Assembly (NCBI RefSeq): GCF_019550795.1
Contig: NZ_CP080545.1
Span: 3,506,001-3,570,000 of the forward strand
Length of the DNA stretch: 64,000 nucleotides
Direction of reading: 5' to 3'
Source of the DNA: Paenibacillus sp. sptzw28
Lineage (GTDB): Bacteria; Bacillota; Bacilli; Paenibacillales; Paenibacillaceae
A model generated the notes under the pieces. The model was given only the letters and a program-made list of their open reading frames with translations. It searched no databases and was not told the origin of the DNA. Shown here piece by piece: positions 1-64,000 of this stretch; the first letter of the stretch is position 1, and every line of letters begins with the position of its first letter. The position numbers and the translations under genes were made by a program.

Positions 1-902
1 TCCCGGGTTGATACGGCCTTTGAATCCGAGGTAACGATAATTTCCCCCTTACCTTCACCGGCACTGGAATTATCGGGCTGAATGGATACATGAAGATGAT
101 TCAATGCCATACCTGCGTCCGTCGGTGAGGACGGTCCTTTGCCAACCGATATACATCCCACCTCCGTACAGCCATACTGCTGCCATATCTCAATCAACTG
201 CATATTCATGCGATCAAGCAGAGCTTGAGTTGGCGGCGACCCCGAAATGACCGCCTTATTCAAATGCAATTTCCCTTTCTCCAGGGAATCCAGCACATTA
301 AGAATGAAGGGCACCGTGTACACGATATGATGGTTTAAATTCTTTAGCGCTTGCAGGGCGAATCTGGGGTTTTTGTCTTGTATAATTATCGGTTCGGTAC
401 CCCGCGCGATGCTTGCAAGCACACCCGTAATAAGACCGAACGAATGCGAGACCGGCACAAGAATGACAGGCTTAATTCCTTCTATTGCTTGAAACAGCCG
501 ATTATAGTTTTCGATTTCCGTCTCGACCAAGGCCCATGCGCGCTCTATCAATGCCGGGTTCCCCGTCGTTCCCGAGCTGTATTGCAGTAATGCAGGTTGA
601 TAGTGTACGGACGGTATACCTATGCTCAGCACAGTATCCCAGCTGCCGTAAAGCAGGTACGAGCAATCCGCATTACCGGCCATTGCCTTGGCTGACTCAA
701 GCGGAGTATCGGCGTGCATAAGCAGGACCGAGCCGCCGCGCTGCCTAAGGTACATTACGGCTGCTAATAAGGGGAAGGCGTGTTTAAGGCAAACTGCATA
801 TCTCTTCCCTTCCGGATTTCGATAGCCGTCGAGCCGCTTCATCTGTTCAAACAAAGCTTGAAGCTGATTTTTGTCGAATATTTGGTCATCGACTGTGAGC
901 AT
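1..902 (-). CDS. Acyl/aryl-AMP ligase (ANL superfamily), 3' end beyond window
   Basis: The reading frame is open from an ATG at 902 to the left edge (300 residues visible), so the C-terminal lid domain lies outside the window. An AGAGGTGA ribosome site precedes the ATG. Visible ANL motifs are SSGTTG (about residues 109-114, the ATP-phosphate loop) and YGCTEVG (about 243-249, adenine/acyl binding). The usual Lys after the SSGTTGxP loop is not seen (NPA instead). Such enzymes adenylate a carboxylic acid and pass it to CoA or a carrier protein; the substrate cannot be read here. It is divergent from an AraC regulator and close to a glycosyltransferase, which hints at a small specialised-metabolite locus extending to the left. 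The family call is firm and the pathway unknown. Confidence 0.85.
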   Translation of the reverse strand, partial: MLTVDDQIFDKNQLQALFEQMKRLDGYRNPEGKRYAVCLKHAFPLLAAVMYLRQRGGSVLLMHADTPLESAKAMAGNADCSYLLYGSWDTVLSIGIPSVHYQPALLQYSSGTTGNPALIERAWALVETEIENYNRLFQAIEGIKPVILVPVSHSFGLITGVLASIARGTEPIIIQDKNPRFALQALKNLNHHIVYTVPFILNVLDSLEKGKLHLNKAVISGSPPTQALLDRMNMQLIEIWQQYGCTEVGCISVGKGPSSPTDAGMALNHLHVSIQPDNSSAGEGKGEIIVTSDSKAVSTR

Positions 903-1071
903 TATTCACCTCTTAACAAACGGATTGTATAGTGGTACATTAATGACAAATGCCTTACCATTATTTTACTCAGGCTCCGAAAAGCCGACAATATGCGATT
1001 CTTCAGAACATGGATGATTATTCAGAAGATTTTGTTAAGAGTAAAAGACTATTAAAATTAGGCGAGGTTAT

Positions 1072-1875
1072 ATGATTCGACAATTTGAAGAAGTACTGCC
1101 GGTTAAGTTTATCGCGCTTGACTCCCGGCAGACGGAGGAATGGGTCAGCCCGTATTTCCAGATTATTTGGTCCGCTGCTTCCGAGCGCGCTCCTAATGAA
1201 AATGATTTCCTATTTGTTCCTCCGAATGTCCCTGTCCGCAGGTTTGTTTATCCTACCCCCTTCAAGTGCATCCAGTTTTTATGCCCTATTCTGGAAACGT
1301 CGAATTCTGTAGCGAGATTTAAAATGCCGGTGGAAATTCCATCCTCCCTGTATGCAAGCAGCAGTTTTACAATGATTTCTGCCGCTGCAGCCGCACCCTC
1401 ATCCGAATACCGGGAGTTCAGGCTTTCTTGCTCCATAACTAGTCTGGTCATCGAAATTATGGAGTATCTGGAAAGACAGCATAAACTGCGGACAGAACCG
1501 ACTAAGAAAAGCAATTCCGACTTTTTCAAAAACGGCAGAGCACTTATTTACTCAACCCGCTATATGAGAAAAAATATGAGCAACCCGCATTTGTCTTTAA
1601 CGGATATAGCAGGCGCCATTGGATACAATTCCAATTATTTCTGCCATGAATTCAGCAAAATATTTACGGTATCTCCCATTCGGTTCTTAAATAACCTCAG
1701 ACTGAATCGCGCGCTGCAGCTTCTGGAACATTCGGAATTGAATGTGAAAACAATCAGTAAATTAGTAGGAGTAACCAGCTCCAGCAGACTGAGCAGCATG
1801 GTAAAGGCCGCCTCAGGTATGACTCCAATCAAGTATAAGCGTTCCAAGCGGACCCAATTTAACCAGGTAAGGTGA
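1072..1875 (+). CDS. AraC-family transcriptional regulator
   Basis: 267 residues. The C-terminal third holds the two helix-turn-helix units of the AraC/XylS family (around residues 165-260, including LSLTDIAGAIGYNSNYF and the PIRF...LNRALQLLE second unit), which bind DNA. The N-terminal part looks like a poorly conserved effector-sensing domain. The ATG at 1072 is preceded by GCGAGG. It is divergent from the acyl-AMP ligase and only 6 bp ahead of the glycosyltransferase, so it probably heads that transcript and may control both directions. The effector is unknown. Confidence 0.85.
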   Translation: MIRQFEEVLPVKFIALDSRQTEEWVSPYFQIIWSAASERAPNENDFLFVPPNVPVRRFVYPTPFKCIQFLCPILETSNSVARFKMPVEIPSSLYASSSFTMISAAAAAPSSEYREFRLSCSITSLVIEIMEYLERQHKLRTEPTKKSNSDFFKNGRALIYSTRYMRKNMSNPHLSLTDIAGAIGYNSNYFCHEFSKIFTVSPIRFLNNLRLNRALQLLEHSELNVKTISKLVGVTSSSRLSSMVKAASGMTPIKYKRSKRTQFNQVR

Positions 1876-1881
1876 ACAGTC

Positions 1882-3075
1882 ATGTCCAACGTGTTATTTA
1901 TAAACGGGCCGGCCAGCGGCCACGTGTACCCGACCCTGGGATTAGTAGAAGAACTAATAGCCATGGGCGAGAAAGTGTTTTACGTATCAAGCGAAGAGTT
2001 TCGGGATAAGCTTGAGCGTTTGGGTGCCGCTTTTACTTCATACGACAACTTTCTTGCCCGTGAGAATCCGTTTGAAACGAAGCGATACTTATCGTTGGTC
2101 ATTAAGATTTTATCTTCTTACGACACCATTCTTCCCTGCATCTTGGAGCTTGCGCAGCATCATTCATTTGATTACATCATCCATGATTCCATGTACGGGT
2201 GCGGGAATGTGGCGTCTGATTCCCTCGGAATCCCCAATATCGCCACTTGCTCGTCATTTGTAAATTCAGAGCGGCTGCTAAGTGCGAATAGAGGAAATAC
2301 GGCCAGGTTGAAAGAGAATCTTCTTCTGGTCAAAGAGTTCTGCGCTTTATCTGCGAATATTCGGGCCAAATACAACATTAGGCGGAGACTGGATATTGGG
2401 GATGTATTTTTTAACGGGGGAAAGATCAACCTTGTGTTCACCTCGGAATACTTCCAGCCGCAATCCGAGAGCATTGCGGAACATTTTAAATTTGTAGGGC
2501 CGATTGTTACGGACAGATATGAGCCTATTGAGCTTCCGGTTGACCGATTTCGAGGGCGACGGGTCATATACATATCGATGGGAACGGTATTTAATGACGT
2601 TAAGGAATTTTATGAGCTGTGCTTTGATTCGCTGGCTTCCTTCGACGGGCATGTAATCTTATCAGTAGGCAGCCGAATAAACGTTACCTCCCTTGAAAGC
2701 ATTCCGGATAATTTCACTGTACTTCCGTATGCGCCCCAATTGCAGATTCTGCCGTACACAGACGTGTTCATTACCCATGGTGGAATGAACAGCGTAAATG
2801 AGGCGCTGTATTATAACGTTCCATTAATCGTAATACCGATGGCGGCCGATCAACCCATCGTAGGGAATCGCGTTGCAGAACTAGGGGCGGGGCTCACGCT
2901 TGACAGAATTTCTTTAACGGCATTAAATTTACGTGAGTCCGTAGAAGAAATCTTATCTGCGGGACGGTATCATGAGAATAGCTCCAGAATCGGGGATAGT
3001 CTGCGAATGGCCGGCGGACAGAAGAAAGCGATAGAGGAAATCCTTAAATTCAAGGAGTTCTATAAAATCCGGTAG
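1882..3075 (+). CDS. Macrolide-type (MGT/YjiC-like) UDP-glycosyltransferase
   Basis: 397 residues, the normal length for GT1-family bacterial glycosyltransferases. The N-terminus (NGPASGHVYPTLGLVEEL) is the acceptor-side Rossmann start. The C-terminal donor-binding signature is THGGMNSVNEAL (about residues 298-309), followed by PLIVIPMAADQPIVGNRV. The family transfers sugar from a UDP-sugar to small lipophilic acceptors such as macrolides or flavonoids, for self-protection or natural-product tailoring. It follows the AraC gene by 6 bp with AAGGTGA as ribosome site, so the two are co-transcribed. A bidirectional terminator follows. The acceptor cannot be inferred. Confidence 0.88.
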   Translation: MSNVLFINGPASGHVYPTLGLVEELIAMGEKVFYVSSEEFRDKLERLGAAFTSYDNFLARENPFETKRYLSLVIKILSSYDTILPCILELAQHHSFDYIIHDSMYGCGNVASDSLGIPNIATCSSFVNSERLLSANRGNTARLKENLLLVKEFCALSANIRAKYNIRRRLDIGDVFFNGGKINLVFTSEYFQPQSESIAEHFKFVGPIVTDRYEPIELPVDRFRGRRVIYISMGTVFNDVKEFYELCFDSLASFDGHVILSVGSRINVTSLESIPDNFTVLPYAPQLQILPYTDVFITHGGMNSVNEALYYNVPLIVIPMAADQPIVGNRVAELGAGLTLDRISLTALNLRESVEEILSAGRYHENSSRIGDSLRMAGGQKKAIEEILKFKEFYKIR

Positions 3076-3133
3076 AATTCCCTCACGCGGCACATGCTTG
3101 ATCAGCGCATCACTGGAACAGGGTGAACCATGC

Positions 3134-3170
3134 AAAAAAGGGCGCGCTGCACTGCAGCCCGCCCTTTTTT
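3134..3170. terminator. Bidirectional rho-independent terminator
   Basis: A stem with A6-GGGCG on the left and CGCCC-T6 on the right encloses a GCTGCA/TGCAGC inner pairing. It separates the convergent glycosyltransferase and the 559-residue orphan, and the T-tract on either strand suits both. Confidence 0.85.
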
Positions 3171-3172
3171 CA

Positions 3173-4852
3173 TTATTCCAGATTTAATGTAAAGCTCATT
3201 CGGCTGCTTGAAGCATCTGGTCTGTAAGGATATATGATTTTTATGCAATCGTCATATTGAATGACCGAAGGCGCAGGCGCTTCAGCTTCGACCCTGCAGG
3301 CCAGTCCCGGGAATATCCAGAGGTTCGGAGTAATTGCTTCAGCGTTGATGCCGGTTCCCCGGATTTCAAAATACAATTCGATTTCGAGGTTCGTTTCAAA
3401 TTGGACTTCGACAGTGAGCTGATTCTTATTAGTCTTGGCCTCGTAAGTAATTCCCCTTAAATGAGTATTCCAATGTCCGCCCTTTTCACGCCGGATTAAC
3501 CTCATATAGTACTTTTTTCCGTCTTCGGTTTTCCAATGAATAGTGGCCGGATACATCTGACCGTTCGTATTTCTGCTGCCGGACATCGCTCCGATCATAA
3601 TGCTCTCCCCGATCCAGGCGGCAGCGGTGCACAGATTAGAGTTTGAGCCTGGCTTGTCTCTTTCACACAGCTCACGGAACTTCTTTTCGACCAGTCGTTC
3701 ACCTTGGTGCGCAATTAGGGCCGGCATCACCTGCTCAGGTACATCAACGCCTACCAATGCGATCATCGGGTCGTGCCCGGATTCGCAATTGATGGCGGCA
3801 AGATACTCATAACCTTTCCCCAAAGCGAGATATAGGAAAACCCCGATCGAACTGTGAGCCCTCATCTCCATTTCATATGCACGCGAGAATGGACCCGACA
3901 GATTTTCCAGATTAGCGTTATAGAATAGTGCTATATTCTCCCAAAGCCCCTTTTCAACTTCATGGCCGATTTCCTGAAAAGCAGCCGACTTTCCATACTT
4001 TCTCCAAAGTCCCAGAACGGTCAGGTCAACGCCGTAATAAGTTGTCGTATTAAATTCGGCGAACGACCTGAATTCATTGAAACCCGTCAGCAGGCTTTCA
4101 GCTTCTTTGGCGGCATGCGCAATCCAGCTTTCATCATTATAGCGATGACCGAAATAATGGCTCACGAATATGTGCATCAATTCAATATTCGTATTCATCG
4201 GAACCGCGTCCGACAAACGCCGGTCAATGGACCCGGAGACCGCTCTCACCATTGATCCATCCATCCGGACAACCAGCTCATCCGGCAGCATTTCTTCAAA
4301 GTTCTCCAGGATAACGGCGAAGGTGCAGGCAATGAATTCACGCCAATTCGGGTCATAGCTCTTCCACACTGGAGGAAGCACATCATCTATCGCTTTCTGT
4401 AATGAATTCTTAATGTCATTTAAGTCCATACTGCCGGGCATCGGTGTTGCTTCAATCGCCAGCATATCGATAAAGCGTGCTGAAATCTTCTCGAAGGTTG
4501 CATCCAGATAATATGCAAAACCGGGCGCGAATGTTTTCCACGGAAGGTTGCCCGCAGGAGGATGCGGTTGCTGCGGCGCAGTCCGAAAAGTACCATGATA
4601 GATTTCTTCGGGGTAATCTAATTGCATCTCCAGAACTTTCCCGAGCACATCACACGCTCTTCGGAGGTCACCCGGTGCATTCCTGGTCAACAGTCCCAAA
4701 GCATAGTGAGCGCTTCCGCGGGTGCTGTGCCGATTCGGGTTATGCCTTATCATTTTCATCTCATCATCAAAATGCAAATCCATGTCTTGCATAGAATGAT
4801 AGACCAGATAGCGCTGTTCCTCTGTCAACTGATCCATGATGCTTTGACTCAT
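3173..4852 (-). CDS. Hypothetical 559-residue protein
   Basis: I do not recognise the family. The ORF starts at ATG 4852 with only a weak GGGA upstream and ends 3 bp from the shared terminator. The protein has no signal peptide or membrane segment. Most of it (roughly residues 1-440) looks mainly helical, with Trp/Tyr-rich stretches (for example WKTFAPGFAYYLDATF and YYGVDLTVLGLWRKYG) that resemble alpha/alpha-barrel glycoside-processing proteins. The last about 100 residues look like a beta-rich domain. An (alpha/alpha)-toroid plus beta-sandwich enzyme is a guess from this pattern only. It is monocistronic and convergent with the glycosyltransferase. Confidence 0.75.
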   Translation of the reverse strand: MSQSIMDQLTEEQRYLVYHSMQDMDLHFDDEMKMIRHNPNRHSTRGSAHYALGLLTRNAPGDLRRACDVLGKVLEMQLDYPEEIYHGTFRTAPQQPHPPAGNLPWKTFAPGFAYYLDATFEKISARFIDMLAIEATPMPGSMDLNDIKNSLQKAIDDVLPPVWKSYDPNWREFIACTFAVILENFEEMLPDELVVRMDGSMVRAVSGSIDRRLSDAVPMNTNIELMHIFVSHYFGHRYNDESWIAHAAKEAESLLTGFNEFRSFAEFNTTTYYGVDLTVLGLWRKYGKSAAFQEIGHEVEKGLWENIALFYNANLENLSGPFSRAYEMEMRAHSSIGVFLYLALGKGYEYLAAINCESGHDPMIALVGVDVPEQVMPALIAHQGERLVEKKFRELCERDKPGSNSNLCTAAAWIGESIMIGAMSGSRNTNGQMYPATIHWKTEDGKKYYMRLIRREKGGHWNTHLRGITYEAKTNKNQLTVEVQFETNLEIELYFEIRGTGINAEAITPNLWIFPGLACRVEAEAPAPSVIQYDDCIKIIYPYRPDASSSRMSFTLNLE

Positions 4853-5064
4853 TAAGTCCCATTCCCTTCGACTTCGAAACTGTTTTTAGCCGATTGCACA
4901 TTAATTATAACACACAGCCCCTGCAAGAGCGGTTCAACGCTGCGTATACACTGTGAATTTCTCGCTTTATATTTATTGGAACGTTTAGTTTCTTAAAGTA
5001 TGGGAAACGAATAAATTAGCATAAATTACACCATCTGTAAGCAAAGTTGGGGAAAAGGGGCTTT

Positions 5065-5682
5065 ATGTCAGGGAAGAATAAGAAACAGCAGTTCAACGAT
5101 GCCTTCGAGATCGGGTTATATATCATATCCGCTATCTCTTTTGTATACTACACGCTTGAGGGAGTTTACGCGAAAAGCTTTCAAGCCGCGCTGATCGTTT
5201 CGGTTTTGCTTCTGATCCGAGGGCTGGTCAAATGGACGAAGAGCAAGTTGTTTCCCGCCATTCGTTTTTCAATACTGTTTTTTATAACGCTGACCATGAT
5301 GCTTGCCAATTTATTCGGCCTATACGACGTCATACCTTATTTGGATAAAGCTGAGCATTTACTCTCCGGGGTCATTCTTTGTTTCGTGGGAATGCTGGTG
5401 CTAAGAAGAATGATTCAAAGCCAAAGAATGACTGACTTCCCTACCCCGATCGGAATCTGGTTTGCTTTGTTCTTCTCGGTAGCTATGGCCGGCTGCTGGG
5501 AAATTTTCGAGTTCACGACCGACCGGTTATTTGGACTCCTTTCACAGAACGGGAGCCTGATCGATACGATGGTTGACATCATCTGCGGGACCGTCGGCGC
5601 CGGCGGAACAGCCCTCTATCTCGCCCTTAAAGCCGAAAGTCATCCGTTCTCAATATTATCAGCGGACGATTCCGCTCTGTAG
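5065..5682 (+). CDS. Multi-pass membrane protein, DUF2238/YjdF-like
   Basis: 205 residues. I chose ATG 5065 over the upstream in-frame TTG 5047 because AAAAGGGG (5053-5060) sits at the right distance from 5065. Five or six hydrophobic helices are visible. The conserved-looking segment YLDKAEHLLSGVILCFVGM and the later CWEIFEF...DTMVDIICGTVGA resemble YjdF/DUF2238 membrane proteins, which have an acidic His-containing helix and no agreed function. It stands alone, upstream of the ArsR/MFS unit. Confidence 0.7.
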   Translation: MSGKNKKQQFNDAFEIGLYIISAISFVYYTLEGVYAKSFQAALIVSVLLLIRGLVKWTKSKLFPAIRFSILFFITLTMMLANLFGLYDVIPYLDKAEHLLSGVILCFVGMLVLRRMIQSQRMTDFPTPIGIWFALFFSVAMAGCWEIFEFTTDRLFGLLSQNGSLIDTMVDIICGTVGAGGTALYLALKAESHPFSILSADDSAL

Positions 5683-5781
5683 AATGTAGCCGATCTTCCC
5701 CTTCTCATAATTGATACCGTCTTTGGATAAACCAAGCTGCTCGTAATTACCTGTTTACTTTCGTGGAAGGATATGGTACCC

Positions 5782-5811
5782 TTATTTCGAAACATATAGA
5801 AATAACAACAA
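5782..5811. promoter_or_regulatory. Candidate ArsR-type operator, upstream copy
   Basis: The dyad TTATTTC-N10-GAAATAA spans 5782-5805, just ahead of the ArsR-family gene. The block at 5795-5811 (17 bp) recurs exactly, inverted, at 6115-6131 ahead of the MFS gene. Two matching dyads around a small repressor gene are best read as operator copies. Confidence 0.6.
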
Positions 5812-5829
5812 CGACAAAGGTGAGTAGCG

Positions 5830-6111
5830 ATGGCAGATGAAAACGAGGAAATCCGGCAAGCCGTAAAAGTATACAAGGCACTGGGGGAGCCAACTAGGCT
5901 CAAAATCGCCCTCCTCCTTATTGAGGAAATGAATCTTTGCTGCTCCGACATAGGGAGCAAGCTGGAGTCGGTTGCCGGCTCGACACTGTCCCATCATCTG
6001 AAGCAATTGACCGATTGCGGACTTCTCGATCTCCGTAAGGATGGCACTTACATCTACTACAGAGTCAATCGCGAAATGGCACAAAAGTACGCACCGTATT
6101 TGTTGGAATAA
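5830..6111 (+). CDS. ArsR/SmtB-family winged-helix repressor
   Basis: 93 residues, the usual length. It has a typical ArsR core: VYKALGEPTRLKIALLLI, then a recognition helix in STLSHHLKQL and a wing GLLDLRKDGTYIYYRV. The motif NLCCSDIG sits where ArsR proteins carry the ELCVCDL metal site: the first Cys is kept and the second is Ser, so the thiol site is altered and metal sensing is uncertain. AAAGGTGAG precedes ATG 5830. It lies 68 bp upstream of an MFS efflux gene, with matching dyads before both, suggesting it represses itself and the pump. Confidence 0.9.
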   Translation: MADENEEIRQAVKVYKALGEPTRLKIALLLIEEMNLCCSDIGSKLESVAGSTLSHHLKQLTDCGLLDLRKDGTYIYYRVNREMAQKYAPYLLE

Positions 6112-6114
6112 TTT

Positions 6115-6141
6115 TTGTTGTTATTTCTATATTTTTAGAAA
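6115..6141. promoter_or_regulatory. Candidate ArsR-type operator, inverted second copy
   Basis: 6115-6131 is an exact inverted copy of 5795-5811. It overlaps a second dyad, TTTCTA-N6-TAGAAA (6124-6141). It lies in the 68-bp gap between the repressor and the MFS gene, so it could give the pump its own regulated promoter, or act as an mRNA feature. Confidence 0.55.
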
Positions 6142-6179
6142 TATAAAAATAGTGGAGTGGAGAAAGGAGTACAAGAATA

Positions 6180-7382
6180 ATGTCGAACGCGTGGAAAATT
6201 TACATGCTGGCAGTCGTCAGTTTTCTGGTCGGAACGTCCGAATTTATCATTGCGGGCATTCTGGATAAAATAGCGGAGGATACCGGGGTTTCGGTATCAG
6301 CGGCAGGTCAGCTCATTACCGTCTTCTCGCTGGCTTACGCTTTCGGCACCCCTATTCTTATGGCCGCAACGGCCCGCATGGAACGCCGTAAGCTGCTGCT
6401 CTTCTCGCTGGGTATCTTCGTAATAGGTAATGGAATCGCGGTTGCGCTGCCCGGGTTCGGGGTTCTTATCGGATCGCGGATTATTCTTGCTCTCAGCACC
6501 GGAGTATTCGTCGTAACTGCATTAACCGTAGCATCCAAGCTGGCTCCGCCGGAAAAACAGGGAAGCGCGATCGCGACGCTCGTTATGGGCTTCAGCACCT
6601 CCTTAATTATCGGTGTTCCTCTTGGAAGGGTTGTAGCTTCCGCCTACGATTGGATAACGATATTCGCTGGTATCGGAATATTGGGATTGTTAGCAATGCT
6701 CGCTATTTTCTTCGTTATTCCGCGTAGTGACGGGGAAGAACCGGTGCCTCTCCGCAAGCAGCTCGCGCTGCTCAAGGAACCGAGAATTGCGGTAGCCTTA
6801 GCGGTAACATTCTTCTGGATTCTCGGGTATGCCATCACATATACGTATATTTCTCCGTATCTGCTAACCGTTACGGGAATGAGCAGCAAGGAAGTGAGTA
6901 TCGGGTTATTCGCCTTTGGTATCGCCAGCTTGATCGGCTCTAAGGTCGGCGGCTTCAGCACGGACAAATGGGGAGTTTCCCGTACGCTGGTCGGTGGAAT
7001 GCTGTTTCACACTGTAGCACTTATACTCTTGTCTCTGTCAGGACAGTCTCCGGCACTCGTCTTCCCGCTTCTTATGTTATGGGCGTTCTCGGCATGGTCC
7101 TCGGGTCCAACACAGCAGTATCATCTGATGACTCTCGCGCCGGAAGCTTCCGGCATCATGCTTAGCCTGAACACTTCGGTTCTGCAGCTCGCAATGGCTG
7201 CCGGCGCGGGAGTCGGCGGCATCGTTGTGGAGCAGGCATCGCTGAACGCTACCAGTTGGATTGGAGCGGCCGCGGTCGCTATCGCAGCGGTTACGGCTGC
7301 GGCTTCCTTCCGGTTCTCCCGCTCCCGTTCGATTTCCCTCAGTAAAGCGAAAGAACGGGAATTACAAGAAGTTGGAGCATAA
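6180..7382 (+). CDS. MFS drug/sugar efflux transporter (AraJ-like, DHA1)
   Basis: 400 residues with the 12-helix MFS pattern. A DHA1-type start (VGTSEFIIAGILDKIAEDTGVSV, AAGQLITVFSLAYAFGTP) is followed by a loop 2-3 signature. A GAAAGGAG site precedes ATG 6180. It is the partner of the upstream ArsR repressor. The MFS gene at 14897-16063 is a clear paralogue sharing AGQLITV and AYA-GTP blocks. Predicted to export small organic compounds by proton antiport; the substrate is unknown. A strong terminator follows. Confidence 0.9.
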   Translation: MSNAWKIYMLAVVSFLVGTSEFIIAGILDKIAEDTGVSVSAAGQLITVFSLAYAFGTPILMAATARMERRKLLLFSLGIFVIGNGIAVALPGFGVLIGSRIILALSTGVFVVTALTVASKLAPPEKQGSAIATLVMGFSTSLIIGVPLGRVVASAYDWITIFAGIGILGLLAMLAIFFVIPRSDGEEPVPLRKQLALLKEPRIAVALAVTFFWILGYAITYTYISPYLLTVTGMSSKEVSIGLFAFGIASLIGSKVGGFSTDKWGVSRTLVGGMLFHTVALILLSLSGQSPALVFPLLMLWAFSAWSSGPTQQYHLMTLAPEASGIMLSLNTSVLQLAMAAGAGVGGIVVEQASLNATSWIGAAAVAIAAVTAAASFRFSRSRSISLSKAKERELQEVGA

Positions 7383-7400
7383 CTAAACCTTGGGGATACC

Positions 7401-7443
7401 AATCAAGGCTGCCGGTATAGGACCATCACCGGCAGCCTTGATT
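7401..7443 (+). terminator. Rho-independent terminator
   Basis: A perfect 16-bp stem (7401-7416 with 7428-7443) is followed by a short T-rich run. It ends the ArsR-MFS transcript and may also serve the convergent AlkA operon. Confidence 0.85.
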
Positions 7444-7482
7444 TCATAATCATTCCATTAACCACATTAATCATTCATGACA

Positions 7483-8115
7483 CTAAATAAAATCTTTCTC
7501 GTTCAATAGCCCGCGGTTAACCGCTTCCCACAAATAAAGTGAGACAATCGTGCGGTAAGGTTTCCACATTTCACCGCTGACTTCCAGAATGTCTGAATCG
7601 GAACGATCATAAAGCCAACCGGCGGCACGCCTGAGACCTGCATCCCCGAGTGAGAGGACATCCTCCCTGCCGAGGCAAAATATCAGGAACATCTCGGCGG
7701 TCCAGCGCCCAATGCCTTTTGCCCCTGTCAACGTATTAATGACTTCCTCGTTACCCGCAGAATCAGGAAAATTCAGAACCAATTCTTCCCGCTTAACCAG
7801 CTCGGCGAGTCCTTGGATATATCCGATCTTGGCCCTTGATACACCGGCGCTACGCAGCTCTTCTTCGGAAACCGCAAGTACGGAATCGGGTGTGATTAAG
7901 CCGCATTTCTCTTCGACACGGCCGCAAATAGTCCCGGCGGCTTTGACGGATAGCTGTTGACCGATTAATGATCTGGTCAGTGATTCGAAAGCATTCTCGC
8001 GTGAAGGTATTTCAAGGGAACCAATTCTCTCCGCCAGCCATGCAAATCGCCGATCGGCAAGACATAATTGCCGCACCCTCGGTTCGTCCGGATTTAAATC
8101 GAACAGAATTCTCAT
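7483..8115 (-). CDS. DNA-3-methyladenine glycosylase II (AlkA-type, HhH-GPD)
   Basis: 210 residues. LIGQQLSVKAA is the family's DNA-intercalation region. The helix-hairpin-helix LTGAKGIGRWTAEMFLIF is followed by DVLSLGDAGLRRA, which carries the catalytic Asp. It excises alkylated purines in base-excision repair. It lacks the Ada-like N-terminal half of larger AlkA proteins, as is usual in Bacilli. The start is 6 bp from the methyltransferase stop, placing it last in a three-gene operon. Confidence 0.9.
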   Translation of the reverse strand: MRILFDLNPDEPRVRQLCLADRRFAWLAERIGSLEIPSRENAFESLTRSLIGQQLSVKAAGTICGRVEEKCGLITPDSVLAVSEEELRSAGVSRAKIGYIQGLAELVKREELVLNFPDSAGNEEVINTLTGAKGIGRWTAEMFLIFCLGREDVLSLGDAGLRRAAGWLYDRSDSDILEVSGEMWKPYRTIVSLYLWEAVNRGLLNEKDFI

Positions 8116-8121
8116 GAAGTC

Positions 8122-8877
8122 TTATAATGCCCCCCAGAACAGTTCAGTCTCATAGTCGTAGAAAATTCGTCCGTTCCGTTCATTTCTTCCGAAAATCTCA
8201 AGCAGTTCAATCATCATCGGTTGGTAGGCTGGATCCCCTGGAACCGGGCTGTAGGAAGATGATAGCAGCCGTCCCTTTAACCCTTCAAAATCAAATACCT
8301 GCCGGTTTTTGAACCGGGTTTCCTTCATTTCGCCTTCTTTAAAGAATGAAGCCAGCGCTTCCCTTGAAATATTCTTGTGATTGATACTGGTATAGTCGGT
8401 TCCGAACGTTTGGAGAAACTGCTCATACTCTTCAAGAAAAGGGGTGCCGTGCTTAAGCCGTGAATTCCAGATCAGAGCGGCCTTTCCCCCGGGCGTTAGA
8501 ATCCGCCTGAATTCGGTACGCGCAGCGGGCTGGTCAAACCAATGAAATGACTGGGCGCAGACGATAAACTGGATAGAATGGTCCGGCAATCCGGTCGCTT
8601 CAGCCGTTCCCGGCACTGCAGTAAATTCAGGATTATCCCCAAGCGTGTTCTCGGCGGCTTCCCTCATTGCCTTATTCGGTTCAACAGCAGTTACGCGGCA
8701 TCCCCGATCCAATAACAGCTGTGAGAAAATACCGGTGCCCGCACCGATGTCCGCCACGACTGAACCCGGCTGCAGACCTACGATATCACACAAATAGTCG
8801 ATCGACTCCTCCGGATACCCCGGACGATACTTCACATACTTTTCGACCCGGTTTGTAAATCGCTCCTCATTTTTCAC
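8122..8877 (-). CDS. Class I SAM-dependent methyltransferase
   Basis: 251 residues from GTG 8877 (frame VKNEERFTNRVEKYVKYRP). This start lies inside the end of the upstream VOC gene (11-bp overlap) behind a GGGTGG stretch, implying translational coupling. SAM-binding motif I is VVADIGAGTGIFSQLL, with the acidic VTAVEPN after it. QSFHWFD and the layout resemble the UbiE/Tam-type methyltransferase_11 family. The acceptor is unknown. It could detoxify a small acid or act in quinone or secondary metabolism. Confidence 0.87.
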   Translation of the reverse strand: MKNEERFTNRVEKYVKYRPGYPEESIDYLCDIVGLQPGSVVADIGAGTGIFSQLLLDRGCRVTAVEPNKAMREAAENTLGDNPEFTAVPGTAEATGLPDHSIQFIVCAQSFHWFDQPAARTEFRRILTPGGKAALIWNSRLKHGTPFLEEYEQFLQTFGTDYTSINHKNISREALASFFKEGEMKETRFKNRQVFDFEGLKGRLLSSSYSPVPGDPAYQPMMIELLEIFGRNERNGRIFYDYETELFWGAL

Positions 8878-9259
8878 CTGGAACCACCACCCACTCGAGA
8901 AATTCCAACCGGTTTCCAAACGGATCGTTCAAATAAAAGCGTAGCGCACCTTCACTCGCCCTTGTATCATCATCGGTCATAAGAACATTCTTGCCGTTAA
9001 GATGGTCCCGCAGTGCGTTAATATTGTGAACACGAAATGCAGGATGGGCTTTTACCGCCGGAATGAAGTCCTTTTGAACCCCGATATGAACCTCATGAGT
9101 ACCGCACCGGAACCATACTCCGCCTCTATTCTTTAGGGTCTCCGGCTTCGGAATTTCTTCCCAGCCCAGAAATTCGGCATAAAACCGTCTCGCCTCCGCT
9201 TCGCAGCCCTCAGGGGCGGCCAATTGAACATGATCCACTCCCGAAAATAAGAATGCCAT
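8867..9259 (-). CDS. VOC-family (glyoxalase/bleomycin-resistance fold) protein
   Basis: 130 residues from ATG 9259, which follows AGAGGAGTGAG; the longer upstream frame lacks a ribosome site. FSGVDHVQLAAPEGCEAEARRFYAEFLGW is the classic first beta-alpha-beta-beta-beta module, and AFRVHNINALRDHLNG...FYLNDPFGNRLEFLEW the second. Metal-ligand-like residues (His of DHVQ, Glu of EFLEW) are present. These proteins act as dioxygenases, isomerases or antibiotic binders; the exact role is unclear. First gene of the operon with the methyltransferase and AlkA. Confidence 0.88.
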   Translation of the reverse strand: MAFLFSGVDHVQLAAPEGCEAEARRFYAEFLGWEEIPKPETLKNRGGVWFRCGTHEVHIGVQKDFIPAVKAHPAFRVHNINALRDHLNGKNVLMTDDDTRASEGALRFYLNDPFGNRLEFLEWVVVPGEK

Positions 9260-9449
9260 TGCACTCACTCCTCTTAGTTTCACCATATGAAATACTGTTT
9301 CATTTATATAATTCCATTTTACATAAAAATCCAATAAAAATCCAGTATATTCGTAAAATGCAAAATGAGAAGTTAACCTAGTACAACCTGTAATCTAGCT
9401 CCATATAATATAGTGCGGTAAAGGTCTTCCTACGGGGAGGTGATGCAAT

Positions 9450-9737
9450 ATGACACTTATACTTTCAGGATGGATGCTCTATGCGCTCTGGGTCGTTCTT
9501 GGATTGATGGGCCTTGACTTCCTGGTCGGTTTATATCGTTCACTCAAAGCGGGGGCATTCTCAAGCACTTTGGTACTCAGTTATCTCCAGGATTTGCTCT
9601 ACTATGTCTTCCCTCTGCTTCTGCTTGCGAACCTCGTCACCCTGGATCCGACAGGCTGGTTAGTATTAATAGGTTACTATGTCGGTGCAGTCGGAGTTGC
9701 TCTTAAATATTTAAGCAGCATAAAAAATATTTTCTAA
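9450..9737 (+). CDS. Small membrane protein, holin-like
   Basis: 95 residues with about three hydrophobic helices and a strong GGGGAGGTGATG ribosome site. The length and topology resemble chromosomal phage-holin-like proteins (DxxxGLYRSLKAG near the first turn). No lysin or phage gene is adjacent, so the holin role is only by resemblance. It is monocistronic with its own terminator. Confidence 0.7.
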   Translation: MTLILSGWMLYALWVVLGLMGLDFLVGLYRSLKAGAFSSTLVLSYLQDLLYYVFPLLLLANLVTLDPTGWLVLIGYYVGAVGVALKYLSSIKNIF

Positions 9738-9746
9738 GCGTATACA

Positions 9747-9776
9747 AAATCCCCTAGCAGCGCTTGGGGATTTTTT
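9747..9776 (+). terminator. Rho-independent terminator
   Basis: AAATCCCC and GGGGATTT arms around an 11-nt loop, with T6, directly after the small membrane protein gene. Confidence 0.85.
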
Positions 9777-9791
9777 GCTTTTAAAGCCTGT

Positions 9792-10019
9792 TTATAGCTG
9801 TTTCGCATTATGCTTGAATTTTGCGAGACAGTCCAAGCAAATACACGATTTTCCAACCTGATCAAGCGGCAGAGTTTCGAAAATTTCACGGGGGAAAAAT
9901 TGTTTACTGCACCAGCACGCCCCATCAGGGCAGCCTGCGACTCTCCCGCAGTTATTATCCTGATTGCAAATCGGACAATGATTTCCGGTTCCTTTGGTCA
10001 TTTTACACATCCAATCCAT
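9792..10019 (-). CDS. Cysteine-rich CWC-type small protein
   Basis: 75 residues with a dense Cys pattern: CPICNQDNNC, then CPDGACWC, then CICLDCL. The CWC triplet and spacing fit the Cysteine-rich CWC family, probable zinc-binding proteins of unknown function. Several early Met codons (MDWMCKM) make the exact start uncertain and no ribosome site is obvious. Confidence 0.75.
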   Translation of the reverse strand: MDWMCKMTKGTGNHCPICNQDNNCGRVAGCPDGACWCSKQFFPREIFETLPLDQVGKSCICLDCLAKFKHNAKQL

Positions 10020-10120
10020 AACTGATACATAAAAAACAAACCTCTACAATTTCATTACATTGAATTAATACTGAGCTAAAGCTAATACTGCATAGTAAGA
10101 ACAGAAGGAGGTGTATTGAC

Positions 10121-10192
10121 GTGTATTATGAAGAAGACCGGGTTCCTTTCGATGAAACCGATGAAGAGGTAACCGAAACATTCGAAACCTAA
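10121..10192 (+). CDS. Very small acidic ORF (23 residues)
   Basis: An AGAAGGAGGTG ribosome site (10103-10113) stands 7-8 nt before GTG 10121. The frame encodes MYYEEDRVPFDETDEEVTET plus three residues and then TAA: almost half Asp/Glu, no hydrophobic segment. Its stop overlaps the stop of the convergent HD gene by 3-4 bp. The strong ribosome site is the main argument that it is real. A shorter out-of-frame ATG (10128, 14 codons) is the alternative. Confidence 0.5.
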   Translation: MYYEEDRVPFDETDEEVTETFET

Positions 10193-10839
10193 GCTTCCCC
10201 GTCCCATTCACGGTAGAAGCGCTCTACATAGTGAGCCATATACCGGTGCCGTTCTTCGGCAATTCTTCCAGCGGAAGAAGTATTAATGCTATCCTTCAGC
10301 TTTAGCAATTTTTCGTGAAAATGATTGATCGCCGTACTCTTTCCTAGGCGATATTCCTCTGGTGACATTGAATCCCGCGGTGCCAGCCGCGGGTCATGGA
10401 TCGGGTGACCCTTCCAGCCGGCATACAGAAACGTTCTCCCAATTGCGATAGCCCCTATTGCATCGAGCCGGTCCGCGTCCTGCACAATCTTCCCTTCAAG
10501 CGTCGCCATTGGCGGATTTGCTCCTGCATTGTAGGACATCGTAGAGATGATTTCCATAATGTGCCGGCACTCATCTTCGCTAATTGGCTGACCCGCAAGC
10601 CAATCGCGAACTTTCCGGAGCCCGCCTTCCTTCGACTCATTAAGCTTCTCATCCGCCACATCATGAAGCAGTGCGGCAACGGTGCAGATGAATATGTCCG
10701 CCCCCTCCTCGCGGGCCAACCGCTCGGCCATCCGTACCACACGATTAATATGCCACCAGTCATGGCCTGTCCGATCATTTTCCAATACCGATCTGGCGAA
10801 ACGTTCGGCCGCATCCACGACGGGCTTCCTTTCAAACAT
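10189..10839 (-). CDS. HD-domain phosphohydrolase (YpgQ/YedJ-like)
   Basis: 216 residues from ATG 10839 (GGGGAG upstream; the longer frame lacks a site). Metal ligands follow the HD superfamily order: H in DWWHINRV, HD in ALLHDVADEK, and D in VQDADRLDAIGAIAIGRTF. The conserved GHPIHDP...STAINHFHEKL tail is typical of YpgQ/YedJ enzymes, which hydrolyse nucleotide or pyrophosphate substrates. A phage- or stress-linked role cannot be judged from the sequence. It is monocistronic. Confidence 0.88.
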   Translation of the reverse strand: MFERKPVVDAAERFARSVLENDRTGHDWWHINRVVRMAERLAREEGADIFICTVAALLHDVADEKLNESKEGGLRKVRDWLAGQPISEDECRHIMEIISTMSYNAGANPPMATLEGKIVQDADRLDAIGAIAIGRTFLYAGWKGHPIHDPRLAPRDSMSPEEYRLGKSTAINHFHEKLLKLKDSINTSSAGRIAEERHRYMAHYVERFYREWDGEA

Positions 10840-10964
10840 CAAGACCGCTCCCCTTCTTCTGTAATGCATTAATAACATCATAATTGAGACGATCAGTTTT
10901 TGTAAAATTATTGTCCGGGTCCGGTAGGGGCACCCTCTCAAGCTGCTTATTAAGGTTCACACAA

Positions 10965-11005
10965 TAAAAAAGCCCTGCATCGATATCTTGTACCGATGTA
11001 AGGCT
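10965..11005 (-). terminator. Rho-independent terminator of the epimerase unit
   Basis: On the minus strand, AGCCTTACATCG pairs with CGATGCAGGGCT around a short loop and is followed by T6. It ends the aldo/keto reductase-epimerase transcript about 40 bp after the original epimerase stop at 11044. Confidence 0.75.
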
Positions 11006-11043
11006 ATTATTGCATCTGTCTGAGGTCTGACGGTCTTACCCGG

Positions 11044-11970
11044 TTAAATGCCCCACCATTGCAGATTGGCATACGGATAATGAGCTTCATTACCTTCCAT
11101 CAAGGCTGTATAAAATTCGGCAAAGTTATAGACAGGCTTGTAACCAAGCAGCCTCTGGGCCTTATCTATCGACCAATATGTGTATCCCCACATAGCGAGC
11201 AGCTCTTAAATATTTCCTCCACGAAGGTTAACCATTTGCGAGACTCCGGGAAAATACGATTCCAACAGCGCATCGGGCTCGCTTCTCCACTGTTTAAATT
11301 CTTCCTGCGGAAAAGGAACGTCGGCCATTATATTAATATTAAATGCATCGAAACCGATTGTATCGTTTTCCAGACCTGCCAGGAAGGCTTCCGCCACATC
11401 GCGGTCATCGATGCCGCCTTTCAGCAATCGGAAACCATAGTAGAGGAAATTCTCGGGCACGAACATACCCAGCCGGTAAGCGATTGTCTTGATGCCGTGA
11501 TTACGGCTGTAGAAATCCGCTGCCTCCTCACACAGCTTCTTGCTGTAACCGTAGAAATCCGTCGGCAATAGGGGAAGATCCTCCGTTACTATAGCGAAGC
11601 TATCTTTGGAAGCCTTAATACTTTCACCGTATACCCCCATAGTGCTGCACAGAAGTACTTTGTTTATACCGCAAATCCGGGCAGCTTCATAGATAATATT
11701 ATATGTTCCTTCTATATTAAGCTTCCAGAAATCGTCTCTCGTATATTTGGATAGATGAATGCCGTGTAACGCGGCGGCGTGAACAACAGCATCCACCCCT
11801 TCAACAGCTTTAAGCACACTTTCTTTGCTTGTTACATCACCATTAATGAACCGGAATGGAGTCTCGATATTCCGATAATCCATCAATACCGGTTCATGAC
11901 CTTGCTGCGCCAAAGCCGGTGCAAGCACTCGTCCAAGATTGCCGGCAGCGCCGGTGATGAGCACTTTCAT
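11044..11970 (-). pseudogene. NAD-dependent epimerase/dehydratase, interrupted by in-frame TAA
   Basis: An extended-SDR sugar epimerase: MKVLITGAAGNLGRVLAPAL (NAD-binding GxxGxxG), then FYGYSKKLCEEAA with the YxxxK catalytic pair. Translation stops at TAA 11208-11206 after 254 residues. The same frame continues for 53 codons (ELLAMWGYTYWSIDKAQRLL and onward, including GYKPVYNFAEFY) to TAA 11046-11044. That is the expected C-terminal region of such epimerases, so this is a premature stop without frameshift. The start overlaps the aldo/keto reductase stop by 4 bp (ATGA). The truncated form keeps the NAD site but loses part of the substrate domain, and activity is doubtful. Confidence 0.8.
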
Positions 11971-12865
11971 GGCTTTTGACCCGCATCCTCGAGACGACGC
12001 TTTGCTTCTTCATAAACATCCGGCGCTAATGGGCCTTGTTCCGCCGCTCTTATATTTTCATGAAGATGTTCCGGTTTCTTCGTACCGACGATCGTAGTAT
12101 GCATATCCGGGTGGGTTAATGTGAAGCGCAGCATGAAGGCGGTACGGCTTTCTCCGTCATCAAGCAGCTCGTCCAGCTTCGCTTTATCCCAATGCTCCCA
12201 GCGGTCAGTGCTGCCAAGTCCGGCTCCCGGCTCGCCCCGACCTACCCCGCCGCGAATAATGGTTCCCGCCCCGGCGTGAGCCGCTTGCGAGATTATATTC
12301 TCATGAACTCTTTCCAAGGCGGAGTATGGGATTTGAAACGAATCGAATAATCCGGAGTTAATGAACGTTTCAATATGGGGCAAAGTCGAGGAAATCCCGA
12401 TCCATCGGACTTTGCCGGATACCTGTACTTCCTTCAAGACATCAAGCAGCTGCCCCTCATCGGCTTGTTCAACCGTCGGGTTATGTAACTGCCATAAATC
12501 GATGTAATCCGTCTTCATTCTTCGCAAGCTTGTCTCAATATTGTGCATAAGATTATCCCTTGTCCATACATGAGGCGTCTCGTCGTGGTGGCCGGCGTTC
12601 ACGACCGTACAACCGCACTTCGTAGCAAGCAAATACTCTCCGCGACGGTGGTTGATGAACTGTCCGATGTACTCTTCGCTCAATCCGTAATCATAAGCCG
12701 TGTCGATAAAATTAATGCCGGCATCGAGCACCGCGTTCAATATCCGTTCCGCCTCCGCGCCTGTTACGGGACGTCGCTCCAAATGCGCGGCCCTCGTATT
12801 TCCATAGCGCCAAAACCCAATCGTGTCACTTCAAGGCTGGTCCGGCCCAGAATGGCTTTTTGCAT
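11967..12865 (-). pseudogene. Aldo/keto reductase, broken by a one-base frameshift near the N-terminus
   Basis: ATG 12865 follows GAGAGGAG and reads MQKAILGRTSLEVTRLGFGA then MEIRGPRIW, a normal AKR start, before running to a stop. The rest of the enzyme is in another frame: RRPVTGAEAERILNAVLDAG, INFIDTAYDYGLSEEY (catalytic Asp/Tyr) and onward to TGA 11967. Five bases lie between the TGG codon and the CGT codon where six are expected (around 12774-12780), so a single-base deletion explains it. It is the first gene of a two-gene unit with the broken epimerase. Confidence 0.8.
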
Positions 12866-12975
12866 AATAACAGCTCTCCTCTCAAACTCCTAAGCTTGCC
12901 GTAGAGACAATATGGACAGAAAAAAGAACGCAGTTATTTTCTTGTACCCTCCAATAATGAATCCGAACCGCAGCC

Positions 12976-13716
12976 CTATAATGTTTGTCCGCTGTCAATA
13001 GTTATGATTTGACCTGTCATCGCTTCTTGCTCTAGCACGGCGCAAATAAAATCAGCGATATCCTCCGGTGTTGAAATTCTCTGCAGCGGCAGACTTGGAG
13101 CCAGCTTCTTCATTTGCTCTTCCCTTCCTTCCCACCATCTTGTAGCAACCGCGCCCGGTACAACGCAGGAGACTCTAATATATGGAGCGAGGGCATGCGC
13201 TAACGACTTAGTAAGTCCATGTACCGCAGCTTTGGACACTGCGTACGGAAGCGAGGATCCAACACCTGTCTGTCCCGCAATACTGCCGAGATTGACAATA
13301 GCCCCCTGTTTATTTTGTTTCATGTAAGCAGCCGCGGCTCGCGCACAGTAGAACATCCCTTTGACATTCACATTATAAAGCTCATCCCAGATTTGCTCTG
13401 TCGCCGCTTCGAGATCGCCTAGGGGGATGTGCCTTGTAATCGCGGCATTATTGACGAGCAAATCAACGGACCCGAATTGCTGCACAACAATTTTCACCAT
13501 CTCGCGCACTTCCCGGTCCCGGGAAACATCAGCTTTAACCACTATCGCTCGCCCGCCGGATTCGTTTATTAGTCGAGCTGTTTCCTCCGCCTCGAGCTTG
13601 GAACGTGAATAATTCACCGCCACCGCTGCACCCCGCCCGGCGAGCTCGATACATACCGCTCTTCCGATCCCGGTACCGCCGCCGGTGACGAGAGCCGCTT
13701 TACCCATCAGGTTCAA
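12976..13716 (-). CDS. SDR-family oxidoreductase (FabG-like)
   Basis: 246 residues. GKAALVTGGGTGIGRAV is the NAD(P)-binding TGxxxGIG motif, LLVNNAAIT the NNAG-type motif, and YAVSKAAVHGLTKSLAHAL carries the YxxxK catalytic pair with the Ser in NLGSIAGQTGVGSSLPYAV. It ends with MTGQIITIDSGQTL. The start is TTG 13716, favoured because AAGGAGTG sits about 8 nt upstream; ATG 13707 is too far from it. Divergent from a LysR regulator, which is a likely controller. The substrate could be a sugar, ketone or acyl compound. Confidence 0.9.
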   Translation of the reverse strand: MNLMGKAALVTGGGTGIGRAVCIELAGRGAAVAVNYSRSKLEAEETARLINESGGRAIVVKADVSRDREVREMVKIVVQQFGSVDLLVNNAAITRHIPLGDLEAATEQIWDELYNVNVKGMFYCARAAAAYMKQNKQGAIVNLGSIAGQTGVGSSLPYAVSKAAVHGLTKSLAHALAPYIRVSCVVPGAVATRWWEGREEQMKKLAPSLPLQRISTPEDIADFICAVLEQEAMTGQIITIDSGQTL

Positions 13717-13838
13717 TATCGATCACTCCTTATCAGCTTGATATAAATGATTGTATATTGACTTCTCGAATTTGTATAATTGAATATAACAAAGGATCAA
13801 TTCAATTTTCTTGAACTATATTGCAGGGGGAACCACAG

Positions 13839-14726
13839 ATGGATCTTAAAACATTAAAAACATTTCATTTGATCGTTCATTATGGAAGTTTTGTTCGTGC
13901 AGCCGAAGAAATGAATTACGCTCAATCCACCGTTACGATGCAAATCCAGAAGCTTGAATCTGATTTGGGGATTCAGTTGATTGAACGGGGGAAAAATATC
14001 CGGTTAACGGAAGCCGGCAGACTGTTTCATGAACAAAGTGTGCAAATTGTAAAGAATATGGAACGGCTGCAAAGCAGCATGTCGGATTTGCAATTAGGCG
14101 AGGCGGGCAATATTCGTTTAGGGGTGACCGAGCCATCTGCCAGTTACCGGTTACCAGGCATTTTAGAACGGTTTTTAACCCGTTTTCCGAAGATTCGGAT
14201 TTCCGTAGACATCGGCAGTACAGCAGCACTTTGCGAACGGCTTCACAGAGGCGAACTTGACTTGGCTTTAGGTTCCGCACCGGAGCTCGGATCCGGTCTT
14301 TATTTTGAACCGTTATTTGTGGAACAGTTTGTAATTCTGATTCCCGACCTTCATCCACTTTCCTCGAAACATGTCATTACGACTGAGGATATCAGAGGAC
14401 ATCGAATGCTTATAACATCAGCCAACTGTCCCTATCGCCAGAAACTGGAGATTATCCTGCAGGAAACAGGCATAATTCCGCTGGACACGATGGAGATTGG
14501 CAGTATGTCAGCTTTGAAATACTATGTCGCGGCGGGGTTAGGTATCGCCCTGGTGCCGAATATTATCTTGCAACCAGCCCCATCCGGCACAATAATGCGG
14601 GAATTGCAGGGTAATGCGATTAATATGACAAGCGGTCTTCTTACTAAATCCTCCGAATATCCATTGAAACTGGCAGGCGCCAGCCTCTATCAATTTCTGA
14701 AGCGAGAGCTTCTGAAAGCCGGCTGA
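13839..14726 (+). CDS. LysR-family transcriptional regulator
   Basis: 295 residues from ATG 13839 (AGGGGG upstream). The N-terminal winged helix-turn-helix is LKTFHLIVHYGSFVRAAEEM then NYAQSTVTMQIQKLESDLGI. The remainder forms the periplasmic-binding-like effector domain. It is divergent from the FabG-like gene, with about 120 bp of shared intergenic DNA containing AT-rich sequence and LysR-style interrupted dyads, and probably controls that gene. Confidence 0.92.
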   Translation: MDLKTLKTFHLIVHYGSFVRAAEEMNYAQSTVTMQIQKLESDLGIQLIERGKNIRLTEAGRLFHEQSVQIVKNMERLQSSMSDLQLGEAGNIRLGVTEPSASYRLPGILERFLTRFPKIRISVDIGSTAALCERLHRGELDLALGSAPELGSGLYFEPLFVEQFVILIPDLHPLSSKHVITTEDIRGHRMLITSANCPYRQKLEIILQETGIIPLDTMEIGSMSALKYYVAAGLGIALVPNIILQPAPSGTIMRELQGNAINMTSGLLTKSSEYPLKLAGASLYQFLKRELLKAG

Positions 14727-14822
14727 TGCACTTCATTCAATTGAATCAGACAGGTATATATCTGAGCCGGCCGGTTCCTCTATAAGAGAGCCCAACAATC
14801 GCAGGGGAAATTAACCCATAAT

Positions 14823-14863
14823 AAAAAACAGCAGCCAAGGTATTATCCTTGAACGTGCTGTTT
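14823..14863 (-). terminator. Rho-independent terminator
   Basis: On the minus strand, AACAGCA and TTCAAGG pair with CCTTGG and TGCTGTT, followed by T6. It ends the MFS gene at 14897. Confidence 0.8.
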
Positions 14864-14896
14864 ATTTGATAATATCAATATGGTATCCTGCCAATT

Positions 14897-16063
14897 TTAA
14901 GCCATCTCCGAAATACCCCTCTTCCGAAGTAGGAAGGAAGCGATGGCTATCGCTAACCCAACTGCATAGGTGGAGCTTGAAATCCAGGGATTATGAATGA
15001 CGGTGGAAGTGGAACTCACGATCAAGCCCCCCGCTCCCGCTCCAATCGCCACACCCAAATGAGTAATCGAGGTATTGACGCTGAGAACGAAATTCGACGA
15101 CTGAGGCGCCTGTTGAACAAAGTAGGTTTGAAGGGCTGGCGCTGTAACGAATATTGAAAACATCCAAATCACGAGCACTGCCAATCCCAGCACCAACGAG
15201 GCGGAAGCTATAGGGAGAAATGCAAGTGCTGCCGCAGAAACAACCAGACTGAAGCCGATGATTCTTGCTGTCCCCCATTTATCAACACCAAAACCGCCAA
15301 GACGCGTTCCGGCCACACCGAAAACTCCCAAAACAAGCATCATTATTCCTACACTTGACGCTTTCATGTGAAGGATACTTTGAAGAAACGGAGTTAAATA
15401 CGTGAATATAACCGAATTGCCCGTGTTCCAAAATAAAGAAAGCAGTAATCCGCTGATAATAAGGGGATTTCGTAATACAGTCATTTGGCTTTTAAATGAA
15501 ACCGGAGCATCCCCTTCAATCTCCGGAAGCAGGCGGACCATTCCAATCAACACCACAAGGGTAACAATTCCAAGCACCGCAAAAATGAATTGCCAACTGA
15601 ACCAATTCGTAATCGCGATTCCTATCGGTACACCCAGTACCATTGCGCTGCTGAATCCAAGAACGATCTTGCCGATCGCACTGCCAATTCGATCTGCCGG
15701 GACCAGTTTGGCGACGGAACTTAGAGCAGCTACAATGAAGACGCCTGCACTGACCCCAAGGATCAACCGCGCTGCCATCAAGACGGCATATTGTGTACTT
15801 AAGAATGAAGCCAGGGAGCCGATTATAAACACAGCAAGCGAAGCAATGAGCAGTTTTTTTCGGCCGACACGGGAAGTAAGCGTTACAATAATCGGGGTTC
15901 CAATCGCGTAGGCAATCGAATATACGGTGATCAACTGACCGGCAAGGGCTATGGATATATTCAGGTCATCAGCGATGATATTGAGAATCCCGGCAACGAC
16001 GAGTTCCACAGTTGCAACAAGAAAGGCCCCTAATGAAAGAAGATAAATGTTTAATCGGTTCAT
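14897..16063 (-). CDS. MFS efflux transporter (AraJ-like), paralogue of 6180-7382
   Basis: 388 residues with 12 predicted helices. The start MNRLNIYLLSLGAFLVATVE and the block ALAGQLITVYSIAYAIGTP mirror the MFS gene at 6180. TSRVGRKKLLIASLAVF is the loop 2-3 MFS signature. Likely a proton-coupled exporter of drugs or sugars, with unknown substrate. No repressor gene is adjacent on the same strand; the LysR gene is convergent with it. The preceding 330 bp hold its promoter. Confidence 0.9.
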   Translation of the reverse strand: MNRLNIYLLSLGAFLVATVELVVAGILNIIADDLNISIALAGQLITVYSIAYAIGTPIIVTLTSRVGRKKLLIASLAVFIIGSLASFLSTQYAVLMAARLILGVSAGVFIVAALSSVAKLVPADRIGSAIGKIVLGFSSAMVLGVPIGIAITNWFSWQFIFAVLGIVTLVVLIGMVRLLPEIEGDAPVSFKSQMTVLRNPLIISGLLLSLFWNTGNSVIFTYLTPFLQSILHMKASSVGIMMLVLGVFGVAGTRLGGFGVDKWGTARIIGFSLVVSAAALAFLPIASASLVLGLAVLVIWMFSIFVTAPALQTYFVQQAPQSSNFVLSVNTSITHLGVAIGAGAGGLIVSSTSTVIHNPWISSSTYAVGLAIAIASFLLRKRGISEMA

Positions 16064-16390
16064 ATTAATAATTCCTCTCTTTTGCCTAATTACAAGCTAT
16101 GGCGTATCATTATATTTCGTAATATTTGGACCAGATTCATGGCTAGCACATGTCTGGCCTGCTGTTGGTTCTTATTATATTGAAGTAACGAAATTTATGT
16201 AAGAAGGCAAATCATTTTGACATAGTCCTTTTTAATGGATCAACTTACTTTTTGTAACTTTAAATCTCTGTAACAGTTGAAATGTGATGCGGCTATCACG
16301 GAAAGATACAGAATCAATAAAGAAGCCAGCCCGCTCCTCCCGGAGTTCGGCTGGCTTGTTTTCCTCGTTATCCATTTAGTTCTTTGTCTA
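16064..16390. other. Intergenic region, no gene seen
   Basis: About 330 bp, AT-rich, with no ORF carrying a ribosome site. It must contain the promoter of the MFS gene on the minus strand; AT-rich dyad-like sequence around 16105-16125 (ATTATATTTCGTAATAT) could be an operator. A terminator for the RDD gene lies at its right end. Confidence 0.5.
16324..16358 (-). terminator. Rho-independent terminator
   Basis: Perfect 9-bp arms AAGCCAGCC and GGCTGGCTT with a GC-rich inner stem (CTCC/GGAG). Downstream of the RDD gene; on the minus strand a CTTCTTTATT run follows. Confidence 0.75.
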
Positions 16391-16798
16391 TTAGTTATAC
16401 CTCACATACGTTCCGGCTATGAAATCATGTATCGCGCGTTTATCATCACGTAATCCGACCATAAAAGCACTCACTATGATTCCGATTCCCACGGTTAATA
16501 CATATACCAAAGCACCTAATAATATACGAAGCAGCATTGTCCCTATACCCACTTTTTCGCCATTAACTTTAGCAATTCGAATTCCGACGGTTCTTTTCCC
16601 GATCGTGTAGCCGGACCAAAGTACAGGCAGGAAAATCCCATATAAAAACTCAATGGCCGTTGTGAAATAATCGCCTTCCCAATCTCCTGCAATGAAATAA
16701 CTAATGATGCTCAGCGGCAAGGAAACAATAAATGCGTCCAACAAATTCGCCGCGAGCCGTACCCAGAAACCTGCCGGACGTTCAATTGTTAGTCCCAA
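16391..16798 (-). CDS. RDD-family membrane protein
   Basis: 135 residues. An R and aspartates in the first helix region (GFWVRLAANLLDAFIV) give the R-D-D pattern, with WSGYTIGKRTVGIRIAKVNG between helices, typical of RDD proteins. Three to four membrane helices. The family includes putative ion exchangers and polytopic proteins of unknown role. TTG 16798 is preceded by AGGAAGGTGGGG. Confidence 0.85.
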   Translation of the reverse strand: MGLTIERPAGFWVRLAANLLDAFIVSLPLSIISYFIAGDWEGDYFTTAIEFLYGIFLPVLWSGYTIGKRTVGIRIAKVNGEKVGIGTMLLRILLGALVYVLTVGIGIIVSAFMVGLRDDKRAIHDFIAGTYVRYN

Positions 16799-16892
16799 TG
16801 CCCCACCTTCCTGTCTGTTCGATACAATATATGGCTATTTTACCCATTCAAGCACTAAATACTCGCGCTGCCTCTCAAAAAAAAACGAAAGA

Positions 16893-17423
16893 CTACCCTG
16901 CGACAATAACGATCAGCAGGGCTGTAGCCATACCGATCAGGCAGCCGGCCATACAGTCCGACGGGTAATGCACGCCAAGATAAATTCGCGATAGACCGAC
17001 TGTAAACGCCAGCGGCAATAATAAATACGAGATCCAGTCCGATGCGAAAAGAAACGGCGTCACAGTTGAGAAGACTGCTGTCGTATGACCGGAAGGAAAT
17101 GAATAATCCTTTAGCGGATTGATCAAGATTTTCGTCCCCTGTATGGCTTCATAAGGTCTTGATCGTTGTATCTTCTTCTTGACAATAACGGCAAGAATGT
17201 GGCTGAAGCTCAGGGCGGCCAAACCTTGCCAACCTATTCCTCTCCATGGTTCAGGTGCAAACAGGATAACGCCGAGCATACACAGAATCGTACATGCCGC
17301 ACTGCCGATATGGGTAGTCCATCTAAGCAGGCGATCGAGAACGAAATGGCTAAGCGTATGATTGCACCATAGAAACATCCGGTTGTCCCGTTCCCGCAGC
17401 CATTGGTAACAGCGAGCTTTCAT
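16893..17423 (-). CDS. PAP2-family phosphatase (BcrC/lipid phosphatase type)
   Basis: 176 residues from ATG 17423, chosen because GGAGTGGTG precedes it. The three phosphatase motifs are KKIQRSRP (KxxxxxxRP form), PSGHTTAVF and SRIYLGVHYPSD, the last two carrying the catalytic His residues. About five membrane helices. Predicted to dephosphorylate a lipid phosphate such as undecaprenyl diphosphate or phosphatidate at the membrane. It follows the MFS remnant and broken glycosyltransferase on the same strand, suggesting a former lipid-metabolism operon. Confidence 0.9.
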   Translation of the reverse strand: MKARCYQWLRERDNRMFLWCNHTLSHFVLDRLLRWTTHIGSAACTILCMLGVILFAPEPWRGIGWQGLAALSFSHILAVIVKKKIQRSRPYEAIQGTKILINPLKDYSFPSGHTTAVFSTVTPFLFASDWISYLLLPLAFTVGLSRIYLGVHYPSDCMAGCLIGMATALLIVIVAG

Positions 17424-17455
17424 TTCACACCACTCCATCTTGAATCAAGGGAGCT

Positions 17456-17655
17456 TTACTCCCCGGCAGCAGGCCTTCTCTTACCCTTGTACACTGTCTC
17501 TGTTCCGTCCTGACGCACTGGATTAATCCAGTAAAACAACATAATGGCAGAAAGCAGCACTGCACTTACGGCAACCGTTACCGTTTCGTCGAAGCGATCC
17601 GCCATCCATCCGCCGGCAATAGGCCAGTCAAGAAAAGTATCATTAAACGTCCCAT
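17456..17655 (-). pseudogene. Remnant of an MFS-type membrane protein
   Basis: The minus strand begins MGRLMILFLTGLLP in one frame and continues in another as IAGGWMADRFDETVTVAV, then a hydrophobic helix and a basic tail ending at TAA 17456. The two pieces join naturally as an MFS-like helix-loop-helix (G-W-M-A-D-R-F), so at least one frameshift is present. At about 65 codons it is far too short for a transporter, so a large internal or N-terminal part is lost. It sits exactly between the glycosyltransferase and PAP2 genes. Confidence 0.6.
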
Positions 17656-17658
17656 ATA

Positions 17659-18650
17659 TTATAAGGCTCCGGTATGTTCAAATCTAACTTTCTCTTTCCT
17701 TGCTGCCCGGCCTCCGGCAGTACGCAGCACATCTTCTACAATAATATCGGCCGCCCGCCCTGAGGCGAACGTCTCGTACAGCTTAGTCATTCGCCTTCTC
17801 ATTTCCCCCGAAGCGATCAGCTCCCTGGCATGAGATACAAGCTCTCGAACACTTGAAGAAACGGATGCCGCTCCTTTTCTTTGCAGATAGCGGGCATTCT
17901 CCTTCTCCTGACCCGGGAACGGCTTGAAGATCAGGATCGGGGTGCCGATTTGAATCGCATCGGACAAAGTAATGCCGCCGGCTTTCGTTATGACACAGGC
18001 AGCATGCCTCATTCGGTCATGAAGGGCCTCGACATACCCGAACAATCGCAGACGGGAATCCTGTCCGAATCGGCGTTCGAGCTCCTTCTTCAGCTTTTCG
18101 TTCTTACCGCAGACGATATCTACACGCGCACCCGGAATGGCGAGCAGGCTTTTCGTCATCATTTTGATATCGGCAGCACGCCATGGGCTCCCGTAATTAT
18201 GAGGATTGAACGTTTGTTCTCGCGTTGGCCCTGCAATGCCCTTCGCTCATAGAATCGTTCCCGTATCGGTATACCGGTGACTGCGATTCTCGCGGGCTGT
18301 ATGCCTCGACTCACCATATCCCGCTTCAAGTCGTCGGTTGCCACATAGAACCGATCCGAATTAGTCAGCAGCCACCTGTTATGCAAGCTAAAATCCGTTA
18401 TAACCGTAAACAGCGGCACCGTGATTCCTTGGCTCTTGAGCTGTTCGGAGACACCTGCAAACGGGAAAGTGTACACAATGGCATCGGGCTTCTCCTCTTT
18501 CATGATATCAATCATCTTCTTCTTGCCAAGCATGATTTTTACTCTGTCGACACCATATCGGTGAAAAGACTCCTGCAGCGTCTTGGATACCTGGATGTGT
18601 CCGGTTCCATACCCGGCGGTCAGGATAATGATTTTCGGGCCTTGCTGCAT
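17659..18650 (-). pseudogene. Processive diacylglycerol glucosyltransferase-like (GT28), frameshifted
   Basis: The first half (18650 to about 18170) starts MQQGPKIIILTAGYGTGHIQ and holds the N-terminal glycolipid-synthase domain. Frame 1 ends as ITGAHGVLPISK then stop. One extra base near 18168-18172 would give LPDIKMMTKSLLAIPGARVD and join the second half, with the UDP-sugar site VITKAGGITLSDAIQIGTPI. That is the usual MGDG/UgtP-type order, so a one-base deletion has split the gene. The second half could be re-initiated at the ATG codons near 18162, but an active enzyme is unlikely. The intact form would glucosylate diacylglycerol for glycolipid and LTA anchors. Confidence 0.8.
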
Positions 18651-18782
18651 AACGGCTCGCCTGCCTTTCGGTCATACTCATAGTTGAAACTTGCATCGCA
18701 TGTTTGCACATGGTTTTGTTTCAGTATATCGGATGAACGAAATTCAAAAACCGATCCAGCGTACTATTTTCATTAAGACCAT

Positions 18783-18804
18783 AGTCCAGTTACCGAACTG
18801 GACT
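18783..18804. repeat. Perfect 9-bp hairpin
   Basis: AGTCCAGTT and AACTGGACT with an ACCG tetraloop, in the gap upstream of the glycosyltransferase pseudogene. No U-tract follows directly. It could be an operator, part of an untranslated leader or of a small RNA that ends at the terminator 50 bp on. Confidence 0.5.
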
Positions 18805-18850
18805 TTCGATTGTTTCGGTCAGGTTAATATCTTCCATTATATAGGAACAA

Positions 18851-18883
18851 CCCGGCGCCTATTGCGGCACCGGGCTGTTTTTT
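18851..18883 (+). terminator. Rho-independent terminator
   Basis: CCCGGCGCC pairs with GGCACCGGG (one mismatch) and is followed by TG-T6 on the plus strand. No plus-strand gene was recognised just upstream. On the minus strand it could still weakly end the esterase gene. Confidence 0.7.
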
Positions 18884-18907
18884 AGCATCTTTTGAGAAAC
18901 TCTTCGT

Positions 18908-20086
18908 CTACTCACTTACAGAGAAGCCATCCAAGCCTTGTCTTTGCAGCTCAGCGGCGACAATTCGGGCAAGCTCTGTAGCTCCGGCGCGATTCGGATG
19001 CAAGCTGTCGCCAGGCATATAGAGCGCAATAGTCGCTTCACGTCCGATCGATGTGAAGTATGCCGAGCTTAATACGTTAAGGTCGACAAGCGGTACATTT
19101 TCTTCCTGTGCAAGGGCAACGGTAGAATGCCGGTACCACCTATTGACGGAAGTGTGTATGCCTTCCGCATTAAAATCCGTAGCTCTGCCCTGCGGGGTAG
19201 ATAAGACGACGGTCGCTCCTTTGGCCTTTACCTGCTGTACCATATCCCGCATAATCTCTTTGAATTCGGCTTCCGTTGTAGTATTCTTGGGATTCGTATC
19301 GTTAATACCGAGCTGTAATATAAAATAATCGCCCGGCTTGATATATTTCAGTATGGCTTCGAGCTGTCCGTCATTGCGGAAGCCTCTTGCGATCTGGCCG
19401 CCTGACGCCATATTTCTCACCTGGAATGTTTGTCCGTTCACGAAATCCTTAAATATTTGCCCCCATCCTGCCTGCGCACTGCTGTCCAGCGGATAGTAGT
19501 TGCATACCGTTGAATCTCCGCCTATATAGATCGTTCTATTGGTGACGGGAACGTCCGAGAGCTTCCTGATCTTCAAAGCGCTTAATGTGAAAGCGGTTCC
19601 CACCTTGCCCTCGGTTACGAGAATATTCAACTGTCCGTCCGTAATCGGGATTTGAAACTTATCCTTCGCGGAGTTTCCTGTCATATTGATGATCTGATAA
19701 ACTCCTTCTGCCGCTACACTTGCTCTGGCAGTGTTCCCGAGTGTAACCTTTACCTCATAAAGTCCATTTGGCAAATCTACGTTAAAGGTGTTTGTGCTTT
19801 TCGTGCCAAAAGCCAGAAACTGAACTGCATCGCTAGCCTCGCCAAGACCGGAAGCTGCAACGTTCCGCATATTTTCCGGCGTATTAAAACCATAACCCGT
19901 ATTCTGGCTGTAGCCCTCCGCAGCGCTGACTCCAATATAACCCGGCTCTACGCTTCCTCCTCCAAAATCAAACCGCAAGTCATCGCTCGGCGACGTCTCG
20001 GCATACAAGCTTGACATACTCCCAAGTACAATCGAACCGGTCATAAGCAGAGCGGTTATTGCTTTAAACCATTTGCCCTTTCTCAT
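18908..20086 (-). CDS. Secreted SGNH/GDSL rhamnogalacturonan acetylesterase-like
   Basis: 392 residues from ATG 20086 (CGAAGGAGG upstream), giving a signal peptide (KGKWFKAITALLMTGSIVLG...ETSPS). Residues about 35-180 form a galactose-binding-like beta domain (LRFDFGGGSVEPGYIGVSAA). The SGNH catalytic domain follows: Ser in IYIGGDSTV, Gly in MASGGQIARGF, Asn in LQLGINDTN, and Asp/His in GDSLHPNRAGA. All four blocks are present. It resembles RhgT-type esterases that deacetylate pectic rhamnogalacturonan. The upstream GPH symporter on the same strand supports plant-polysaccharide use. Confidence 0.9.
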   Translation of the reverse strand: MRKGKWFKAITALLMTGSIVLGSMSSLYAETSPSDDLRFDFGGGSVEPGYIGVSAAEGYSQNTGYGFNTPENMRNVAASGLGEASDAVQFLAFGTKSTNTFNVDLPNGLYEVKVTLGNTARASVAAEGVYQIINMTGNSAKDKFQIPITDGQLNILVTEGKVGTAFTLSALKIRKLSDVPVTNRTIYIGGDSTVCNYYPLDSSAQAGWGQIFKDFVNGQTFQVRNMASGGQIARGFRNDGQLEAILKYIKPGDYFILQLGINDTNPKNTTTEAEFKEIMRDMVQQVKAKGATVVLSTPQGRATDFNAEGIHTSVNRWYRHSTVALAQEENVPLVDLNVLSSAYFTSIGREATIALYMPGDSLHPNRAGATELARIVAAELQRQGLDGFSVSE

Positions 20087-20122
20087 TACTGTTATCCTCC
20101 TTCGAATGTAATTAAATCGCTT

Positions 20123-20137
20123 AGTAAACCGCTTACA
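20123..20137. promoter_or_regulatory. Possible LacI/CcpA-type operator
   Basis: AGTAAAC-C-GCTTACA is a near-perfect dyad with a central CG, similar in style to LacI-family and cre sites, located 37-51 bp upstream of the esterase start. The match to the cre consensus is imperfect, so the regulator is a guess. Confidence 0.35.
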
Positions 20138-20283
20138 TTTCTTGATACCACCTTTCATCTTATCCATTTAAAATCAGAAATGATGAATCTCTTGCAATAA
20201 AACAATAGCTGTTCTTAATGATTTCCAAAATAAAAAAAACAGTGTTGTATGTTGAATTTTCAGACTTTTATACATCCGCTCTT

Positions 20284-21591
20284 TTACCCTTCCGTGTCGG
20301 AGCCGCTTTCTCTCTTCGAATCATCGGTGAAATTGGAGAGCAGCAGTGATACAACAACCGATAATGCCAGCAGCAACAGCGGCACCACGCTGACCAGAAC
20401 ACGGAAAGTCTCGGCCGGATAGGGACCCGGATTGCTGCCGCTGACGTAACCGAATATCATGCCGACGATCCAGAACGCCAATGCCGAGATAAGACCGCTC
20501 GATCGTGTAATGAATCCCCCCACGGCGGTATAGATGCCTTCTCTCCTGCGTCCTGTCTTCTGTGCATCGAGATCGATTATCCGACTGCTCAGGACCGATG
20601 GGGTCACGAGAAATCCGGTTAGACCGAAGCCTATAACGACGCCTGCCGCAATGCCTCCTGCCAGATTATCCGCAAACCAGAGCGGAATAGCAGACAAGCC
20701 GTAAATCGCCAGCGACAGACGCCAGCTGTGAAAGCCGCCAAGCTTGCGGATTATCCAATACCATACGGCGACCAAAGGAATGACCGACACAAAAATCGAT
20801 GCCAGCAGCAGGGAAACCTGCGATTCCGGAATTTTGAGCGCGTACTTCGCATAGAAGGGTATCATTGAAGCAAGCAGCCCGTTAACCGTTTGCGCAAACG
20901 AGTTGGCGATATTAAAGAGCCAGAATTCCTTGTTAGCCAGCGTCTCGCGAAACGCTTCCCTGAGCGGCAGCGGCTTCTCCTTGCGTGCGTCCTCGTCTTC
21001 TCTTATCAGCCATACGCACAGCAGCATGAAGATGGCGAATACAAATGCAAACACAATCGCCATATTGCCGAATCCAAGAGCGCCGAACAGAATCGGCGTA
21101 AGCGCCGAGCCGACCAGAATGGCTGCAATTTGAAACGCTTGCTGGACCGCCGAGGCTTTGGCTCTCAGTTTGTCGCCCCGGAACAGCTCCGGGAACAGAG
21201 CGCCGTAGTTTACCCACAATATCGTAGATACACCCTCGAACAGAATCAACGAGATGAGAAACCACCAGAACAAGCTGTTTCCCGCGAGACCCTCGGGCAC
21301 GGCGAATATCATGATGAAGCTCAGCATCATTAAAGGGACGGCGGAAACAATCCACGGCTTTCGCCTTCCGAAGCGGGTATCGGTTCTGTCCGACAAATAG
21401 CCGGCCATCGGGTTGTTCACCGCATCCCAGATCAAGTAAATCGTCCGGGCCAGGGTGGCAAGTCCAATGCCAAGTCCAAGCTTCTCTACGTAATAGTAAC
21501 TGTAGAATGCACTGAAAGCCTGGCTGGGAACCATCATCGCGAACATGCCGAGCGCATACGCCGCCGGGGTGTTTCGCATTCTATTTCTCAT
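20284..21591 (-). CDS. GPH-family sugar:cation symporter (MFS_2)
   Basis: 435 residues with 12 predicted helices. NNPMAGYLSDRTDTRFGRRK, followed by PW, is the hallmark of glycoside-pentoside-hexuronide symporters. GGGGG precedes the start codon. Likely imports a plant-derived oligosaccharide, glycoside or uronide. It sits 197 bp upstream of the secreted esterase on the same strand. Confidence 0.9.
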   Translation of the reverse strand: MRNRMRNTPAAYALGMFAMMVPSQAFSAFYSYYYVEKLGLGIGLATLARTIYLIWDAVNNPMAGYLSDRTDTRFGRRKPWIVSAVPLMMLSFIMIFAVPEGLAGNSLFWWFLISLILFEGVSTILWVNYGALFPELFRGDKLRAKASAVQQAFQIAAILVGSALTPILFGALGFGNMAIVFAFVFAIFMLLCVWLIREDEDARKEKPLPLREAFRETLANKEFWLFNIANSFAQTVNGLLASMIPFYAKYALKIPESQVSLLLASIFVSVIPLVAVWYWIIRKLGGFHSWRLSLAIYGLSAIPLWFADNLAGGIAAGVVIGFGLTGFLVTPSVLSSRIIDLDAQKTGRRREGIYTAVGGFITRSSGLISALAFWIVGMIFGYVSGSNPGPYPAETFRVLVSVVPLLLLALSVVVSLLLSNFTDDSKRESGSDTEG

Positions 21592-21810
21592 AGTTAATCC
21601 CCCATCTCCAAATCACTATCTACTTCTTATTATTCAACTTCACGCTGCATATGCATGCTGTCTCCCTTTCGTTCCGTATCTTCATAATAATAAAAAATCC
21701 GCGATTTCCGCGGGCAAACCGGACTGCAGTCCATGCCCTTTCCCCTATTTCGGTGAAACCACGGGACGTTTATTGCGTAATACTTTGAAAAGCCAAAGGA
21801 GGAATGAACA

Positions 21811-22002
21811 TTGTTTAAGCACATGCTTCGTAAAATCTTAGGCTCCGTCATGGATTCCAAACACAGAGGCTATCGCCACAGCAGCAGCGGTATGAAGCGT
21901 CAACACGGCCGCCGTTACTCGTCCGACGACCGTTCCGGATATGGGCACAAGCAGCAAGGTCAAGGCTATTACAAAAATAAATATTCTAGATCCAGCTCGT
22001 AA
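21811..22002 (+). CDS. Small basic low-complexity protein
   Basis: 63 residues rich in Arg, His, Ser, Gly, Tyr and Gln. AAAGGAGG lies 8 nt ahead of TTG 21811, while the nearer ATG reads into a stop after four codons; TTG is therefore the likely start. After a short amphipathic start (FKHMLRKILGSVMDSKHRGY) the tail is polar and disordered. Function unknown; nucleic-acid or spore association would fit the composition, but nothing shows it. A perfect terminator follows within 8 bp. Confidence 0.6.
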   Translation: MFKHMLRKILGSVMDSKHRGYRHSSSGMKRQHGRRYSSDDRSGYGHKQQGQGYYKNKYSRSSS

Positions 22003-22004
22003 TA

Positions 22005-22029
22005 AAAAAGCCGCGTACGCGGCTTTTTT
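22005..22029. terminator. Bidirectional rho-independent terminator
   Basis: GCCGCGTACGCGGC, a perfect 14-nt palindrome, flanked by A6 and T6, between the small basic protein gene and the convergent kinase gene. Confidence 0.9.
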
Positions 22030-22055
22030 AGTGTATTTTATATGTTTTCCACGCA

Positions 22056-22862
22056 CTATAATCGATTCATTGCATCGTCGAGCTCCCGCATAAACTCCAG
22101 GGAGTCCGTATAGGGAGTATCGATTTGCAGCAATTTGCGGATCATTCGCTTTGTGAGCGGCGATACATTAAGCTCTTCTTCCCACCCCGCCGTTGATTCT
22201 GAGTGAGCATCGCTTCGATCATAGCCCGAATACAGCATAAAAAGTAAAAAATGACCAATCGCATACAGATCGCTGGTAACGACAGCGGTTCTTCTAAGCC
22301 TTGTTTCTTCGTCCGCATCCGGCTGCGCGCGGGCTGGCTCCCCCAGCCTCGAAGCAAGTCCGAAATCAATGAGGCTGATCCGGTCTCCTTGAAGCATAAC
22401 GTTCGGAATACGAATGTCAAGATGCACGAATCCGTTGTGGTGGATAAAGCAAACAATTTCCATTAACCTGCTTATGATACCGATAGCTTCTTTTTCAGTG
22501 AATACCGCGCCCCTCTCGAAAATCAAATCCTCTACAGTTTGTCCGTTCACAAATTCAGTCACCATATACAGCCGTTTCTTATTTTCAATCACCGCCAGGC
22601 ATCTTGGTATCGAAGGATGAAGCAGCTGCCTCATTATCTCGATTTCGCGGCGCAGAAGCTCCCGGCCAAGCCGTCCCTTGCTTGGCTTGGCTTGCTTGAC
22701 GGCGACCTGACCGCCCGCAGCGATATCAAGGCACAAGTATGTTAATCCGTAGCTTCCCATCCCTAGGAAGCGGATTATCCGATATTTTCCGCCGATAACC
22801 TTCCCTTCTCTTTCGGGAAAGTCGATCCACGCTTCAAATACTCTTCGCAAGTAACTAAACAA
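22056..22862 (-). CDS. Hanks-type serine/threonine protein kinase
   Basis: 268 residues from TTG 22862, chosen because GAGAGGAGG lies about 10 nt ahead; the open frame itself extends to 22943 without a ribosome site. The Gly loop is LGMGSYGLTY, the ATP Lys lies in QVAVKQAKPS, the catalytic loop HLDIRIPNV replaces HRD with HLD, and the Mg motif is DFGLASR. There is no membrane segment or PASTA domain, so this is a short cytosolic kinase. Its 5' region abuts the PDZ/Lon-type protease gene upstream, suggesting joint expression. Loss of the HRD Arg suggests activation-loop control differs from RD kinases. Confidence 0.88.
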   Translation of the reverse strand: MFSYLRRVFEAWIDFPEREGKVIGGKYRIIRFLGMGSYGLTYLCLDIAAGGQVAVKQAKPSKGRLGRELLRREIEIMRQLLHPSIPRCLAVIENKKRLYMVTEFVNGQTVEDLIFERGAVFTEKEAIGIISRLMEIVCFIHHNGFVHLDIRIPNVMLQGDRISLIDFGLASRLGEPARAQPDADEETRLRRTAVVTSDLYAIGHFLLFMLYSGYDRSDAHSESTAGWEEELNVSPLTKRMIRKLLQIDTPYTDSLEFMRELDDAMNRL

Positions 22863-22906
22863 TGATGTAATGCCTCCTCTCCCGGAAGAAACGACGACCT
22901 TGGCTT

Positions 22907-24274
22907 TTAGCGCTGCTGTGTCTTGGGATGCTTCTTGAGCCAATTCAACATCTCGTCCAGAGTCCGAACCGGGACAATATTCAAGCTTGGCGCTCCCTTA
23001 TGCGCGTCAGCCTCCTGTCCCGCCGGCACGAAGAAGACGTCCGCCCCGGAGCGTTCAACCGCATATGCCTTCTGCTCTATTCCCCCGATTGCGCCGACAT
23101 TGCCTTCTGCATCGATAGTGCCGGTACCGGCGACACGATTGCCGTAGGTGACGCCTCCCGGCGTAAGCTGGTCGATCAATGTTAGTGCCAGAATGGCGCC
23201 GTGCGAGGGTCCACCCTGATAGACCAGATATGAGCGGAAATCCACTTTTTTTGGCAGGTCCGCCTTAACGCTGTTTTCAACTGTTATGCCGAACACTGCC
23301 CGTTTCCGGTCGCCTTTGTCTGCGCTTGTCTTCAGGGAGACGTCGATCCTCTTGCCGTCCCGCTGCAAAGTCACCGCAACCGATTCACCAGGTCGAACCC
23401 CGCTCATCGCTGCGGCAAGCCCCGAGGTGGATGAAATCGCCTTACCGTTTAAAGCTATAATGAGATCACCTGGATTCAGCCGTCCCTGTGCAGGACTTCC
23501 CGCGGCTACCTGCAGGACCTGAACACCGGTTGGAATCACTCCGCGGCCGATTCCCAGCATATGGAATGCCACTGCACTTCCGATCTCATTCGCACCGGCT
23601 CTCTCGATAATAACCTCATTGCGGATTTCACCGATTGAAATACTCGTATCCCTTTTTTCGATTTGCAGATGAGGGAATATGGCGGCATAGAGCCAATCGA
23701 TGGGGAAAGCAGGGCGCTCAATCACGAGAACACCCTCAATCGAACCTTTGGGATGTCCGTCCTGCACCATCGCATACCTGTTCATATTCAGGGTGAATCC
23801 TGGAGTGGTTATCTGATAGGGTGTCGGCCAGAACAATACGGAAGCGACAACCGACAAAATCAGCAGAAGCCCTATACTTCGCCACGGCCATCCCCTACGT
23901 ATCCTTCTCTCCAGTATGATGATATGGAGCAGCGTCAGCAGTAGAGAAGCTGACATAAGCAAGGCTATGTAAGCAATTGTGTCCGGGTCCGGATTCCAAA
24001 GGATAATTGCCGCTGACAACGTGCCGGTTACCGCAATCAGCCCTCTGTTAAGCTGCCGCCAGCGGCTGGCGGGGTCCGCGAGCATGCCGATGAACGCTCC
24101 TGCCGACCAAAGGAGCGGCACCAGTGCCAAGAGGCGGACAAGCAGCTGGATCTCGTCAATCCAGTAAAAGGTTCCCCGCCGGATCGGATCGCCAAGCCAT
24201 ATCAATTCACCGGATACGGAAATAATAACGGCCAGTATGTAACCTGCGATATAAAAACGGATTTCCCGCCTCAC
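22907..24274 (-). CDS. Membrane-anchored PDZ/Lon-type (S16) serine protease
   Basis: 455 residues from GTG 24274 (GGAGGGACTTCG upstream). The first about 150 residues contain four to five membrane helices. A PDZ domain follows (about 250-320: GVQVLQVAAGSPAQGRLNPG then DLIIALNGK). The C-terminus is an S16 domain with the catalytic Ser in GGPSHGAILALTLID and Lys in GAIGGIEQKAYAV, the Lon Ser-Lys dyad. It resembles YlbL-like proteases but has an extended membrane region. The kinase gene lies immediately downstream. Confidence 0.87.
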   Translation of the reverse strand: MRREIRFYIAGYILAVIISVSGELIWLGDPIRRGTFYWIDEIQLLVRLLALVPLLWSAGAFIGMLADPASRWRQLNRGLIAVTGTLSAAIILWNPDPDTIAYIALLMSASLLLTLLHIIILERRIRRGWPWRSIGLLLILSVVASVLFWPTPYQITTPGFTLNMNRYAMVQDGHPKGSIEGVLVIERPAFPIDWLYAAIFPHLQIEKRDTSISIGEIRNEVIIERAGANEIGSAVAFHMLGIGRGVIPTGVQVLQVAAGSPAQGRLNPGDLIIALNGKAISSTSGLAAAMSGVRPGESVAVTLQRDGKRIDVSLKTSADKGDRKRAVFGITVENSVKADLPKKVDFRSYLVYQGGPSHGAILALTLIDQLTPGGVTYGNRVAGTGTIDAEGNVGAIGGIEQKAYAVERSGADVFFVPAGQEADAHKGAPSLNIVPVRTLDEMLNWLKKHPKTQQR

Positions 24275-24499
24275 CGAAGTCCCTCCTTTGGCGTAATGAC
24301 CATTTAAAATATTCGCGTCCCTCTGCCATTCTCCTTCCTGCCCTCAAGCTCGAGGCCGAAGTATGAAACATAGAAGAGAGAAACGCAGCTTCGCGAACGA
24401 CCATTAACGCAGAGAAACCGCGGCACCTCTCCGCGGCTCTCAACTAAAACGGGTCTATTCTGTCTATTGATTCTCTTCAGCTACTGCCGTCTGGAACCG

Positions 24500-25156
24500 T
24501 TAATGTTCCTTATAAAACAGACTCCAGCCGAATATTAACACCCAAAGAAATGCCGGTCCCGAGGTCCCAAGAAGTATAGGCAAGCTCCAATTCGGCAGCA
24601 AGAGCGAGGCGGCAATACCCGCTGCTCCCAATCCTCCCAATACAATACCCGACATTGCAAGCCAGCGCGAGACATCGCCAAGCTGCAGCATTTCAAGTCC
24701 GATTAACATGACAGCGATCCAGGCAAGCATCATCGCGAAATCGCCGGCCATAATGCCGAAGGCAAATATCCCCGTAAACAGCACAGCTGTTTCCTTCGGA
24801 GGTACTCTGCCCCAGTTTTGGGCTATAGTCGGCATCAGCGTTAATTCCATCGCAATCACCAGAATCCATATTGTCAAGGAAGCAATAAAGAGCCAGGAGG
24901 CTGCCCGTGACGCCGTGCCATTCCCGGTCAATATCGCCGAACCGGCCGCTAAACCAGTAAATAATAGAAACACTGCCACAAGCATTAATACATGGTCGAA
25001 CTGCCAGTATACGGTCGAATCAGCGATGTGAGGAATTACTCTCATACCCGACCACGGATTCGCCGCAGGCGGATGCAGCACCGAAGCCAGTAACAACAGC
25101 AGCCCGCCAGCCATTATGGCTGTTCCGCAGAAACGGCTGCCGAACGCTCTAATCAT
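24500..25156 (-). CDS. Hypothetical multi-pass membrane protein
   Basis: 218 residues with about seven hydrophobic helices, little charge and no recognised signature. CAGGGGGG precedes the ATG. HPPAANPWSGMRVIPHIADS and WQFDHVLMLVAVFLLFTGL suggest a conserved His-rich extracytoplasmic start. Function unknown; it sits alone between the protease and the yra operon. Confidence 0.7.
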   Translation of the reverse strand: MIRAFGSRFCGTAIMAGGLLLLLASVLHPPAANPWSGMRVIPHIADSTVYWQFDHVLMLVAVFLLFTGLAAGSAILTGNGTASRAASWLFIASLTIWILVIAMELTLMPTIAQNWGRVPPKETAVLFTGIFAFGIMAGDFAMMLAWIAVMLIGLEMLQLGDVSRWLAMSGIVLGGLGAAGIAASLLLPNWSLPILLGTSGPAFLWVLIFGWSLFYKEH

Positions 25157-25226
25157 AAATATCCCCCCTGACAGGTCCAGTGCTACATTTATAACCGGGA
25201 AAGCAGGAAATGAACCGTGAAGCTTG

Positions 25227-25520
25227 CTAAGGAATGCTTAAAGCAGCTTGAATGTTGCTCAGGTCCAGCCGCAGCTGTTCGTTTAAATCGTAAGGATGGT
25301 AAAACTCATTACGCATCATATAGGCCGTGATTTGCTCGTGCGTGTCGATCGCATCATCAAGCTGCTTCCTCAATACGGCTTTTATCTCCGGCGTTGCGGT
25401 TTCCGTCAGCGCAAAAGCATAGTTTCTTATGCCTGTTTTGGCTGAAATCAGAAAATCCATCGCGATCACTTGATCCGTCAGCTTATTAACACCCATCAAT
25501 TGTTCGATAATTGTATTCAT
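25227..25520 (-). CDS. yraD: Spore coat CotF-family protein, YraD-like
   Basis: 97 residues from ATG 25520 (GGAGGCGG upstream). Ferritin-like four-helix CotF family: TDQVIAMDFLISAKTGIRNY, AFALTETATPEIKAVLRKQL and an NEFYHPYDLNEQL tail. It closely parallels the larger gene at 26946-27308. Last gene of a five-gene operon with the same order as B. subtilis yraG-yraF-adhB-yraE-yraD, where these proteins are spore-associated. Confidence 0.85.
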   Translation of the reverse strand: MNTIIEQLMGVNKLTDQVIAMDFLISAKTGIRNYAFALTETATPEIKAVLRKQLDDAIDTHEQITAYMMRNEFYHPYDLNEQLRLDLSNIQAALSIP

Positions 25521-25560
25521 TAATCCGCCTCCTAAAAGCTGATTGGCAAAAGTACTGCGT

Positions 25561-25761
25561 TCAACTATTCCTTTTGAATAGTAACGCTTGCAGTTCCTCA
25601 AGGTGTATTGTGCTCAATTGTGCGTCCTGCTGCAAAATTTCCTTCAAGTCCGGATCCGAGATCAACACCTGCATAATTTTGGACTTTGTCATACATACGG
25701 TTTTGAAGGCGGCAATTTCATGGAGCTCAAGTGTCTCGTGCATCCCGAACGTTGTACTCAT
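25561..25761 (-). CDS. yraE: Spore-associated small protein, YraE-like
   Basis: 66 residues: LELHEIAAFKTVCMTKSKIM, then DLKEILQQDAQLSTIHLEEL. All-helical, a shortened CotF-type helix pair, and a clear relative of the gene at 27320-27526. CTGGAGG precedes ATG 25761. It lies between adhB and yraD; sporulation-stage expression in the mother cell is inferred from the B. subtilis counterpart. Confidence 0.82.
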   Translation of the reverse strand: MSTTFGMHETLELHEIAAFKTVCMTKSKIMQVLISDPDLKEILQQDAQLSTIHLEELQALLFKRNS

Positions 25762-25786
25762 CCTGTGTTTACCTCCAGTAGTTCAG

Positions 25787-26923
25787 TTATGGTTTCAGCA
25801 CCACTTTAATGCAGCCGTCGGTCTTCGTGTCAAACATTTCATAGCCGTTCTTCGCCTGACCGAGCGGAAGCACGTGCGTAATAATGTCACCAGGGTCAAC
25901 CTTGCCTTCTGCGATCAAATCATACATATGCGGCATGTAATGAATGACAGGCGCCTGACCTGTCCGGATATTAACATTCCTCTGAAAAATATCGCCAAGC
26001 GGGAATGCGTTGTACCTCATTCCATAAGCTCCTGTAATGTGAATCATCCCGCCCTTGCGGACCGCTTGCGACGCGATTACGATAGCGCCCATCGCTCCAC
26101 CGTGAAGTTTAAGTCCGGAAGCGAGAAACTCGAGCGGCGTCATCTTGCCGTCCATCCCGACGCAGTCAATGACGACATCCGCTCCGCCGCCTGTAATTTC
26201 TTTCAGGTGATTGCCGATATTCTGCTCCTGCTCGAAATTGACGGTTTCCACCTTATTGTGCCGCTTCGCGTGCTCCAACCGGTAGTCGACATAATCGACG
26301 GCAATGACCCGTCTGGCGCCCTTCAGCCAGGAAAACTTCTGGACGAGCAGTCCCACAGGGCCGCATCCGAGGACAATGACCGTATCCCCGTCCTTCACCC
26401 CGGCATTATCAACGCTCCAATAAGAGGTAGGCATAACGTCTGCGATCAGGCACAGTTTTTCATCCGTTACTTCACAATTATCAGGGATTTTGAAAGGAGT
26501 GAAATTGGCGTATGGCACGCGCATATATTCCGCCTGCCCCCCGGGATATCCGCCTGTTGTCTCCGAGTAACCGAAATAAGCGCCCATATCCCCGTGGGGA
26601 TTAGAGTTGTCACATTGACTTTCCAATTCGTGCTTGCAGTAGTAGCATTGTCCGCAGCTGACGTTGAACGGAATGATCACCCTGTCCCCTTTTTTCACTT
26701 TGGTGACGCCCGGTCCCGTTTCCTCTACAATTCCCATCGGCTCGTGTCCGATAATATAATCCGTCGGAAAATTAGGGATCATACCATGAATCAGATGCAG
26801 ATCCGATCCGCAGATCGCCGTAGTCGTCAATTTGACGATGATGTCATCCGCTTTCTGAATTCTCGGATCCTGCACTTCTTTAACCTGTACGTTCTTGATA
26901 CCCTGATACGTGACGGCTTTCAT
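25787..26923 (-). CDS. adhB: Zinc-dependent alcohol/formaldehyde dehydrogenase, AdhB-like
   Basis: 378 residues of the MDR superfamily. The catalytic Zn ligands are Cys in AICGSDLHL and His/Glu in IIGHEPMG. The structural zinc site [15 protein letters not shown] is complete. The NAD-binding motif is [14 protein letters not shown]. The family resembles glutathione-independent formaldehyde dehydrogenases. Its position between yraF-like and yraE-like spore genes matches B. subtilis adhB, so it is probably made during sporulation and spore-associated. Confidence 0.9.
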
Positions 26924-26945
26924 GAATTAGGTTCCTTTCGGCAGC

Positions 26946-27308
26946 TTATTTATGTGGAGTTGCAAATGTGCCCAGGCGTGAAGTATCTTCCGGAAACAGC
27001 TGCATATTGGCAATCTGGACTGTCGTTCGAGCGGACTTCAAGTCCAGCTCGAACTGCTCGCGCAATCCGTAGGGATGCAGCCATCCCTTGTCTATCATCA
27101 GCTCCGAGAGCTCGTCGTGAAGCGCCAGCGCCTCATTGAGTTGAACGCGGAGAATCATTCTTACTTCCGGCGATGCCGTTTCGGATAAAGCGACTGCCGT
27201 ATTTCGCACGCCGGTTTTAACAGTAAGCAGAAATTCGAGCGCAAACGATGCATCTGCAAGCCCCGGCATACCTTCGGCGTTGATGGGGTCCAAAAAATCG
27301 TTATTCAT
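26946..27308 (-). CDS. yraF: Spore coat CotF-family protein, YraF-like
   Basis: 120 residues: LADASFALEFLLTVKTGVRN, then AVALSETASPEVRMILRVQL and KGWLHPYGLREQFELDLKSA, the CotF ferritin-like helices with the conserved tail. GGAGGTAGCC precedes the ATG. Second gene of the operon; starts 11 bp after the yraG-like gene. Clearly paralogous to 25227-25520. Confidence 0.86.
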   Translation of the reverse strand: MNNDFLDPINAEGMPGLADASFALEFLLTVKTGVRNTAVALSETASPEVRMILRVQLNEALALHDELSELMIDKGWLHPYGLREQFELDLKSARTTVQIANMQLFPEDTSRLGTFATPHK

Positions 27309-27319
27309 GGCTACCTCCG

Positions 27320-27526
27320 TTATTGGATCGTCACTTTCCGGTACAGGCTCTCCAAATCTTCTATCGCTTGAATTGACTGTTCTACGTTCTTCTGCATCAA
27401 TGCTTTAAGATCTTTATCGAAAACCAGGCCCTGCATCAATTTCGCTTTGGCCAGGCCGATCGTTTTACAATTAAGCAGCTCATGAATTTCCATCGATTCA
27501 TGCGGCGCCAAGCCTTTTTCGTTCAC
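27320..27526 (-). CDS. yraG: Spore-associated small protein, YraG-like
   Basis: 68 residues from GTG 27526, chosen because CTGGAGG stands about 8 nt upstream; a longer frame to 27547 overlaps that site. ESMEIHELLNCKTIGLAKAK then LMQGLVFDKDLKALMQKNVE parallels the yraE-like gene. First gene of the yra operon. Confidence 0.82.
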   Translation of the reverse strand: MNEKGLAPHESMEIHELLNCKTIGLAKAKLMQGLVFDKDLKALMQKNVEQSIQAIEDLESLYRKVTIQ

Positions 27527-27607
27527 AATAAACACCTCCAGTTCCACCTCAGTGGTATTTTATCCTTTGAAGTGCCGGATATACGGGCCGAAGCTTTAAT
27601 TGACAAC

Positions 27608-27648
27608 AAAAAAACCACTTACCGTTGTCTTCCCGCGATAAGTGGTTC
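27608..27648 (-). terminator. Rho-independent terminator
   Basis: AACCACTTA and TAAGTGGTT arms with a 17-nt loop. On the minus strand T7 follows. It ends the DUF2512 gene just upstream of the yra operon. Confidence 0.85.
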
Positions 27649-27655
27649 TTTAGAC

Positions 27656-27997
27656 CTACGTTGCCGTGATATTCTCCTGCTGAAAGATGTATCGGTGCAG
27701 GAAAGCTTCCGCTACAGCCAAAACCGCCGCTATTGTGAATATTTCCCCCCAGGATAGTCCCCAATCGAAGTAAAACTCAAGGACCAGCAGATACAAGACA
27801 GCCATAACCCCGTCCATTATTGTTGCAACCGTATTATTGGACTGCCGCAGGATGAACTGATCTCCAACAAAGTAGGCGATAACAGTCAAGACCGACGCGG
27901 CAATGAACGCCGTCCAGTACGATATTCCCGTAAAATACGAGAGCAGCAGCGTCACGATCGCTCCGTTTAAGACCCATTTCACTAAAAACTTCAGCAT
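27656..27997 (-). CDS. DUF2512 (YndM-like) membrane protein
   Basis: 113 residues, four hydrophobic helices: WVLNGAIVTLLLSYFTGISY, then ASVLTVIAYFVGDQFILRQS. The Gly-Asp in the second or third helix and the ATIMDGVMAVLYL segment are typical of DUF2512. AAAGGAGG precedes the ATG. The family occurs in spore formers with no agreed function. Its own terminator separates it from the yra operon. Confidence 0.85.
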   Translation of the reverse strand: MLKFLVKWVLNGAIVTLLLSYFTGISYWTAFIAASVLTVIAYFVGDQFILRQSNNTVATIMDGVMAVLYLLVLEFYFDWGLSWGEIFTIAAVLAVAEAFLHRYIFQQENITAT

Positions 27998-28122
27998 CGG
28001 AATTCCTCCTTTATTTTACCTGGTAATGGTGTCCTCAATTGTAGACTTCCCATTAGGACTATTACCTATAACGGTAAAAATAAAGATCTGATTGCTTGCC
28101 GCTGCTTGTTCCCAGTAGCTTG

Positions 28123-28569
28123 TTACTGCTGCAGTTCTTTTATCTGGGTCAATGTTTCATCGATCTGATTCAAGACATCGATGACGCCTGCATTTTGCAG
28201 CGTTTGATTGTTGTAAATGCCGTTCTTGATATCAGCAAGGACCGAATCGATTCCTTCATTCAGCCTGCTGTTGTAATCGGCGATTTTGGCGTGAAGCTCC
28301 TGTGCATATTCGGGGGCTTGCACCTGTGTAAACCGGGACGCTTCTTCCTTCATCGCCGTGAGCTTCTGCTCCAGATTAGTACGCGCATCCAAGTCCGAAA
28401 CCGCTTGTTCGGCCAGATTTCTTGCATCCTGACCGTACGAGCCCAGCTGCTGGACGTAATTGGACGCCTCATCCGCATAATCCAGCGAGCGATTAACTTC
28501 CTCCAGAAGAGAACACCCTCCGAGTAGCAGGGGCACTGCCAAAAGCATGGTTGCCAGTAATGATTTCAT
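28123..28569 (-). CDS. Lipoprotein, DUF6376-like
   Basis: 148 residues. The signal peptide ends in LLLGGCSLLEEV, a type II lipobox with Cys19. The remainder is helical and coiled-coil-like (VQQLGSYGQDARNLAEQAVS, LNQIDETLTQIKELQQ). It resembles the DUF6376 lipoproteins of Bacilli, of unknown function. Monocistronic. Confidence 0.8.
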   Translation of the reverse strand: MKSLLATMLLAVPLLLGGCSLLEEVNRSLDYADEASNYVQQLGSYGQDARNLAEQAVSDLDARTNLEQKLTAMKEEASRFTQVQAPEYAQELHAKIADYNSRLNEGIDSVLADIKNGIYNNQTLQNAGVIDVLNQIDETLTQIKELQQ

Positions 28570-28680
28570 TCTAACTATTCCTCCCTCTCAATATGCTAAT
28601 CATTATTTCCGTATAAAGGCTGTTTACACTTCTCTTCCCTTTATTACGTTTAAGATGGCGAGAGGGTTCACCATTCACAT

Positions 28681-29688
28681 TCAAAACGTTATCGTCCAAC
28701 CGGGCTTTACCTGCTGCTTCGTGTATGAAACGCCGTGAACCTTCAAGCCATTGGCATTTAGTAACGTTATGATGTCGCCTTTGTTACGGAAGAAATCCCG
28801 CTCGCCCGCCGGAATTGACACCGTTAAAAATTGCCCGGGAAGGATTTCCCCTTTTAGCGGGAACTTTCTTTTTGTTTTATTAGCGATCGCCCATTCATTA
28901 AGACTGATAACCTGATCGGTTGCGTTCAAGAGCGTCACATTTTCCAGTCCGGCGGACGTTTGCGCCGGTTTCACAACCGCACCAACGATGAGTATAGTGC
29001 CAGTCTTCGGTATGACAGAGCCGGGAGGATCTACCGAGTCTTGATTAATCGCATGACCGGTAACGTCATCCGTGTGCCAGGATTGGGATTGAAAGGCCAG
29101 GAATACGGCAATCCATTTGTTCTCCGCCGGGAAATGAAAGAGCAGCCCCCCGTCCTGATAAACGCCGTCGTCTCTTTTATATGGCCCTACATTGCCTTGG
29201 TTCATATGAATATCATGAACGCCTCGCCCCGGAGAAAATCCGAAAATTTTGTCCGGTTTGTTTTCCGGGCCCCACTGCTCGCCGAATGCGTAAAGGATTC
29301 CGTCATCGGACTCCATGGATCTTCTGACATAGTGGTCGATTTTTTCATTCAAATCGTTATCTTGTCCGGGAATGTCGAAGGCGAGCGGCGCCATCTCGTT
29401 GCGGTCGAACAAGTTGCTTCTGATATAATCCAAGGCGATGCCGTCAGGCTTGCTTTCCAAGCTTGTAAATCCGTGAGGAAGATCAATTACCGAGGTTGAT
29501 ACGACATGCTGAAAGTCTTCATTGGTATAATACAGCAGCTCCGAAGGGGACAACTTGGATTTGACGTTTACCGCAATGCGGAAACGCTCCTCACCTGCTA
29601 TTGCGTAAATCTGGTAGTGCGGATTTTCAATTGTACCGGCACTGCTGCCGATCACTTTGCCTTTTAATACGCCGTAATTTATTGGCAT
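28681..29688 (-). CDS. DUF2278 (YukJ-like) protein with C-terminal lamin-tail-like domain
   Basis: 335 residues from ATG 29688 (AAAGGCGGG upstream). The open frame extends to 29868 but without a site. MPINYGVLKGKVIGSSAGTI and the GRGVHDIHMNQGN and DGVYQDGGLLFHFP blocks are characteristic of DUF2278. The last about 100 residues (LENVTLLNATDQVISLNEWA, FFRNKGDIITLLNANGLKVH) look like an LTD beta-sandwich, often found in secreted nucleases, yet no signal peptide is present. Function unknown. Confidence 0.8.
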   Translation of the reverse strand: MPINYGVLKGKVIGSSAGTIENPHYQIYAIAGEERFRIAVNVKSKLSPSELLYYTNEDFQHVVSTSVIDLPHGFTSLESKPDGIALDYIRSNLFDRNEMAPLAFDIPGQDNDLNEKIDHYVRRSMESDDGILYAFGEQWGPENKPDKIFGFSPGRGVHDIHMNQGNVGPYKRDDGVYQDGGLLFHFPAENKWIAVFLAFQSQSWHTDDVTGHAINQDSVDPPGSVIPKTGTILIVGAVVKPAQTSAGLENVTLLNATDQVISLNEWAIANKTKRKFPLKGEILPGQFLTVSIPAGERDFFRNKGDIITLLNANGLKVHGVSYTKQQVKPGWTITF

Positions 29689-29824
29689 GAGGACCCGCCT
29701 TTCATCGACCTGGTGATATGGAACTGAATTTATTATACAATTTTGAATTGTGTATGAGATATTTGTTTTGTAAAATTTCCATGCCGCTTTCGAGTGTACA
29801 CCACCGTGATAATAAAATTTTAGA

Positions 29825-29854
29825 TTGACACACATTGACTCATAATGGTAATAT
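29825..29854 (+). promoter_or_regulatory. Sigma-A-like promoter of the ABC-2 operon
   Basis: TTGACA (29825-29830) and TAATAT (29849-29854) with an 18-bp spacer, about 42 bp ahead of the ATPase start. Confidence 0.6.
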
Positions 29855-29895
29855 CTTGTTCCTGTCACACTTCAGAGGTATGGAGGTATCGCTAT

Positions 29896-30873
29896 TTGAT
29901 AACTGTAAACGGAATCAGTAAATCGTTCCTGGTAGCCAAGCGGCCATCGGGTCTGAGGCATGCGGTAAAATCGCTATTTCATCGGGAATACACGACTGTC
30001 GAAGCGCTTCAGGATATCTCGTTCTCCATAGCGCCCGGCGAAATTGTCGGTTACATCGGGCCAAACGGGGCGGGGAAGTCTACCACTATCAAAATCATGA
30101 GCGGCATCCTGGTGCCGGACCGAGGCACCTGTTCAATCAAGGGATATACGCCATGGCTGGAACGCGTACCCTACGTTAAGAACATCGGTGTCGTGTTCGG
30201 CCAGCGCTGTCAGCTATGGTGGGATGTACCTGTCATGGATTCATTCGAGCTTCTCCGCGATATCTACAACGTACCACAGCTGGAATTCAAGGATACTCTG
30301 GCGCTGCTGATCGAGACACTTGATCTGGAGGGCATCATTAACACGCCTGTTCGGCAGCTAAGCCTCGGGCAGCGAATGCGTTGCGAGATTGCCGCTTCTC
30401 TTCTTCATAATCCAAGTATCCTGTTTCTGGATGAGCCGACAATCGGCCTCGACGCTGTCTCCAAGATCGCGGTGCGCCACTTTATCAAGACCATCAACAA
30501 AGAGAAGGGTGTCACCGTTATCCTCACGACTCACGACATGAACGATATCGAGGCGCTTGCTGACAGAATTCTGCTGGTCGGTAAAGGTACCCTGCTTTAC
30601 GACGGGAGCGTCCAGCGTTTGCGGAGCCGGTTCAGCACCAGAAGGACAATTACCGCCGAGTATCGCGAGAATTCCGTCCCTCTTGATATTCCGGGGGCAT
30701 CCGTCTTGTCATGGACGCCTGACCGGGCGATTCTTAGCGTCGACACCGAGCAGGTTATGATTTCGGATACGCTGACCAGGCTGTCGGCCCAAGTCGACCT
30801 GGTGGATGTCACGATCGATACTCAACCGATTGAGGATATTATTGTCCAGCTGTATAAGGAGTACCAGTTATGA
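29896..30873 (+). CDS. ABC-2-type transporter ATPase
   Basis: 325 residues from TTG 29896; ATGGAGG just upstream decides this start over the longer in-frame ATG. Walker A GPNGAGKST, signature LSLGQRMRCEIA, Walker B ILFLDEPTIGLD, H-loop TTHDMND. The extended C-terminal part is typical of the DUF990-associated ATPases. First gene of a three-gene exporter operon; it overlaps the next gene by 4 bp. Confidence 0.93.
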   Translation: MITVNGISKSFLVAKRPSGLRHAVKSLFHREYTTVEALQDISFSIAPGEIVGYIGPNGAGKSTTIKIMSGILVPDRGTCSIKGYTPWLERVPYVKNIGVVFGQRCQLWWDVPVMDSFELLRDIYNVPQLEFKDTLALLIETLDLEGIINTPVRQLSLGQRMRCEIAASLLHNPSILFLDEPTIGLDAVSKIAVRHFIKTINKEKGVTVILTTHDMNDIEALADRILLVGKGTLLYDGSVQRLRSRFSTRRTITAEYRENSVPLDIPGASVLSWTPDRAILSVDTEQVMISDTLTRLSAQVDLVDVTIDTQPIEDIIVQLYKEYQL

Positions 30874-31676
30874 TGAAAGCCTACATATCCGTATTCAAGC
30901 TGCGCATCAGCAATGGGCTGCAGTACCGTGCGGCGGCGTTAGCCGGAGTCGGCACGCAATTTTTCTTCGGCTTTATATTCATCATGATCTTTGAAGCCTT
31001 CTACGCTCAAGCTAGTCAGACTCCCCCAATGACGCTTTCCCAGGTAATCACCTATACATGGCTCAAGCAGGCGTTCCTTGCTTTTGTCGTTCTGTGGCTC
31101 AGGGATAACGAGTTGTTCCAGCTGATCACAACCGGTAATATTGCCTATGAGCTGTGCAGACCAACCGGCATTTACGGACTCTGGTACGCCAAGCTTCTCG
31201 CCCAGCGATTATCCAGCGCTCTGCTGCGGTGCTTCCCGATACTTATCGTGGTTCTCTTCCTGCCCCAGCCCTACGGACTCCAGCTTCCTCCGGATCTTTC
31301 GTCGTTTCTCTTGTTTCTCGTCGTGCTTATTGTCGGCCTGATGATGATCGTCGCCCTTTCGATGCTGATCTACATTTCAGTGTTCGTCACAATGTCGCCG
31401 GCCGGATCGCTATTGATGTTCAGCGTTTTCGGGGAATTTCTCGCCGGACTGGTCATTCCCGTACCGCTCATGCCAGGCTGGATGCAGCAGATCGTTTACT
31501 TGCTCCCGTTCCATTGGACTGCCGATTTTCCGTTTCGCGTGTTCACCGGCAACCTGTCGAAGTCCGAAGCCGTGAAGGGATTAATGATTCAGATTATCTG
31601 GCTGACTGCGCTGATCGCCTTTGGCAAGATTGCCATGGACAAAGCGCTTCGGCACATAGTCGTCCAGGGAGGATGA
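30870..31676 (+). CDS. ABC-2 permease (DUF990 type), first subunit
   Basis: 268 residues, six predicted helices. LRISNGLQYRAAALAGVGTQ is the conserved N-terminal cytoplasmic segment of this permease family. ATGA overlap with the ATPase stop. Partner of the permease at 31681. Substrate unknown. Confidence 0.9.
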   Translation: MMKAYISVFKLRISNGLQYRAAALAGVGTQFFFGFIFIMIFEAFYAQASQTPPMTLSQVITYTWLKQAFLAFVVLWLRDNELFQLITTGNIAYELCRPTGIYGLWYAKLLAQRLSSALLRCFPILIVVLFLPQPYGLQLPPDLSSFLLFLVVLIVGLMMIVALSMLIYISVFVTMSPAGSLLMFSVFGEFLAGLVIPVPLMPGWMQQIVYLLPFHWTADFPFRVFTGNLSKSEAVKGLMIQIIWLTALIAFGKIAMDKALRHIVVQGG

Positions 31677-31680
31677 TAAG

Positions 31681-32463
31681 GTGAAACTTTATTTCAAATA
31701 CATCCGGCTTCTGTTAAAATCGCAAATGCAGTATCGCGCTTCATTCCTGCTGCTTACCGCCGGACAATGCTTGACGCCTTTCACTGTGTTCGCCGGGTTG
31801 TACTTCCTGTTCGAGAGATTCGGACAGGTTAAAGGATGGAGCTTCTATGAGGTGGCACTGTGCTTCGCGGTGACTCAAATGGCGTTTACGATTACCGAAT
31901 GTTTCGCGCGCGGCTTCGACACATTCTCGACGCTTATCGTGGACGGAGATTTCGACAGGCTGCTTGTTCGTCCGAGAAGCACCATCATACAGGTGCTCGG
32001 ATCCCGGTTCGAATTCGCCCGAATCGGACGCCTTTTTCTCAGTGCAGTCGTCCTTGGTTGGGCCGCTCTCCACATTGACGCCTACTGGTCTCCCTTCAAG
32101 ATCATAGCGCTTATATTGATGATTCTGAGCGGTGTTGTCATATTCACGGGCATTTTCATTCTGGCTGCATCAATCAGCTTCTGGACCGTGCAAGGACTCG
32201 AAATCGCGAATATTTTTACCGACGGCGGACGGGAGATGACGCAATACCCGCTCAACATTTATCAGACGTGGGTGAAAAGATTTTTTACATTCGTTATTCC
32301 CTTCGGATTTGTCAACTATATACCCTTGCTCTATATCCTCGGCAAGCTCGGCGGCGGCGGTCCTCTGTATGCCTTCACCCCGCTGATCGGCTTCCTGTTT
32401 CTCGTTCCTTGCCTGGTCGTGTGGCGTATCGGAGTGCGTCACTACCGGTCTACCGGTTCTTGA
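31681..32463 (+). CDS. ABC-2 permease (DUF990 type), second subunit
   Basis: 260 residues from GTG 31681, with GGGAGGATG ahead. YIRLLLKSQMQYRASFLLLT matches the first permease in layout. Six helices, ending VPCLVVWRIGVRHYRSTGS. The complete ATPase plus two permeases suggests an export heterodimer; cell-envelope or antibiotic export is common but unproven. Confidence 0.9.
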   Translation: MKLYFKYIRLLLKSQMQYRASFLLLTAGQCLTPFTVFAGLYFLFERFGQVKGWSFYEVALCFAVTQMAFTITECFARGFDTFSTLIVDGDFDRLLVRPRSTIIQVLGSRFEFARIGRLFLSAVVLGWAALHIDAYWSPFKIIALILMILSGVVIFTGIFILAASISFWTVQGLEIANIFTDGGREMTQYPLNIYQTWVKRFFTFVIPFGFVNYIPLLYILGKLGGGGPLYAFTPLIGFLFLVPCLVVWRIGVRHYRSTGS

Positions 32464-32471
32464 TGAAAGTA

Positions 32472-32507
32472 AAAAAGCCGGAACCCCAGTATGGGGCTTC
32501 CGGCTTT
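32472..32507. terminator. Bidirectional rho-independent terminator
   Basis: AAAGCCGGAA-CCCC and GGGG-CTTCCGGCTTT arms with one bulge, between the ABC-2 operon and the convergent M42 peptidase. Confidence 0.85.
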
Positions 32508-32541
32508 AACAATCTTTATTGCGGCATTCGAAATCATATTA

Positions 32542-33615
32542 CTAGCCGAACAGCTCGTTAACCTTGTCCCGGTCCAGCTTCTTGATCACTGCCGTCAGAA
32601 GCGCTGCGGCTTGATCAAAATCGCTCTTCGACATTATCGCATTATGGCTGTGAATGTACCGGGTCGCAAAGCCCACAACGAGGGAAGGGCATCCGATCCC
32701 GCTCGTATGGAATTTACCAGCATCCGTACCGCCGCCGGATAATGCGTCCACCTGCACCTTGATGCCGTTTTCTTCGGCTGTATCCATTACAAGATCGCGC
32801 AGTCCGGTATGCGGAACCATAGAGGCATCAAAAAGCAGCACCAGCGGACCGTCGCCGACATTGCATGCCATATGCTGCGATTCGTTGCCGGGGGTATCGT
32901 AAGCTATGCCCACATCGAGCGCGAAAGCAATATCGGGCTCGACCAGGTTCGCGACTGTACCCGCCCCGCGAAGCCCCACTTCCTCCTGAACAGTGGCTCC
33001 CGCGTAAACGATGTTAGGGTGTTCCCCATTTTGCAGCCTTTTGAGAACCTCTACCGCAAGCGCGCAACCTGCACGATTATCCAGTGCTTTGCCCACCCAC
33101 AGCTCGCCGCCGCGCATCGTTGTAAATTCGGAAACGGGAACGATCCAGTCTCCCGGTCTAACGCCCATTTCTTTGGCATCCTCTTCATCTTTCGCGCCAA
33201 TATCGATATATAGATCCTTCAGCTCCATTACTTTTTCGCGTTCTTCCTTTTTCAATATGTGCGGCGCCTTGGAGCCGATGATGCCTATATATTCGCCTTT
33301 GCGGGTTTTTACCTTCACACGCTGCGACAGAACATTATGCGGCCACCATCCGCCGAGCTGGTGGAAACGGAGAAATCCCTTGGGGGTGATTTGCGTGACC
33401 ATAAATCCGATTTCGTCCAAATGTCCGGCCAGCAGAACCTTCGGTCCGTCAGCCCGGCCCGTTTTCTTGCCTAACACGCCTCCAAGCCGGTCTTTTACAA
33501 TTTCGTCGCTTAAAGGCTGTAAATATTCCTGCATGACAGTGCGCACTTCACGTTCGTGTCCTGGTACTCCGTCAGTTTCCGTCAGCTGTTTCATCATCTG
33601 CGTCATTGCATCCAT
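32542..33615 (-). CDS. M42-family aminopeptidase
   Basis: 357 residues. Co-catalytic metal ligands are visible in order: His/Asp in LAGHLDEIGFM, Asp in KALDNRAGCAL, Glu pair in TVQEEVGLRGA, Asp in FALDVGIAYD, His in TRYIHSHNA. AAGGAGTG lies ahead of the start. Cytosolic di-metal, dodecamer-forming aminopeptidase or glucanase-annotated family (YsdC/YtoP-like). A second M42 gene lies at 42387. Confidence 0.93.
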   Translation of the reverse strand: MDAMTQMMKQLTETDGVPGHEREVRTVMQEYLQPLSDEIVKDRLGGVLGKKTGRADGPKVLLAGHLDEIGFMVTQITPKGFLRFHQLGGWWPHNVLSQRVKVKTRKGEYIGIIGSKAPHILKKEEREKVMELKDLYIDIGAKDEEDAKEMGVRPGDWIVPVSEFTTMRGGELWVGKALDNRAGCALAVEVLKRLQNGEHPNIVYAGATVQEEVGLRGAGTVANLVEPDIAFALDVGIAYDTPGNESQHMACNVGDGPLVLLFDASMVPHTGLRDLVMDTAEENGIKVQVDALSGGGTDAGKFHTSGIGCPSLVVGFATRYIHSHNAIMSKSDFDQAAALLTAVIKKLDRDKVNELFG

Positions 33616-33736
33616 TATGAGATATTCACTCCTTGTTTAGTAATATTGGCTTAATTACTCCGGTTATACGCGCTGATGTCTACTTAAACGTTCGACAACA
33701 GGAAGGGAATTCCTTTTCAAATGAACTCTGCAGCGC

Positions 33737-34978
33737 TTACACCCTGCTGCGTCTTGCAATCAATACCATATAAGTGACAATCGCGCCGGCTTCGCAAGCT
33801 GCAATGACGATAGCGAGCGGGACAGCCGTACCGCTGCCGGCGATACCGACGAACGGTGCCGCGACTCCGCCGAAAATGAAGGAGAGCAAACCGAGCAGAG
33901 CCGAAGCGCTGCCTGCTGCCTGCCCCTGATTCTGCATCGCCAGTGCGAATGTTGAGGTACTAACGATACCGACGCTTGATACGATGAGGAACAGCGCAGG
34001 TAATATCGTATACAGTCCAATACCGGCAGCGGCAGCAGCAAGCAGCAAAGCGCCCCCTCCCGCAGCGATCGATAGACCTGCCGCGAGCAGCTTGCTTTCT
34101 CCGACCCGCGCGGCGAGCCGTCCTGTAGCCTGGCTTGCTATGATGATACCCAGACCGTTCACTGCGAAGCATAAGCTGTACATTTGCGGCGATAGACCGA
34201 AGATATCCTGGAGGACAAACGGCGACCCGGCTATATAAGCGAACATGGCTGCCATAACGAGTCCTTGCGTGAGCGCAAAACCCATAAACGTCCGGTTGCC
34301 AAGAAGGCGTCCGAACGCCGTGAAAGTGGTCCGTATCCCCCCGCTCATCCTCCTCTCGGGCGGAAGCGTTTCCCGGAAGCCTAAGCAGACGGCCGCAGCC
34401 ATCACCGCCCCGATAACCGCGAGCACTGCAAATACGCCCCGCCAGTTAGTGATCTGAAGAATTTGTGCGCCGACGACAGGGGCTAGTATCGGAGCGGCGC
34501 CGTTCACCAGCATGAGCAGTGCGAAGAACTTGGTCATTTCCGTTCCTGAATATAAATCGCGAACAACAGCCCTGCTGATGACAATACCTGCCGCGCCGGC
34601 CATCCCCTGAATAAACCTCAGACCCACGAACGTCCAGATCGATGGAGCATAGACGCATAATACCGACGATACCGCATAAACGATGAGTCCCGCTATGAGG
34701 GGCAGCCGCCGTCCGCGGATATCGCTAAGAGGTCCTGCGAACAGCTGCCCTAGCGACAATCCGAGCATACATGCGGTGAGGCTGAGCTGAATAAGCGAAG
34801 CGCTCGTGTGCAGATCATCCCCAATCGCCGGCAGCGCCGGCAAGTACATATCCAGTGACAGCGGTCCGAACGAAGCCAATGAGCCAAGAATGATAGCCAT
34901 CCATAATCGTTTCGAGCGTCTGAGCGGTTCGGCGGCAGCTTCCTCGGCATTTGTCTGCATGTCAGCCATTATACTCAT
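33737..34978 (-). CDS. Bcr/CflA-family multidrug MFS transporter
   Basis: 413 residues from ATG 34978 (ATG 34969 is also possible; GGGGG lies just ahead). ASFGPLSLDMYLPALPAIGD and GPLSDIRGRRLPLIAGLIVY are the Bcr/CflA helix 1 and loop 2-3 motifs; RFIQGMAGAAGIVISRAVVR is the helix 4-5 block. Proton-driven drug or dipeptide efflux. Divergent from the ycgR-like gene with about 100 bp between. Confidence 0.9.
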   Translation of the reverse strand: MSIMADMQTNAEEAAAEPLRRSKRLWMAIILGSLASFGPLSLDMYLPALPAIGDDLHTSASLIQLSLTACMLGLSLGQLFAGPLSDIRGRRLPLIAGLIVYAVSSVLCVYAPSIWTFVGLRFIQGMAGAAGIVISRAVVRDLYSGTEMTKFFALLMLVNGAAPILAPVVGAQILQITNWRGVFAVLAVIGAVMAAAVCLGFRETLPPERRMSGGIRTTFTAFGRLLGNRTFMGFALTQGLVMAAMFAYIAGSPFVLQDIFGLSPQMYSLCFAVNGLGIIIASQATGRLAARVGESKLLAAGLSIAAGGGALLLAAAAAGIGLYTILPALFLIVSSVGIVSTSTFALAMQNQGQAAGSASALLGLLSFIFGGVAAPFVGIAGSGTAVPLAIVIAACEAGAIVTYMVLIARRSRV

Positions 34979-35002
34979 CAACCCCCGGTCGGAATTCGTA
35001 AT

Positions 35003-35018
35003 TGCTCTTTGAAGAGCA
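35003..35018. promoter_or_regulatory. Palindrome abutting a -10 box
   Basis: TGCTCTT-TG-AAGAGCA is a perfect dyad directly before TATAAT (35019-35024) in the divergent region of the Bcr/CflA and ycgR-like genes. Its position fits a repressor operator. TCGTAAT immediately upstream resembles a Zur half-site, but only one half is seen. Confidence 0.4.
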
Positions 35019-35080
35019 TATAATAGAATCTATCAAATCCACAGCTCACGATTCTTGGCTTACTAGTCTGGAGGCGAAAA

Positions 35081-36166
35081 ATGCGAGTCCCGCTACCTTT
35101 AACACGACCAAGAAATCCCATGCTGCTGGCGGCGGTTATAGCCGGTATTGCATTAGTCACGATGATTCTCGCAACATGGAATCTGCCGAAGCTTGATTCC
35201 GAATTTACCGCGAACTTCAAAACGATATTCATCAGCATTTTGCTGGAGGCTCTGCCTTTTATGATGCTTGGGGTGCTGTTTTCAGCGCTCCTGGAAGTGT
35301 TCGTTTCGGAAAAAACAGTGCGCCGGTTCATTCCGGACAATCCCCTGCTCGCTATTCCGTACGCATGCCTGCTCGGGTTCATTTTTCCCATATGCGAATG
35401 CGGCCTCACTCCGGTTATACGCCGGCTGATGAGTAAGGGCATGCCGCTCTATGTAGCTATCGTGTTTATTATTGCGGGACCGATTATTAACCCGATAGTC
35501 TTGATCTCAACGATTGTCGCGTTCCGGATTCAGCCGTCAATCGCTTATTACCGGCTGGGACTCGCTTTTGCAATAGCAGTGATTATCGGTTTGTTCATTT
35601 GGCGTACCGTGAAAGCCGACCCCCGGCGGACGGCTGCGTTATCCGCTCCTCGCCCTGTTACCGTGAAGCGGATGAAGCTGGCTGGGGAGAACAGGCTTCA
35701 TCAGATATCGCATGCCTTGGCCGACGGGCCTGATGTGCGGGAGCATTCACACAGGGGAAGCAGGATCTCCTCGCTGCTCAGCCATGCCATTGCGGAATTT
35801 TTCGAAATGGGCAAATATTTGCTGTTCGGCTCCATCCTTACCGCTCTGGTTCAAACGCTTGTTTCCCGAAATGATTTGACTTCGCTTGGCGAGGGCCTGA
35901 TCAGCTCCCACTTGTTCATGATGGGGTTTGCTTATGTACTGTCGCTTTGCTCAACATCGGATGCCTTCGTCGCATCTTCTTTCATTACTTTATTCACGAA
36001 AGGCTCCCTGCTTACCTTCATGCTGCTTGGACCGATGCTCGATATGAAGAGCACGATCATGCTTCTGTCTGTTTTCAAAACCAGATTCGTACTGCTTCTC
36101 GCTGCATTGATATCAATCACGGTACTGCTCGTCACGATCATCGCAGAGCAGATTCTACCGATGTAA
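35081..36166 (+). CDS. ycgR: UPF0718-type permease, YcgR-like
   Basis: 361 residues, eight predicted helices in two blocks with a central cytoplasmic loop rich in His and Arg. The signature FIFPICECGLTPVIRRLMSK and the later YVLSLCSTSDAFVASSF (Cys motifs in membrane context) are characteristic of DUF318/YraQ permeases. GGAGGCG precedes the ATG. It forms a pair with the YcgQ-like gene 16 bp on. A divalent-metal role is proposed for the family; nothing here proves it. Confidence 0.88.
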   Translation: MRVPLPLTRPRNPMLLAAVIAGIALVTMILATWNLPKLDSEFTANFKTIFISILLEALPFMMLGVLFSALLEVFVSEKTVRRFIPDNPLLAIPYACLLGFIFPICECGLTPVIRRLMSKGMPLYVAIVFIIAGPIINPIVLISTIVAFRIQPSIAYYRLGLAFAIAVIIGLFIWRTVKADPRRTAALSAPRPVTVKRMKLAGENRLHQISHALADGPDVREHSHRGSRISSLLSHAIAEFFEMGKYLLFGSILTALVQTLVSRNDLTSLGEGLISSHLFMMGFAYVLSLCSTSDAFVASSFITLFTKGSLLTFMLLGPMLDMKSTIMLLSVFKTRFVLLLAALISITVLLVTIIAEQILPM

Positions 36167-36181
36167 GGAGTGACTGTCCGT

Positions 36182-37120
36182 ATGTCCAAAATATCAAAAC
36201 AACAGCAGCCGATTCATGGCGCTGTTCAATCTCTCATTCTTCTCGGTTTCGGGTTATACATTCACTATCTGGTGTTCTCAGGTCATATTAATTTCTATAT
36301 CGCGCCGCGTATGCAGCTGTATGTTGTGATGGCTGGCATTGGGCTTGACGTGATGGCGCTCTATCACGGCATGCGAACCTTCCGAAAGTATGCAGCAAGC
36401 AAACGCTCCTCCCGCGACTCCCGCGACCCGGGTAACCATAAACCGGCCGCATCCCCGCTGCTTAGAAGCGTTCTGATTAATCTCTTCTTCCTCTTCCCCA
36501 TTCTGCTCGGGTTTCTTACGCCGGATAGGGCGCTCGGAAGCTCTCTTGCCGCGAAGAAAGGTATTAATCTCGGAGACGCCGCGAATTTCCGCCAAGCCAT
36601 GGAAAGCTCGCCGCTTGTCGGCAGCGGTAACCCAATCGTAGGGATTCCATCCGACCAGAAGCTTGCGGAGATGTTTCCCAAAGACGAATACAGCGGCGAA
36701 TATGCGAATCTCGGAATCCAGTTATTCAAGAAGCCTGTTATCAACGTGCAGGACACCGGATACGTCGAGGTGCTCTCCGCTCTCCAGATGTATATGGATA
36801 ATTTCACTAACAAACCGATAGAAATCAACGGATTTGTGTACCGGGAAGAAGGTATGAAGCCGAATCAGTTCGTTATTGCCCGTTTCAATATCCAGTGCTG
36901 CGCAGCCGACGCAATGCCGCTTGGTATCCTGGTCGAATCGGATAAGGCGGCGTCCTATGCCACTAACAGCTGGGTGCACGTATCCGGAAAGCTGGGTAAA
37001 TCCAATTACAGCGATGCCGAGGTGCTCTCAATCAATGCAGATGGAATGAACGGCATACCGGCACCGAAGAATGTATATGTACAGCCGCAATCGGATTTCT
37101 CCTTCGTGAACCGGATGTAA
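36182..37120 (+). CDS. ycgQ: TIGR03943/UPF0703 partner of the YcgR permease, YcgQ-like
   Basis: 312 residues from ATG 36182, because AAGGAG is spaced for it rather than for GTG 36170. Two or three N-terminal helices, then an extracytoplasmic domain: FVYREEGMKPNQFVIARFNI, then QCCAADAMPLGILVES, with an exposed Cys pair. The family is always beside a YcgR/YraQ permease. A bidirectional terminator follows. Confidence 0.88.
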   Translation: MSKISKQQQPIHGAVQSLILLGFGLYIHYLVFSGHINFYIAPRMQLYVVMAGIGLDVMALYHGMRTFRKYAASKRSSRDSRDPGNHKPAASPLLRSVLINLFFLFPILLGFLTPDRALGSSLAAKKGINLGDAANFRQAMESSPLVGSGNPIVGIPSDQKLAEMFPKDEYSGEYANLGIQLFKKPVINVQDTGYVEVLSALQMYMDNFTNKPIEINGFVYREEGMKPNQFVIARFNIQCCAADAMPLGILVESDKAASYATNSWVHVSGKLGKSNYSDAEVLSINADGMNGIPAPKNVYVQPQSDFSFVNRM

Positions 37121-37125
37121 GTTTT

Positions 37126-37163
37126 AAAAGAACGCCACTCTGTATTAGAACGGCGTTCTTTTT
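37126..37163. terminator. Bidirectional rho-independent terminator
   Basis: AAAAGAACGCC and GGCGTTCTTTTT arms, between the ycgQ-like gene and the convergent ltaS gene. Confidence 0.85.
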
Positions 37164-37166
37164 CAT

Positions 37167-39047
37167 TTATGGTGCTCTCTTCGGCAGCTGCTTCACATAC
37201 TGGTCCGACAGCTTCATTAATCCCATCACATAGTCATAGTCCTTGCGGTAACGGGCTATATCTTTTACCGGCTTCAGGGTTGTAAGCGATACAGCTGTCC
37301 CGTCATCGAAGCCTTGGCCCGGAATAAACAATATATCATTGTTGAAGAACGAACCCGTCGGGAGGTAGTAGCGCATGCCGAACACATTGCGGTCGATATT
37401 CAGCAGATCATGACCAAACGCGGTGAAGCCCTTATCCTTTAAGGATATTCCCATTAAATTGGCAACCGTCGGCATTATATCAAGCTGACCGCCGACCTGA
37501 TTGACGATTTTGCCCTTCGTCTCCCCTGGAATATGAATCAGCAGCGGAATATTGAACCGGCTTACATGCTCGTTGTATGTGATTCCAAGTGCCGCGCTCA
37601 CCATTGCAGGATCGTTTTCATTAGGCTGCAGGCCGAAATGGTCTCCGTAGGCAACCAGCACCGTATTGTCCCACATGCCATTCGCTTTGAGGCGGTCGAT
37701 CAGAGTGCCAAGGGCATAGTCCGTATAATTGATGGCTGTAAGGTAGTCTCCGAGCTGCTTGCCCTGCATGCTGCTTGGAACGGTTATTTTCTTGCGGTTG
37801 TCAGGCACCTTGAACGGAAAATGGCTGGATACGGTGACAAACTGGGCATAGAACGGTTTATTCTGCTTCTGAAGGGCTGAGAGCTTCTCTACGCCTACAC
37901 GGTAGAGCTCTTCGTCAGAGGCGCCGAAATCGTTGAAATGATCATTATTATAGTAAGGCTTATCGTAATAATGGTCAAAATTCAAAGCCGGATACAGCTT
38001 GATCCTGTCCCAGAAACCGACATCGTTCACATGAAACGTATCGGCGGTGTAGTTCTGCTGCTCCAGCAGGCGGGGAAGGCTTGGCAGCTTCCGGTCGCCG
38101 TATCCTGTCGACATCGCGATGCTTCCCGTAGGATAAATCGACGTATTGGACATAAACTCCGCATCCGATGTGTTCCCTTGTCCGATCTGCTGGAAGAAAT
38201 GTGGAAAATAAAAGCATTCATTCACCAATTTGTTCAAAACAGGCGTCAGCTCCTGATTGTTCACCTTCAGATGAATAGGGAAATTCTGAAACGCCTCCAA
38301 TTGGACGATGATGAGATTCTTGCCCTTCGCAGCTCCGAAATATGCCGGTTTCGCAGCAGCCGCTTTACTCGCATAGGGATAAGTGGCTTCCAGTTTATTA
38401 ATCTGAGCGACGGTTTCCTTCAAATTGCCGGAAGCGATCTCCCTGTTTTCCTGGCTGGCCTTGATGGCGGCCGCGACCTGATAGTCGAGGAATCCGAGGT
38501 TCTCCGCCTGCACCATTTCATTCTCGATCGAACCGGACAACTGGATATATCGCCCGGAGATAACCAGACATATGATGGCCGTAAGCGCGATCCCGATTTT
38601 CCAGACGGGCTTCCTCCCGCTTACCCGCTTGCCTCGCACTCTATTGATTGCCCATATAACTGCCATCACGACTACATCCAGGATGAACAAGTAATGAGCG
38701 GGTTGTATCGTCGATTGGACGCTTGCCCGAATTTGCAGCACCTGCTTGAGCTCCAGCAGCGCCGTATAGGTCGGAACCGAACCGAAATGCTCATTATAAA
38801 GCGTCGAGGAAAACAGCATCAGTGAAAATATCAAATTAAAGATCCAGTACGCCGGCCCCTTCATTCTTGCAGAAACAAGCAATTCCAGTAGACAAAGCAG
38901 TACAAGAAGCGCCAGACCGTCTGTCGTTAACCGGTCCCAGGCGATTTCCTTGAAGAAGAAATAACGAAGCAGGACCAGCTTGAGAAAAAGCAGGATGAAA
39001 ATCAAATAGAAAGGTGTCCTTTTGAAGTTCTCGGCAGCCTTGTGCAT
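37167..39047 (-). CDS. ltaS: Lipoteichoic acid synthase (LtaS-type sulfatase-fold)
   Basis: 626 residues. Five N-terminal membrane helices (about 1-180), a linker, and an extracytoplasmic sulfatase-like domain. The nucleophile Thr lies in QIGQGNTSDAEFM. Metal-binding residues appear in LVAYGDHFG (Asp/His) and HFNDFGASD regions. It polymerises glycerol phosphate from phosphatidylglycerol on the outer face of the membrane. AAAGGAAAC precedes the ATG. It stands alone. The window's likely glycolipid-anchor glucosyltransferase (17659-18650) is broken, which matters for LTA anchoring. Confidence 0.92.
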   Translation of the reverse strand: MHKAAENFKRTPFYLIFILLFLKLVLLRYFFFKEIAWDRLTTDGLALLVLLCLLELLVSARMKGPAYWIFNLIFSLMLFSSTLYNEHFGSVPTYTALLELKQVLQIRASVQSTIQPAHYLFILDVVVMAVIWAINRVRGKRVSGRKPVWKIGIALTAIICLVISGRYIQLSGSIENEMVQAENLGFLDYQVAAAIKASQENREIASGNLKETVAQINKLEATYPYASKAAAAKPAYFGAAKGKNLIIVQLEAFQNFPIHLKVNNQELTPVLNKLVNECFYFPHFFQQIGQGNTSDAEFMSNTSIYPTGSIAMSTGYGDRKLPSLPRLLEQQNYTADTFHVNDVGFWDRIKLYPALNFDHYYDKPYYNNDHFNDFGASDEELYRVGVEKLSALQKQNKPFYAQFVTVSSHFPFKVPDNRKKITVPSSMQGKQLGDYLTAINYTDYALGTLIDRLKANGMWDNTVLVAYGDHFGLQPNENDPAMVSAALGITYNEHVSRFNIPLLIHIPGETKGKIVNQVGGQLDIMPTVANLMGISLKDKGFTAFGHDLLNIDRNVFGMRYYLPTGSFFNNDILFIPGQGFDDGTAVSLTTLKPVKDIARYRKDYDYVMGLMKLSDQYVKQLPKRAP

Positions 39048-39319
39048 TCCAGTTTCCTTTCCCTATTAAAAAAATGTAAATTTATTCTTAAACATTATAG
39101 CAGTTTTAATAGAGTGGATCTAATCAGAGGGATTAATGCAAATCCAGAAAAACTGGGTATTATGACCCATTCTCGGATGTCATATATGGGTAAAAATACA
39201 TATTTTTCCTTTAGTATGATAGAAGGACCGCTTGTTGTGGTTATATAACCATTGATAGAAGGAATTCAAACATCATGATGCCGCAGAAATGGACTCTAAT
39301 ACCGAAGGGAGATCGATTT

Positions 39320-40909
39320 ATGAGAATTAAGATGCAAACCGGAATTATTTCTAAAGCATTTGGCGTTATGATGGTGCTCCTTCTCCTGTCAGTCAATTTA
39401 GCCGCTGCCGCTCCGGCACAGTCTGAACGACATTCCTATCTGGTAGGCTTAAAACCGGGCGCGTCGTCTAAAGCATTAGAGGCTGCGGGTATCCAGTTTG
39501 CATCGAAGTGGGATAATTTGGACGCCGTTAACATCATTGCAACTGATGCGGCGATACAGGGTCTAGCCCGCAATCCCAAAGTCAGTTACATCGAAGAGGA
39601 TCGCCCCGTTTATAAGAGCAGCATCGGCTCATCCTATACGGACGGCGCCTTCACATGGGGTTTGCAGGCGGTTCACGCGGAACAGGCATGGAATGTGAAA
39701 GCGACGGGACAGGACATCAAGGTTTGCGTGCTTGATACGGGAATCGACTACGGGCACCCGGAATTTACGCGCAATGGCCAGTCGATTATCAAAGCAAGTA
39801 AAAACTTCGTTGCCGACGGTCATCCGGATGCCACCGACGGTGACGGACACGGCACCCATGTGGCAGGCACGATTGCCGGACAGACCAGCGACAGCGGAAG
39901 CCGTATCGGAGCTGCGCCGGGCGTCGATCTCTACGTGGCGCGCGTCCTGGGAGACGACGGCAGCGGAACAACCAGCAGCGTATTAAACGGCCTTAACTGG
40001 TGTCAGGAGAACAAAGCCAATATCGCCAATCTATCGCTTGGCAGCGACAGACCTTCCCAAACGGAACGAAAGGCGTTTGACCTGGCCTATAAGAATGGCA
40101 TGCTCAGCATTGCGGCAAGCGGAAACGACGGCAGCGGCAAAATCGGTTATCCCGCCAATTACAGTTCCGTTGTGGCGGTTGGAGCCGTTGACAGCAGCCT
40201 GAATCTGGCCGGGTTCTCCAATTACGGTAAAGGCCAAGAGCTTGTTGCGCCGGGTGTAGGCACACTGTCGAGTGTACCAAGAGGCACCGGCCTCCATGGG
40301 ATTACCAAAGAAAACGAGAACGGAGTCGAAACGAGCTACCGAAGCTACGGAATCGAATATGCGGGACTCGGAAGCGCGGCAGGCCCGATGGTCGAATGCG
40401 GTTTGGCCGATTCTGCCTCCTCCTGCAGCGGGAAACCCGCCTCCGGGGCCTGGATAGCATTAATAGACCGGGGAAGCATTACATTTGGCGAGAAGATTCA
40501 GAACGTAACTGCCCAGGGCGCATCGGCGGCAATTATCGTCAATAACGATGCAGCCAGCCCCGATGACCCGGGCAACTTCACATTAGGGAGCGCAGGAAGC
40601 TGGATTCCCTCGGTATCCGTCTCATACGATAGCGGCATCGCTATCCGCAGCGGCGGACTCGGTGCGGGCAGCGTAGACCTCTCCGCATGGGATTACAGCT
40701 ACTTCGAGGGCACATCGATGGCTACGCCGCATGTATCGGCTGTAGCAGCGCTTGCTTGGTCCGCCAATCCGGGTGTGACGAATGATCAGATCCGTACCAT
40801 TCTTCACACGACCGCTCAAGACTTGGGGCCGGCCGGGCAGGATAATCAATTCGGCTATGGTCTGGTTCAGGCCGATGCGGCGGTGCAGATGGCCAGAGGA
40901 GGATTCTAG
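39320..40909 (+). CDS. Secreted subtilisin-family (S8) protease with PA insert
   Basis: 529 residues from ATG 39320 (AAGGGAGA upstream). Signal peptide (about 1-35), an I9-type propeptide (ERHSYLVGLKPGASSKALEA ... NPKVSYIEEDRPVY), then the catalytic Asp in VCVLDTGIDYG, His in GDGHGTHVAGT, Asn region AASGNDGSG and Ser in EGTSMATPHVSA. Between His and Ser, about residues 330-450, is a protease-associated-like insert. Domains in order suit an extracellular alkaline protease with an extended substrate-binding lid. Strong terminator follows. Confidence 0.93.
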   Translation: MRIKMQTGIISKAFGVMMVLLLLSVNLAAAAPAQSERHSYLVGLKPGASSKALEAAGIQFASKWDNLDAVNIIATDAAIQGLARNPKVSYIEEDRPVYKSSIGSSYTDGAFTWGLQAVHAEQAWNVKATGQDIKVCVLDTGIDYGHPEFTRNGQSIIKASKNFVADGHPDATDGDGHGTHVAGTIAGQTSDSGSRIGAAPGVDLYVARVLGDDGSGTTSSVLNGLNWCQENKANIANLSLGSDRPSQTERKAFDLAYKNGMLSIAASGNDGSGKIGYPANYSSVVAVGAVDSSLNLAGFSNYGKGQELVAPGVGTLSSVPRGTGLHGITKENENGVETSYRSYGIEYAGLGSAAGPMVECGLADSASSCSGKPASGAWIALIDRGSITFGEKIQNVTAQGASAAIIVNNDAASPDDPGNFTLGSAGSWIPSVSVSYDSGIAIRSGGLGAGSVDLSAWDYSYFEGTSMATPHVSAVAALAWSANPGVTNDQIRTILHTTAQDLGPAGQDNQFGYGLVQADAAVQMARGGF

Positions 40910-40924
40910 CATACATGATTAAGT

Positions 40925-40964
40925 AAAGCTCCCGGTACCCTTGCAATAAGGTACCGGGAGCTTT
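40925..40964 (+). terminator. Rho-independent terminator
   Basis: Perfect 15-bp arms (40925-40939 and 40950-40964, AAAGCTCCCGGTACC and complement) after the subtilase gene. Confidence 0.88.
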
Positions 40965-41105
40965 CTGCTTACACTTTTAACGCGCCGATAATAGCCCCTT
41001 TTACGAAATACTTCCGGAAGCGGATAGACGCAGAAGGAAATCGGGCCCATATGAGCGAATCGATATAACACATCGCATGAATTGAATGGGGGAAAAACCG
41101 GCATC

Positions 41106-42305
41106 ATGAGTTATCGAAGTTCACCGATGGACAAGGGCGCTCCCCTTGCTGCCGTAAACATTTCTTACTTTCTATTGTTCTATGTGGCCATCTATATGGG
41201 CAACGCTATTTACGGAACGTTTCTCCCCTTATATTTCAATAATATCGGGTTCTCTCCCTCTCAAATCGGCACGCTGCTCAGCCTTGGGCCGCTCGTTGCG
41301 ATTCTGGCCTAGCCGCTATGGGGCGCTCTGGGCGACAAGTCGAAGACAAAGAACTTTATATTGAAGCTGCTGATCTGCGGCAGCGGGTTAACCGTGCTGC
41401 TTTATCCCTTGTCCGACAAGTTTGCTTACCTGCTGCTCGTTGTATGCCTGTTCACTTTTTTTCAAACGTCCATATTTGCCATTAGCGACGCCATAACACT
41501 GGAGGGTCTCGGCAGACAGGCCGGGAGCTATGGAATCATACGGATGGGCGGGACGTTCGGGTTCGCGGTCATGTCCATCTTATTCGGTTTTGCCGCTACT
41601 AATCACATCGGTTCGATGTTCTGGGTGTACGCTCTTGTCATGCTGGCAAGCTTCCTTCTCATTTCCCGTTTCCCGATCATCAAGGGGCATCAGTTCGCCG
41701 GGCGGAAAATGCAGGTTTGGGTGCTCTTCCGCAACCGCAAATTAGCGCTTTATTTGACCATCAGCTTCGTTCTCAACATTACGCTTGGTTATTATTACGC
41801 CTTCTTCCCGTTATACTTCAAGGAAATGGGCGGGGATAATGTACTCCTTGGATGGTCAATGGTTATTTCTTCATTAAGCGAGGTCCCGTTTCTCCTTTAT
41901 TCCGCTAAAATATTCCAACGTATCCGGATCCCTTATATTTTGCTGGTGGCCACGATCGCCACGGCGCTTAGGTGGTTTCTGTTCTCGGTCATACACAATC
42001 CGTACTGGGTCCTCCCGGTACAGGCTCTTCACGGACTTATCTTTATCGTGCTGTCCGTAACGATGGCTACCTTCATCAATCATGAGGTGCCGAATGAATT
42101 GAAGGCGAGCGGACAGACGCTGAACGGACTGCTGAATCTGGGAGCGGCCCGCATCATCGGCAGCTTCGTTGGCGGGATCGCGAGCGAGTTGCTCGGGCTG
42201 GAGAAGACATTTATGTACAATTCGATTATCGCTCTTGTCTGTATAGTGATTCTGTTCTTTGCCTTCGTGAAACGTAAATCGCCTGCAGCAAGCGCAAGTA
42301 CATAA
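41106..42305 (+). pseudogene. MFS transporter (HcaT/PPP-like), interrupted by in-frame TAG
   Basis: ATG 41106 opens an HcaT-like MFS protein: ISYFLLFYVAIYMGNAIYGT, then SPSQIGTLLSLGPLVAILA. TAG at 41310-41312 stops it after 68 codons. The same frame continues PLWGALGDKSKTKNFILKLL through all remaining helices to 42305. In this family QP-WG follows exactly here, so CAG to TAG is the simplest change. The total length, 399 codons, is normal. There is no frameshift and no sign of a suppressor. Confidence 0.82.
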
Positions 42306-42337
42306 TCGCCCTTATCGGGCGGTCTTGCGCCGCGACA

Positions 42338-42374
42338 AGAGCCTTAGTCTGAATCAGCTTCAGACTAAGGCTCT
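42338..42374. repeat. Long perfect hairpin between convergent genes
   Basis: A 16-bp perfect stem (42338-42353 with 42359-42374) and a 5-nt loop, between the MFS pseudogene and the convergent M42 gene. No T-tract follows on either strand, so it may act as a weak bidirectional terminator or mRNA-stabilising structure. Confidence 0.6.
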
Positions 42375-42386
42375 GATATGAATGCG

Positions 42387-43442
42387 CTATTGTTCATCCA
42401 TCACATAAGCCAGCAGGAGGACCGCTGTGTTAACGACCGCATCCGCATGCGTCCGTTCCATGCCGTGAGAGGCATGTACGCCCGGGCCGATTAAGGCCGC
42501 TCTGATGCTGCTTCCGCCTTTAAGTGCCGCTGAAGCGTCAGAGCCGTAATGCGGGTATATATCAACCGCATACGAAATTTGCTCCCTTTTGGCCAAATCG
42601 ATGAGTTTGGAAGTCATATTGTAATCGTATGGTCCTGAGGAATCCTTGGCACAGATGGAAACATCACGCTCGGTTGCCGACAGGTCATCGCCTATCGCTC
42701 CCATATCCACTGCGATCAGCTCCGTTATATCCGGTGGAATATGGGCGCTTCCATGCCCCACTTCTTCGTAGGTGGACAGGATCAGCTTAATAGTTCTGGA
42801 AGGCGTTTTGCCCTCGCGCTTCAACCACTCCATCAACCCGAACACCGCGGCTACGCCGGCTTTATCATCAAGGTGCCGTGATTTGATCCAGCCGCTCGGC
42901 AGGAAGCGGGTTCGCGCATCCCATGATATAAAATCTCCTACACCAATGCCAAGCTTCTCCACATCTTCCTTGGATTTCACCATTTCGTCGATGCGGATCT
43001 CCATATTCGCTTCTTCCCGCTTGAAATCCCGCACATCGGAGTAAACATGAACCGAAGGCTTGGTTGAAAGGACGGTCCCCTCGTAAATTCCGCCTTTCCG
43101 AGTATGTATAAGGCAATATTCTCCTTCGACCGTTTGCATCGCATAACCGCCGACCGGTGTAAAACGAATCATCCCGTCCGGCTTTATTGAGCGGACCATC
43201 GCACCCAATGTATCGACATGAGCCGAAATTCCGAGCGTTTCACGAGAGGAATCGCCCGGTATGGTTATGATTCCATTCCCTTTCGGTGTAATCTCGAGCG
43301 AATAACCCAACTGCTCGACCTCCTCCCGCACGACGTTCATAACTTCCGTACAGAACCCGCTCGGACTTGGCGTTTCCAACAGCTGTTTCAATATCCGCAT
43401 GATATATTCGCGATTCAGTTGCGGCATTAATGGCGAGAGCAT
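42387..43442 (-). CDS. M42-family peptidase (YhfE-like)
   Basis: 351 residues from ATG 43442 (AGGAGG upstream). Ligands: His/Asp in GISAHVDTLGAM, Asp in SRHLDDKAGVA, Glu in STYEEVGHGSA, Asp in LIAVDMGAIGD, His in HASHGMERTHA. Compared with 32542-33615 the metal motifs are altered (GHGSA for GLRGA), placing it in the YhfE branch. A cytosolic aminopeptidase; substrate unknown. Confidence 0.9.
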   Translation of the reverse strand: MLSPLMPQLNREYIMRILKQLLETPSPSGFCTEVMNVVREEVEQLGYSLEITPKGNGIITIPGDSSRETLGISAHVDTLGAMVRSIKPDGMIRFTPVGGYAMQTVEGEYCLIHTRKGGIYEGTVLSTKPSVHVYSDVRDFKREEANMEIRIDEMVKSKEDVEKLGIGVGDFISWDARTRFLPSGWIKSRHLDDKAGVAAVFGLMEWLKREGKTPSRTIKLILSTYEEVGHGSAHIPPDITELIAVDMGAIGDDLSATERDVSICAKDSSGPYDYNMTSKLIDLAKREQISYAVDIYPHYGSDASAALKGGSSIRAALIGPGVHASHGMERTHADAVVNTAVLLLAYVMDEQ

Positions 43443-43806
43443 GGATTAAATCCTCCTATTTTAAGTTTCGAGTCCCCAAGAAATAATCGTTCATACTGGG
43501 TATAACTACCATTCTATTAGAAGGCATCCTATTATACAACAAGTTAACAAATCCAAACTAATTTCTTCTATGCCAAGCTCCCAAAGATGAAGAATCATTA
43601 AACATTCGGAATATTCTCATTTGACACTAATGAATAATGCGGAATAGGATTAATCATCAGAGCGATTAAAGTGGAACGGTCCCACTCACTGCACTTCCGA
43701 TGAATTTACGGCATTTGATACTGCTTTCAGGTCGAGGAGATCAAAAAATTGAACCTCGCCGCTTTCCGCAAGCGATAGTGACTATTGAGTTGAAAGGGCT
43801 GATATT
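43443..43806. other. Intergenic region, no gene seen
   Basis: About 360 AT-rich bases between the M42 start and the RidA remnant. I see no ORF with a ribosome site. It should hold the M42 promoter on the minus strand. The flanking RidA remnant suggests that this stretch has suffered deletions. Confidence 0.5.
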
Positions 43807-43956
43807 ATGAGCAGAAATAAGGTTTTTACAGGTTCGCCCTGGGAATCGCTCCGTAGGCTACTGCCGTGCCATTCGTGTAGGAAATCGAGTTGAAATAGCA
43901 GTCTCATTGACCCTCGCTTATTGGTTGAAATAGAGGTTGAAGCTATAATGGATTAA
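43807..43956 (+). pseudogene. RidA (YjgF/UK114)-family remnant with internal deletion
   Basis: Three pieces in three frames reconstruct a RidA-type protein. The start MSRNKVFTGSPWESL is at 43807. YCRAIRVGNRVEIA is in the next frame. DPRLLVEIEVEAIMD ends at TAA 43956. The family normally has about 125-150 residues, so about 70-80 central residues are missing along with a frameshift. An AAAGGGCTG stretch still stands before the ATG. RidA proteins hydrolyse reactive enamine/imine intermediates; this copy cannot. Confidence 0.75.
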
Positions 43957-44024
43957 TAAAATCTATTTAGCATCGGGCCATCTTCTCAGGCAGAAATGTA
44001 ATGTGCTACAAGGAGGCATTATCC

Positions 44025-44867
44025 ATGAATGACCAAACCGGACCGAAGTATCTGATTGGGGAGGATTCCTTCTCGATCCAATACATGTCCCGCACCGGCT
44101 TTAACAGCATGCCCCGCCCCCATGAGCATTCCTATTATGAGCTTTATTATTTGCTTAACGGAGAAAGAGTTTATTTCATGAACGGAAACGTCTATACGGC
44201 AAAGAAAGGCGACATGATAATCATCAATCCCCATAATCTTCATTCTACAGCCAGCTCGGAAAAACCGGGATTTGAAAGGATATTAATTAACTTTTCAGAA
44301 GCCTTTATAAAGGACGGAGATTCGCACATCGTAAAGCTGTTGCCATTCGAGCAGTCAAGGCTGCTTAGAATTCCGCTCAAGGATCAGCCCGAAATTGAGC
44401 ATTTGCTCAAGCTCATGCTTGCTGAATGTAAAGACGAACCCCCTCACTATATTGCCTATGTCCGTTCACTGATGAACGAGCTTCTGATTCGAATCCATAG
44501 AATCGGCATCTCGGTCCGGGAGTCGCCCGAATACGAGCATCCGATGCACCATAAAGTATCGGAAATAGCCCAATACATCAATAATCATTATGATCAGAAA
44601 ATCACTTTAGAGCAGGTAGCCAACCAATTTTATATCAGCCCTTCTTATCTCAGCCGAATTTTCACTAAACTTACAGGCTTCCATTTCCGTGAGTATTTGC
44701 AAGTCGTAAGAATTCGGGAAGCACAAAAAAGACTCGTAAACAGCCGCGAGTCCGTTCAGTTAATAGCCGAAAAAGTCGGGTTTGAGCACATCGCGCATTT
44801 CAATAAAACGTTTAAAAAATTAGCGGGTACGACACCGCTGCGTTACCGGAAACAGCATAAGGGATAA
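44025..44867 (+). CDS. AraC-family regulator with N-terminal cupin
   Basis: 280 residues from ATG 44025 (AAGGAGG at the right distance). The cupin-like sensor spans about 1-130 (RPHEHSYYELYYLLNGERVY, GDMIIINPHNLH). The C-terminal double HTH includes KITLEQVANQFYISPSYLSR and SVQLIAEKVGFEHIAHFNKT. Sugar-responsive regulators share this layout. It stands immediately after the RidA remnant, and its former target is unknown. Confidence 0.92.
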   Translation: MNDQTGPKYLIGEDSFSIQYMSRTGFNSMPRPHEHSYYELYYLLNGERVYFMNGNVYTAKKGDMIIINPHNLHSTASSEKPGFERILINFSEAFIKDGDSHIVKLLPFEQSRLLRIPLKDQPEIEHLLKLMLAECKDEPPHYIAYVRSLMNELLIRIHRIGISVRESPEYEHPMHHKVSEIAQYINNHYDQKITLEQVANQFYISPSYLSRIFTKLTGFHFREYLQVVRIREAQKRLVNSRESVQLIAEKVGFEHIAHFNKTFKKLAGTTPLRYRKQHKG

Positions 44868-45399
44868 GGTCTGCCGGACGGTCGATACGCTTTTCGCCCA
44901 CCTTTTCCTTTTGTCCGTCATAAATCGGCATTCCCATATTGCGGATTACTGTGTCCTTGGTGTATATGCAAGGAAAAATTGAAAGATGAGTTCTCGCTAA
45001 ATTGAACACAACAACTAATATCAGGTGACATTTCAAAAAAAGTAACCGGGGATTCGTTTCCCGGTCTTTTTTTTTCGACATGAATGTACCGGCATAATGT
45101 ACCAACGCAAGAAACTAGCCAGAAAATATTGAGAACCAGTTTATTCTAAAAGAGAAGACCTTGTTAAATCAAGGTTAACCGGGTCCTGTCCAAGAAAACA
45201 CCTGATTTACACCGTACATTTTTGCGTCCAAGCGTTTGTGATATCCATGCAATATACTGTATTACCATGATGTACAGGCTTTAATCGAGATCGCGGGGGG
45301 ATGGCTATATCGTTAACGCTCCGATTGAAAACTGGAACCAAGCGATCAAAACCATAGTGAAAAGCTTTGGAATAAATTTAACTTGGAGGTGTGAACTTA
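44868..45399. other. Intergenic region with terminator, no confident gene
   Basis: About 530 bp between the AraC gene and the AT-rich repeat-protein gene. It contains a terminator at 45041-45075. A short open stretch near 45299-45390 (DGYIVNAPIENWNQAIKTIV) reads like protein but lacks a start, stop context or recognised family; it may be a gene fragment or chance. Confidence 0.4.
45041..45075 (+). terminator. Rho-independent terminator
   Basis: ACCGGG and CCCGGT arms, with T9 after, about 175 bp beyond the AraC gene. The long 3' distance suggests a trailing untranslated region or a lost downstream gene. Confidence 0.7.
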
Positions 45400-46650
45400 T
45401 TGGCGGTATTATCCACCGGACCAATTAATAATAGTTCTGTAACTGGTGTAAGGCCTACACCGTTTGTCACCATCATAATCGATAATCGGAATACAGTAAG
45501 CTCCTCGGAAATATTGATTGAAGGTTATTATTTAAACGGCACCAGAAACATGTACGTACTAGAATTGTTATCAGTGGAGCCAAATGCTGTTATAACCAGG
45601 AAATATTACGCAAATTTCGATGCTTTTGAATTTGTCTTTACCACAAGCGGAGCTGCCGAGAGCGAAACTCAAGTTTCTGTATGGGGAAAAAATGCATCGG
45701 GGCAATTGGTAGCTGCCCATCGAATCGTTTCGGATGAGCTCTTAGGTTCGACAGCAGCAGGTCCTCCAGGTCCTCCAGGACCACAAGGGCCTCAAGGACC
45801 TCAAGGACCTCAAGCGACCCCTACATTTCTTTATGTAACTAATGTTGGCGATGATACTGTAGAAATCTATAATATTACCGTGCCAATAGCTCCTGTTCGA
45901 GTAGGTGAGTTTAATGGAGGGAATTTAGTTAGTCCTAGGGGATTGGCGATTACAGGTACCACTCTTTACGTAGGAAATGGAAATGATCCTAATGTCGATA
46001 TTTATGATATTGCCATTCCTACAGATCCTGCTCATTTAGGGGAGTTTCATGGAGGAGATATATTTTTCTTCGGGTCTTTTGATTTGGCGGTTACAGGTAC
46101 CACTCTTTATGTAGCTAATATTAGTTTTAGCACTGTAGCTATCCATGATATTACCAATCCAACGGCCCCTATATTTGTTGGGGAGTTTGGGGCAGGTGAG
46201 ATACCATTTGCCACCACTGGATTGGCGATTACAGGCACTACTCTTTATGTAACGAATTTGGGTAACACAGTAGAGATCTATGATATTACCAACCCGACGG
46301 CTCCAGTGCATGCAGGAGGGGTTAATGGAGGAAATTTGGTTAGTCCTCTCGGATTGGCAATTACAGGAACCACTCTATATGTAGCAAGTAGTGGGGACAA
46401 CAATGTAGTTATTTATGATATTACAAATCCTGCTGCCCCTGCATTTGAAGGGACGTTTGGTGCAGGGGATTTAAATAGTCCTGTTGGCTTGGCTATCACG
46501 GGTACTACTCTTTATGTATCAAATTCTAACGATAGCACTATTGAAGTTTATAATATAACCAATCCTACAGCTCCCGTCCGTATAGGAGAGTTTGGTGCAG
46601 GGGATTTAAATGCCCCTAACTTTTTGGCTATTTTTACGATAGTAGACTAA
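45400..46650 (+). CDS. Collagen-like surface protein with six-bladed repeat domain (LVIVD/propeller-like)
   Basis: 416 residues from TTG 45400; GGAGG (45385-45389) is spaced for it, while GTG 45391 is too close. The N-terminal domain (about 1-120) contains VTIIIDNRNTVSSSEILIEG and other blocks seen in exosporium/collagen-like proteins. A short collagen tract GPPGPPGPQGPQGPQGPQ follows. Six repeats of about 43 residues then carry LYVxN, VEIYDITNPTAPV and GLAITGTTLYV, an LVIVD-like beta-propeller pattern. The gene is visibly more AT-rich than its neighbours. There is no signal peptide, as for spore-surface proteins. Likely spore-surface or adhesin-like; binding target unknown. Confidence 0.82.
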   Translation: MAVLSTGPINNSSVTGVRPTPFVTIIIDNRNTVSSSEILIEGYYLNGTRNMYVLELLSVEPNAVITRKYYANFDAFEFVFTTSGAAESETQVSVWGKNASGQLVAAHRIVSDELLGSTAAGPPGPPGPQGPQGPQGPQATPTFLYVTNVGDDTVEIYNITVPIAPVRVGEFNGGNLVSPRGLAITGTTLYVGNGNDPNVDIYDIAIPTDPAHLGEFHGGDIFFFGSFDLAVTGTTLYVANISFSTVAIHDITNPTAPIFVGEFGAGEIPFATTGLAITGTTLYVTNLGNTVEIYDITNPTAPVHAGGVNGGNLVSPLGLAITGTTLYVASSGDNNVVIYDITNPAAPAFEGTFGAGDLNSPVGLAITGTTLYVSNSNDSTIEVYNITNPTAPVRIGEFGAGDLNAPNFLAIFTIVD

Positions 46651-46682
46651 ATGTCCTATGATAAAGGTTTATGTGCTGTGTC

Positions 46683-46754
46683 CGGGGGACAAGAACATCG
46701 GTAATGGGTCGTGTAAGTTATTGTCCTTTTAACGATGTATGTTCTTGTCCCCCG
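46683..46754. repeat. MITE-like 72-bp inverted-repeat element
   Basis: A perfect 16-bp inverted repeat (46683-46698 and 46739-46754; CGGGGGACAAGAACAT and complement) encloses 40 nt. GGGACAA/TTGTCC-type sequence recurs inside. It follows the AT-rich repeat gene by 32 bp. It encodes no protein, and its form suits a MITE, an IS remnant or a large hairpin terminator. Confidence 0.5.
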
Positions 46755-47128
46755 AAAATGATTGGAATTATCACGGTTCGTTTAACGAAAAGATTTGTGG
46801 AGCTTTCAATGTTTTCACCATTGTTTGTGTTCCGAGGGCTCTAAAGCTCCGAAAATTCGCGAATAGGCTCCATCCACCGGCATACTTCACTGTACTGCGG
46901 GCTAAACACATCTAATTTGCTACATATTCTGACGGTGCTTCTCAGAATCGAAGGCCCCTTTTTACTCAGGCATTATTCGAGATGCCTGAATGGCTTTCGC
47001 ATTCTGGCAAACCAGGCTATTTTTTTCATCAAGGTGAAATTAAATATTTGCTTGATAATGTTTTATTTGGCTTCAAAAAGTAAAAGCTTATCTATGAAAA
47101 CTAATTTTACGGCTGCCAGGAGGAAAAC
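46755..47128. other. Intergenic region, no gene seen
   Basis: About 370 AT-rich bases upstream of the SOD gene. It contains a perfect 8-bp hairpin (TCAGGCAT and ATGCCTGA, 46966-46989). No ORF has a ribosome site. The promoter of the SOD gene must lie here. Confidence 0.5.
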
Positions 47129-47668
47129 ATGAAAAAAATCGCAATATCGATTTGTTTGTCATTAAGCCTGCTTTGCTTTAACTCAGCCTTTGCCAAAGCG
47201 GCGTCCGCCGATGCAAGCGTTCCCGCAGTGACGGTGAAAATTGTGAATAGTGACGGCCGAGCTATCGGAACGGCGCAGCTTGTACAACAAACGCATGGAG
47301 TTCACATTTACCTTCAAGCGGAGAAGCTGCCACCCGGGACGCATGGTATTCACTTTCACACAATCGGCAAATGCGAGACGCCCGATTTCAAGTCGGCGGG
47401 AGAACATTTCAATCCGCAGGGTAAACAGCACGGCTTTCACAACCCGAAAGGCTTTCATGCAGGGGATTTATTAAACATCCAAGTCGGAGCGGACGGCAGA
47501 GTAAAGGCGGAGCTGGTGAGTCAGACGGTCACTCTCGTTAAAGGTAAGTCCAATTCTTTATTGAAGCCGGGCGGTACGTCGTTAATGATTCATGAGAAGG
47601 CAGACGATTATGTAACGGATCCGGCAGGCAATTCCGGCAGCCGAATCGCTTGTGGGTCAATACAATAA
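47129..47668 (+). CDS. sodC: Secreted Cu/Zn superoxide dismutase
   Basis: 179 residues with a Sec-type signal peptide (cleavage near AFAKA-A, about 24). AGGAGG lies ahead of ATG 47129. The Cu/Zn ligands of the family are all visible: His75, His77, His93, His101 or 104, His110, Asp113 and His155. The Cys82/Cys175 disulfide pair and the active-site Arg172 (GSRIACG) are also kept. Several Bacillus homologues such as YojM lack a copper ligand, so this copy may be fully active, dismutating superoxide outside the cell. Confidence 0.9.
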   Translation: MKKIAISICLSLSLLCFNSAFAKAASADASVPAVTVKIVNSDGRAIGTAQLVQQTHGVHIYLQAEKLPPGTHGIHFHTIGKCETPDFKSAGEHFNPQGKQHGFHNPKGFHAGDLLNIQVGADGRVKAELVSQTVTLVKGKSNSLLKPGGTSLMIHEKADDYVTDPAGNSGSRIACGSIQ

Positions 47669-47674
47669 TTAAAC

Positions 47675-47714
47675 AAAAAAAGGCCCTGCCCGGAATACCG
47701 GGTCAAGGCCTTTC
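47675..47714. terminator. Bidirectional rho-independent terminator
   Basis: AAAGGCC/GGCCTTT outer arms with a CCGG/CCGG inner pairing, between the convergent sodC and NlpC/P60 genes. Confidence 0.8.
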
Positions 47715-47723
47715 GTCGTTTTA

Positions 47724-48239
47724 TTAGAGTACGCGGCGTGCGGTAATGAACCTTTTCTGATAAGAGGAAGAGTTGAAGTTGCTGATTGTTACGCCATATA
47801 CGGAGCCGGTGGTGTTATGAATGAATTTACCGTCCCCCATATAAATGCCGACATGATTCACCTTCCCTGGAGTTTTGACGCTGAAGAACAGCAAATCACC
47901 TTTCTTCAGATTGCTTTTGCTGACAAATACTCCCTGTTTACTTTGAGCGGATGAACCCCATTTAAGCGTAACTCCCTGAGAAGCGAATACATATTTGGTA
48001 AAGGAAGAGCAGTCAAAATAAAGCTTCGAAGGATTATTCACACCGAACTTATATTTCACTTTACCAATAAGCGACCCGGCGAAATTAATAACCGAATCCG
48101 CCTTCTGCGCCGATGATGCGGACGCCTGGACTTGAGCCGTAGCCGCATGTGCGGATGGTGTAGAAATCGCTGATGCAGACAGGATAATACCAAGACAAGC
48201 TGCACCAATTGCAAATTTACGGAGCGCGTTCTGTTTCAT
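47724..48239 (-). CDS. NlpC/P60-family cell-wall hydrolase
   Basis: 171 residues from ATG 48239 (TAGGGAGG upstream). A signal peptide (about 1-32, ending SAHAA) is followed by a single NlpC/P60 domain. The catalytic Cys lies in LYFDCSSFTKYVF and the His in VNHVGIYMGDG, with a further His in KFIHNTTGS. Predicted D,L-endopeptidase cutting gamma-D-Glu-diaminoacid bonds in peptidoglycan. A clear paralogue lies divergently at 48568. Confidence 0.92.
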   Translation of the reverse strand: MKQNALRKFAIGAACLGIILSASAISTPSAHAATAQVQASASSAQKADSVINFAGSLIGKVKYKFGVNNPSKLYFDCSSFTKYVFASQGVTLKWGSSAQSKQGVFVSKSNLKKGDLLFFSVKTPGKVNHVGIYMGDGKFIHNTTGSVYGVTISNFNSSSYQKRFITARRVL

Positions 48240-48567
48240 TATTCCAAGTAGCCTCCCTAGAAGTTTTCTGCGATACTCCCTGATTAAACACCCTCGCGGG
48301 CAGAACACTCGCTTCGGAAGCATACGCAATGCTGGATGTGCGAACAGTATAGCACGCACTCCAAAGGGACAAGCCTATTCTAAGAAAACGCTAATCAAGC
48401 AATTTATTCCATATTTTATTAGAAAATTCTCATGCTATTCTCATAAAGTCCCAAATGACCTGCTCTCAGCGGGTTTTCACCCTCATATACCAATTTGGGT
48501 TAGTTTAGTCTGTGTTATATTAATAAACAGTAAAAAGCACAGTAATAACGGAGGGACAGCATAGAAG
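48240..48567. other. Divergent promoter region of two NlpC/P60 genes
   Basis: About 330 bp between divergently transcribed hydrolases. The open frame on the minus strand beyond 48239 has no ribosome site of its own, so it is leader sequence. I looked for a ydaO-type (c-di-AMP) riboswitch, common before such genes, and did not recognise one. Confidence 0.5.
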
Positions 48568-49050
48568 ATGCAGAAGTTCAGAATACTTAAGAAATTTGCA
48601 GCTATCAGCTTATGCACTGCGATCGGTTTCTCGGCCGCCTGTTTCGGTTCTGCTGCGAAAACGGAAGCCGCAGTTCCGGCTTCAACTAAATTAATCGCAA
48701 AAGGTAAGCAATATTTGGGAGTCCCTTATAAATTCGGCGCACCTGCCAATGTGAAATACGCCTTCGACTGCTCCTCCTTTACACAATACGTCTTCAAGTT
48801 AGCCGGTATTTCGCTGCCGAGATCTTCTTCCGCACAAGCATCGGTCGGCAAGAAAGTGATCAAGAGTAATTTGAGCGTTGGCGACCTTGTGTTCTTCAAG
48901 ACCAACGGCAGGGGCATCAGCCATGTTGCCATTTATGCCGGAAACAATAAAATACTGCACAGTTCGAGCAGCAAAGGCGTCACGCTCGCCGACATGTCGA
49001 CGAGCTACTGGAAAAAATCCTTTGTTACCGCGCGCCGCGTCATCAAGTAA
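48568..49050 (+). CDS. NlpC/P60-family cell-wall hydrolase, paralogue
   Basis: 160 residues. Signal peptide (ISLCTAIGFSAACFGSAAKT), then the NlpC/P60 domain: Cys in YAFDCSSFTQYVF, His in ISHVAIYAGNN, His in KILHSSSSKG. Ends in TARRVIK as its neighbour ends TARRVL. GGAGGG precedes the start. Divergent from the paralogue at 47724-48239. The pair likely arose by duplication and inversion. Confidence 0.92.
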   Translation: MQKFRILKKFAAISLCTAIGFSAACFGSAAKTEAAVPASTKLIAKGKQYLGVPYKFGAPANVKYAFDCSSFTQYVFKLAGISLPRSSSAQASVGKKVIKSNLSVGDLVFFKTNGRGISHVAIYAGNNKILHSSSSKGVTLADMSTSYWKKSFVTARRVIK

Positions 49051-49075
49051 ACACTTCTATGACAAACCAAGCTCA

Positions 49076-49104
49076 AAAGCCTACAGGTTAATCCTGTAGG
49101 CTTT
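49076..49104. terminator. Bidirectional rho-independent terminator
   Basis: Perfect 12-bp arms AAAGCCTACAGG and complement with a TTAAT loop. Confidence 0.85.
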
Positions 49105-49134
49105 ATTGTTCATCAAATTATTAGCAAAATTTTG

Positions 49135-50076
49135 TTACTGCAGCAGGCTTTTATGTATCCAGATCGCCGCTTGCGACCCGTCACCCATTGCAATTACCGC
49201 CTGTTCAGAATGGACTGCGACATCCCCCGCCGCCCATACATGCTTTACATTCGTCATTTTGGTTCTTGCGTCGACTGGAATGTGCCGGTTATGTGTAAGT
49301 TCAACACCCAACTGTCCGGCCAAGGAAGATCTGACTTCGTTTCCTCCGAATGCGATGAAACCGTAATTCCCTTCAATAAAAGTGTCATTCTGAAGGACGG
49401 CTCCCTTAAACTGCGTTCCCTGTACGACAGCTTGTTTTATCGGCTCTTCGATATATACGATCTTATGCTTCCTCAATTCCTTGAGAATCTCATCGTCAAA
49501 CGGTACACGCTCATGGTTAATATAAACCAAATCTCGAGTCCAATAGGTCAGGGTAAGCGCCATCTCCGCTCCGGATTTACCTGCTCCCATGACAATCGTT
49601 CGTCTGTTCCTTGTTTCATACCCGTCGCAATCGGGACAAATGAATACGCTTATTCCCAAGCAGGGAACCAGCTCCGGGAACCCAGGGATACGGTCCTTCA
49701 CTCCGGTGGCTATCAGAAGTCTATGGGCAGAATATTGTTCGCCGTTGTCCGCCGAGATCGAGAAATACCCGTCTGACTTCCCTGCTTCCACAGCGCGGGC
49801 GGTCATAAATTCGATTCCCAGTGCTTCGGCTTGCTTTCGGCCGGTCTCGCGTATATAAGGACCGCTTACCCCCTCCGGCCAACCCAGAATGTTATGATAG
49901 CTGTTGCAAAGGTTCGATCTTCCGTCTTCGCTATCCAATACCAGAACCTTGCGATGATATCTTCCGAGCTGAATCGCCGCCTGTAAACCGGCGAATCCGC
50001 CGCCGACAATAATGCAATCGTAGTTCAGAGCAAATTCCTCCCGCTTCAGATTTCGGCCGGTTTTGATATGTCTCAT
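49135..50076 (-). CDS. Thioredoxin-reductase-like FAD/NAD(P) oxidoreductase
   Basis: 313 residues. FAD motif CIIVGGGFAGLQAAIQLGRY, NAD(P) motif TIVMGAGKSGAEMALTL, the redox-like pair in ICPDCDGYE (CPDC where thioredoxin reductase has CxxC), and the FAD-binding end AAGDVAVHSEQAV. It resembles TrxB-like enzymes that act with a thiol partner. ATG 50076 has only a weak site. A GGGAGGAA stretch inside suggests initiation nearer YDCIIVGGG at a non-ATG codon, so the first about 15 residues are uncertain. Confidence 0.88.
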   Translation of the reverse strand: MRHIKTGRNLKREEFALNYDCIIVGGGFAGLQAAIQLGRYHRKVLVLDSEDGRSNLCNSYHNILGWPEGVSGPYIRETGRKQAEALGIEFMTARAVEAGKSDGYFSISADNGEQYSAHRLLIATGVKDRIPGFPELVPCLGISVFICPDCDGYETRNRRTIVMGAGKSGAEMALTLTYWTRDLVYINHERVPFDDEILKELRKHKIVYIEEPIKQAVVQGTQFKGAVLQNDTFIEGNYGFIAFGGNEVRSSLAGQLGVELTHNRHIPVDARTKMTNVKHVWAAGDVAVHSEQAVIAMGDGSQAAIWIHKSLLQ

Positions 50077-50219
50077 TATTCCGGTTTCCGTGCCCTTTTA
50101 ATCAAATTTTAATAACATTTTGCTATGATAGCGGAATGAAGCCTGTGAAGATCGTTAATAACAGGGGTACATCCTGGGCATTCTAACGTCAATAAACACC
50201 TGGTGAGGGGGTTCTTCTC

Positions 50220-51200
50220 ATGACCGTTTATTCATTCGCGATAACTCTGCTCGCGCTTCTCGCGGCAGCTGGTGCCGGGTATAAGATGTCGGAACTGGTT
50301 ATTCATATTAGAACCTTTGGAGATGAAGACATTTACCGGTTTGAGACGGATGCTGGCACACTGGTGCGGGAAGATGTCGAGCGGCTCAGCCGGGAAGAGG
50401 CTCAGATCGAATCACCTTTCGGATATCAGCTTCGGGGCTGGTTCTTCCCAGCGCAGCGGGATGAAGGGAAAGCCGTCGTTCTCGTTCATGGCGTGACCTC
50501 TTCACTCATTGGATCGCTCAAATATATGTACCTGTTTCGCCGCAGAGGCTTTCACGTCCTCGCCTACGACCACCGGCGGCACGGACTGAGCGGCGGAAGC
50601 TCGACAACATTCGGCTTTTACGAGAAATACGATTTGAAAGCTTGCATCGATTGGCTGTTATCCAGGTGCGGACAAAATTGCAGGATAGGCGTATTGGGCG
50701 AGTCTATGGGGGCGGCCACGGCTCTGCAGCATGCGGCCATCGACAGGCGTGCGGCTTTCTACATTGCAGACTGCTCGTACTCAGACTTGACGGCGGAGCT
50801 GAAATACCGGCTGAAGGAAGATTTTCGTATGCCTCCATTTCCTATGCTGCAGCTGGCCAGCCTGTTTGCATGGCTTCGTTCGGGGTTCCGTTTCAGGTTC
50901 AGCCATGTTTCACCCGTACGCGATGTGGCAGATGTGGAAACGCCTGTATTATTTATCCACGGGGACGAAGACCGCTATATCCCAAAGGAAATGACTCTTC
51001 AGCTTTATGGCGCGAAGAAAGGCTTTAAGCGATTGCACCTGATGCGGGGTGCGGACCACGCCCAGTCTCTGCGCACGAACCGCGAGGAGTATGACTGCGT
51101 CGTGGGTACGTTCCTGGCGGAGCTCGGCCTCGCGGAACCGGCTGATTCCCCGGATATTTCCTCTCTGCAGCTTACTCCTCCATCCCCTGTGAACACATAA
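50220..51200 (+). CDS. Alpha/beta hydrolase (YqkD-like), membrane-anchored
   Basis: 326 residues. One N-terminal hydrophobic helix (ITLLALLAAAGAGYKMSE) then an alpha/beta hydrolase fold: oxyanion VLVHGVTSSL, nucleophile Ser in GVLGESMGAATAL, Asp in FIHGDEDRYIP, His in GADHAQSL, a complete catalytic triad. GAGGGGG lies before ATG 50220. Likely a lipase or peptidase of unknown substrate with its active site facing outward. Confidence 0.88.
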   Translation: MTVYSFAITLLALLAAAGAGYKMSELVIHIRTFGDEDIYRFETDAGTLVREDVERLSREEAQIESPFGYQLRGWFFPAQRDEGKAVVLVHGVTSSLIGSLKYMYLFRRRGFHVLAYDHRRHGLSGGSSTTFGFYEKYDLKACIDWLLSRCGQNCRIGVLGESMGAATALQHAAIDRRAAFYIADCSYSDLTAELKYRLKEDFRMPPFPMLQLASLFAWLRSGFRFRFSHVSPVRDVADVETPVLFIHGDEDRYIPKEMTLQLYGAKKGFKRLHLMRGADHAQSLRTNREEYDCVVGTFLAELGLAEPADSPDISSLQLTPPSPVNT

Positions 51201-51242
51201 CACAAGCAAACTGCCGCGGGCCGACCGGCAGTTTGCTTGTGT
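51200..51242 (+). terminator. Strong hairpin terminator
   Basis: A 17-bp perfect stem (51200-51216 with 51226-51242) immediately after the hydrolase stop. The T-tract is short. Confidence 0.75.
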
Positions 51243-51307
51243 CAGAGGACATTCATCCAATATAAGGTCACATCCGAAACAATCCCAAGGTATGAATTAA
51301 GAGGGGC

Positions 51308-52252
51308 TTAATCGAGGTTTATTTGCTCGATCCATTCGGTGCGCTTGCTTGTCATGCCTGCCAGAGCGGAATCGGCCGCCGAACTCTCCGATTGGAGCTG
51401 ATTTGCGACAGTTCTGACTTGATGGATCGCCTTAAGCAGTTGATCATGTGCATGTTGAATGCGTCCCTGGACAACCCAGTCGACGATGAGTCCGTCGAAC
51501 CAGTAGTCAGCCATCTTCAACATTCCGCCTGTCTCGATTTCAATATCGACGCTGCGCTGCAAGTCTGCCAGTTCATCTCGAAAATCGAGCATCAGGTGAT
51601 TCGCATTATGAATAAACTGCTTTGCATCATCGATGTGGTTATGTTTCAGATGTGTACTGACAATGCCGCCGCCGCCCCACAAGTCCCACTTGCCCCAGCC
51701 TTCCGCTTTCGACAAGCTTGTAGAAGCATCCTCTAGCGAAGCCAGGACGCGCTGACCAGCCCTCCATGCTTCATGAAACTCTTTAACAAGGATGGCCTGA
51801 TTCGCGATCTGCTCCTCCATTTCTGCCAGCTCGGATGATAAGAGTGAACTGCGGAGGGCGGATTCCTTCTCAGCCATCAGCTGGTCGTACTCTCGCTCGG
51901 CATTTCGGTAGTTTGCAAGATCGTCCCCGACCCGTTTTAAATCTGCCTCCAAATCTGCATACAGCTGCTTTGCTGCCTGCAGCTGCAGCGCTGCGGCAAG
52001 CACTTGCTGACGCTCCATCTCAAGCTGCTCTTCCTTACTTCGAAGAATCGTGTGAAACAGGTTGGTAAGCGACAGCCGGGTTAATTTATCGACATCGACC
52101 TGCTCCGATTCAAGCTGCAGTTCGAGCTGCGAAATGAGCCGCTCCTGCTCGCGCAGCCTTTTTTGCAGCTGCTCCCTTCTGCGTTCGGCCTTATTCAAGC
52201 GGAATTTGCCTTCCTTAGCTTCCGCTAACCGGCGGTGAAATGTATCTGTCAT
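51308..52252 (-). CDS. Coiled-coil protein of unknown function
   Basis: 314 residues from ATG 52252 (CGGAGG upstream). Residues about 10-180 are one long coiled coil rich in Glu, Lys, Gln and Arg (KAERRREQLQKRLREQERLI, LEMERQQVLAAALQLQAAKQ). A conserved-looking Gly/Trp patch follows (AEGWGKWDLWGGGGIVSTHL), then more helices. This arrangement is seen in uncharacterised Bacilli proteins. It follows the lasso exporter on the same strand, but a terminator lies between, so a functional link is not implied. Confidence 0.72.
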   Translation of the reverse strand: MTDTFHRRLAEAKEGKFRLNKAERRREQLQKRLREQERLISQLELQLESEQVDVDKLTRLSLTNLFHTILRSKEEQLEMERQQVLAAALQLQAAKQLYADLEADLKRVGDDLANYRNAEREYDQLMAEKESALRSSLLSSELAEMEEQIANQAILVKEFHEAWRAGQRVLASLEDASTSLSKAEGWGKWDLWGGGGIVSTHLKHNHIDDAKQFIHNANHLMLDFRDELADLQRSVDIEIETGGMLKMADYWFDGLIVDWVVQGRIQHAHDQLLKAIHQVRTVANQLQSESSAADSALAGMTSKRTEWIEQINLD

Positions 52253-52356
52253 TAATAATTCCTCCGTTTCATGGATTAAGTGGGAATTCATGTATTACTG
52301 CTTTTTATTACGTTAGCTTGCGTGTTCGGTTCCGGAGGCGGGGGGATTTTGAAATC

Positions 52357-52393
52357 AAAAAAAAAAAAAGCCCGCCAACTAAGTGAACGGGCC
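52357..52393 (-). terminator. Rho-independent terminator of the lasso operon
   Basis: GCCCG and CGGGC arms around a 13-nt loop, followed on the minus strand by a 12-T tract, right after the exporter gene. Confidence 0.88.
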
Positions 52394-52431
52394 ATTGATC
52401 GTTATTCATGGTTATTTTGCGATAAGTGTTC

Positions 52432-54234
52432 TTAAACGTTTACTCCCGCTTGATATCCCAGCAGCTTGCTGAACGTTCCGGTTGTTTCTCTTGAAAGCTG
52501 GTGATATCCACCCTGCTGGATCAACCGTCCGCGGTCCAATACGATCACCTGGTCAGCATTGCGGATCGTCGACAACCGGTGGGCAATGACGATAATCGTC
52601 ATCTGGCCCTTGAGCCGCTCCAGTGCTTCTTGAATCTTCGCCTCATTCTCACTGTCAAGGCTGCTGGTGGCCTCATCCAGCACGAGTATGGCTGGCTTTC
52701 TGAGAATCGCCCGCGCCAGGACGATCCGCTGCCTTTCCCCGCCGGAAATTCGAAGCCCCCGGTCTCCGAGAACAGTGTCCAGCTCCTGAGGCAGATTCCG
52801 GACAAATTCCTCTGAAGCCGAGAACCTTAAGGCCTCCCACATGTCTTCCTCGCTTGCATCCGGTGCAGCTACAGACAGATTTTCTCTGACGCTGGCATGG
52901 AACAGGAAAGGATCCTGCGAGACATAGCTGACGGATCTCCGCAATGCGAAAGCCGTTTCTTTGACGAGGGGACTTCCGTCTACCAGGACCTCGCCTTTCT
53001 CAGGTTCATTAAGGCCTATCAGTATATCGATCAAGGTGCTTTTTCCGGCACCGGATTTGCCGACGATAGCTGTCATACTGTTAGCGGGTATGCAAAGACT
53101 GATATCCTGAAGGGCATAAGAGGAATGATTCCTGTCGTAGCTGTAATAAATATGACGGCATTCAATCCCCTGCTCGATGCGTAAGGATCGGCCATTGGTA
53201 TGGATATCATCCAAATCCAATTCCTTGTTCGCGTCACATTCCTTCTGAAGAGCCAGCAAACTTGTAAATGCCGGCATCGATTGGGCGATCTGTTCCCAGT
53301 TGGCCTGCAGCATGGCGAACTTCGGCCACAAGCGGGAGAAGATAATGACGATTAATAACAGCTGTCCGGCCTGTACGTCGAACACCTCGAAGGATACGTA
53401 AACGAATAAGACGATCAGTATGATGGACACTATTTTATAGTAATATTGCGAAGTGGATTGCAGTCTCGCGAATTGAACGAAATTATTTTCCATCCGATAA
53501 CACAGCCCGCGAAATAAGGACAAATGCTGCCCTTCCATCATATTGCTTTTAATATCTTTAATGCCGTTGAAATGGTCGGTGATTCCGGCCATAAAGCTCT
53601 GTGACAGCTCTGTCGTTTGATCCCCTATTATTTTCGATTTTCGGATAAATTTACGAGCATAAATTGCCAGCGTTAAACCGCAGATAAGAATAACAGCGGT
53701 AAGCTTCGCCGACAGGAAGAACGCGAAGCCGATCTGCACAACCGTGAACAGAATCGTCGTCATAATTCTCAGGGTGAGATAGGTTCCCGTACTGACGCGT
53801 GTCAGCTCATTCGTCATAATATGATTGAAATCCGATTTTCTTTTTCTCAGGAAAAAAGACCACTTGGCCTGCAGTAAGGACTGATATACTTCGAGCCTCA
53901 AATGACGTACAAAGCCCTGTTGAATGGTCAAATTCATATTCGTTTGATTGCGCTGAAGCTGTGCCTGGACTAACAACAATAGAATGAAAATTCCAAGAAT
54001 AACGGGCAGCTTCATGCCTTGCGGCAATTCTGCAAGCGGCTTGGCCAATGCGGAAATATACGGCACTCCGGCAGTACTCAAGCTGAAAAGGCCGATCAGG
54101 CTGAGCATCGGAGCTAACAGATAGATTCCAACGCCTTCCATCAAGCTTATTACCGTCATTCCAATTAAATTGATATACAGCTTCAGACCCGCAAAATCGT
54201 GCAGCTTTCTGATGTAAACAAGTATTTGAGCCAC
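52432..54234 (-). CDS. Lasso-peptide ABC exporter (permease-ATPase fusion)
   Basis: 600 residues from GTG 54234 (AAGGGGAG upstream). Six membrane helices (about 1-320), then the nucleotide-binding domain: Walker A VGKSGAGKST (about residue 390), signature ISGGERQRIVLARAI, Walker B ILVLDEATSSLD, H-loop IAHRLST. A half-transporter that would homodimerise. It lies downstream of the lasso precursor and cyclase genes and corresponds to the D protein of lasso clusters: it exports the peptide and confers immunity. No peptidase-C39 domain is present, so leader removal is not done here. Confidence 0.9.
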   Translation of the reverse strand: MAQILVYIRKLHDFAGLKLYINLIGMTVISLMEGVGIYLLAPMLSLIGLFSLSTAGVPYISALAKPLAELPQGMKLPVILGIFILLLLVQAQLQRNQTNMNLTIQQGFVRHLRLEVYQSLLQAKWSFFLRKRKSDFNHIMTNELTRVSTGTYLTLRIMTTILFTVVQIGFAFFLSAKLTAVILICGLTLAIYARKFIRKSKIIGDQTTELSQSFMAGITDHFNGIKDIKSNMMEGQHLSLFRGLCYRMENNFVQFARLQSTSQYYYKIVSIILIVLFVYVSFEVFDVQAGQLLLIVIIFSRLWPKFAMLQANWEQIAQSMPAFTSLLALQKECDANKELDLDDIHTNGRSLRIEQGIECRHIYYSYDRNHSSYALQDISLCIPANSMTAIVGKSGAGKSTLIDILIGLNEPEKGEVLVDGSPLVKETAFALRRSVSYVSQDPFLFHASVRENLSVAAPDASEEDMWEALRFSASEEFVRNLPQELDTVLGDRGLRISGGERQRIVLARAILRKPAILVLDEATSSLDSENEAKIQEALERLKGQMTIIVIAHRLSTIRNADQVIVLDRGRLIQQGGYHQLSRETTGTFSKLLGYQAGVNV

Positions 54235-54265
54235 GTTGATCTCCCCTTATAGGCTGTTAAAGAGG

Positions 54266-54302
54266 GAAGCCCTTATACATTATTATCATGTATAAGGGCT
54301 TC
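54266..54302. repeat. Perfect intercistronic hairpin between precursor and exporter
   Basis: A 15-bp perfect stem (54266-54280 with 54288-54302) and a 7-nt loop, just after the precursor stop. It lacks a strong T-tract on the minus strand, so it probably attenuates read-through or protects the precursor mRNA end rather than fully terminating. Confidence 0.7.
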
Positions 54303-54312
54303 TTGAGGAATC

Positions 54313-54468
54313 CTATGATTCCGGTGGTTTACCGTGTCCGGGGTGTTCAGGAGGGGTATGTGGGTTGGCGTCCATGCCTTTGAAGTCAATCCATGTACCT
54401 TTTCCCGCCATCGTCATGCTGACATCAAGCGTTTCCAAAGAAGGTTGTTTCCACGCTTTCTTTTCCAT
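54313..54468 (-). CDS. Lasso-peptide precursor (51 aa), paeninodin-like leader
   Basis: Not an obvious ORF by length, yet AAAGGAGGTG stands before ATG 54468. Leader residues 1-20 are MEKKAWKQPSLETLDVSMTM. W6-x-x-P9 fits the YxxP recognition motif, LETLDV matches paeninodin-like leaders, and Thr19 is the conserved Thr at -2. Predicted core 21-51 starts AGKGTWIDF. Ala1 and Asp8 would form an eight-residue macrolactam ring; Gly2 is also typical. The tail of 23 residues is rich in Pro, His and Gly, ends in Ser, and has two Glu and one Asp. It lies 29 bp after the cyclase stop. Ring size and cleavage site are inferences. Confidence 0.85.
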   Translation of the reverse strand: MEKKAWKQPSLETLDVSMTMAGKGTWIDFKGMDANPHTPPEHPGHGKPPES

Positions 54469-54497
54469 TGGTTTCACCTCCTTTCAAGTTGAGCCTT

Positions 54498-56435
54498 TTA
54501 TGCAAATTGTTTTAAAAACCGGTAGGCAATAATACTGCGCATCAGAAATCTTGCGTCCGGATCATAAGCAAGCTCCGGACTCGGCGAAACTCCGATTTTT
54601 TCAATAGAATCCTTGATCTGGCGGATATTTAAAAATTGAGATGAGGCGGAGTCGGTGCAAATTTTCCGAGCCTCTTCAACGAAGCTGCTCCATGAATGGA
54701 ACATGCGGTGAACCCAATCAGCTCCCTGCACACCGCGAATACGTTGATTTAAGCGGACTTTATCGGGCAAATAGGTTGCGGTCGCCCTTCTAATCAGCGA
54801 ACGGTCGAAACCGTTCTGCACATACTGCCCTATTGGCACCGACAAGCAGAATCGGACGACTCTCGGATCGCAGGTTGGATCCCTCTCCCAAAGGCCATAA
54901 CGCAGGGATAATTTGGTTCCCGATGCCCCCTGCATATTCGAGAGGGCCAAATTCTTGAAATGATTTTCTCTGGACTCGAACGCATCAACCGAGGAACTGC
55001 CGAGCCCGACATCATGGTTTTGAAGCTTCTCAAAAACATTCGTGCTTCTCGCAAAATCCGGATTGATCAATACCGGGATTTCCGTATGGCCGTGAGTACC
55101 GTCGGACCGGTCCAGAAATGGAAAAGCGGATTTCGTTATGTAGGGCAGCAGCCGGGACCTGCCGATACCAGTTCTTCGACTATAATGCTTTAACTCGCGG
55201 TAAAATCGAATCCACTGCATTTTCCTTATGAGAAGAATATAGTAGTCGATGGCCGGGCCCCAAGATATCGAGTGGTTCCCTTGAGCTCCTGTTAATAGAA
55301 CCCCGATTCCTTCCTGCTGCGCTTTCTCGAAGATGCCTTTAATCCAAAATGAATTCTCAAAAAATTTATAAGGAGACTCCAGAAGCTCGAGCCAATCATC
55401 AATGTCCGTGAACGAGTTTCTATCCGGGAAATCCAAATAATTATCCGTTATATTTCCCACATGCTGTACCGTGTCCTGTATATAAGGACTCTCATTCGCC
55501 ACACTGCTTCTCCCGGTCCAATCTATGAAATCCGATGGCGGAATATAACTGTAGGTATGTAACGTTTTCCCTTCATTCCTAAGAGGCGAAGAGGCAAAAC
55601 TGACGACAGCGCCGGAATCCAGCCCTCCGCTGAGTGTAGCGCCAACCTGCCGGTGCGTCCGAAGCTTGGACGTAACGGCTTCCTGAAAAACATGGCGAAA
55701 CGCTTCTTCATACTCCCCGTCTGATTGCAGGTTCAGTTTCTCCACCGGTGCCGCTAAAGAGCCGTATGCCTTCATTGTCATTTTGCCGTCCGCCACTGTC
55801 ATCGTGTGGGCAGGCGGTAGCTGGTTGATTCCCTTATATACGGTGGAGTGAAAATCCACAGTATCCAATACGATCGGTATTGTCAGGAATTCGGCAAACC
55901 ATGACTCGTTAAGCTCCTTCTTCACTCCGGGTAAACTAAGAAGCGGAGAGATTGTCGTGCAGAAAGCAAATTGCCGCTGGCCGCCATGATAATACAGAGC
56001 GCGGTTTCCGACTAAATCCCTCGCTCCGAATAGAAGACGTTTCTTCTCGTCCCAAATAACAAACGAGAAATCGCCGACCAAATAATTCGGAGCCGCTTCT
56101 CCCCACTTGCGGTATGCGAGCAAGATGAGCTTACTGTCCGGCATCCGGTTTCTATCGAAGGGTTCCACCTGCAGCCTGCTGAACAGTTCATTTCGATTGT
56201 CAATGATCGCATCTGCGGTAATGGCCAGCCGATGAGTTTCGTCGAAATAAGGCAGCCGTTCACCGATAGACTCCGGAGTGATCCATTGCGTATGGCATCC
56301 CAAGAATACAGGACCGCTATGCCAGGCATTGGCGTCGTCGGCAGGATATCTCTGCAGTGCCTGCATCAGAGTTCCGCTTTCCTCTACAGAAACAGTCTCA
56401 CCGTGATAATTCAGAATTCCGACTATAGCACTCAT
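54498..56435 (-). CDS. Lasso-peptide cyclase (asparagine-synthetase homologue)
   Basis: 645 residues. N-terminal class-II amidotransferase-like domain (about 1-225, MSAIVGILNY: the nucleophile Cys2 is Ser, as in lasso cyclases that do not hydrolyse glutamine). The C-terminal Asn-synthetase domain has the ATP loop SGGLDSG at 269-275. Length and order match the PadeC/McjC-type C protein, which activates the ring Asp/Glu as an acyl-AMP and closes the macrolactam. Next to the precursor and ABC exporter. AGGAGG precedes the ATG. First gene of the operon. Confidence 0.9.
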   Translation of the reverse strand: MSAIVGILNYHGETVSVEESGTLMQALQRYPADDANAWHSGPVFLGCHTQWITPESIGERLPYFDETHRLAITADAIIDNRNELFSRLQVEPFDRNRMPDSKLILLAYRKWGEAAPNYLVGDFSFVIWDEKKRLLFGARDLVGNRALYYHGGQRQFAFCTTISPLLSLPGVKKELNESWFAEFLTIPIVLDTVDFHSTVYKGINQLPPAHTMTVADGKMTMKAYGSLAAPVEKLNLQSDGEYEEAFRHVFQEAVTSKLRTHRQVGATLSGGLDSGAVVSFASSPLRNEGKTLHTYSYIPPSDFIDWTGRSSVANESPYIQDTVQHVGNITDNYLDFPDRNSFTDIDDWLELLESPYKFFENSFWIKGIFEKAQQEGIGVLLTGAQGNHSISWGPAIDYYILLIRKMQWIRFYRELKHYSRRTGIGRSRLLPYITKSAFPFLDRSDGTHGHTEIPVLINPDFARSTNVFEKLQNHDVGLGSSSVDAFESRENHFKNLALSNMQGASGTKLSLRYGLWERDPTCDPRVVRFCLSVPIGQYVQNGFDRSLIRRATATYLPDKVRLNQRIRGVQGADWVHRMFHSWSSFVEEARKICTDSASSQFLNIRQIKDSIEKIGVSPSPELAYDPDARFLMRSIIAYRFLKQFA

Positions 56436-56488
56436 TGGATCCTCCTAGTGCGACTATCGTCCTGATTCAAAAGCTCTATCAGCTTCTT

Positions 56489-56509
56489 TATGATACGTAT
56501 TGTATCATA
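56489..56509. promoter_or_regulatory. Operator-like palindrome over the -10 of the cyclase promoter
   Basis: TATGATAC-N5-GTATCATA, perfect 8-bp arms, overlapping the -10 box (56499-56504) of the promoter below. A repressor site or, less likely, a hairpin. Confidence 0.55.
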
Positions 56510-56526
56510 TATTTCGAAAGATTCAA
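56499..56526 (-). promoter_or_regulatory. Sigma-A-like promoter of the lasso operon
   Basis: On the minus strand, TTGAAT (56526-56521) and TACAAT (56504-56499) with 16 bp between them, about 64 bp upstream of the cyclase ATG. Confidence 0.6.
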
Positions 56527-56555
56527 TACGCTTTCGGGGGGTCGTATTTAAAAAA

Positions 56556-56604
56556 CAGAAAAAAATTGAAAGGCCAACCGGAACAACAACTCCGGTCAGC
56601 CTTG
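56556..56604 (-). terminator. Rho-independent terminator
   Basis: AAGGCTGACCGGA pairs with TCCGGTTGGCCTT (one or two mismatches), followed on the minus strand by an AT/T-rich run. It isolates the lasso operon from the 96-residue orphan gene upstream. Confidence 0.7.
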
Positions 56605-56622
56605 TTTAAAAGTCGTATCGAA

Positions 56623-56913
56623 TTATGTTACATAGTCGAATCCTTCTTCATCGCCATTGATCGCGTTTATATAAATTTTTCTGACCAGGTCGATTCCTTT
56701 GACGGGAATAGCATATACAAGATCCCCGTCCTTTACTTCAAGAACCGGGGCACCGGAGATTTGCAGCATTTTGTTCAACTTATGTGCCGCTTCTTCGGGT
56801 GAGAGTTTCGGTCGTAGCGGAAAGTCTTGTTTATAATATCTAAAATAATTCACGGCATCGAATTGCACGAGCCTGCCTTTAGCCAACATGAATATTTTTG
56901 TCTTTAATGTCAT
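56623..56913 (-). CDS. Hypothetical 96-residue protein
   Basis: Family not recognised. GGAGAACGG lies ahead of ATG 56913. The middle (LRPKLSPEEAAHKLNKMLQI then SGAPVLEVKDGDLVYAIPVK) suggests a small helical-plus-beta domain. I compared it with the PqqD-like recognition element expected in lasso clusters, and the required pattern is not there. It lies just upstream of the lasso operon on the same strand but beyond a terminator. Confidence 0.6.
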   Translation of the reverse strand: MTLKTKIFMLAKGRLVQFDAVNYFRYYKQDFPLRPKLSPEEAAHKLNKMLQISGAPVLEVKDGDLVYAIPVKGIDLVRKIYINAINGDEEGFDYVT

Positions 56914-56995
56914 TGACCGTTCTCCTATCGTCTGCGCATCAAGCTTATGTTATGAAGACCGCATGACCAATTTAACAAATCCACCAAATAAACCG

Positions 56996-57484
56996 CTAGT
57001 AAACCAAAGTATATCCCAGCTCTTCCGGAAATGGAGGTTCAAAAACCAACATCCATTCTTTAAGTGTACTCTCAGGAATGTAAGCCGCTCCCGGAGGGAG
57101 TTCTGTATTTCTTGCCGCAAGGCGCGCTGTAAGATCCTCTGCTGGCGCATCTGCAAAGTGGATTTTAAACTCGGCCCCCAATTCCGCCGCACGCAGACGC
57201 ATATCGTCCCTCTGGCTGCGCACCCAAAATCCGAAGTCCAAAATTACATCCACGCCCAGTTCTAAAACCCGTGCGGCAACGTCCCAAAGCAGAGATTCCA
57301 CTAAATCGTGGCGCTCACTATGTCCAGTTTCGTTAACATCCTGTCCGAACAAACGAGTATGCCATTCATCAGGAGTAAGGCGAAGAGCCGAATATTTCTG
57401 TTCAAGCTGACGTGCTAGAGTGGTTTTTCCACTGCATGGAAGTCCAACCATTAAGTGAAGTGCTGCGATAATTCCGACCTCCAA
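56996..57484 (-). CDS. P-loop kinase/AAA_33-type ATP-binding protein
   Basis: 162 residues (start uncertain: TTG 57484 or the internal ATG before VGLPCSGKT). Walker A is GLPCSGKTTLARQL; DLVESLLWDVAARVLELGVD and VILDFGFWVRSQRDD form the substrate side typical of zeta-toxin/chloramphenicol-phosphotransferase-like kinases. Substrate unknown. Not HPr-kinase-like, so it is not the lasso tailoring kinase of paeninodin clusters. Confidence 0.75.
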   Translation of the reverse strand: MEVGIIAALHLMVGLPCSGKTTLARQLEQKYSALRLTPDEWHTRLFGQDVNETGHSERHDLVESLLWDVAARVLELGVDVILDFGFWVRSQRDDMRLRAAELGAEFKIHFADAPAEDLTARLAARNTELPPGAAYIPESTLKEWMLVFEPPFPEELGYTLVY

Positions 57485-57597
57485 TGCTTCGCGATCTTCA
57501 CAAAAAAGCTTCCGTAAAAGTCAATCTAATTATAGAACGAATGTTCGCGAAGTTCAATTATCAACAAGTGGGTAAACATTTCCTTGAAAATAAAAAC

Positions 57598-57624
57598 AAA
57601 AAGCCCGATAGCTCAGGCTCTTTG
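57598..57624 (-). terminator. Rho-independent terminator
   Basis: AAAGAGCC pairs with GGCTTTTT (one G-T pair) followed by a T-rich run on the minus strand. Ends the aldo/keto reductase gene. Confidence 0.7.
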
Positions 57625-57666
57625 CAATCTCTCAAACTATCATTTTCCGACGTTACGGTTCATACT

Positions 57667-58590
57667 CTATACCGCCGTAGAGGATTGGGGATGATCAACA
57701 TCGGCTAATACTGCAGCGCTTGCGTTGGCGCTTACCTGTTCGGGGCTTTTACAGCCCGGTATAACCGAAGTCACCACCGGATGCTTCAAGCACCATGCCA
57801 GCGCCCATGCAGCCATATCTACTCCTTGCGGGACTTCTTCCAGCCCAATCCGCTGCACTTCCTGCAGCTTTAATATTGTGCTCTCCCTGTCATGCCGATG
57901 GCGGACGTCAGTCTCGCCGAACACGGCGTCCGGCTTATATTTGCCGCTCAAATAGCCGCTGGCAAGCGGTACCCGTGCAAGTACGCCTAAGTCCTGCCGT
58001 TCGCACGAAGGGAAGACATCCTTCTCCGGCGCTTGATCAAGCCTATTATATACAACTTGTATCACCTTGGAACCCACCCTCGTTGAGGCATCCGTCTGAT
58101 GTACGTTTGTATTGCTGCCGATCGAGGTGCCTAGATGACGTATTTTGCCCGCCTGGATTTGTTTATCAAGCACACTCCACAATTCATCATTGTCAAAGGC
58201 TTCATTCGGGCCGGAATGGAATTGGTACAAATCGATATAATCCGTTTGCAGCGCCTTCAGCGAGTCATCAAGCTGTCTCACGACGTCATCCGCCTTGAAA
58301 TTATCCGTTCTTGTGAAGCGTTCATGAAAGTGATGGCCGAATTTGGTGGCAATGATCCAATCTTCCCGATTGCGTCTTTGCAAATAGCTGCCGATGAATG
58401 ATTCGGATAAATGATCTCCATAGCATTCGGCCGTATCGATCAGATTGATGCCAAGCTCGGCAGCCCGATCCAATATGGCGTCAACTTCAGACTGCGAAAA
58501 TTGCTGTCCCCATTCGCCTCCGAATTGCCAGGTGCCGACACCGATAACGGAAACTTTAAGCTCTGTTTTGCCAAGTCTGCGGTATTTCAT
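57667..58590 (-). CDS. Aldo/keto reductase, intact
   Basis: 307 residues. YRRLGKTELKVSVIGVGTWQ start; catalytic Asp/Tyr in LIDTAECYGDHLSE; Lys in IIATKFGHHF; His in DLYQFHSGPNE. The tail SVIPGCKSPEQVSANASA is the NADP-binding end. Intact, unlike the AKR at 11967-12865 of a different subfamily. NADPH-dependent carbonyl reduction; substrate unknown. Monocistronic. Confidence 0.92.
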   Translation of the reverse strand: MKYRRLGKTELKVSVIGVGTWQFGGEWGQQFSQSEVDAILDRAAELGINLIDTAECYGDHLSESFIGSYLQRRNREDWIIATKFGHHFHERFTRTDNFKADDVVRQLDDSLKALQTDYIDLYQFHSGPNEAFDNDELWSVLDKQIQAGKIRHLGTSIGSNTNVHQTDASTRVGSKVIQVVYNRLDQAPEKDVFPSCERQDLGVLARVPLASGYLSGKYKPDAVFGETDVRHRHDRESTILKLQEVQRIGLEEVPQGVDMAAWALAWCLKHPVVTSVIPGCKSPEQVSANASAAVLADVDHPQSSTAV

Positions 58591-58662
58591 CTTGAATCAC
58601 TCCCTTATATGAATTCACTTCCATTAAACGCTAATCGACGGGACAAGTCAAAAATAAACCGG

Positions 58663-59709
58663 CTAAGACCGGGCGTTCCGGTTACGGTACAGCAGATATA
58701 TGAAGAACGGAGCGCCTACCCCGGCTGTAAACACTCCGACAGGAATGTCATAGGGCATAAACGCCGTCCTTGCGATAAGGTCGGCAGCGACTACGATGAG
58801 CCCGCCGATTAATGCGGAGACCGGAAGGACGCCTTCGAATGATGGCCCGACTATTCTGCGGGTCATATGCGGTGCGATAAGGCCTATGAATGCGATTCCC
58901 CCGCCTACTGCGACTGCGCTTCCGGCAAGTGCCACACTAATCCACATCAATAAGAAACGCTGACGCTGTACGGCGCTTCCTAGGCCTGCAGCAATTTCGT
59001 CGCCCAGCTGCAGCACATTCACAATGCGCGCAAACACCATCGCGAGCGGTATGAAGATAACCGTCCAGGGAAGCATTGCCCTGACCATTTCCCAGCTTGT
59101 TCCATAGACGGTTCCGGTTAGCCATATGTATGCTTCGCTTGCCGAGATAATCGGACTTAATACAAGCATTACCTTCGTTAACGATACGAGCAAAAAGTTG
59201 ATGCCGATTCCAATAAGCACAAGCCGGATCGGTGTAACGCCTTTCTTCCATGCCATCGAATAAATGATAACCGATGTGACGCCGGCCCCTGCCATAGCTG
59301 CAACCGGGAGCCATTTGATGCTGACGGCACCGGAAAAATAGGTAAGGAAAGCGACAGCCGCCACGGATGCCCCGCTCGTAATTCCGATAATATCGGGAGA
59401 GGCGAGAGGATTGCGAATAATACCTTGCAGGATTGCCCCGGCTGCGGCTAGTGATGCCCCGACCAGAAAGGCCGCTATTATACGCGGCAGTCTCAAGGTA
59501 TGTATGACGATCGAATGGTCTTCGGTTCCCTTACCGAGGATCGTCTTTACCACGTCAACCGGAGCAATATTCATATCGCCCAAGCCCGTACTTATTATAA
59601 TGAGCGCCAGATTGAGCAGGGTTAAAGCTGCCGTGACCGTGAGTATTTTTGTATGCAGCTGCATCGCGGCACGCGGTTTGCCGGAACGAAGCTGAAATAA
59701 GGGCTTCAT
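58663..59709 (-). CDS. FecCD-family iron-siderophore ABC permease, second subunit
   Basis: 348 residues, nine to ten helices. LRLPRIIAAFLVGASLAAAG and GIIRNPLASPDIIGITSGAS are the FecCD family hallmarks, and AGVGAPFFIYLLYRNRNARS its C-terminal end. Start ATG 59709 overlaps the upstream permease stop by 4 bp (ATGA). Partner of 59706-60719. No ATPase gene is present in the locus, so a shared siderophore ATPase such as FhuC/YusV elsewhere is likely. Confidence 0.93.
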   Translation of the reverse strand: MKPLFQLRSGKPRAAMQLHTKILTVTAALTLLNLALIIISTGLGDMNIAPVDVVKTILGKGTEDHSIVIHTLRLPRIIAAFLVGASLAAAGAILQGIIRNPLASPDIIGITSGASVAAVAFLTYFSGAVSIKWLPVAAMAGAGVTSVIIYSMAWKKGVTPIRLVLIGIGINFLLVSLTKVMLVLSPIISASEAYIWLTGTVYGTSWEMVRAMLPWTVIFIPLAMVFARIVNVLQLGDEIAAGLGSAVQRQRFLLMWISVALAGSAVAVGGGIAFIGLIAPHMTRRIVGPSFEGVLPVSALIGGLIVVAADLIARTAFMPYDIPVGVFTAGVGAPFFIYLLYRNRNARS

Positions 59710-60719
59710 GCTCTTTCCAGCCCCCTTCGCGCAACATAAATGAAGAATGGAATACCGACAATCGCCGTAATGGCGCCGACAGGAAGCTCTTCGGGCCGTA
59801 CGACGTAGCGTGCCGCAATATCCGAGAGAAGAAGCAGTACCGCTCCAAGTATGGCACTATAAGGAATGATCCAGCGATAATCGGTGCCTGCGAAAAAACG
59901 GGCCATATACGGAATGACCATTCCGATAAAGCCGATCGGTCCCGCGATGGCAACCGAGCAGCCCGCAAGTATGCCGACAATGATTCCGGCCGCAATTTTG
60001 ACTGCCAATGTCCGCTGACCCAGCCCTTTGGCCGCATCTTCTCCCATCGTTAACACATTGATATGCCTTGCGAGGAGCAGCGCCGCTACCCAGCTTGCAG
60101 CCATGAAAGGCCAAACAGCGGACAGCATTTCCATCGTCCGACCGGCCACGGAGCCTGTCAGCCAGAACAGCACATCGCTTAACCCTTGCTCGTCCAGCAC
60201 AAGCATCCCTTGAGTAAAGGAAGAGAATAAGGCGCTTAATGCGGCGCCGGCCAAAATGATTTTTAGCGGCGTCAATCCGTCTCTGCCGACCGACCCAAGC
60301 AGGTAGGCGGCAGCTGCACCTACGACAGCCCCTGTAAAAGATATCCACATCAATGATGTAGTCGATGTAACGGACAGCACGGTAATGGCGAATACGATAA
60401 AAAATGATGCGCCGTAGTTAATGCCGAGCACATTCGGATCCGCCAGCGGATTTCTGGTAATAGCCTGGATCAGCGCTCCGGCGATGGCAAGGCTTGCCCC
60501 TATCGCTGCCGCGATGAACGCTCTTGGAATGCGGGAGGTTTTAATAATAATTTGATTGTTTGAGCTTTGGTCATAATGCGTAAACGATTGAACGACGTCG
60601 CTAAATCCAACCTTCGTCGCTCCCAGAACGATGCTTGCATATATGCAAGATATCAGCAGAATGGCTCCGATTACGATCCCCAAGCTTTTGGCGACAGCCC
60701 CTGGTAAAACGTTCCCCAT
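59706..60719 (-). CDS. FecCD-family iron-siderophore ABC permease, first subunit
   Basis: 337 residues from ATG 60719 (GGAGAGGGG upstream). SRIPRAFIAAAIGASLAIAG and ALIQAITRNPLADPNVLGIN are the family signatures, ending AIVGIPFFIYVARRGLERA. Translationally coupled to the second permease. It is separated from the binding-protein gene by 88 bp containing a hairpin, which likely lowers permease expression relative to the binding protein. Confidence 0.93.
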   Translation of the reverse strand: MGNVLPGAVAKSLGIVIGAILLISCIYASIVLGATKVGFSDVVQSFTHYDQSSNNQIIIKTSRIPRAFIAAAIGASLAIAGALIQAITRNPLADPNVLGINYGASFFIVFAITVLSVTSTTSLMWISFTGAVVGAAAAYLLGSVGRDGLTPLKIILAGAALSALFSSFTQGMLVLDEQGLSDVLFWLTGSVAGRTMEMLSAVWPFMAASWVAALLLARHINVLTMGEDAAKGLGQRTLAVKIAAGIIVGILAGCSVAIAGPIGFIGMVIPYMARFFAGTDYRWIIPYSAILGAVLLLLSDIAARYVVRPEELPVGAITAIVGIPFFIYVARRGLERA

Positions 60720-60743
60720 GTACCCCTCTCCAGTCTCAATACG

Positions 60744-60780
60744 CATAAAAGAATGAGCTTAAATCACCCATTCTTTTATG
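60744..60780. repeat. Intercistronic hairpin in the iron-uptake operon
   Basis: Perfect 12-bp arms (60744-60755 and 60769-60780; CATAAAAGAATG and complement), between the binding-protein stop and the first permease. The likely role is partial termination or 3' protection of the binding-protein mRNA. Confidence 0.65.
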
Positions 60781-60807
60781 CCGCTTATGTTGTTATGCTT
60801 GCTTCGG

Positions 60808-62085
60808 TTACTCCAGATCGAAATAGAAATACAGATCGTCCATCATCATTTTCGCAGCAGTTGCCCCGCCCGACATATTCCAGGTAACGTCGTTTACCTT
60901 GTAGTACTTGCCGTTCTTGACGCCCTTTAAGTTGCTCCAGAGCGGATTTGCCGTCCAATCCTGCTGCGATTTGAACGATTTCTCATCGCCCGCCCAGTCG
61001 GAAGTGAGGTCAAAGATAACGTCCCCGTCCAGCATCGGTATCTGCTCCTTGGAGCTTAAGCCGACGACTACCTTCCCTTCAACCTGCTGGGCTTTGGGGC
61101 GAGCCAGACCGAGCTCCTTCATAATCGTACCCGCAAATCCCGTAACGTAGAACCTAGCGCTTCCATCCGGCTGGAAGCGGACGATGGATACTTCAGTGTT
61201 CAGTCTGCTTCCCATTTTCGACTTGAAATCTGCAACCCGTTTATTCCAGTCCGCCATAAAAGCAGCGGCTTGATCTTCTTTGTTCAATGCTTCTGCAGCA
61301 ATCTCCATATTCGTCTTCCAGTCGAATACGTCTGTTGTCATCACCGTCGGAGCGATTTTGGATAATTGGTCGTAAATTTTTTCGTGACGCAGCTTGGACC
61401 CGATAATCAAATCCGGCTTCAACGCGACGATCGCTTCCAGATTCGGCTGATTTTCGTTACCAAGATTCTTGACGCCGCCCATGTCCGCTCTCAAGTAGTG
61501 ATACCATGGCTGCTGCACCCATGATTCAACCGCTCCGACCGGTTTAACGCCCAGCGTTAGCGATATGTCTACCATTCCGTTAAACAATACGACTACCCGC
61601 TTTGGAACGCTGTTTAATGTCGTTTTCCCCATTGCGTGCGTGATCGTCTTTTTGCTCTCGACGTTTACGGTCTTGGACGCTGCGTTCCAGCTCACCCACA
61701 GTCCGAGCGACTCTCCGAGGAATCTTAGCGGGACTAGTGTGCGTCCGTTTTGAATGACTGCCGCAGCATCCAGCGCAACGGATTTTCCGTCCACCGTGCC
61801 TACCTTACTGTTTACGGTAAGTGCAATTATTCTTTGCCCTTTGACGACGGATATTTTCCCGGTCTTCTTATCAAAGCTGACTTTTGCCCCGATTTTTTCG
61901 GCCAGCGTTCTGTATGGGACTAACGTACGGCCATTGATGCTCTGCGGCGGGACGTCGAAGGTAACCTTGCTTCCGTCCAGAACGACGGATGTCGCTGCGG
62001 CGGCAGCCGCAGTGAAAGGCACTGCTCCGAATGCCAAGATGATTGCAACTGTTAGTGCCAAATACCGGTACATCGATTTAACCAT
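60808..62085 (-). CDS. Iron-siderophore binding protein fused to stalk (copper-amine-oxidase-N-like) domain
   Basis: 425 residues. A Sec signal peptide ending AAAAAATS has no lipobox Cys, unlike normal Gram-positive binding proteins. Residues about 32-150 form two stalk-type repeats (SINGRTLVPYRTLAEKIGAK and IQNGRTLVPLRFLGESLGLW). Residues about 155-425 are a class III periplasmic-binding domain (KRVVVLFNGMVDISLTLGVK, DLIIGSKLRHEKIYDQLSKI, ending TAAKMMMDDLYFY). AAGGGAGAG precedes ATG 62085, and a Fur box lies about 30-50 bp upstream. It delivers a ferric siderophore to the adjacent permeases; attachment to the cell is presumably through the stalk. Confidence 0.9.
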   Translation of the reverse strand: MVKSMYRYLALTVAIILAFGAVPFTAAAAAATSVVLDGSKVTFDVPPQSINGRTLVPYRTLAEKIGAKVSFDKKTGKISVVKGQRIIALTVNSKVGTVDGKSVALDAAAVIQNGRTLVPLRFLGESLGLWVSWNAASKTVNVESKKTITHAMGKTTLNSVPKRVVVLFNGMVDISLTLGVKPVGAVESWVQQPWYHYLRADMGGVKNLGNENQPNLEAIVALKPDLIIGSKLRHEKIYDQLSKIAPTVMTTDVFDWKTNMEIAAEALNKEDQAAAFMADWNKRVADFKSKMGSRLNTEVSIVRFQPDGSARFYVTGFAGTIMKELGLARPKAQQVEGKVVVGLSSKEQIPMLDGDVIFDLTSDWAGDEKSFKSQQDWTANPLWSNLKGVKNGKYYKVNDVTWNMSGGATAAKMMMDDLYFYFDLE

Positions 62086-62115
62086 GAAATGACTCTCTCC
62101 CTTTTCTTATGTAAT

Positions 62116-62136
62116 TGATATTGATAATCATTTTCA
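62116..62136. promoter_or_regulatory. Fur box upstream of the binding-protein gene
   Basis: TGATAATCATTTTCA (62122-62136) matches the 7-1-7 Fur consensus with one mismatch and overlaps TGATATTGATAATCA (62116-62130). It sits 31-51 bp upstream of the ATG on the minus strand. Iron-replete repression by Fur is the expected control. Confidence 0.8.
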
Positions 62137-62194
62137 TTTATGATCATATTCTTGAAGCTTCTTTCTGTCAAGAATAAATATACCGTCTATGCAA

Positions 62195-62926
62195 TTATTC
62201 GATACCCATCTTTTCGGCTAACTGTCTGAACCCTTGATAAATTTGATAATCGATCTGGATGACCGCTTCCATATCGATTTCTTCCGCTTTTATTTGTTCG
62301 GCCAGCTTCGTCATTTTCTCGTCAAGGAACGAATACATATCAGCGGCGGCCGATTTAATATCGTTTTTCACGTTATCCCAAGACTGAAGGGTTTGGGCTG
62401 CAGTCATTTTCACGCCTTCGGCATCGCCCGCTTCAGCCTTCTGCTTCAAATCTTTGGCAAGCGTCCTTATGTTCTTTACCGATTCTTCCATTGCCTTTTT
62501 ACCGGCATCTGCAGCGGAAGGCGGATTTGGTTCCTTTTTATCCATAATAGAGCCTGTTACGGCAGCATTGGTCTCTTTGTTTTCTACAACGGCTTTATTG
62601 ATTTCTTTTGTTTGCTTGGTCCCTTTCGTGCTTGCGGGTTGTTCTTTTTCTACTTCCTTTGCAGCGGTTTCTTTCGTGTCGGTTACATTAGTAACCGTTG
62701 TTCCTTCGCCCGCTTCTTTTACTTCTTCCGTTCCCTTTGCTTCGGTCACTTGCGCCGACGTTTCTTCGCTCTTCCCTTCTGCTTTCTCACCGTCATTCGC
62801 GCTAGCAGCAGAATCGTCCGTAACTACCGCTCCCTTACTGTCCCCCGAAGCTTTGCTGTTTTCCGATGCGGAGCTGCACCCTGCCAGGATGAATGCAAGT
62901 ACCGTCATAATTACCAATTGCTTCAC
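62195..62926 (-). CDS. Fur-controlled low-complexity lipoprotein, unrecognised
   Basis: 243 residues from GTG 62926 (GAGGAGG upstream). The signal peptide ends AFILAGCSSAS with a lipobox Cys. Residues about 25-140 are a disordered stretch rich in Glu, Lys, Thr, Ala and Ser. The last about 100 form a helical domain (KKAMEESVKNIRTLAKDLKQ, AAADMYSFLDEKMTKLAEQI, YQIYQGFRQLAEKMGIE). Two perfect Fur boxes lie about 70-107 bp upstream. A role in iron acquisition is inferred from these and from the neighbours; I do not recognise the family. Confidence 0.78.
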   Translation of the reverse strand: MKQLVIMTVLAFILAGCSSASENSKASGDSKGAVVTDDSAASANDGEKAEGKSEETSAQVTEAKGTEEVKEAGEGTTVTNVTDTKETAAKEVEKEQPASTKGTKQTKEINKAVVENKETNAAVTGSIMDKKEPNPPSAADAGKKAMEESVKNIRTLAKDLKQKAEAGDAEGVKMTAAQTLQSWDNVKNDIKSAAADMYSFLDEKMTKLAEQIKAEEIDMEAVIQIDYQIYQGFRQLAEKMGIE

Positions 62927-62994
62927 CTTCAAATATCCTCCTCTTCTTGATGAGAAATCCAATATAGCTTTAACAAATCTTATTGTATTAGAAA

Positions 62995-63009
62995 TGATAA
63001 TCATTATCA
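62995..63009. promoter_or_regulatory. Perfect Fur box 1
   Basis: TGATAATCATTATCA is a perfect 7-1-7 inverted repeat. Together with the site 10 bp further it forms a tandem Fur array before the lipoprotein gene. Confidence 0.88.
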
Positions 63010-63018
63010 ATATAAAAA

Positions 63019-63033
63019 TGATAATGATTATCA
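63019..63033. promoter_or_regulatory. Perfect Fur box 2
   Basis: TGATAATGATTATCA is a second perfect 7-1-7 repeat, centre-to-centre 24 bp from box 1. Confidence 0.88.
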
Positions 63034-63169
63034 GATTCATTCACTCTACTCGGAGTTCGGAGGCGAAAATACGAGCGTTTCTTGCGGTATCCTTCCGACA
63101 GGGCGATGCCGCAGAAAAACCGCCCGCAGGCGAGGCGTACGAGCCTGACCTGCGCTGCGGTCGTTCTTG

Positions 63170-64000
63170 TTACGTGATATATACGAACGCTGGGTGTTCG
63201 AGGCTGCTGAAATCATGTGCGGAGATTGACCAGCCGTATGCCCCGGCATAAGGAAATACAATTACATCCCCGGTGCGAAGCCTCATCACATTGTTGCTGC
63301 GCGCCAGAATGTCCCTTGGGCTGTTCATTCGGCCTGCAATTGTTACCGGCAGGTCATTGATCTCCTCCCTGGGAAGGGGGTATAGCCAATCGTCGACCGG
63401 TACGATATAGAACGGGTGCCGGTGCTTCCAAGCTCCCGGGAGCAGAAATTGATGCAGTCCCCCGTGTAAAACTGCAAAATTGGAATTCCGCATTCGCTTG
63501 AGATCCAGCACTTCCGCCGCGTAATAACCGCACGACGCAGCCGTATATCTGCCGCACTCGAACAGGATTTCCGGGCATGACCCTACTTCTGATTCCACAC
63601 CGATTATATTCCGAAGCTGCCTGATAAATGAGTTCCAATCGAAGGGGGCTTCAAGACTCTCGTAATTGATTCCGATGCCTCCTCCGGCATTCACATAGCG
63701 TAAATCCAGACCGAATTCGGTTTGCCACTGTCTCGCGCGACTCATATAATGCCTAATCATGGCAGCATGCTGCAGCGCATCCAATTGATTGGACAGCGAA
63801 TGGAAATGAAAACCGCGCAGCGTAATGCCAGGACAGCCTTGGGCTAGCTCTATCGCCTGAGCAATATCCGCTTCATCGATGCCAAACTGCGAAGGCACCC
63901 CGCACATCTGCAAGGTTCCTGCCGGCAGCGGTCCGCGCAGATTTACCCGCAGCAGAATATCGGCATTCGTGCCTAACCGCTCAGCGATCCAGTTCGTCCT
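63170..64000 (-). CDS. Type III PLP-dependent decarboxylase (siderophore type), 5' end beyond window
   Basis: 277 residues are visible and open to the right edge; the start, with the PLP-Lys region, lies outside. It is a diaminopimelate/ornithine decarboxylase-fold enzyme: GFHFHSLSNQLDALQHA (His contacting PLP), VNAGGGIGINY (Gly-rich phosphate loop), ILFECGRYTAAS (ECGRY, phosphate binding) and GDVIVFPYAGAYGWS (active-site Asp-x-Val and Tyr). Enzymes such as SbnH in staphyloferrin B biosynthesis belong here. Its position beside Fur-controlled siderophore uptake suggests a siderophore biosynthetic cluster to the right. The specific product cannot be stated. Confidence 0.88.
   Translation of the reverse strand, partial: RTNWIAERLGTNADILLRVNLRGPLPAGTLQMCGVPSQFGIDEADIAQAIELAQGCPGITLRGFHFHSLSNQLDALQHAAMIRHYMSRARQWQTEFGLDLRYVNAGGGIGINYESLEAPFDWNSFIRQLRNIIGVESEVGSCPEILFECGRYTAASCGYYAAEVLDLKRMRNSNFAVLHGGLHQFLLPGAWKHRHPFYIVPVDDWLYPLPREEINDLPVTIAGRMNSPRDILARSNNVMRLRTGDVIVFPYAGAYGWSISAHDFSSLEHPAFVYIT

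Follow-up and report, generated by a model that had tools for sequence, protein, structure and literature searches.

The window analysed here, a 64,000-nucleotide stretch of the Paenibacillus sp. sptzw28 genome (positions 3506001-3570000 of a 6.1-Mb contig), contains a compact unit of three genes in the order lasso cyclase (C), precursor (A), and ABC exporter (D); the coordinates of these and other features are collected in Table 1. An initial annotation had placed a 51-codon open reading frame (ORF) with a ribosome site between the cyclase and the exporter, and had described its leader as paeninodin-like. Both calls are borne out: the ORF begins 29 nt past the cyclase stop and is followed by the exporter gene, AAAGGAGGTG stands about 8 nt upstream of its ATG, its leader carries WxxP, LDV, and Thr(-2), and its product scores 49.9 bits against NF033524 (lasso_PadeA_fam; curated cut-off, 27). 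The adjacency of cyclase and exporter to the precursor is that of a paeninodin-type cluster. The ORF is also conserved at homologous cyclase loci, with a precursor adjoining the cyclase in 52/52 rows of the tree described below. Given the NF033524 score, this placement beside every tree cyclase, and a core that is kept in three metagenome relatives, the ORF is more than a chance reading frame, and we conclude that it is a genuine paeninodin-family lasso precursor gene. As a peptide gene it is an ordinary member of its family; what is unusual is its genomic organisation and its ring size.

Table 1. Features of the window (window coordinates) and matches elsewhere on the same contig (contig coordinates, as marked)
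Feature	Position	Strand	Description
Exporter gene D	52432..54234	-	600 aa; PF00005 and PF00664; 66-68% identical to related double-cluster exporters
Hairpin between A and D	54266..54302	-	15 bp; -29.7 kcal/mol, z -4.15 against shuffles
Precursor gene A	54313..54468	-	51 codons; ATG 54468-54466, TAG 54315-54313; ribosome-binding site present
Core peptide	54316..54408	-	31 aa; predicted Ala1-Asp8 ring; 23-residue loop and tail, terminal Ser
Leader peptide	54409..54468	-	20 aa, from sequence; Trp at -15, WxxPxL, Thr(-2)
Cyclase gene C	54498..56435	-	645 aa; NF033535, 379.6 bits; PF00733 and PF13537
Inverted repeat	56490-56508		ATGATAC-N5-GTATCAT, perfect
Promoter-like site	56499..56526	-	TTGAAT-16-TACAAT, TG before second hexamer; 9/12 consensus match
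YpeB-like ORF	56623-56913		96 aa; YpeB C-terminal region, 25 bits (cut-off 303.55)
Collagen-like ORF	45391-46650		419 aa
B1 match (NF033536)	contig 4985564-4985818		only match in genome
B2 match (NF033537)	contig 4985105-4985488		first of two matches in genome
B2 match (NF033537)	contig 4976466-4976846		second of two matches in genome

The NF033535 score of the window cyclase lies below the model cut-off of 525, as do those of the genome's other two cyclases (411.7 and 409.0 bits), so this cut-off misses the lineage. By its alignment, the window cyclase is intact and not decayed: it keeps 99/99 near-invariant columns (those common to 50 or more of the remaining 51 rows). It also contains SGGLDS, which we take to be the ATP-binding motif.

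Several smaller elements surround the three genes. The hairpin between A and D is not terminator-like in a terminator scan and has no T run; the 75 nt after A folds at -17 kcal/mol or lower in 49/52 loci (by energy alone, unshuffled). Five promoter-like sites were observed in the region against 3.9 expected by chance, so the match upstream of the cyclase gene is weak and carries no statistical weight. The inverted repeat, which overlaps the second hexamer of this site, is possibly an operator; no repeat of the same form was seen upstream of the other cyclase genes compared. No Rfam match was found in 51000-58700. Elsewhere in the window, repeated GLAITGTTLYV segments come after a collagen-like GPPGPPGPQGPQGPQGPQ stretch in the 419-aa ORF.

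The core peptide and its predicted ring

The core, AGKGTWIDFKGMDANPHTPPEHPGHGKPPES, has 31 residues, with Asp at position 8, six Pro, and three His (positions 17, 22, and 25); the four His and seven Pro given in the initial annotation were a miscount. Its suggestion that these His residues bind metal is unsupported, and we reject a His metal site, since His17 alone of the window's three is invariant across the four Asp8 sequences described below. GHxH-like tail endings occur in many, not all, of the other units of the 24-row cyclase clade to which the window belongs. The long, Pro-rich tail proposed for this paeninodin-like precursor is supported. The proposed core length of 31 residues also stands; it is long but not exceptional here: cores span 20-41 residues in the 52 cyclase-linked precursors, five of which exceed 31, and 18-38 residues in the 119 parsed of 120 listed relatives (331 found).

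All of the cyclase-linked precursors (52/52) have Trp at -15, the leader residue that paeninodin-type RREs are described as reading, with Tyr replacement weakening binding (PMC13381572). Likewise, 52/52 end in Ser, including 15/15 units in which no kinase gene (K) lies within 1.8 kb downstream. Counting from position 7, the first acidic residue falls at position 9 in 51/52 and at position 8 in the window precursor alone, which thus departs from a trait of the compared members that is no formal rule. A single-sequence search with the precursor matched only itself, and relatives came from a profile search over 5.8 billion proteins, which found 331, of which 120 were listed and 119 parsed. Among the 119 parsed, the ring position is 9 in 115 and 8 in four, namely the window sequence and metagenome sequences P0061, P0071, and P0072, the latter three known here as precursor sequences alone; a further profile search yielded no fifth Asp8 member. 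All four share AGKG[TN]WIDFKGxDANxHTP and diverge beyond this motif. Because Asp8 and the core motif are kept in the three metagenome sequences, the predicted eight-residue ring marks a conserved subfamily rather than a mutation private to the window, which supports the Ala1-Asp8 ring put forward initially. According to a review, production in the systems tested drops strongly when the ring is altered by a single residue (PMC13352647), so the window cyclase, if it works, must have adapted to Asp8.

The window ring resembles AGKGTKYID (P0121) and HGAKGTIVD (L131) minus one residue. We considered whether the core was shuffled in from another cluster and claim no recombination, as the tree, which has an open fork at the window, places it firmly beside neither the P0121-type nor the L131-type ring. 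A further precursor, at locus L130 (G152:C16, 37% cyclase; excluded from the 52-row tree and table), has acidic residues at positions 4 and 10, not 9.

Distribution of B1, B2, and K

The window unit consists of C-A-D only. Neither B1 (leader-binding; NF033536) nor B2 (leader peptidase; NF033537) is present in the cluster, and no match to an HPr-type kinase K was found beside it, so the unit is not a self-sufficient paeninodin-type lasso cluster, a point that the initial annotation did not raise. Six-frame model searches of the whole genome gave the single B1 and two B2 matches of Table 1, none in the window; these genes lie about 1.42 Mb from the window unit, in two other lasso clusters of one region (L004) with the arrangements C-A-K-B1-B2-NT-D and ST-C-A-K-B2, the latter without B1. 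This region also has two K genes, none adjoining the window unit. The labels K, NT (nucleotidyltransferase), and ST (sulfotransferase) are our own names: K has weak HprK-related matches below cut-off, ST a below-cut-off NoeE match, and NT no NCBIfam match. The genome has three precursors over the NF033524 cut-off, and its three related cyclases share 100, 64, and 61% identity with that of the window. As the second L004 cluster is without its own B1, all three precursors would have to depend on the one B1 found. This B1 (L004:15541-15843) matches the solved paeninodin-type RRE chain 9x90_B (103.8 bits), presumably PbaB1.

The absence of B1 is judged by one model, NF033536, and a very divergent local RRE or an unrelated peptidase may be present. 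One could propose that the unit is self-sufficient, with an unrecognised local protein binding or cutting the leader in place of B1/B2. Candidates would come from uncharacterised neighbours, such as the upstream 96-aa ORF with its weak YpeB match and two window proteins about 6 kb away that we take to be of NlpC/P60 type. We regard this as most unlikely: none of these neighbours, the YpeB-like ORF included, was found at four other B-less units (L113-L116), where tblastn of 16 window genes matched only C, D, and, weakly, an AraC-type gene, and among the 62 cyclase-bearing genomes of the family sample described below, a B-less unit never occurs in a genome without B1 (0/62).

The closest cyclases found (68%) sit in double clusters of Paenibacillus lignilyticus (L042) and Paenibacillus sp. 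CF384 (L044), arranged ST-C-A-K-B1-B2-NT + C-A-K-D, whose second half matches the window unit; with small changes the same arrangement occurs in ten genus loci (L118-L127), two of them from the L042/L044 species. In a tree of 52 cyclases from 37 hand-chosen loci, the window cyclase falls in a 24-row clade (support 97/97). Within this clade, 11/24 units show no B1/B2 across the examined stretch (the window, L113-L116, L133-L137, and L139), where for L133-L137 and L139 the absence of B2 refers to BLAST of the fetched stretch only, and that of L134 extends just 1.9 kb upstream of its cyclase. The other 13/24 (L118-L127, L131, L143, and L144) each sit beside another cyclase in a locus with a single B1/B2 pair, and which pair owns B1/B2 there is a matter of interpretation. 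K is missing within 1.8 kb downstream in 7/24 rows, and D was not found within 3.5 kb downstream in 3/24 (L137, L143, and L144). Outside the clade, 3/28 rows have neither B1 nor B2 nearby (L138, L140, and L141) and another 3/28 have B2 only (L117, L128, and L129); B-less units are thus not confined to one lineage. A Fisher test of clade against lone status gives p 0.006, a value biased by the analyst's choice of loci to fetch. Excluded from the tree were a broken Peribacillus cluster (L048), distant matches (L046, L047, and L049-L057), and the second fragment of a split G014 cyclase; in addition, L132, L142, and L145 have a precursor and no cyclase in the stretch.

Might the window unit instead be a decaying remnant that lost B1, B2, and K and now makes nothing? 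The standard paeninodin genes are indeed missing, the ring is one residue shorter than in 51/52 compared precursors, and a comparison with eight relatives and four satellites found no synteny of the flanks, so a recent move of the unit is possible. Yet the cyclase and exporter are full length, with every near-invariant cyclase column in place; the ribosome-binding site, leader, and C-terminal Ser are undamaged; three further sequences keep the Asp8 core; and B-less units recur through the clade. Taken together, we consider decay unlikely. We also considered an empty site or recent insertion and claim no insertion event, as the flanks are not syntenic in any compared locus.

Within the genus, 16/22 genomes have a cyclase; of 47 cyclase rows, five are without both B1 and B2 within 12 kb, three more without B1 only, and two without B2 only (distances here and in the family sample below measured irrespective of contig ends; the 47 rows include a duplicate P. 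lignilyticus contig, L043, G194:C35, that is not in the tree). Every genus genome with such a row has both B1 and B2 elsewhere. Four double-cluster genomes (G045, G066, G121, and G077) each carry two cyclases but a single B1 over cut-off and a single B2. Cyclases were found in 62 of the 128 genomes of a family sample, and all of these (62/62) have a B1 over cut-off; 13/88 cyclases are without B1 within 12 kb, one of them having it 34 kb off, and cyclases outnumber B1 genes in 16/62 genomes, with the reverse in none. B1 is present in all 11 of the genomes that have a B1-less cyclase (hypergeometric p 4.4e-4), which is another way of saying that every cyclase genome has B1. Two genomes show reciprocally split clusters (G105:C1, about 1.50 and 1.62 Mb; G129:C2, about 0.39 and 0.55 Mb), in which one cyclase has B1 and no B2 within 12 kb and the other has B2 and no B1.

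Proposed maturation in trans

A lasso cyclase requires a free core N-terminus, so the window unit needs a leader peptidase, and as the sole family leader peptidases found lie 1.42 Mb away, maturation in trans is the best reading. We consider it likely that the three window genes (C-A-D) form a satellite lasso unit matured in this way, which probably borrows B1 and B2 from a place about 1.4 million bases distant in the same chromosome. Once the precursor was made, the RRE protein B1 (about 4.985 Mb) would bind its leader through Trp(-15)-x-x-Pro, and a B2 peptidase from 4.985 or 4.976 Mb would cut after Met(-1). The local cyclase, dedicated to the window core, would then link Ala1, through its amine, to the side chain of Asp8, closing the ring about the threaded tail; a kinase from about 4.985 or 4.978 Mb may add a phosphate to the C-terminal Ser; and the local exporter D would secrete the product. 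The calculated monoisotopic masses are 3291.55 for the linear core, 3273.54 for its cyclised form, and 3353.51 for the cyclised form carrying a phosphate.

Threading cannot be read from sequence, and some paeninodin-related pathways are described as yielding linear phosphopeptides (LPP, PMC13381572), so one may ask whether the product is a lasso at all, or whether its long tail stays unthreaded or the peptide is branched or linear. We judge this very unlikely, as the same source describes LPP clusters as having no cyclase (PMC13381572), whereas a lasso-type cyclase with an intact ATP-binding motif is present here.

For the clade as a whole, maturation in trans suggests a broader picture towards which we lean, with less assurance than for the window itself: the clade would have lost its own B1, B2, and often K, and one B1/B2 hub would mature dispersed C-A-(K)-D spokes, even across replicons, the window being a separated spoke with its own subfamily of Pro-rich cores with an eight-residue ring. 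A possible case of separate replicons is found in P. cellulosilyticus, where G067 and a 2.7-Mb plasmid (NZ_CP054613.1) match at 100% identity across 19001 bases of the B1/B2 cluster region. This plasmid shows a single cyclase place, and for the B-less unit of the species (L136) the 72,556 PLSDB plasmid records gave no near match; if both assemblies are of the same strain, hub and spoke are on different replicons.

The window unit can be set against several known systems. With paeninodin of Paenibacillus dendritiformis C454 (NF033524) it shares the WxxP leader, Thr(-2), C-terminal Ser, paeninodin-type cyclase, and ABC exporter, but the paeninodin cluster is described as C-A-K-B1-B2-D (PMC5067487), against C-A-D here, and the compared family members have ring residue 9, against Asp8. 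Its closest relative found is the second C-A-K-D half of the L042/L044 double clusters, with 68% identity in the cyclase and 66-67% in the exporter; that half is contiguous with B1/B2, whereas the window unit is 1.42 Mb away from them and without K. Citrulassin, with its distally encoded deiminase, is a precedent for trans action by an enzyme of a lasso pathway (PMC12971885), although the distal enzyme there is a tailoring one, and in the window case it would be the core RRE and peptidase. Pandonodin likewise has a long tail, its 18 residues being called the longest protease-resistant one (PMC7549694); unlike the window unit, it comes from a proteobacterial panABCD cluster with its own B. We found no report of B1/B2 sharing in trans in the open-access papers searched.

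Lasso genome mining usually demands cyclase, peptidase, and RRE together, and if satellites are functional, such filters miss their products, while one RRE-peptidase pair would naturally serve several cyclases. Such an arrangement would provide a natural test of RRE and peptidase tolerance for different cores, and of lasso pathway diversification. The window locus also supplies a conserved paeninodin relative with a predicted eight-residue ring.

Other arrangements were seen among the fetched loci. L145 (G113:C1:1776000-1795000) has B1-B2-K-D-NT with a 49-residue Gly/His-rich precursor core, in a genome with no lasso cyclase match at E 1e-60. At L142 (G011:C1:2244000-2262000), a long Gly/His-rich precursor adjoins B1-B2-K-D with no intact cyclase in the stretch; the cyclase unit of this genome (L141, C-A-K-D) is 34 kb away. 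Finally, L138 and L140, both without B1/B2 in the stretch, belong with L146 to a second group, whose 40-residue cores read LG[TD]GWK..DW..IGG...
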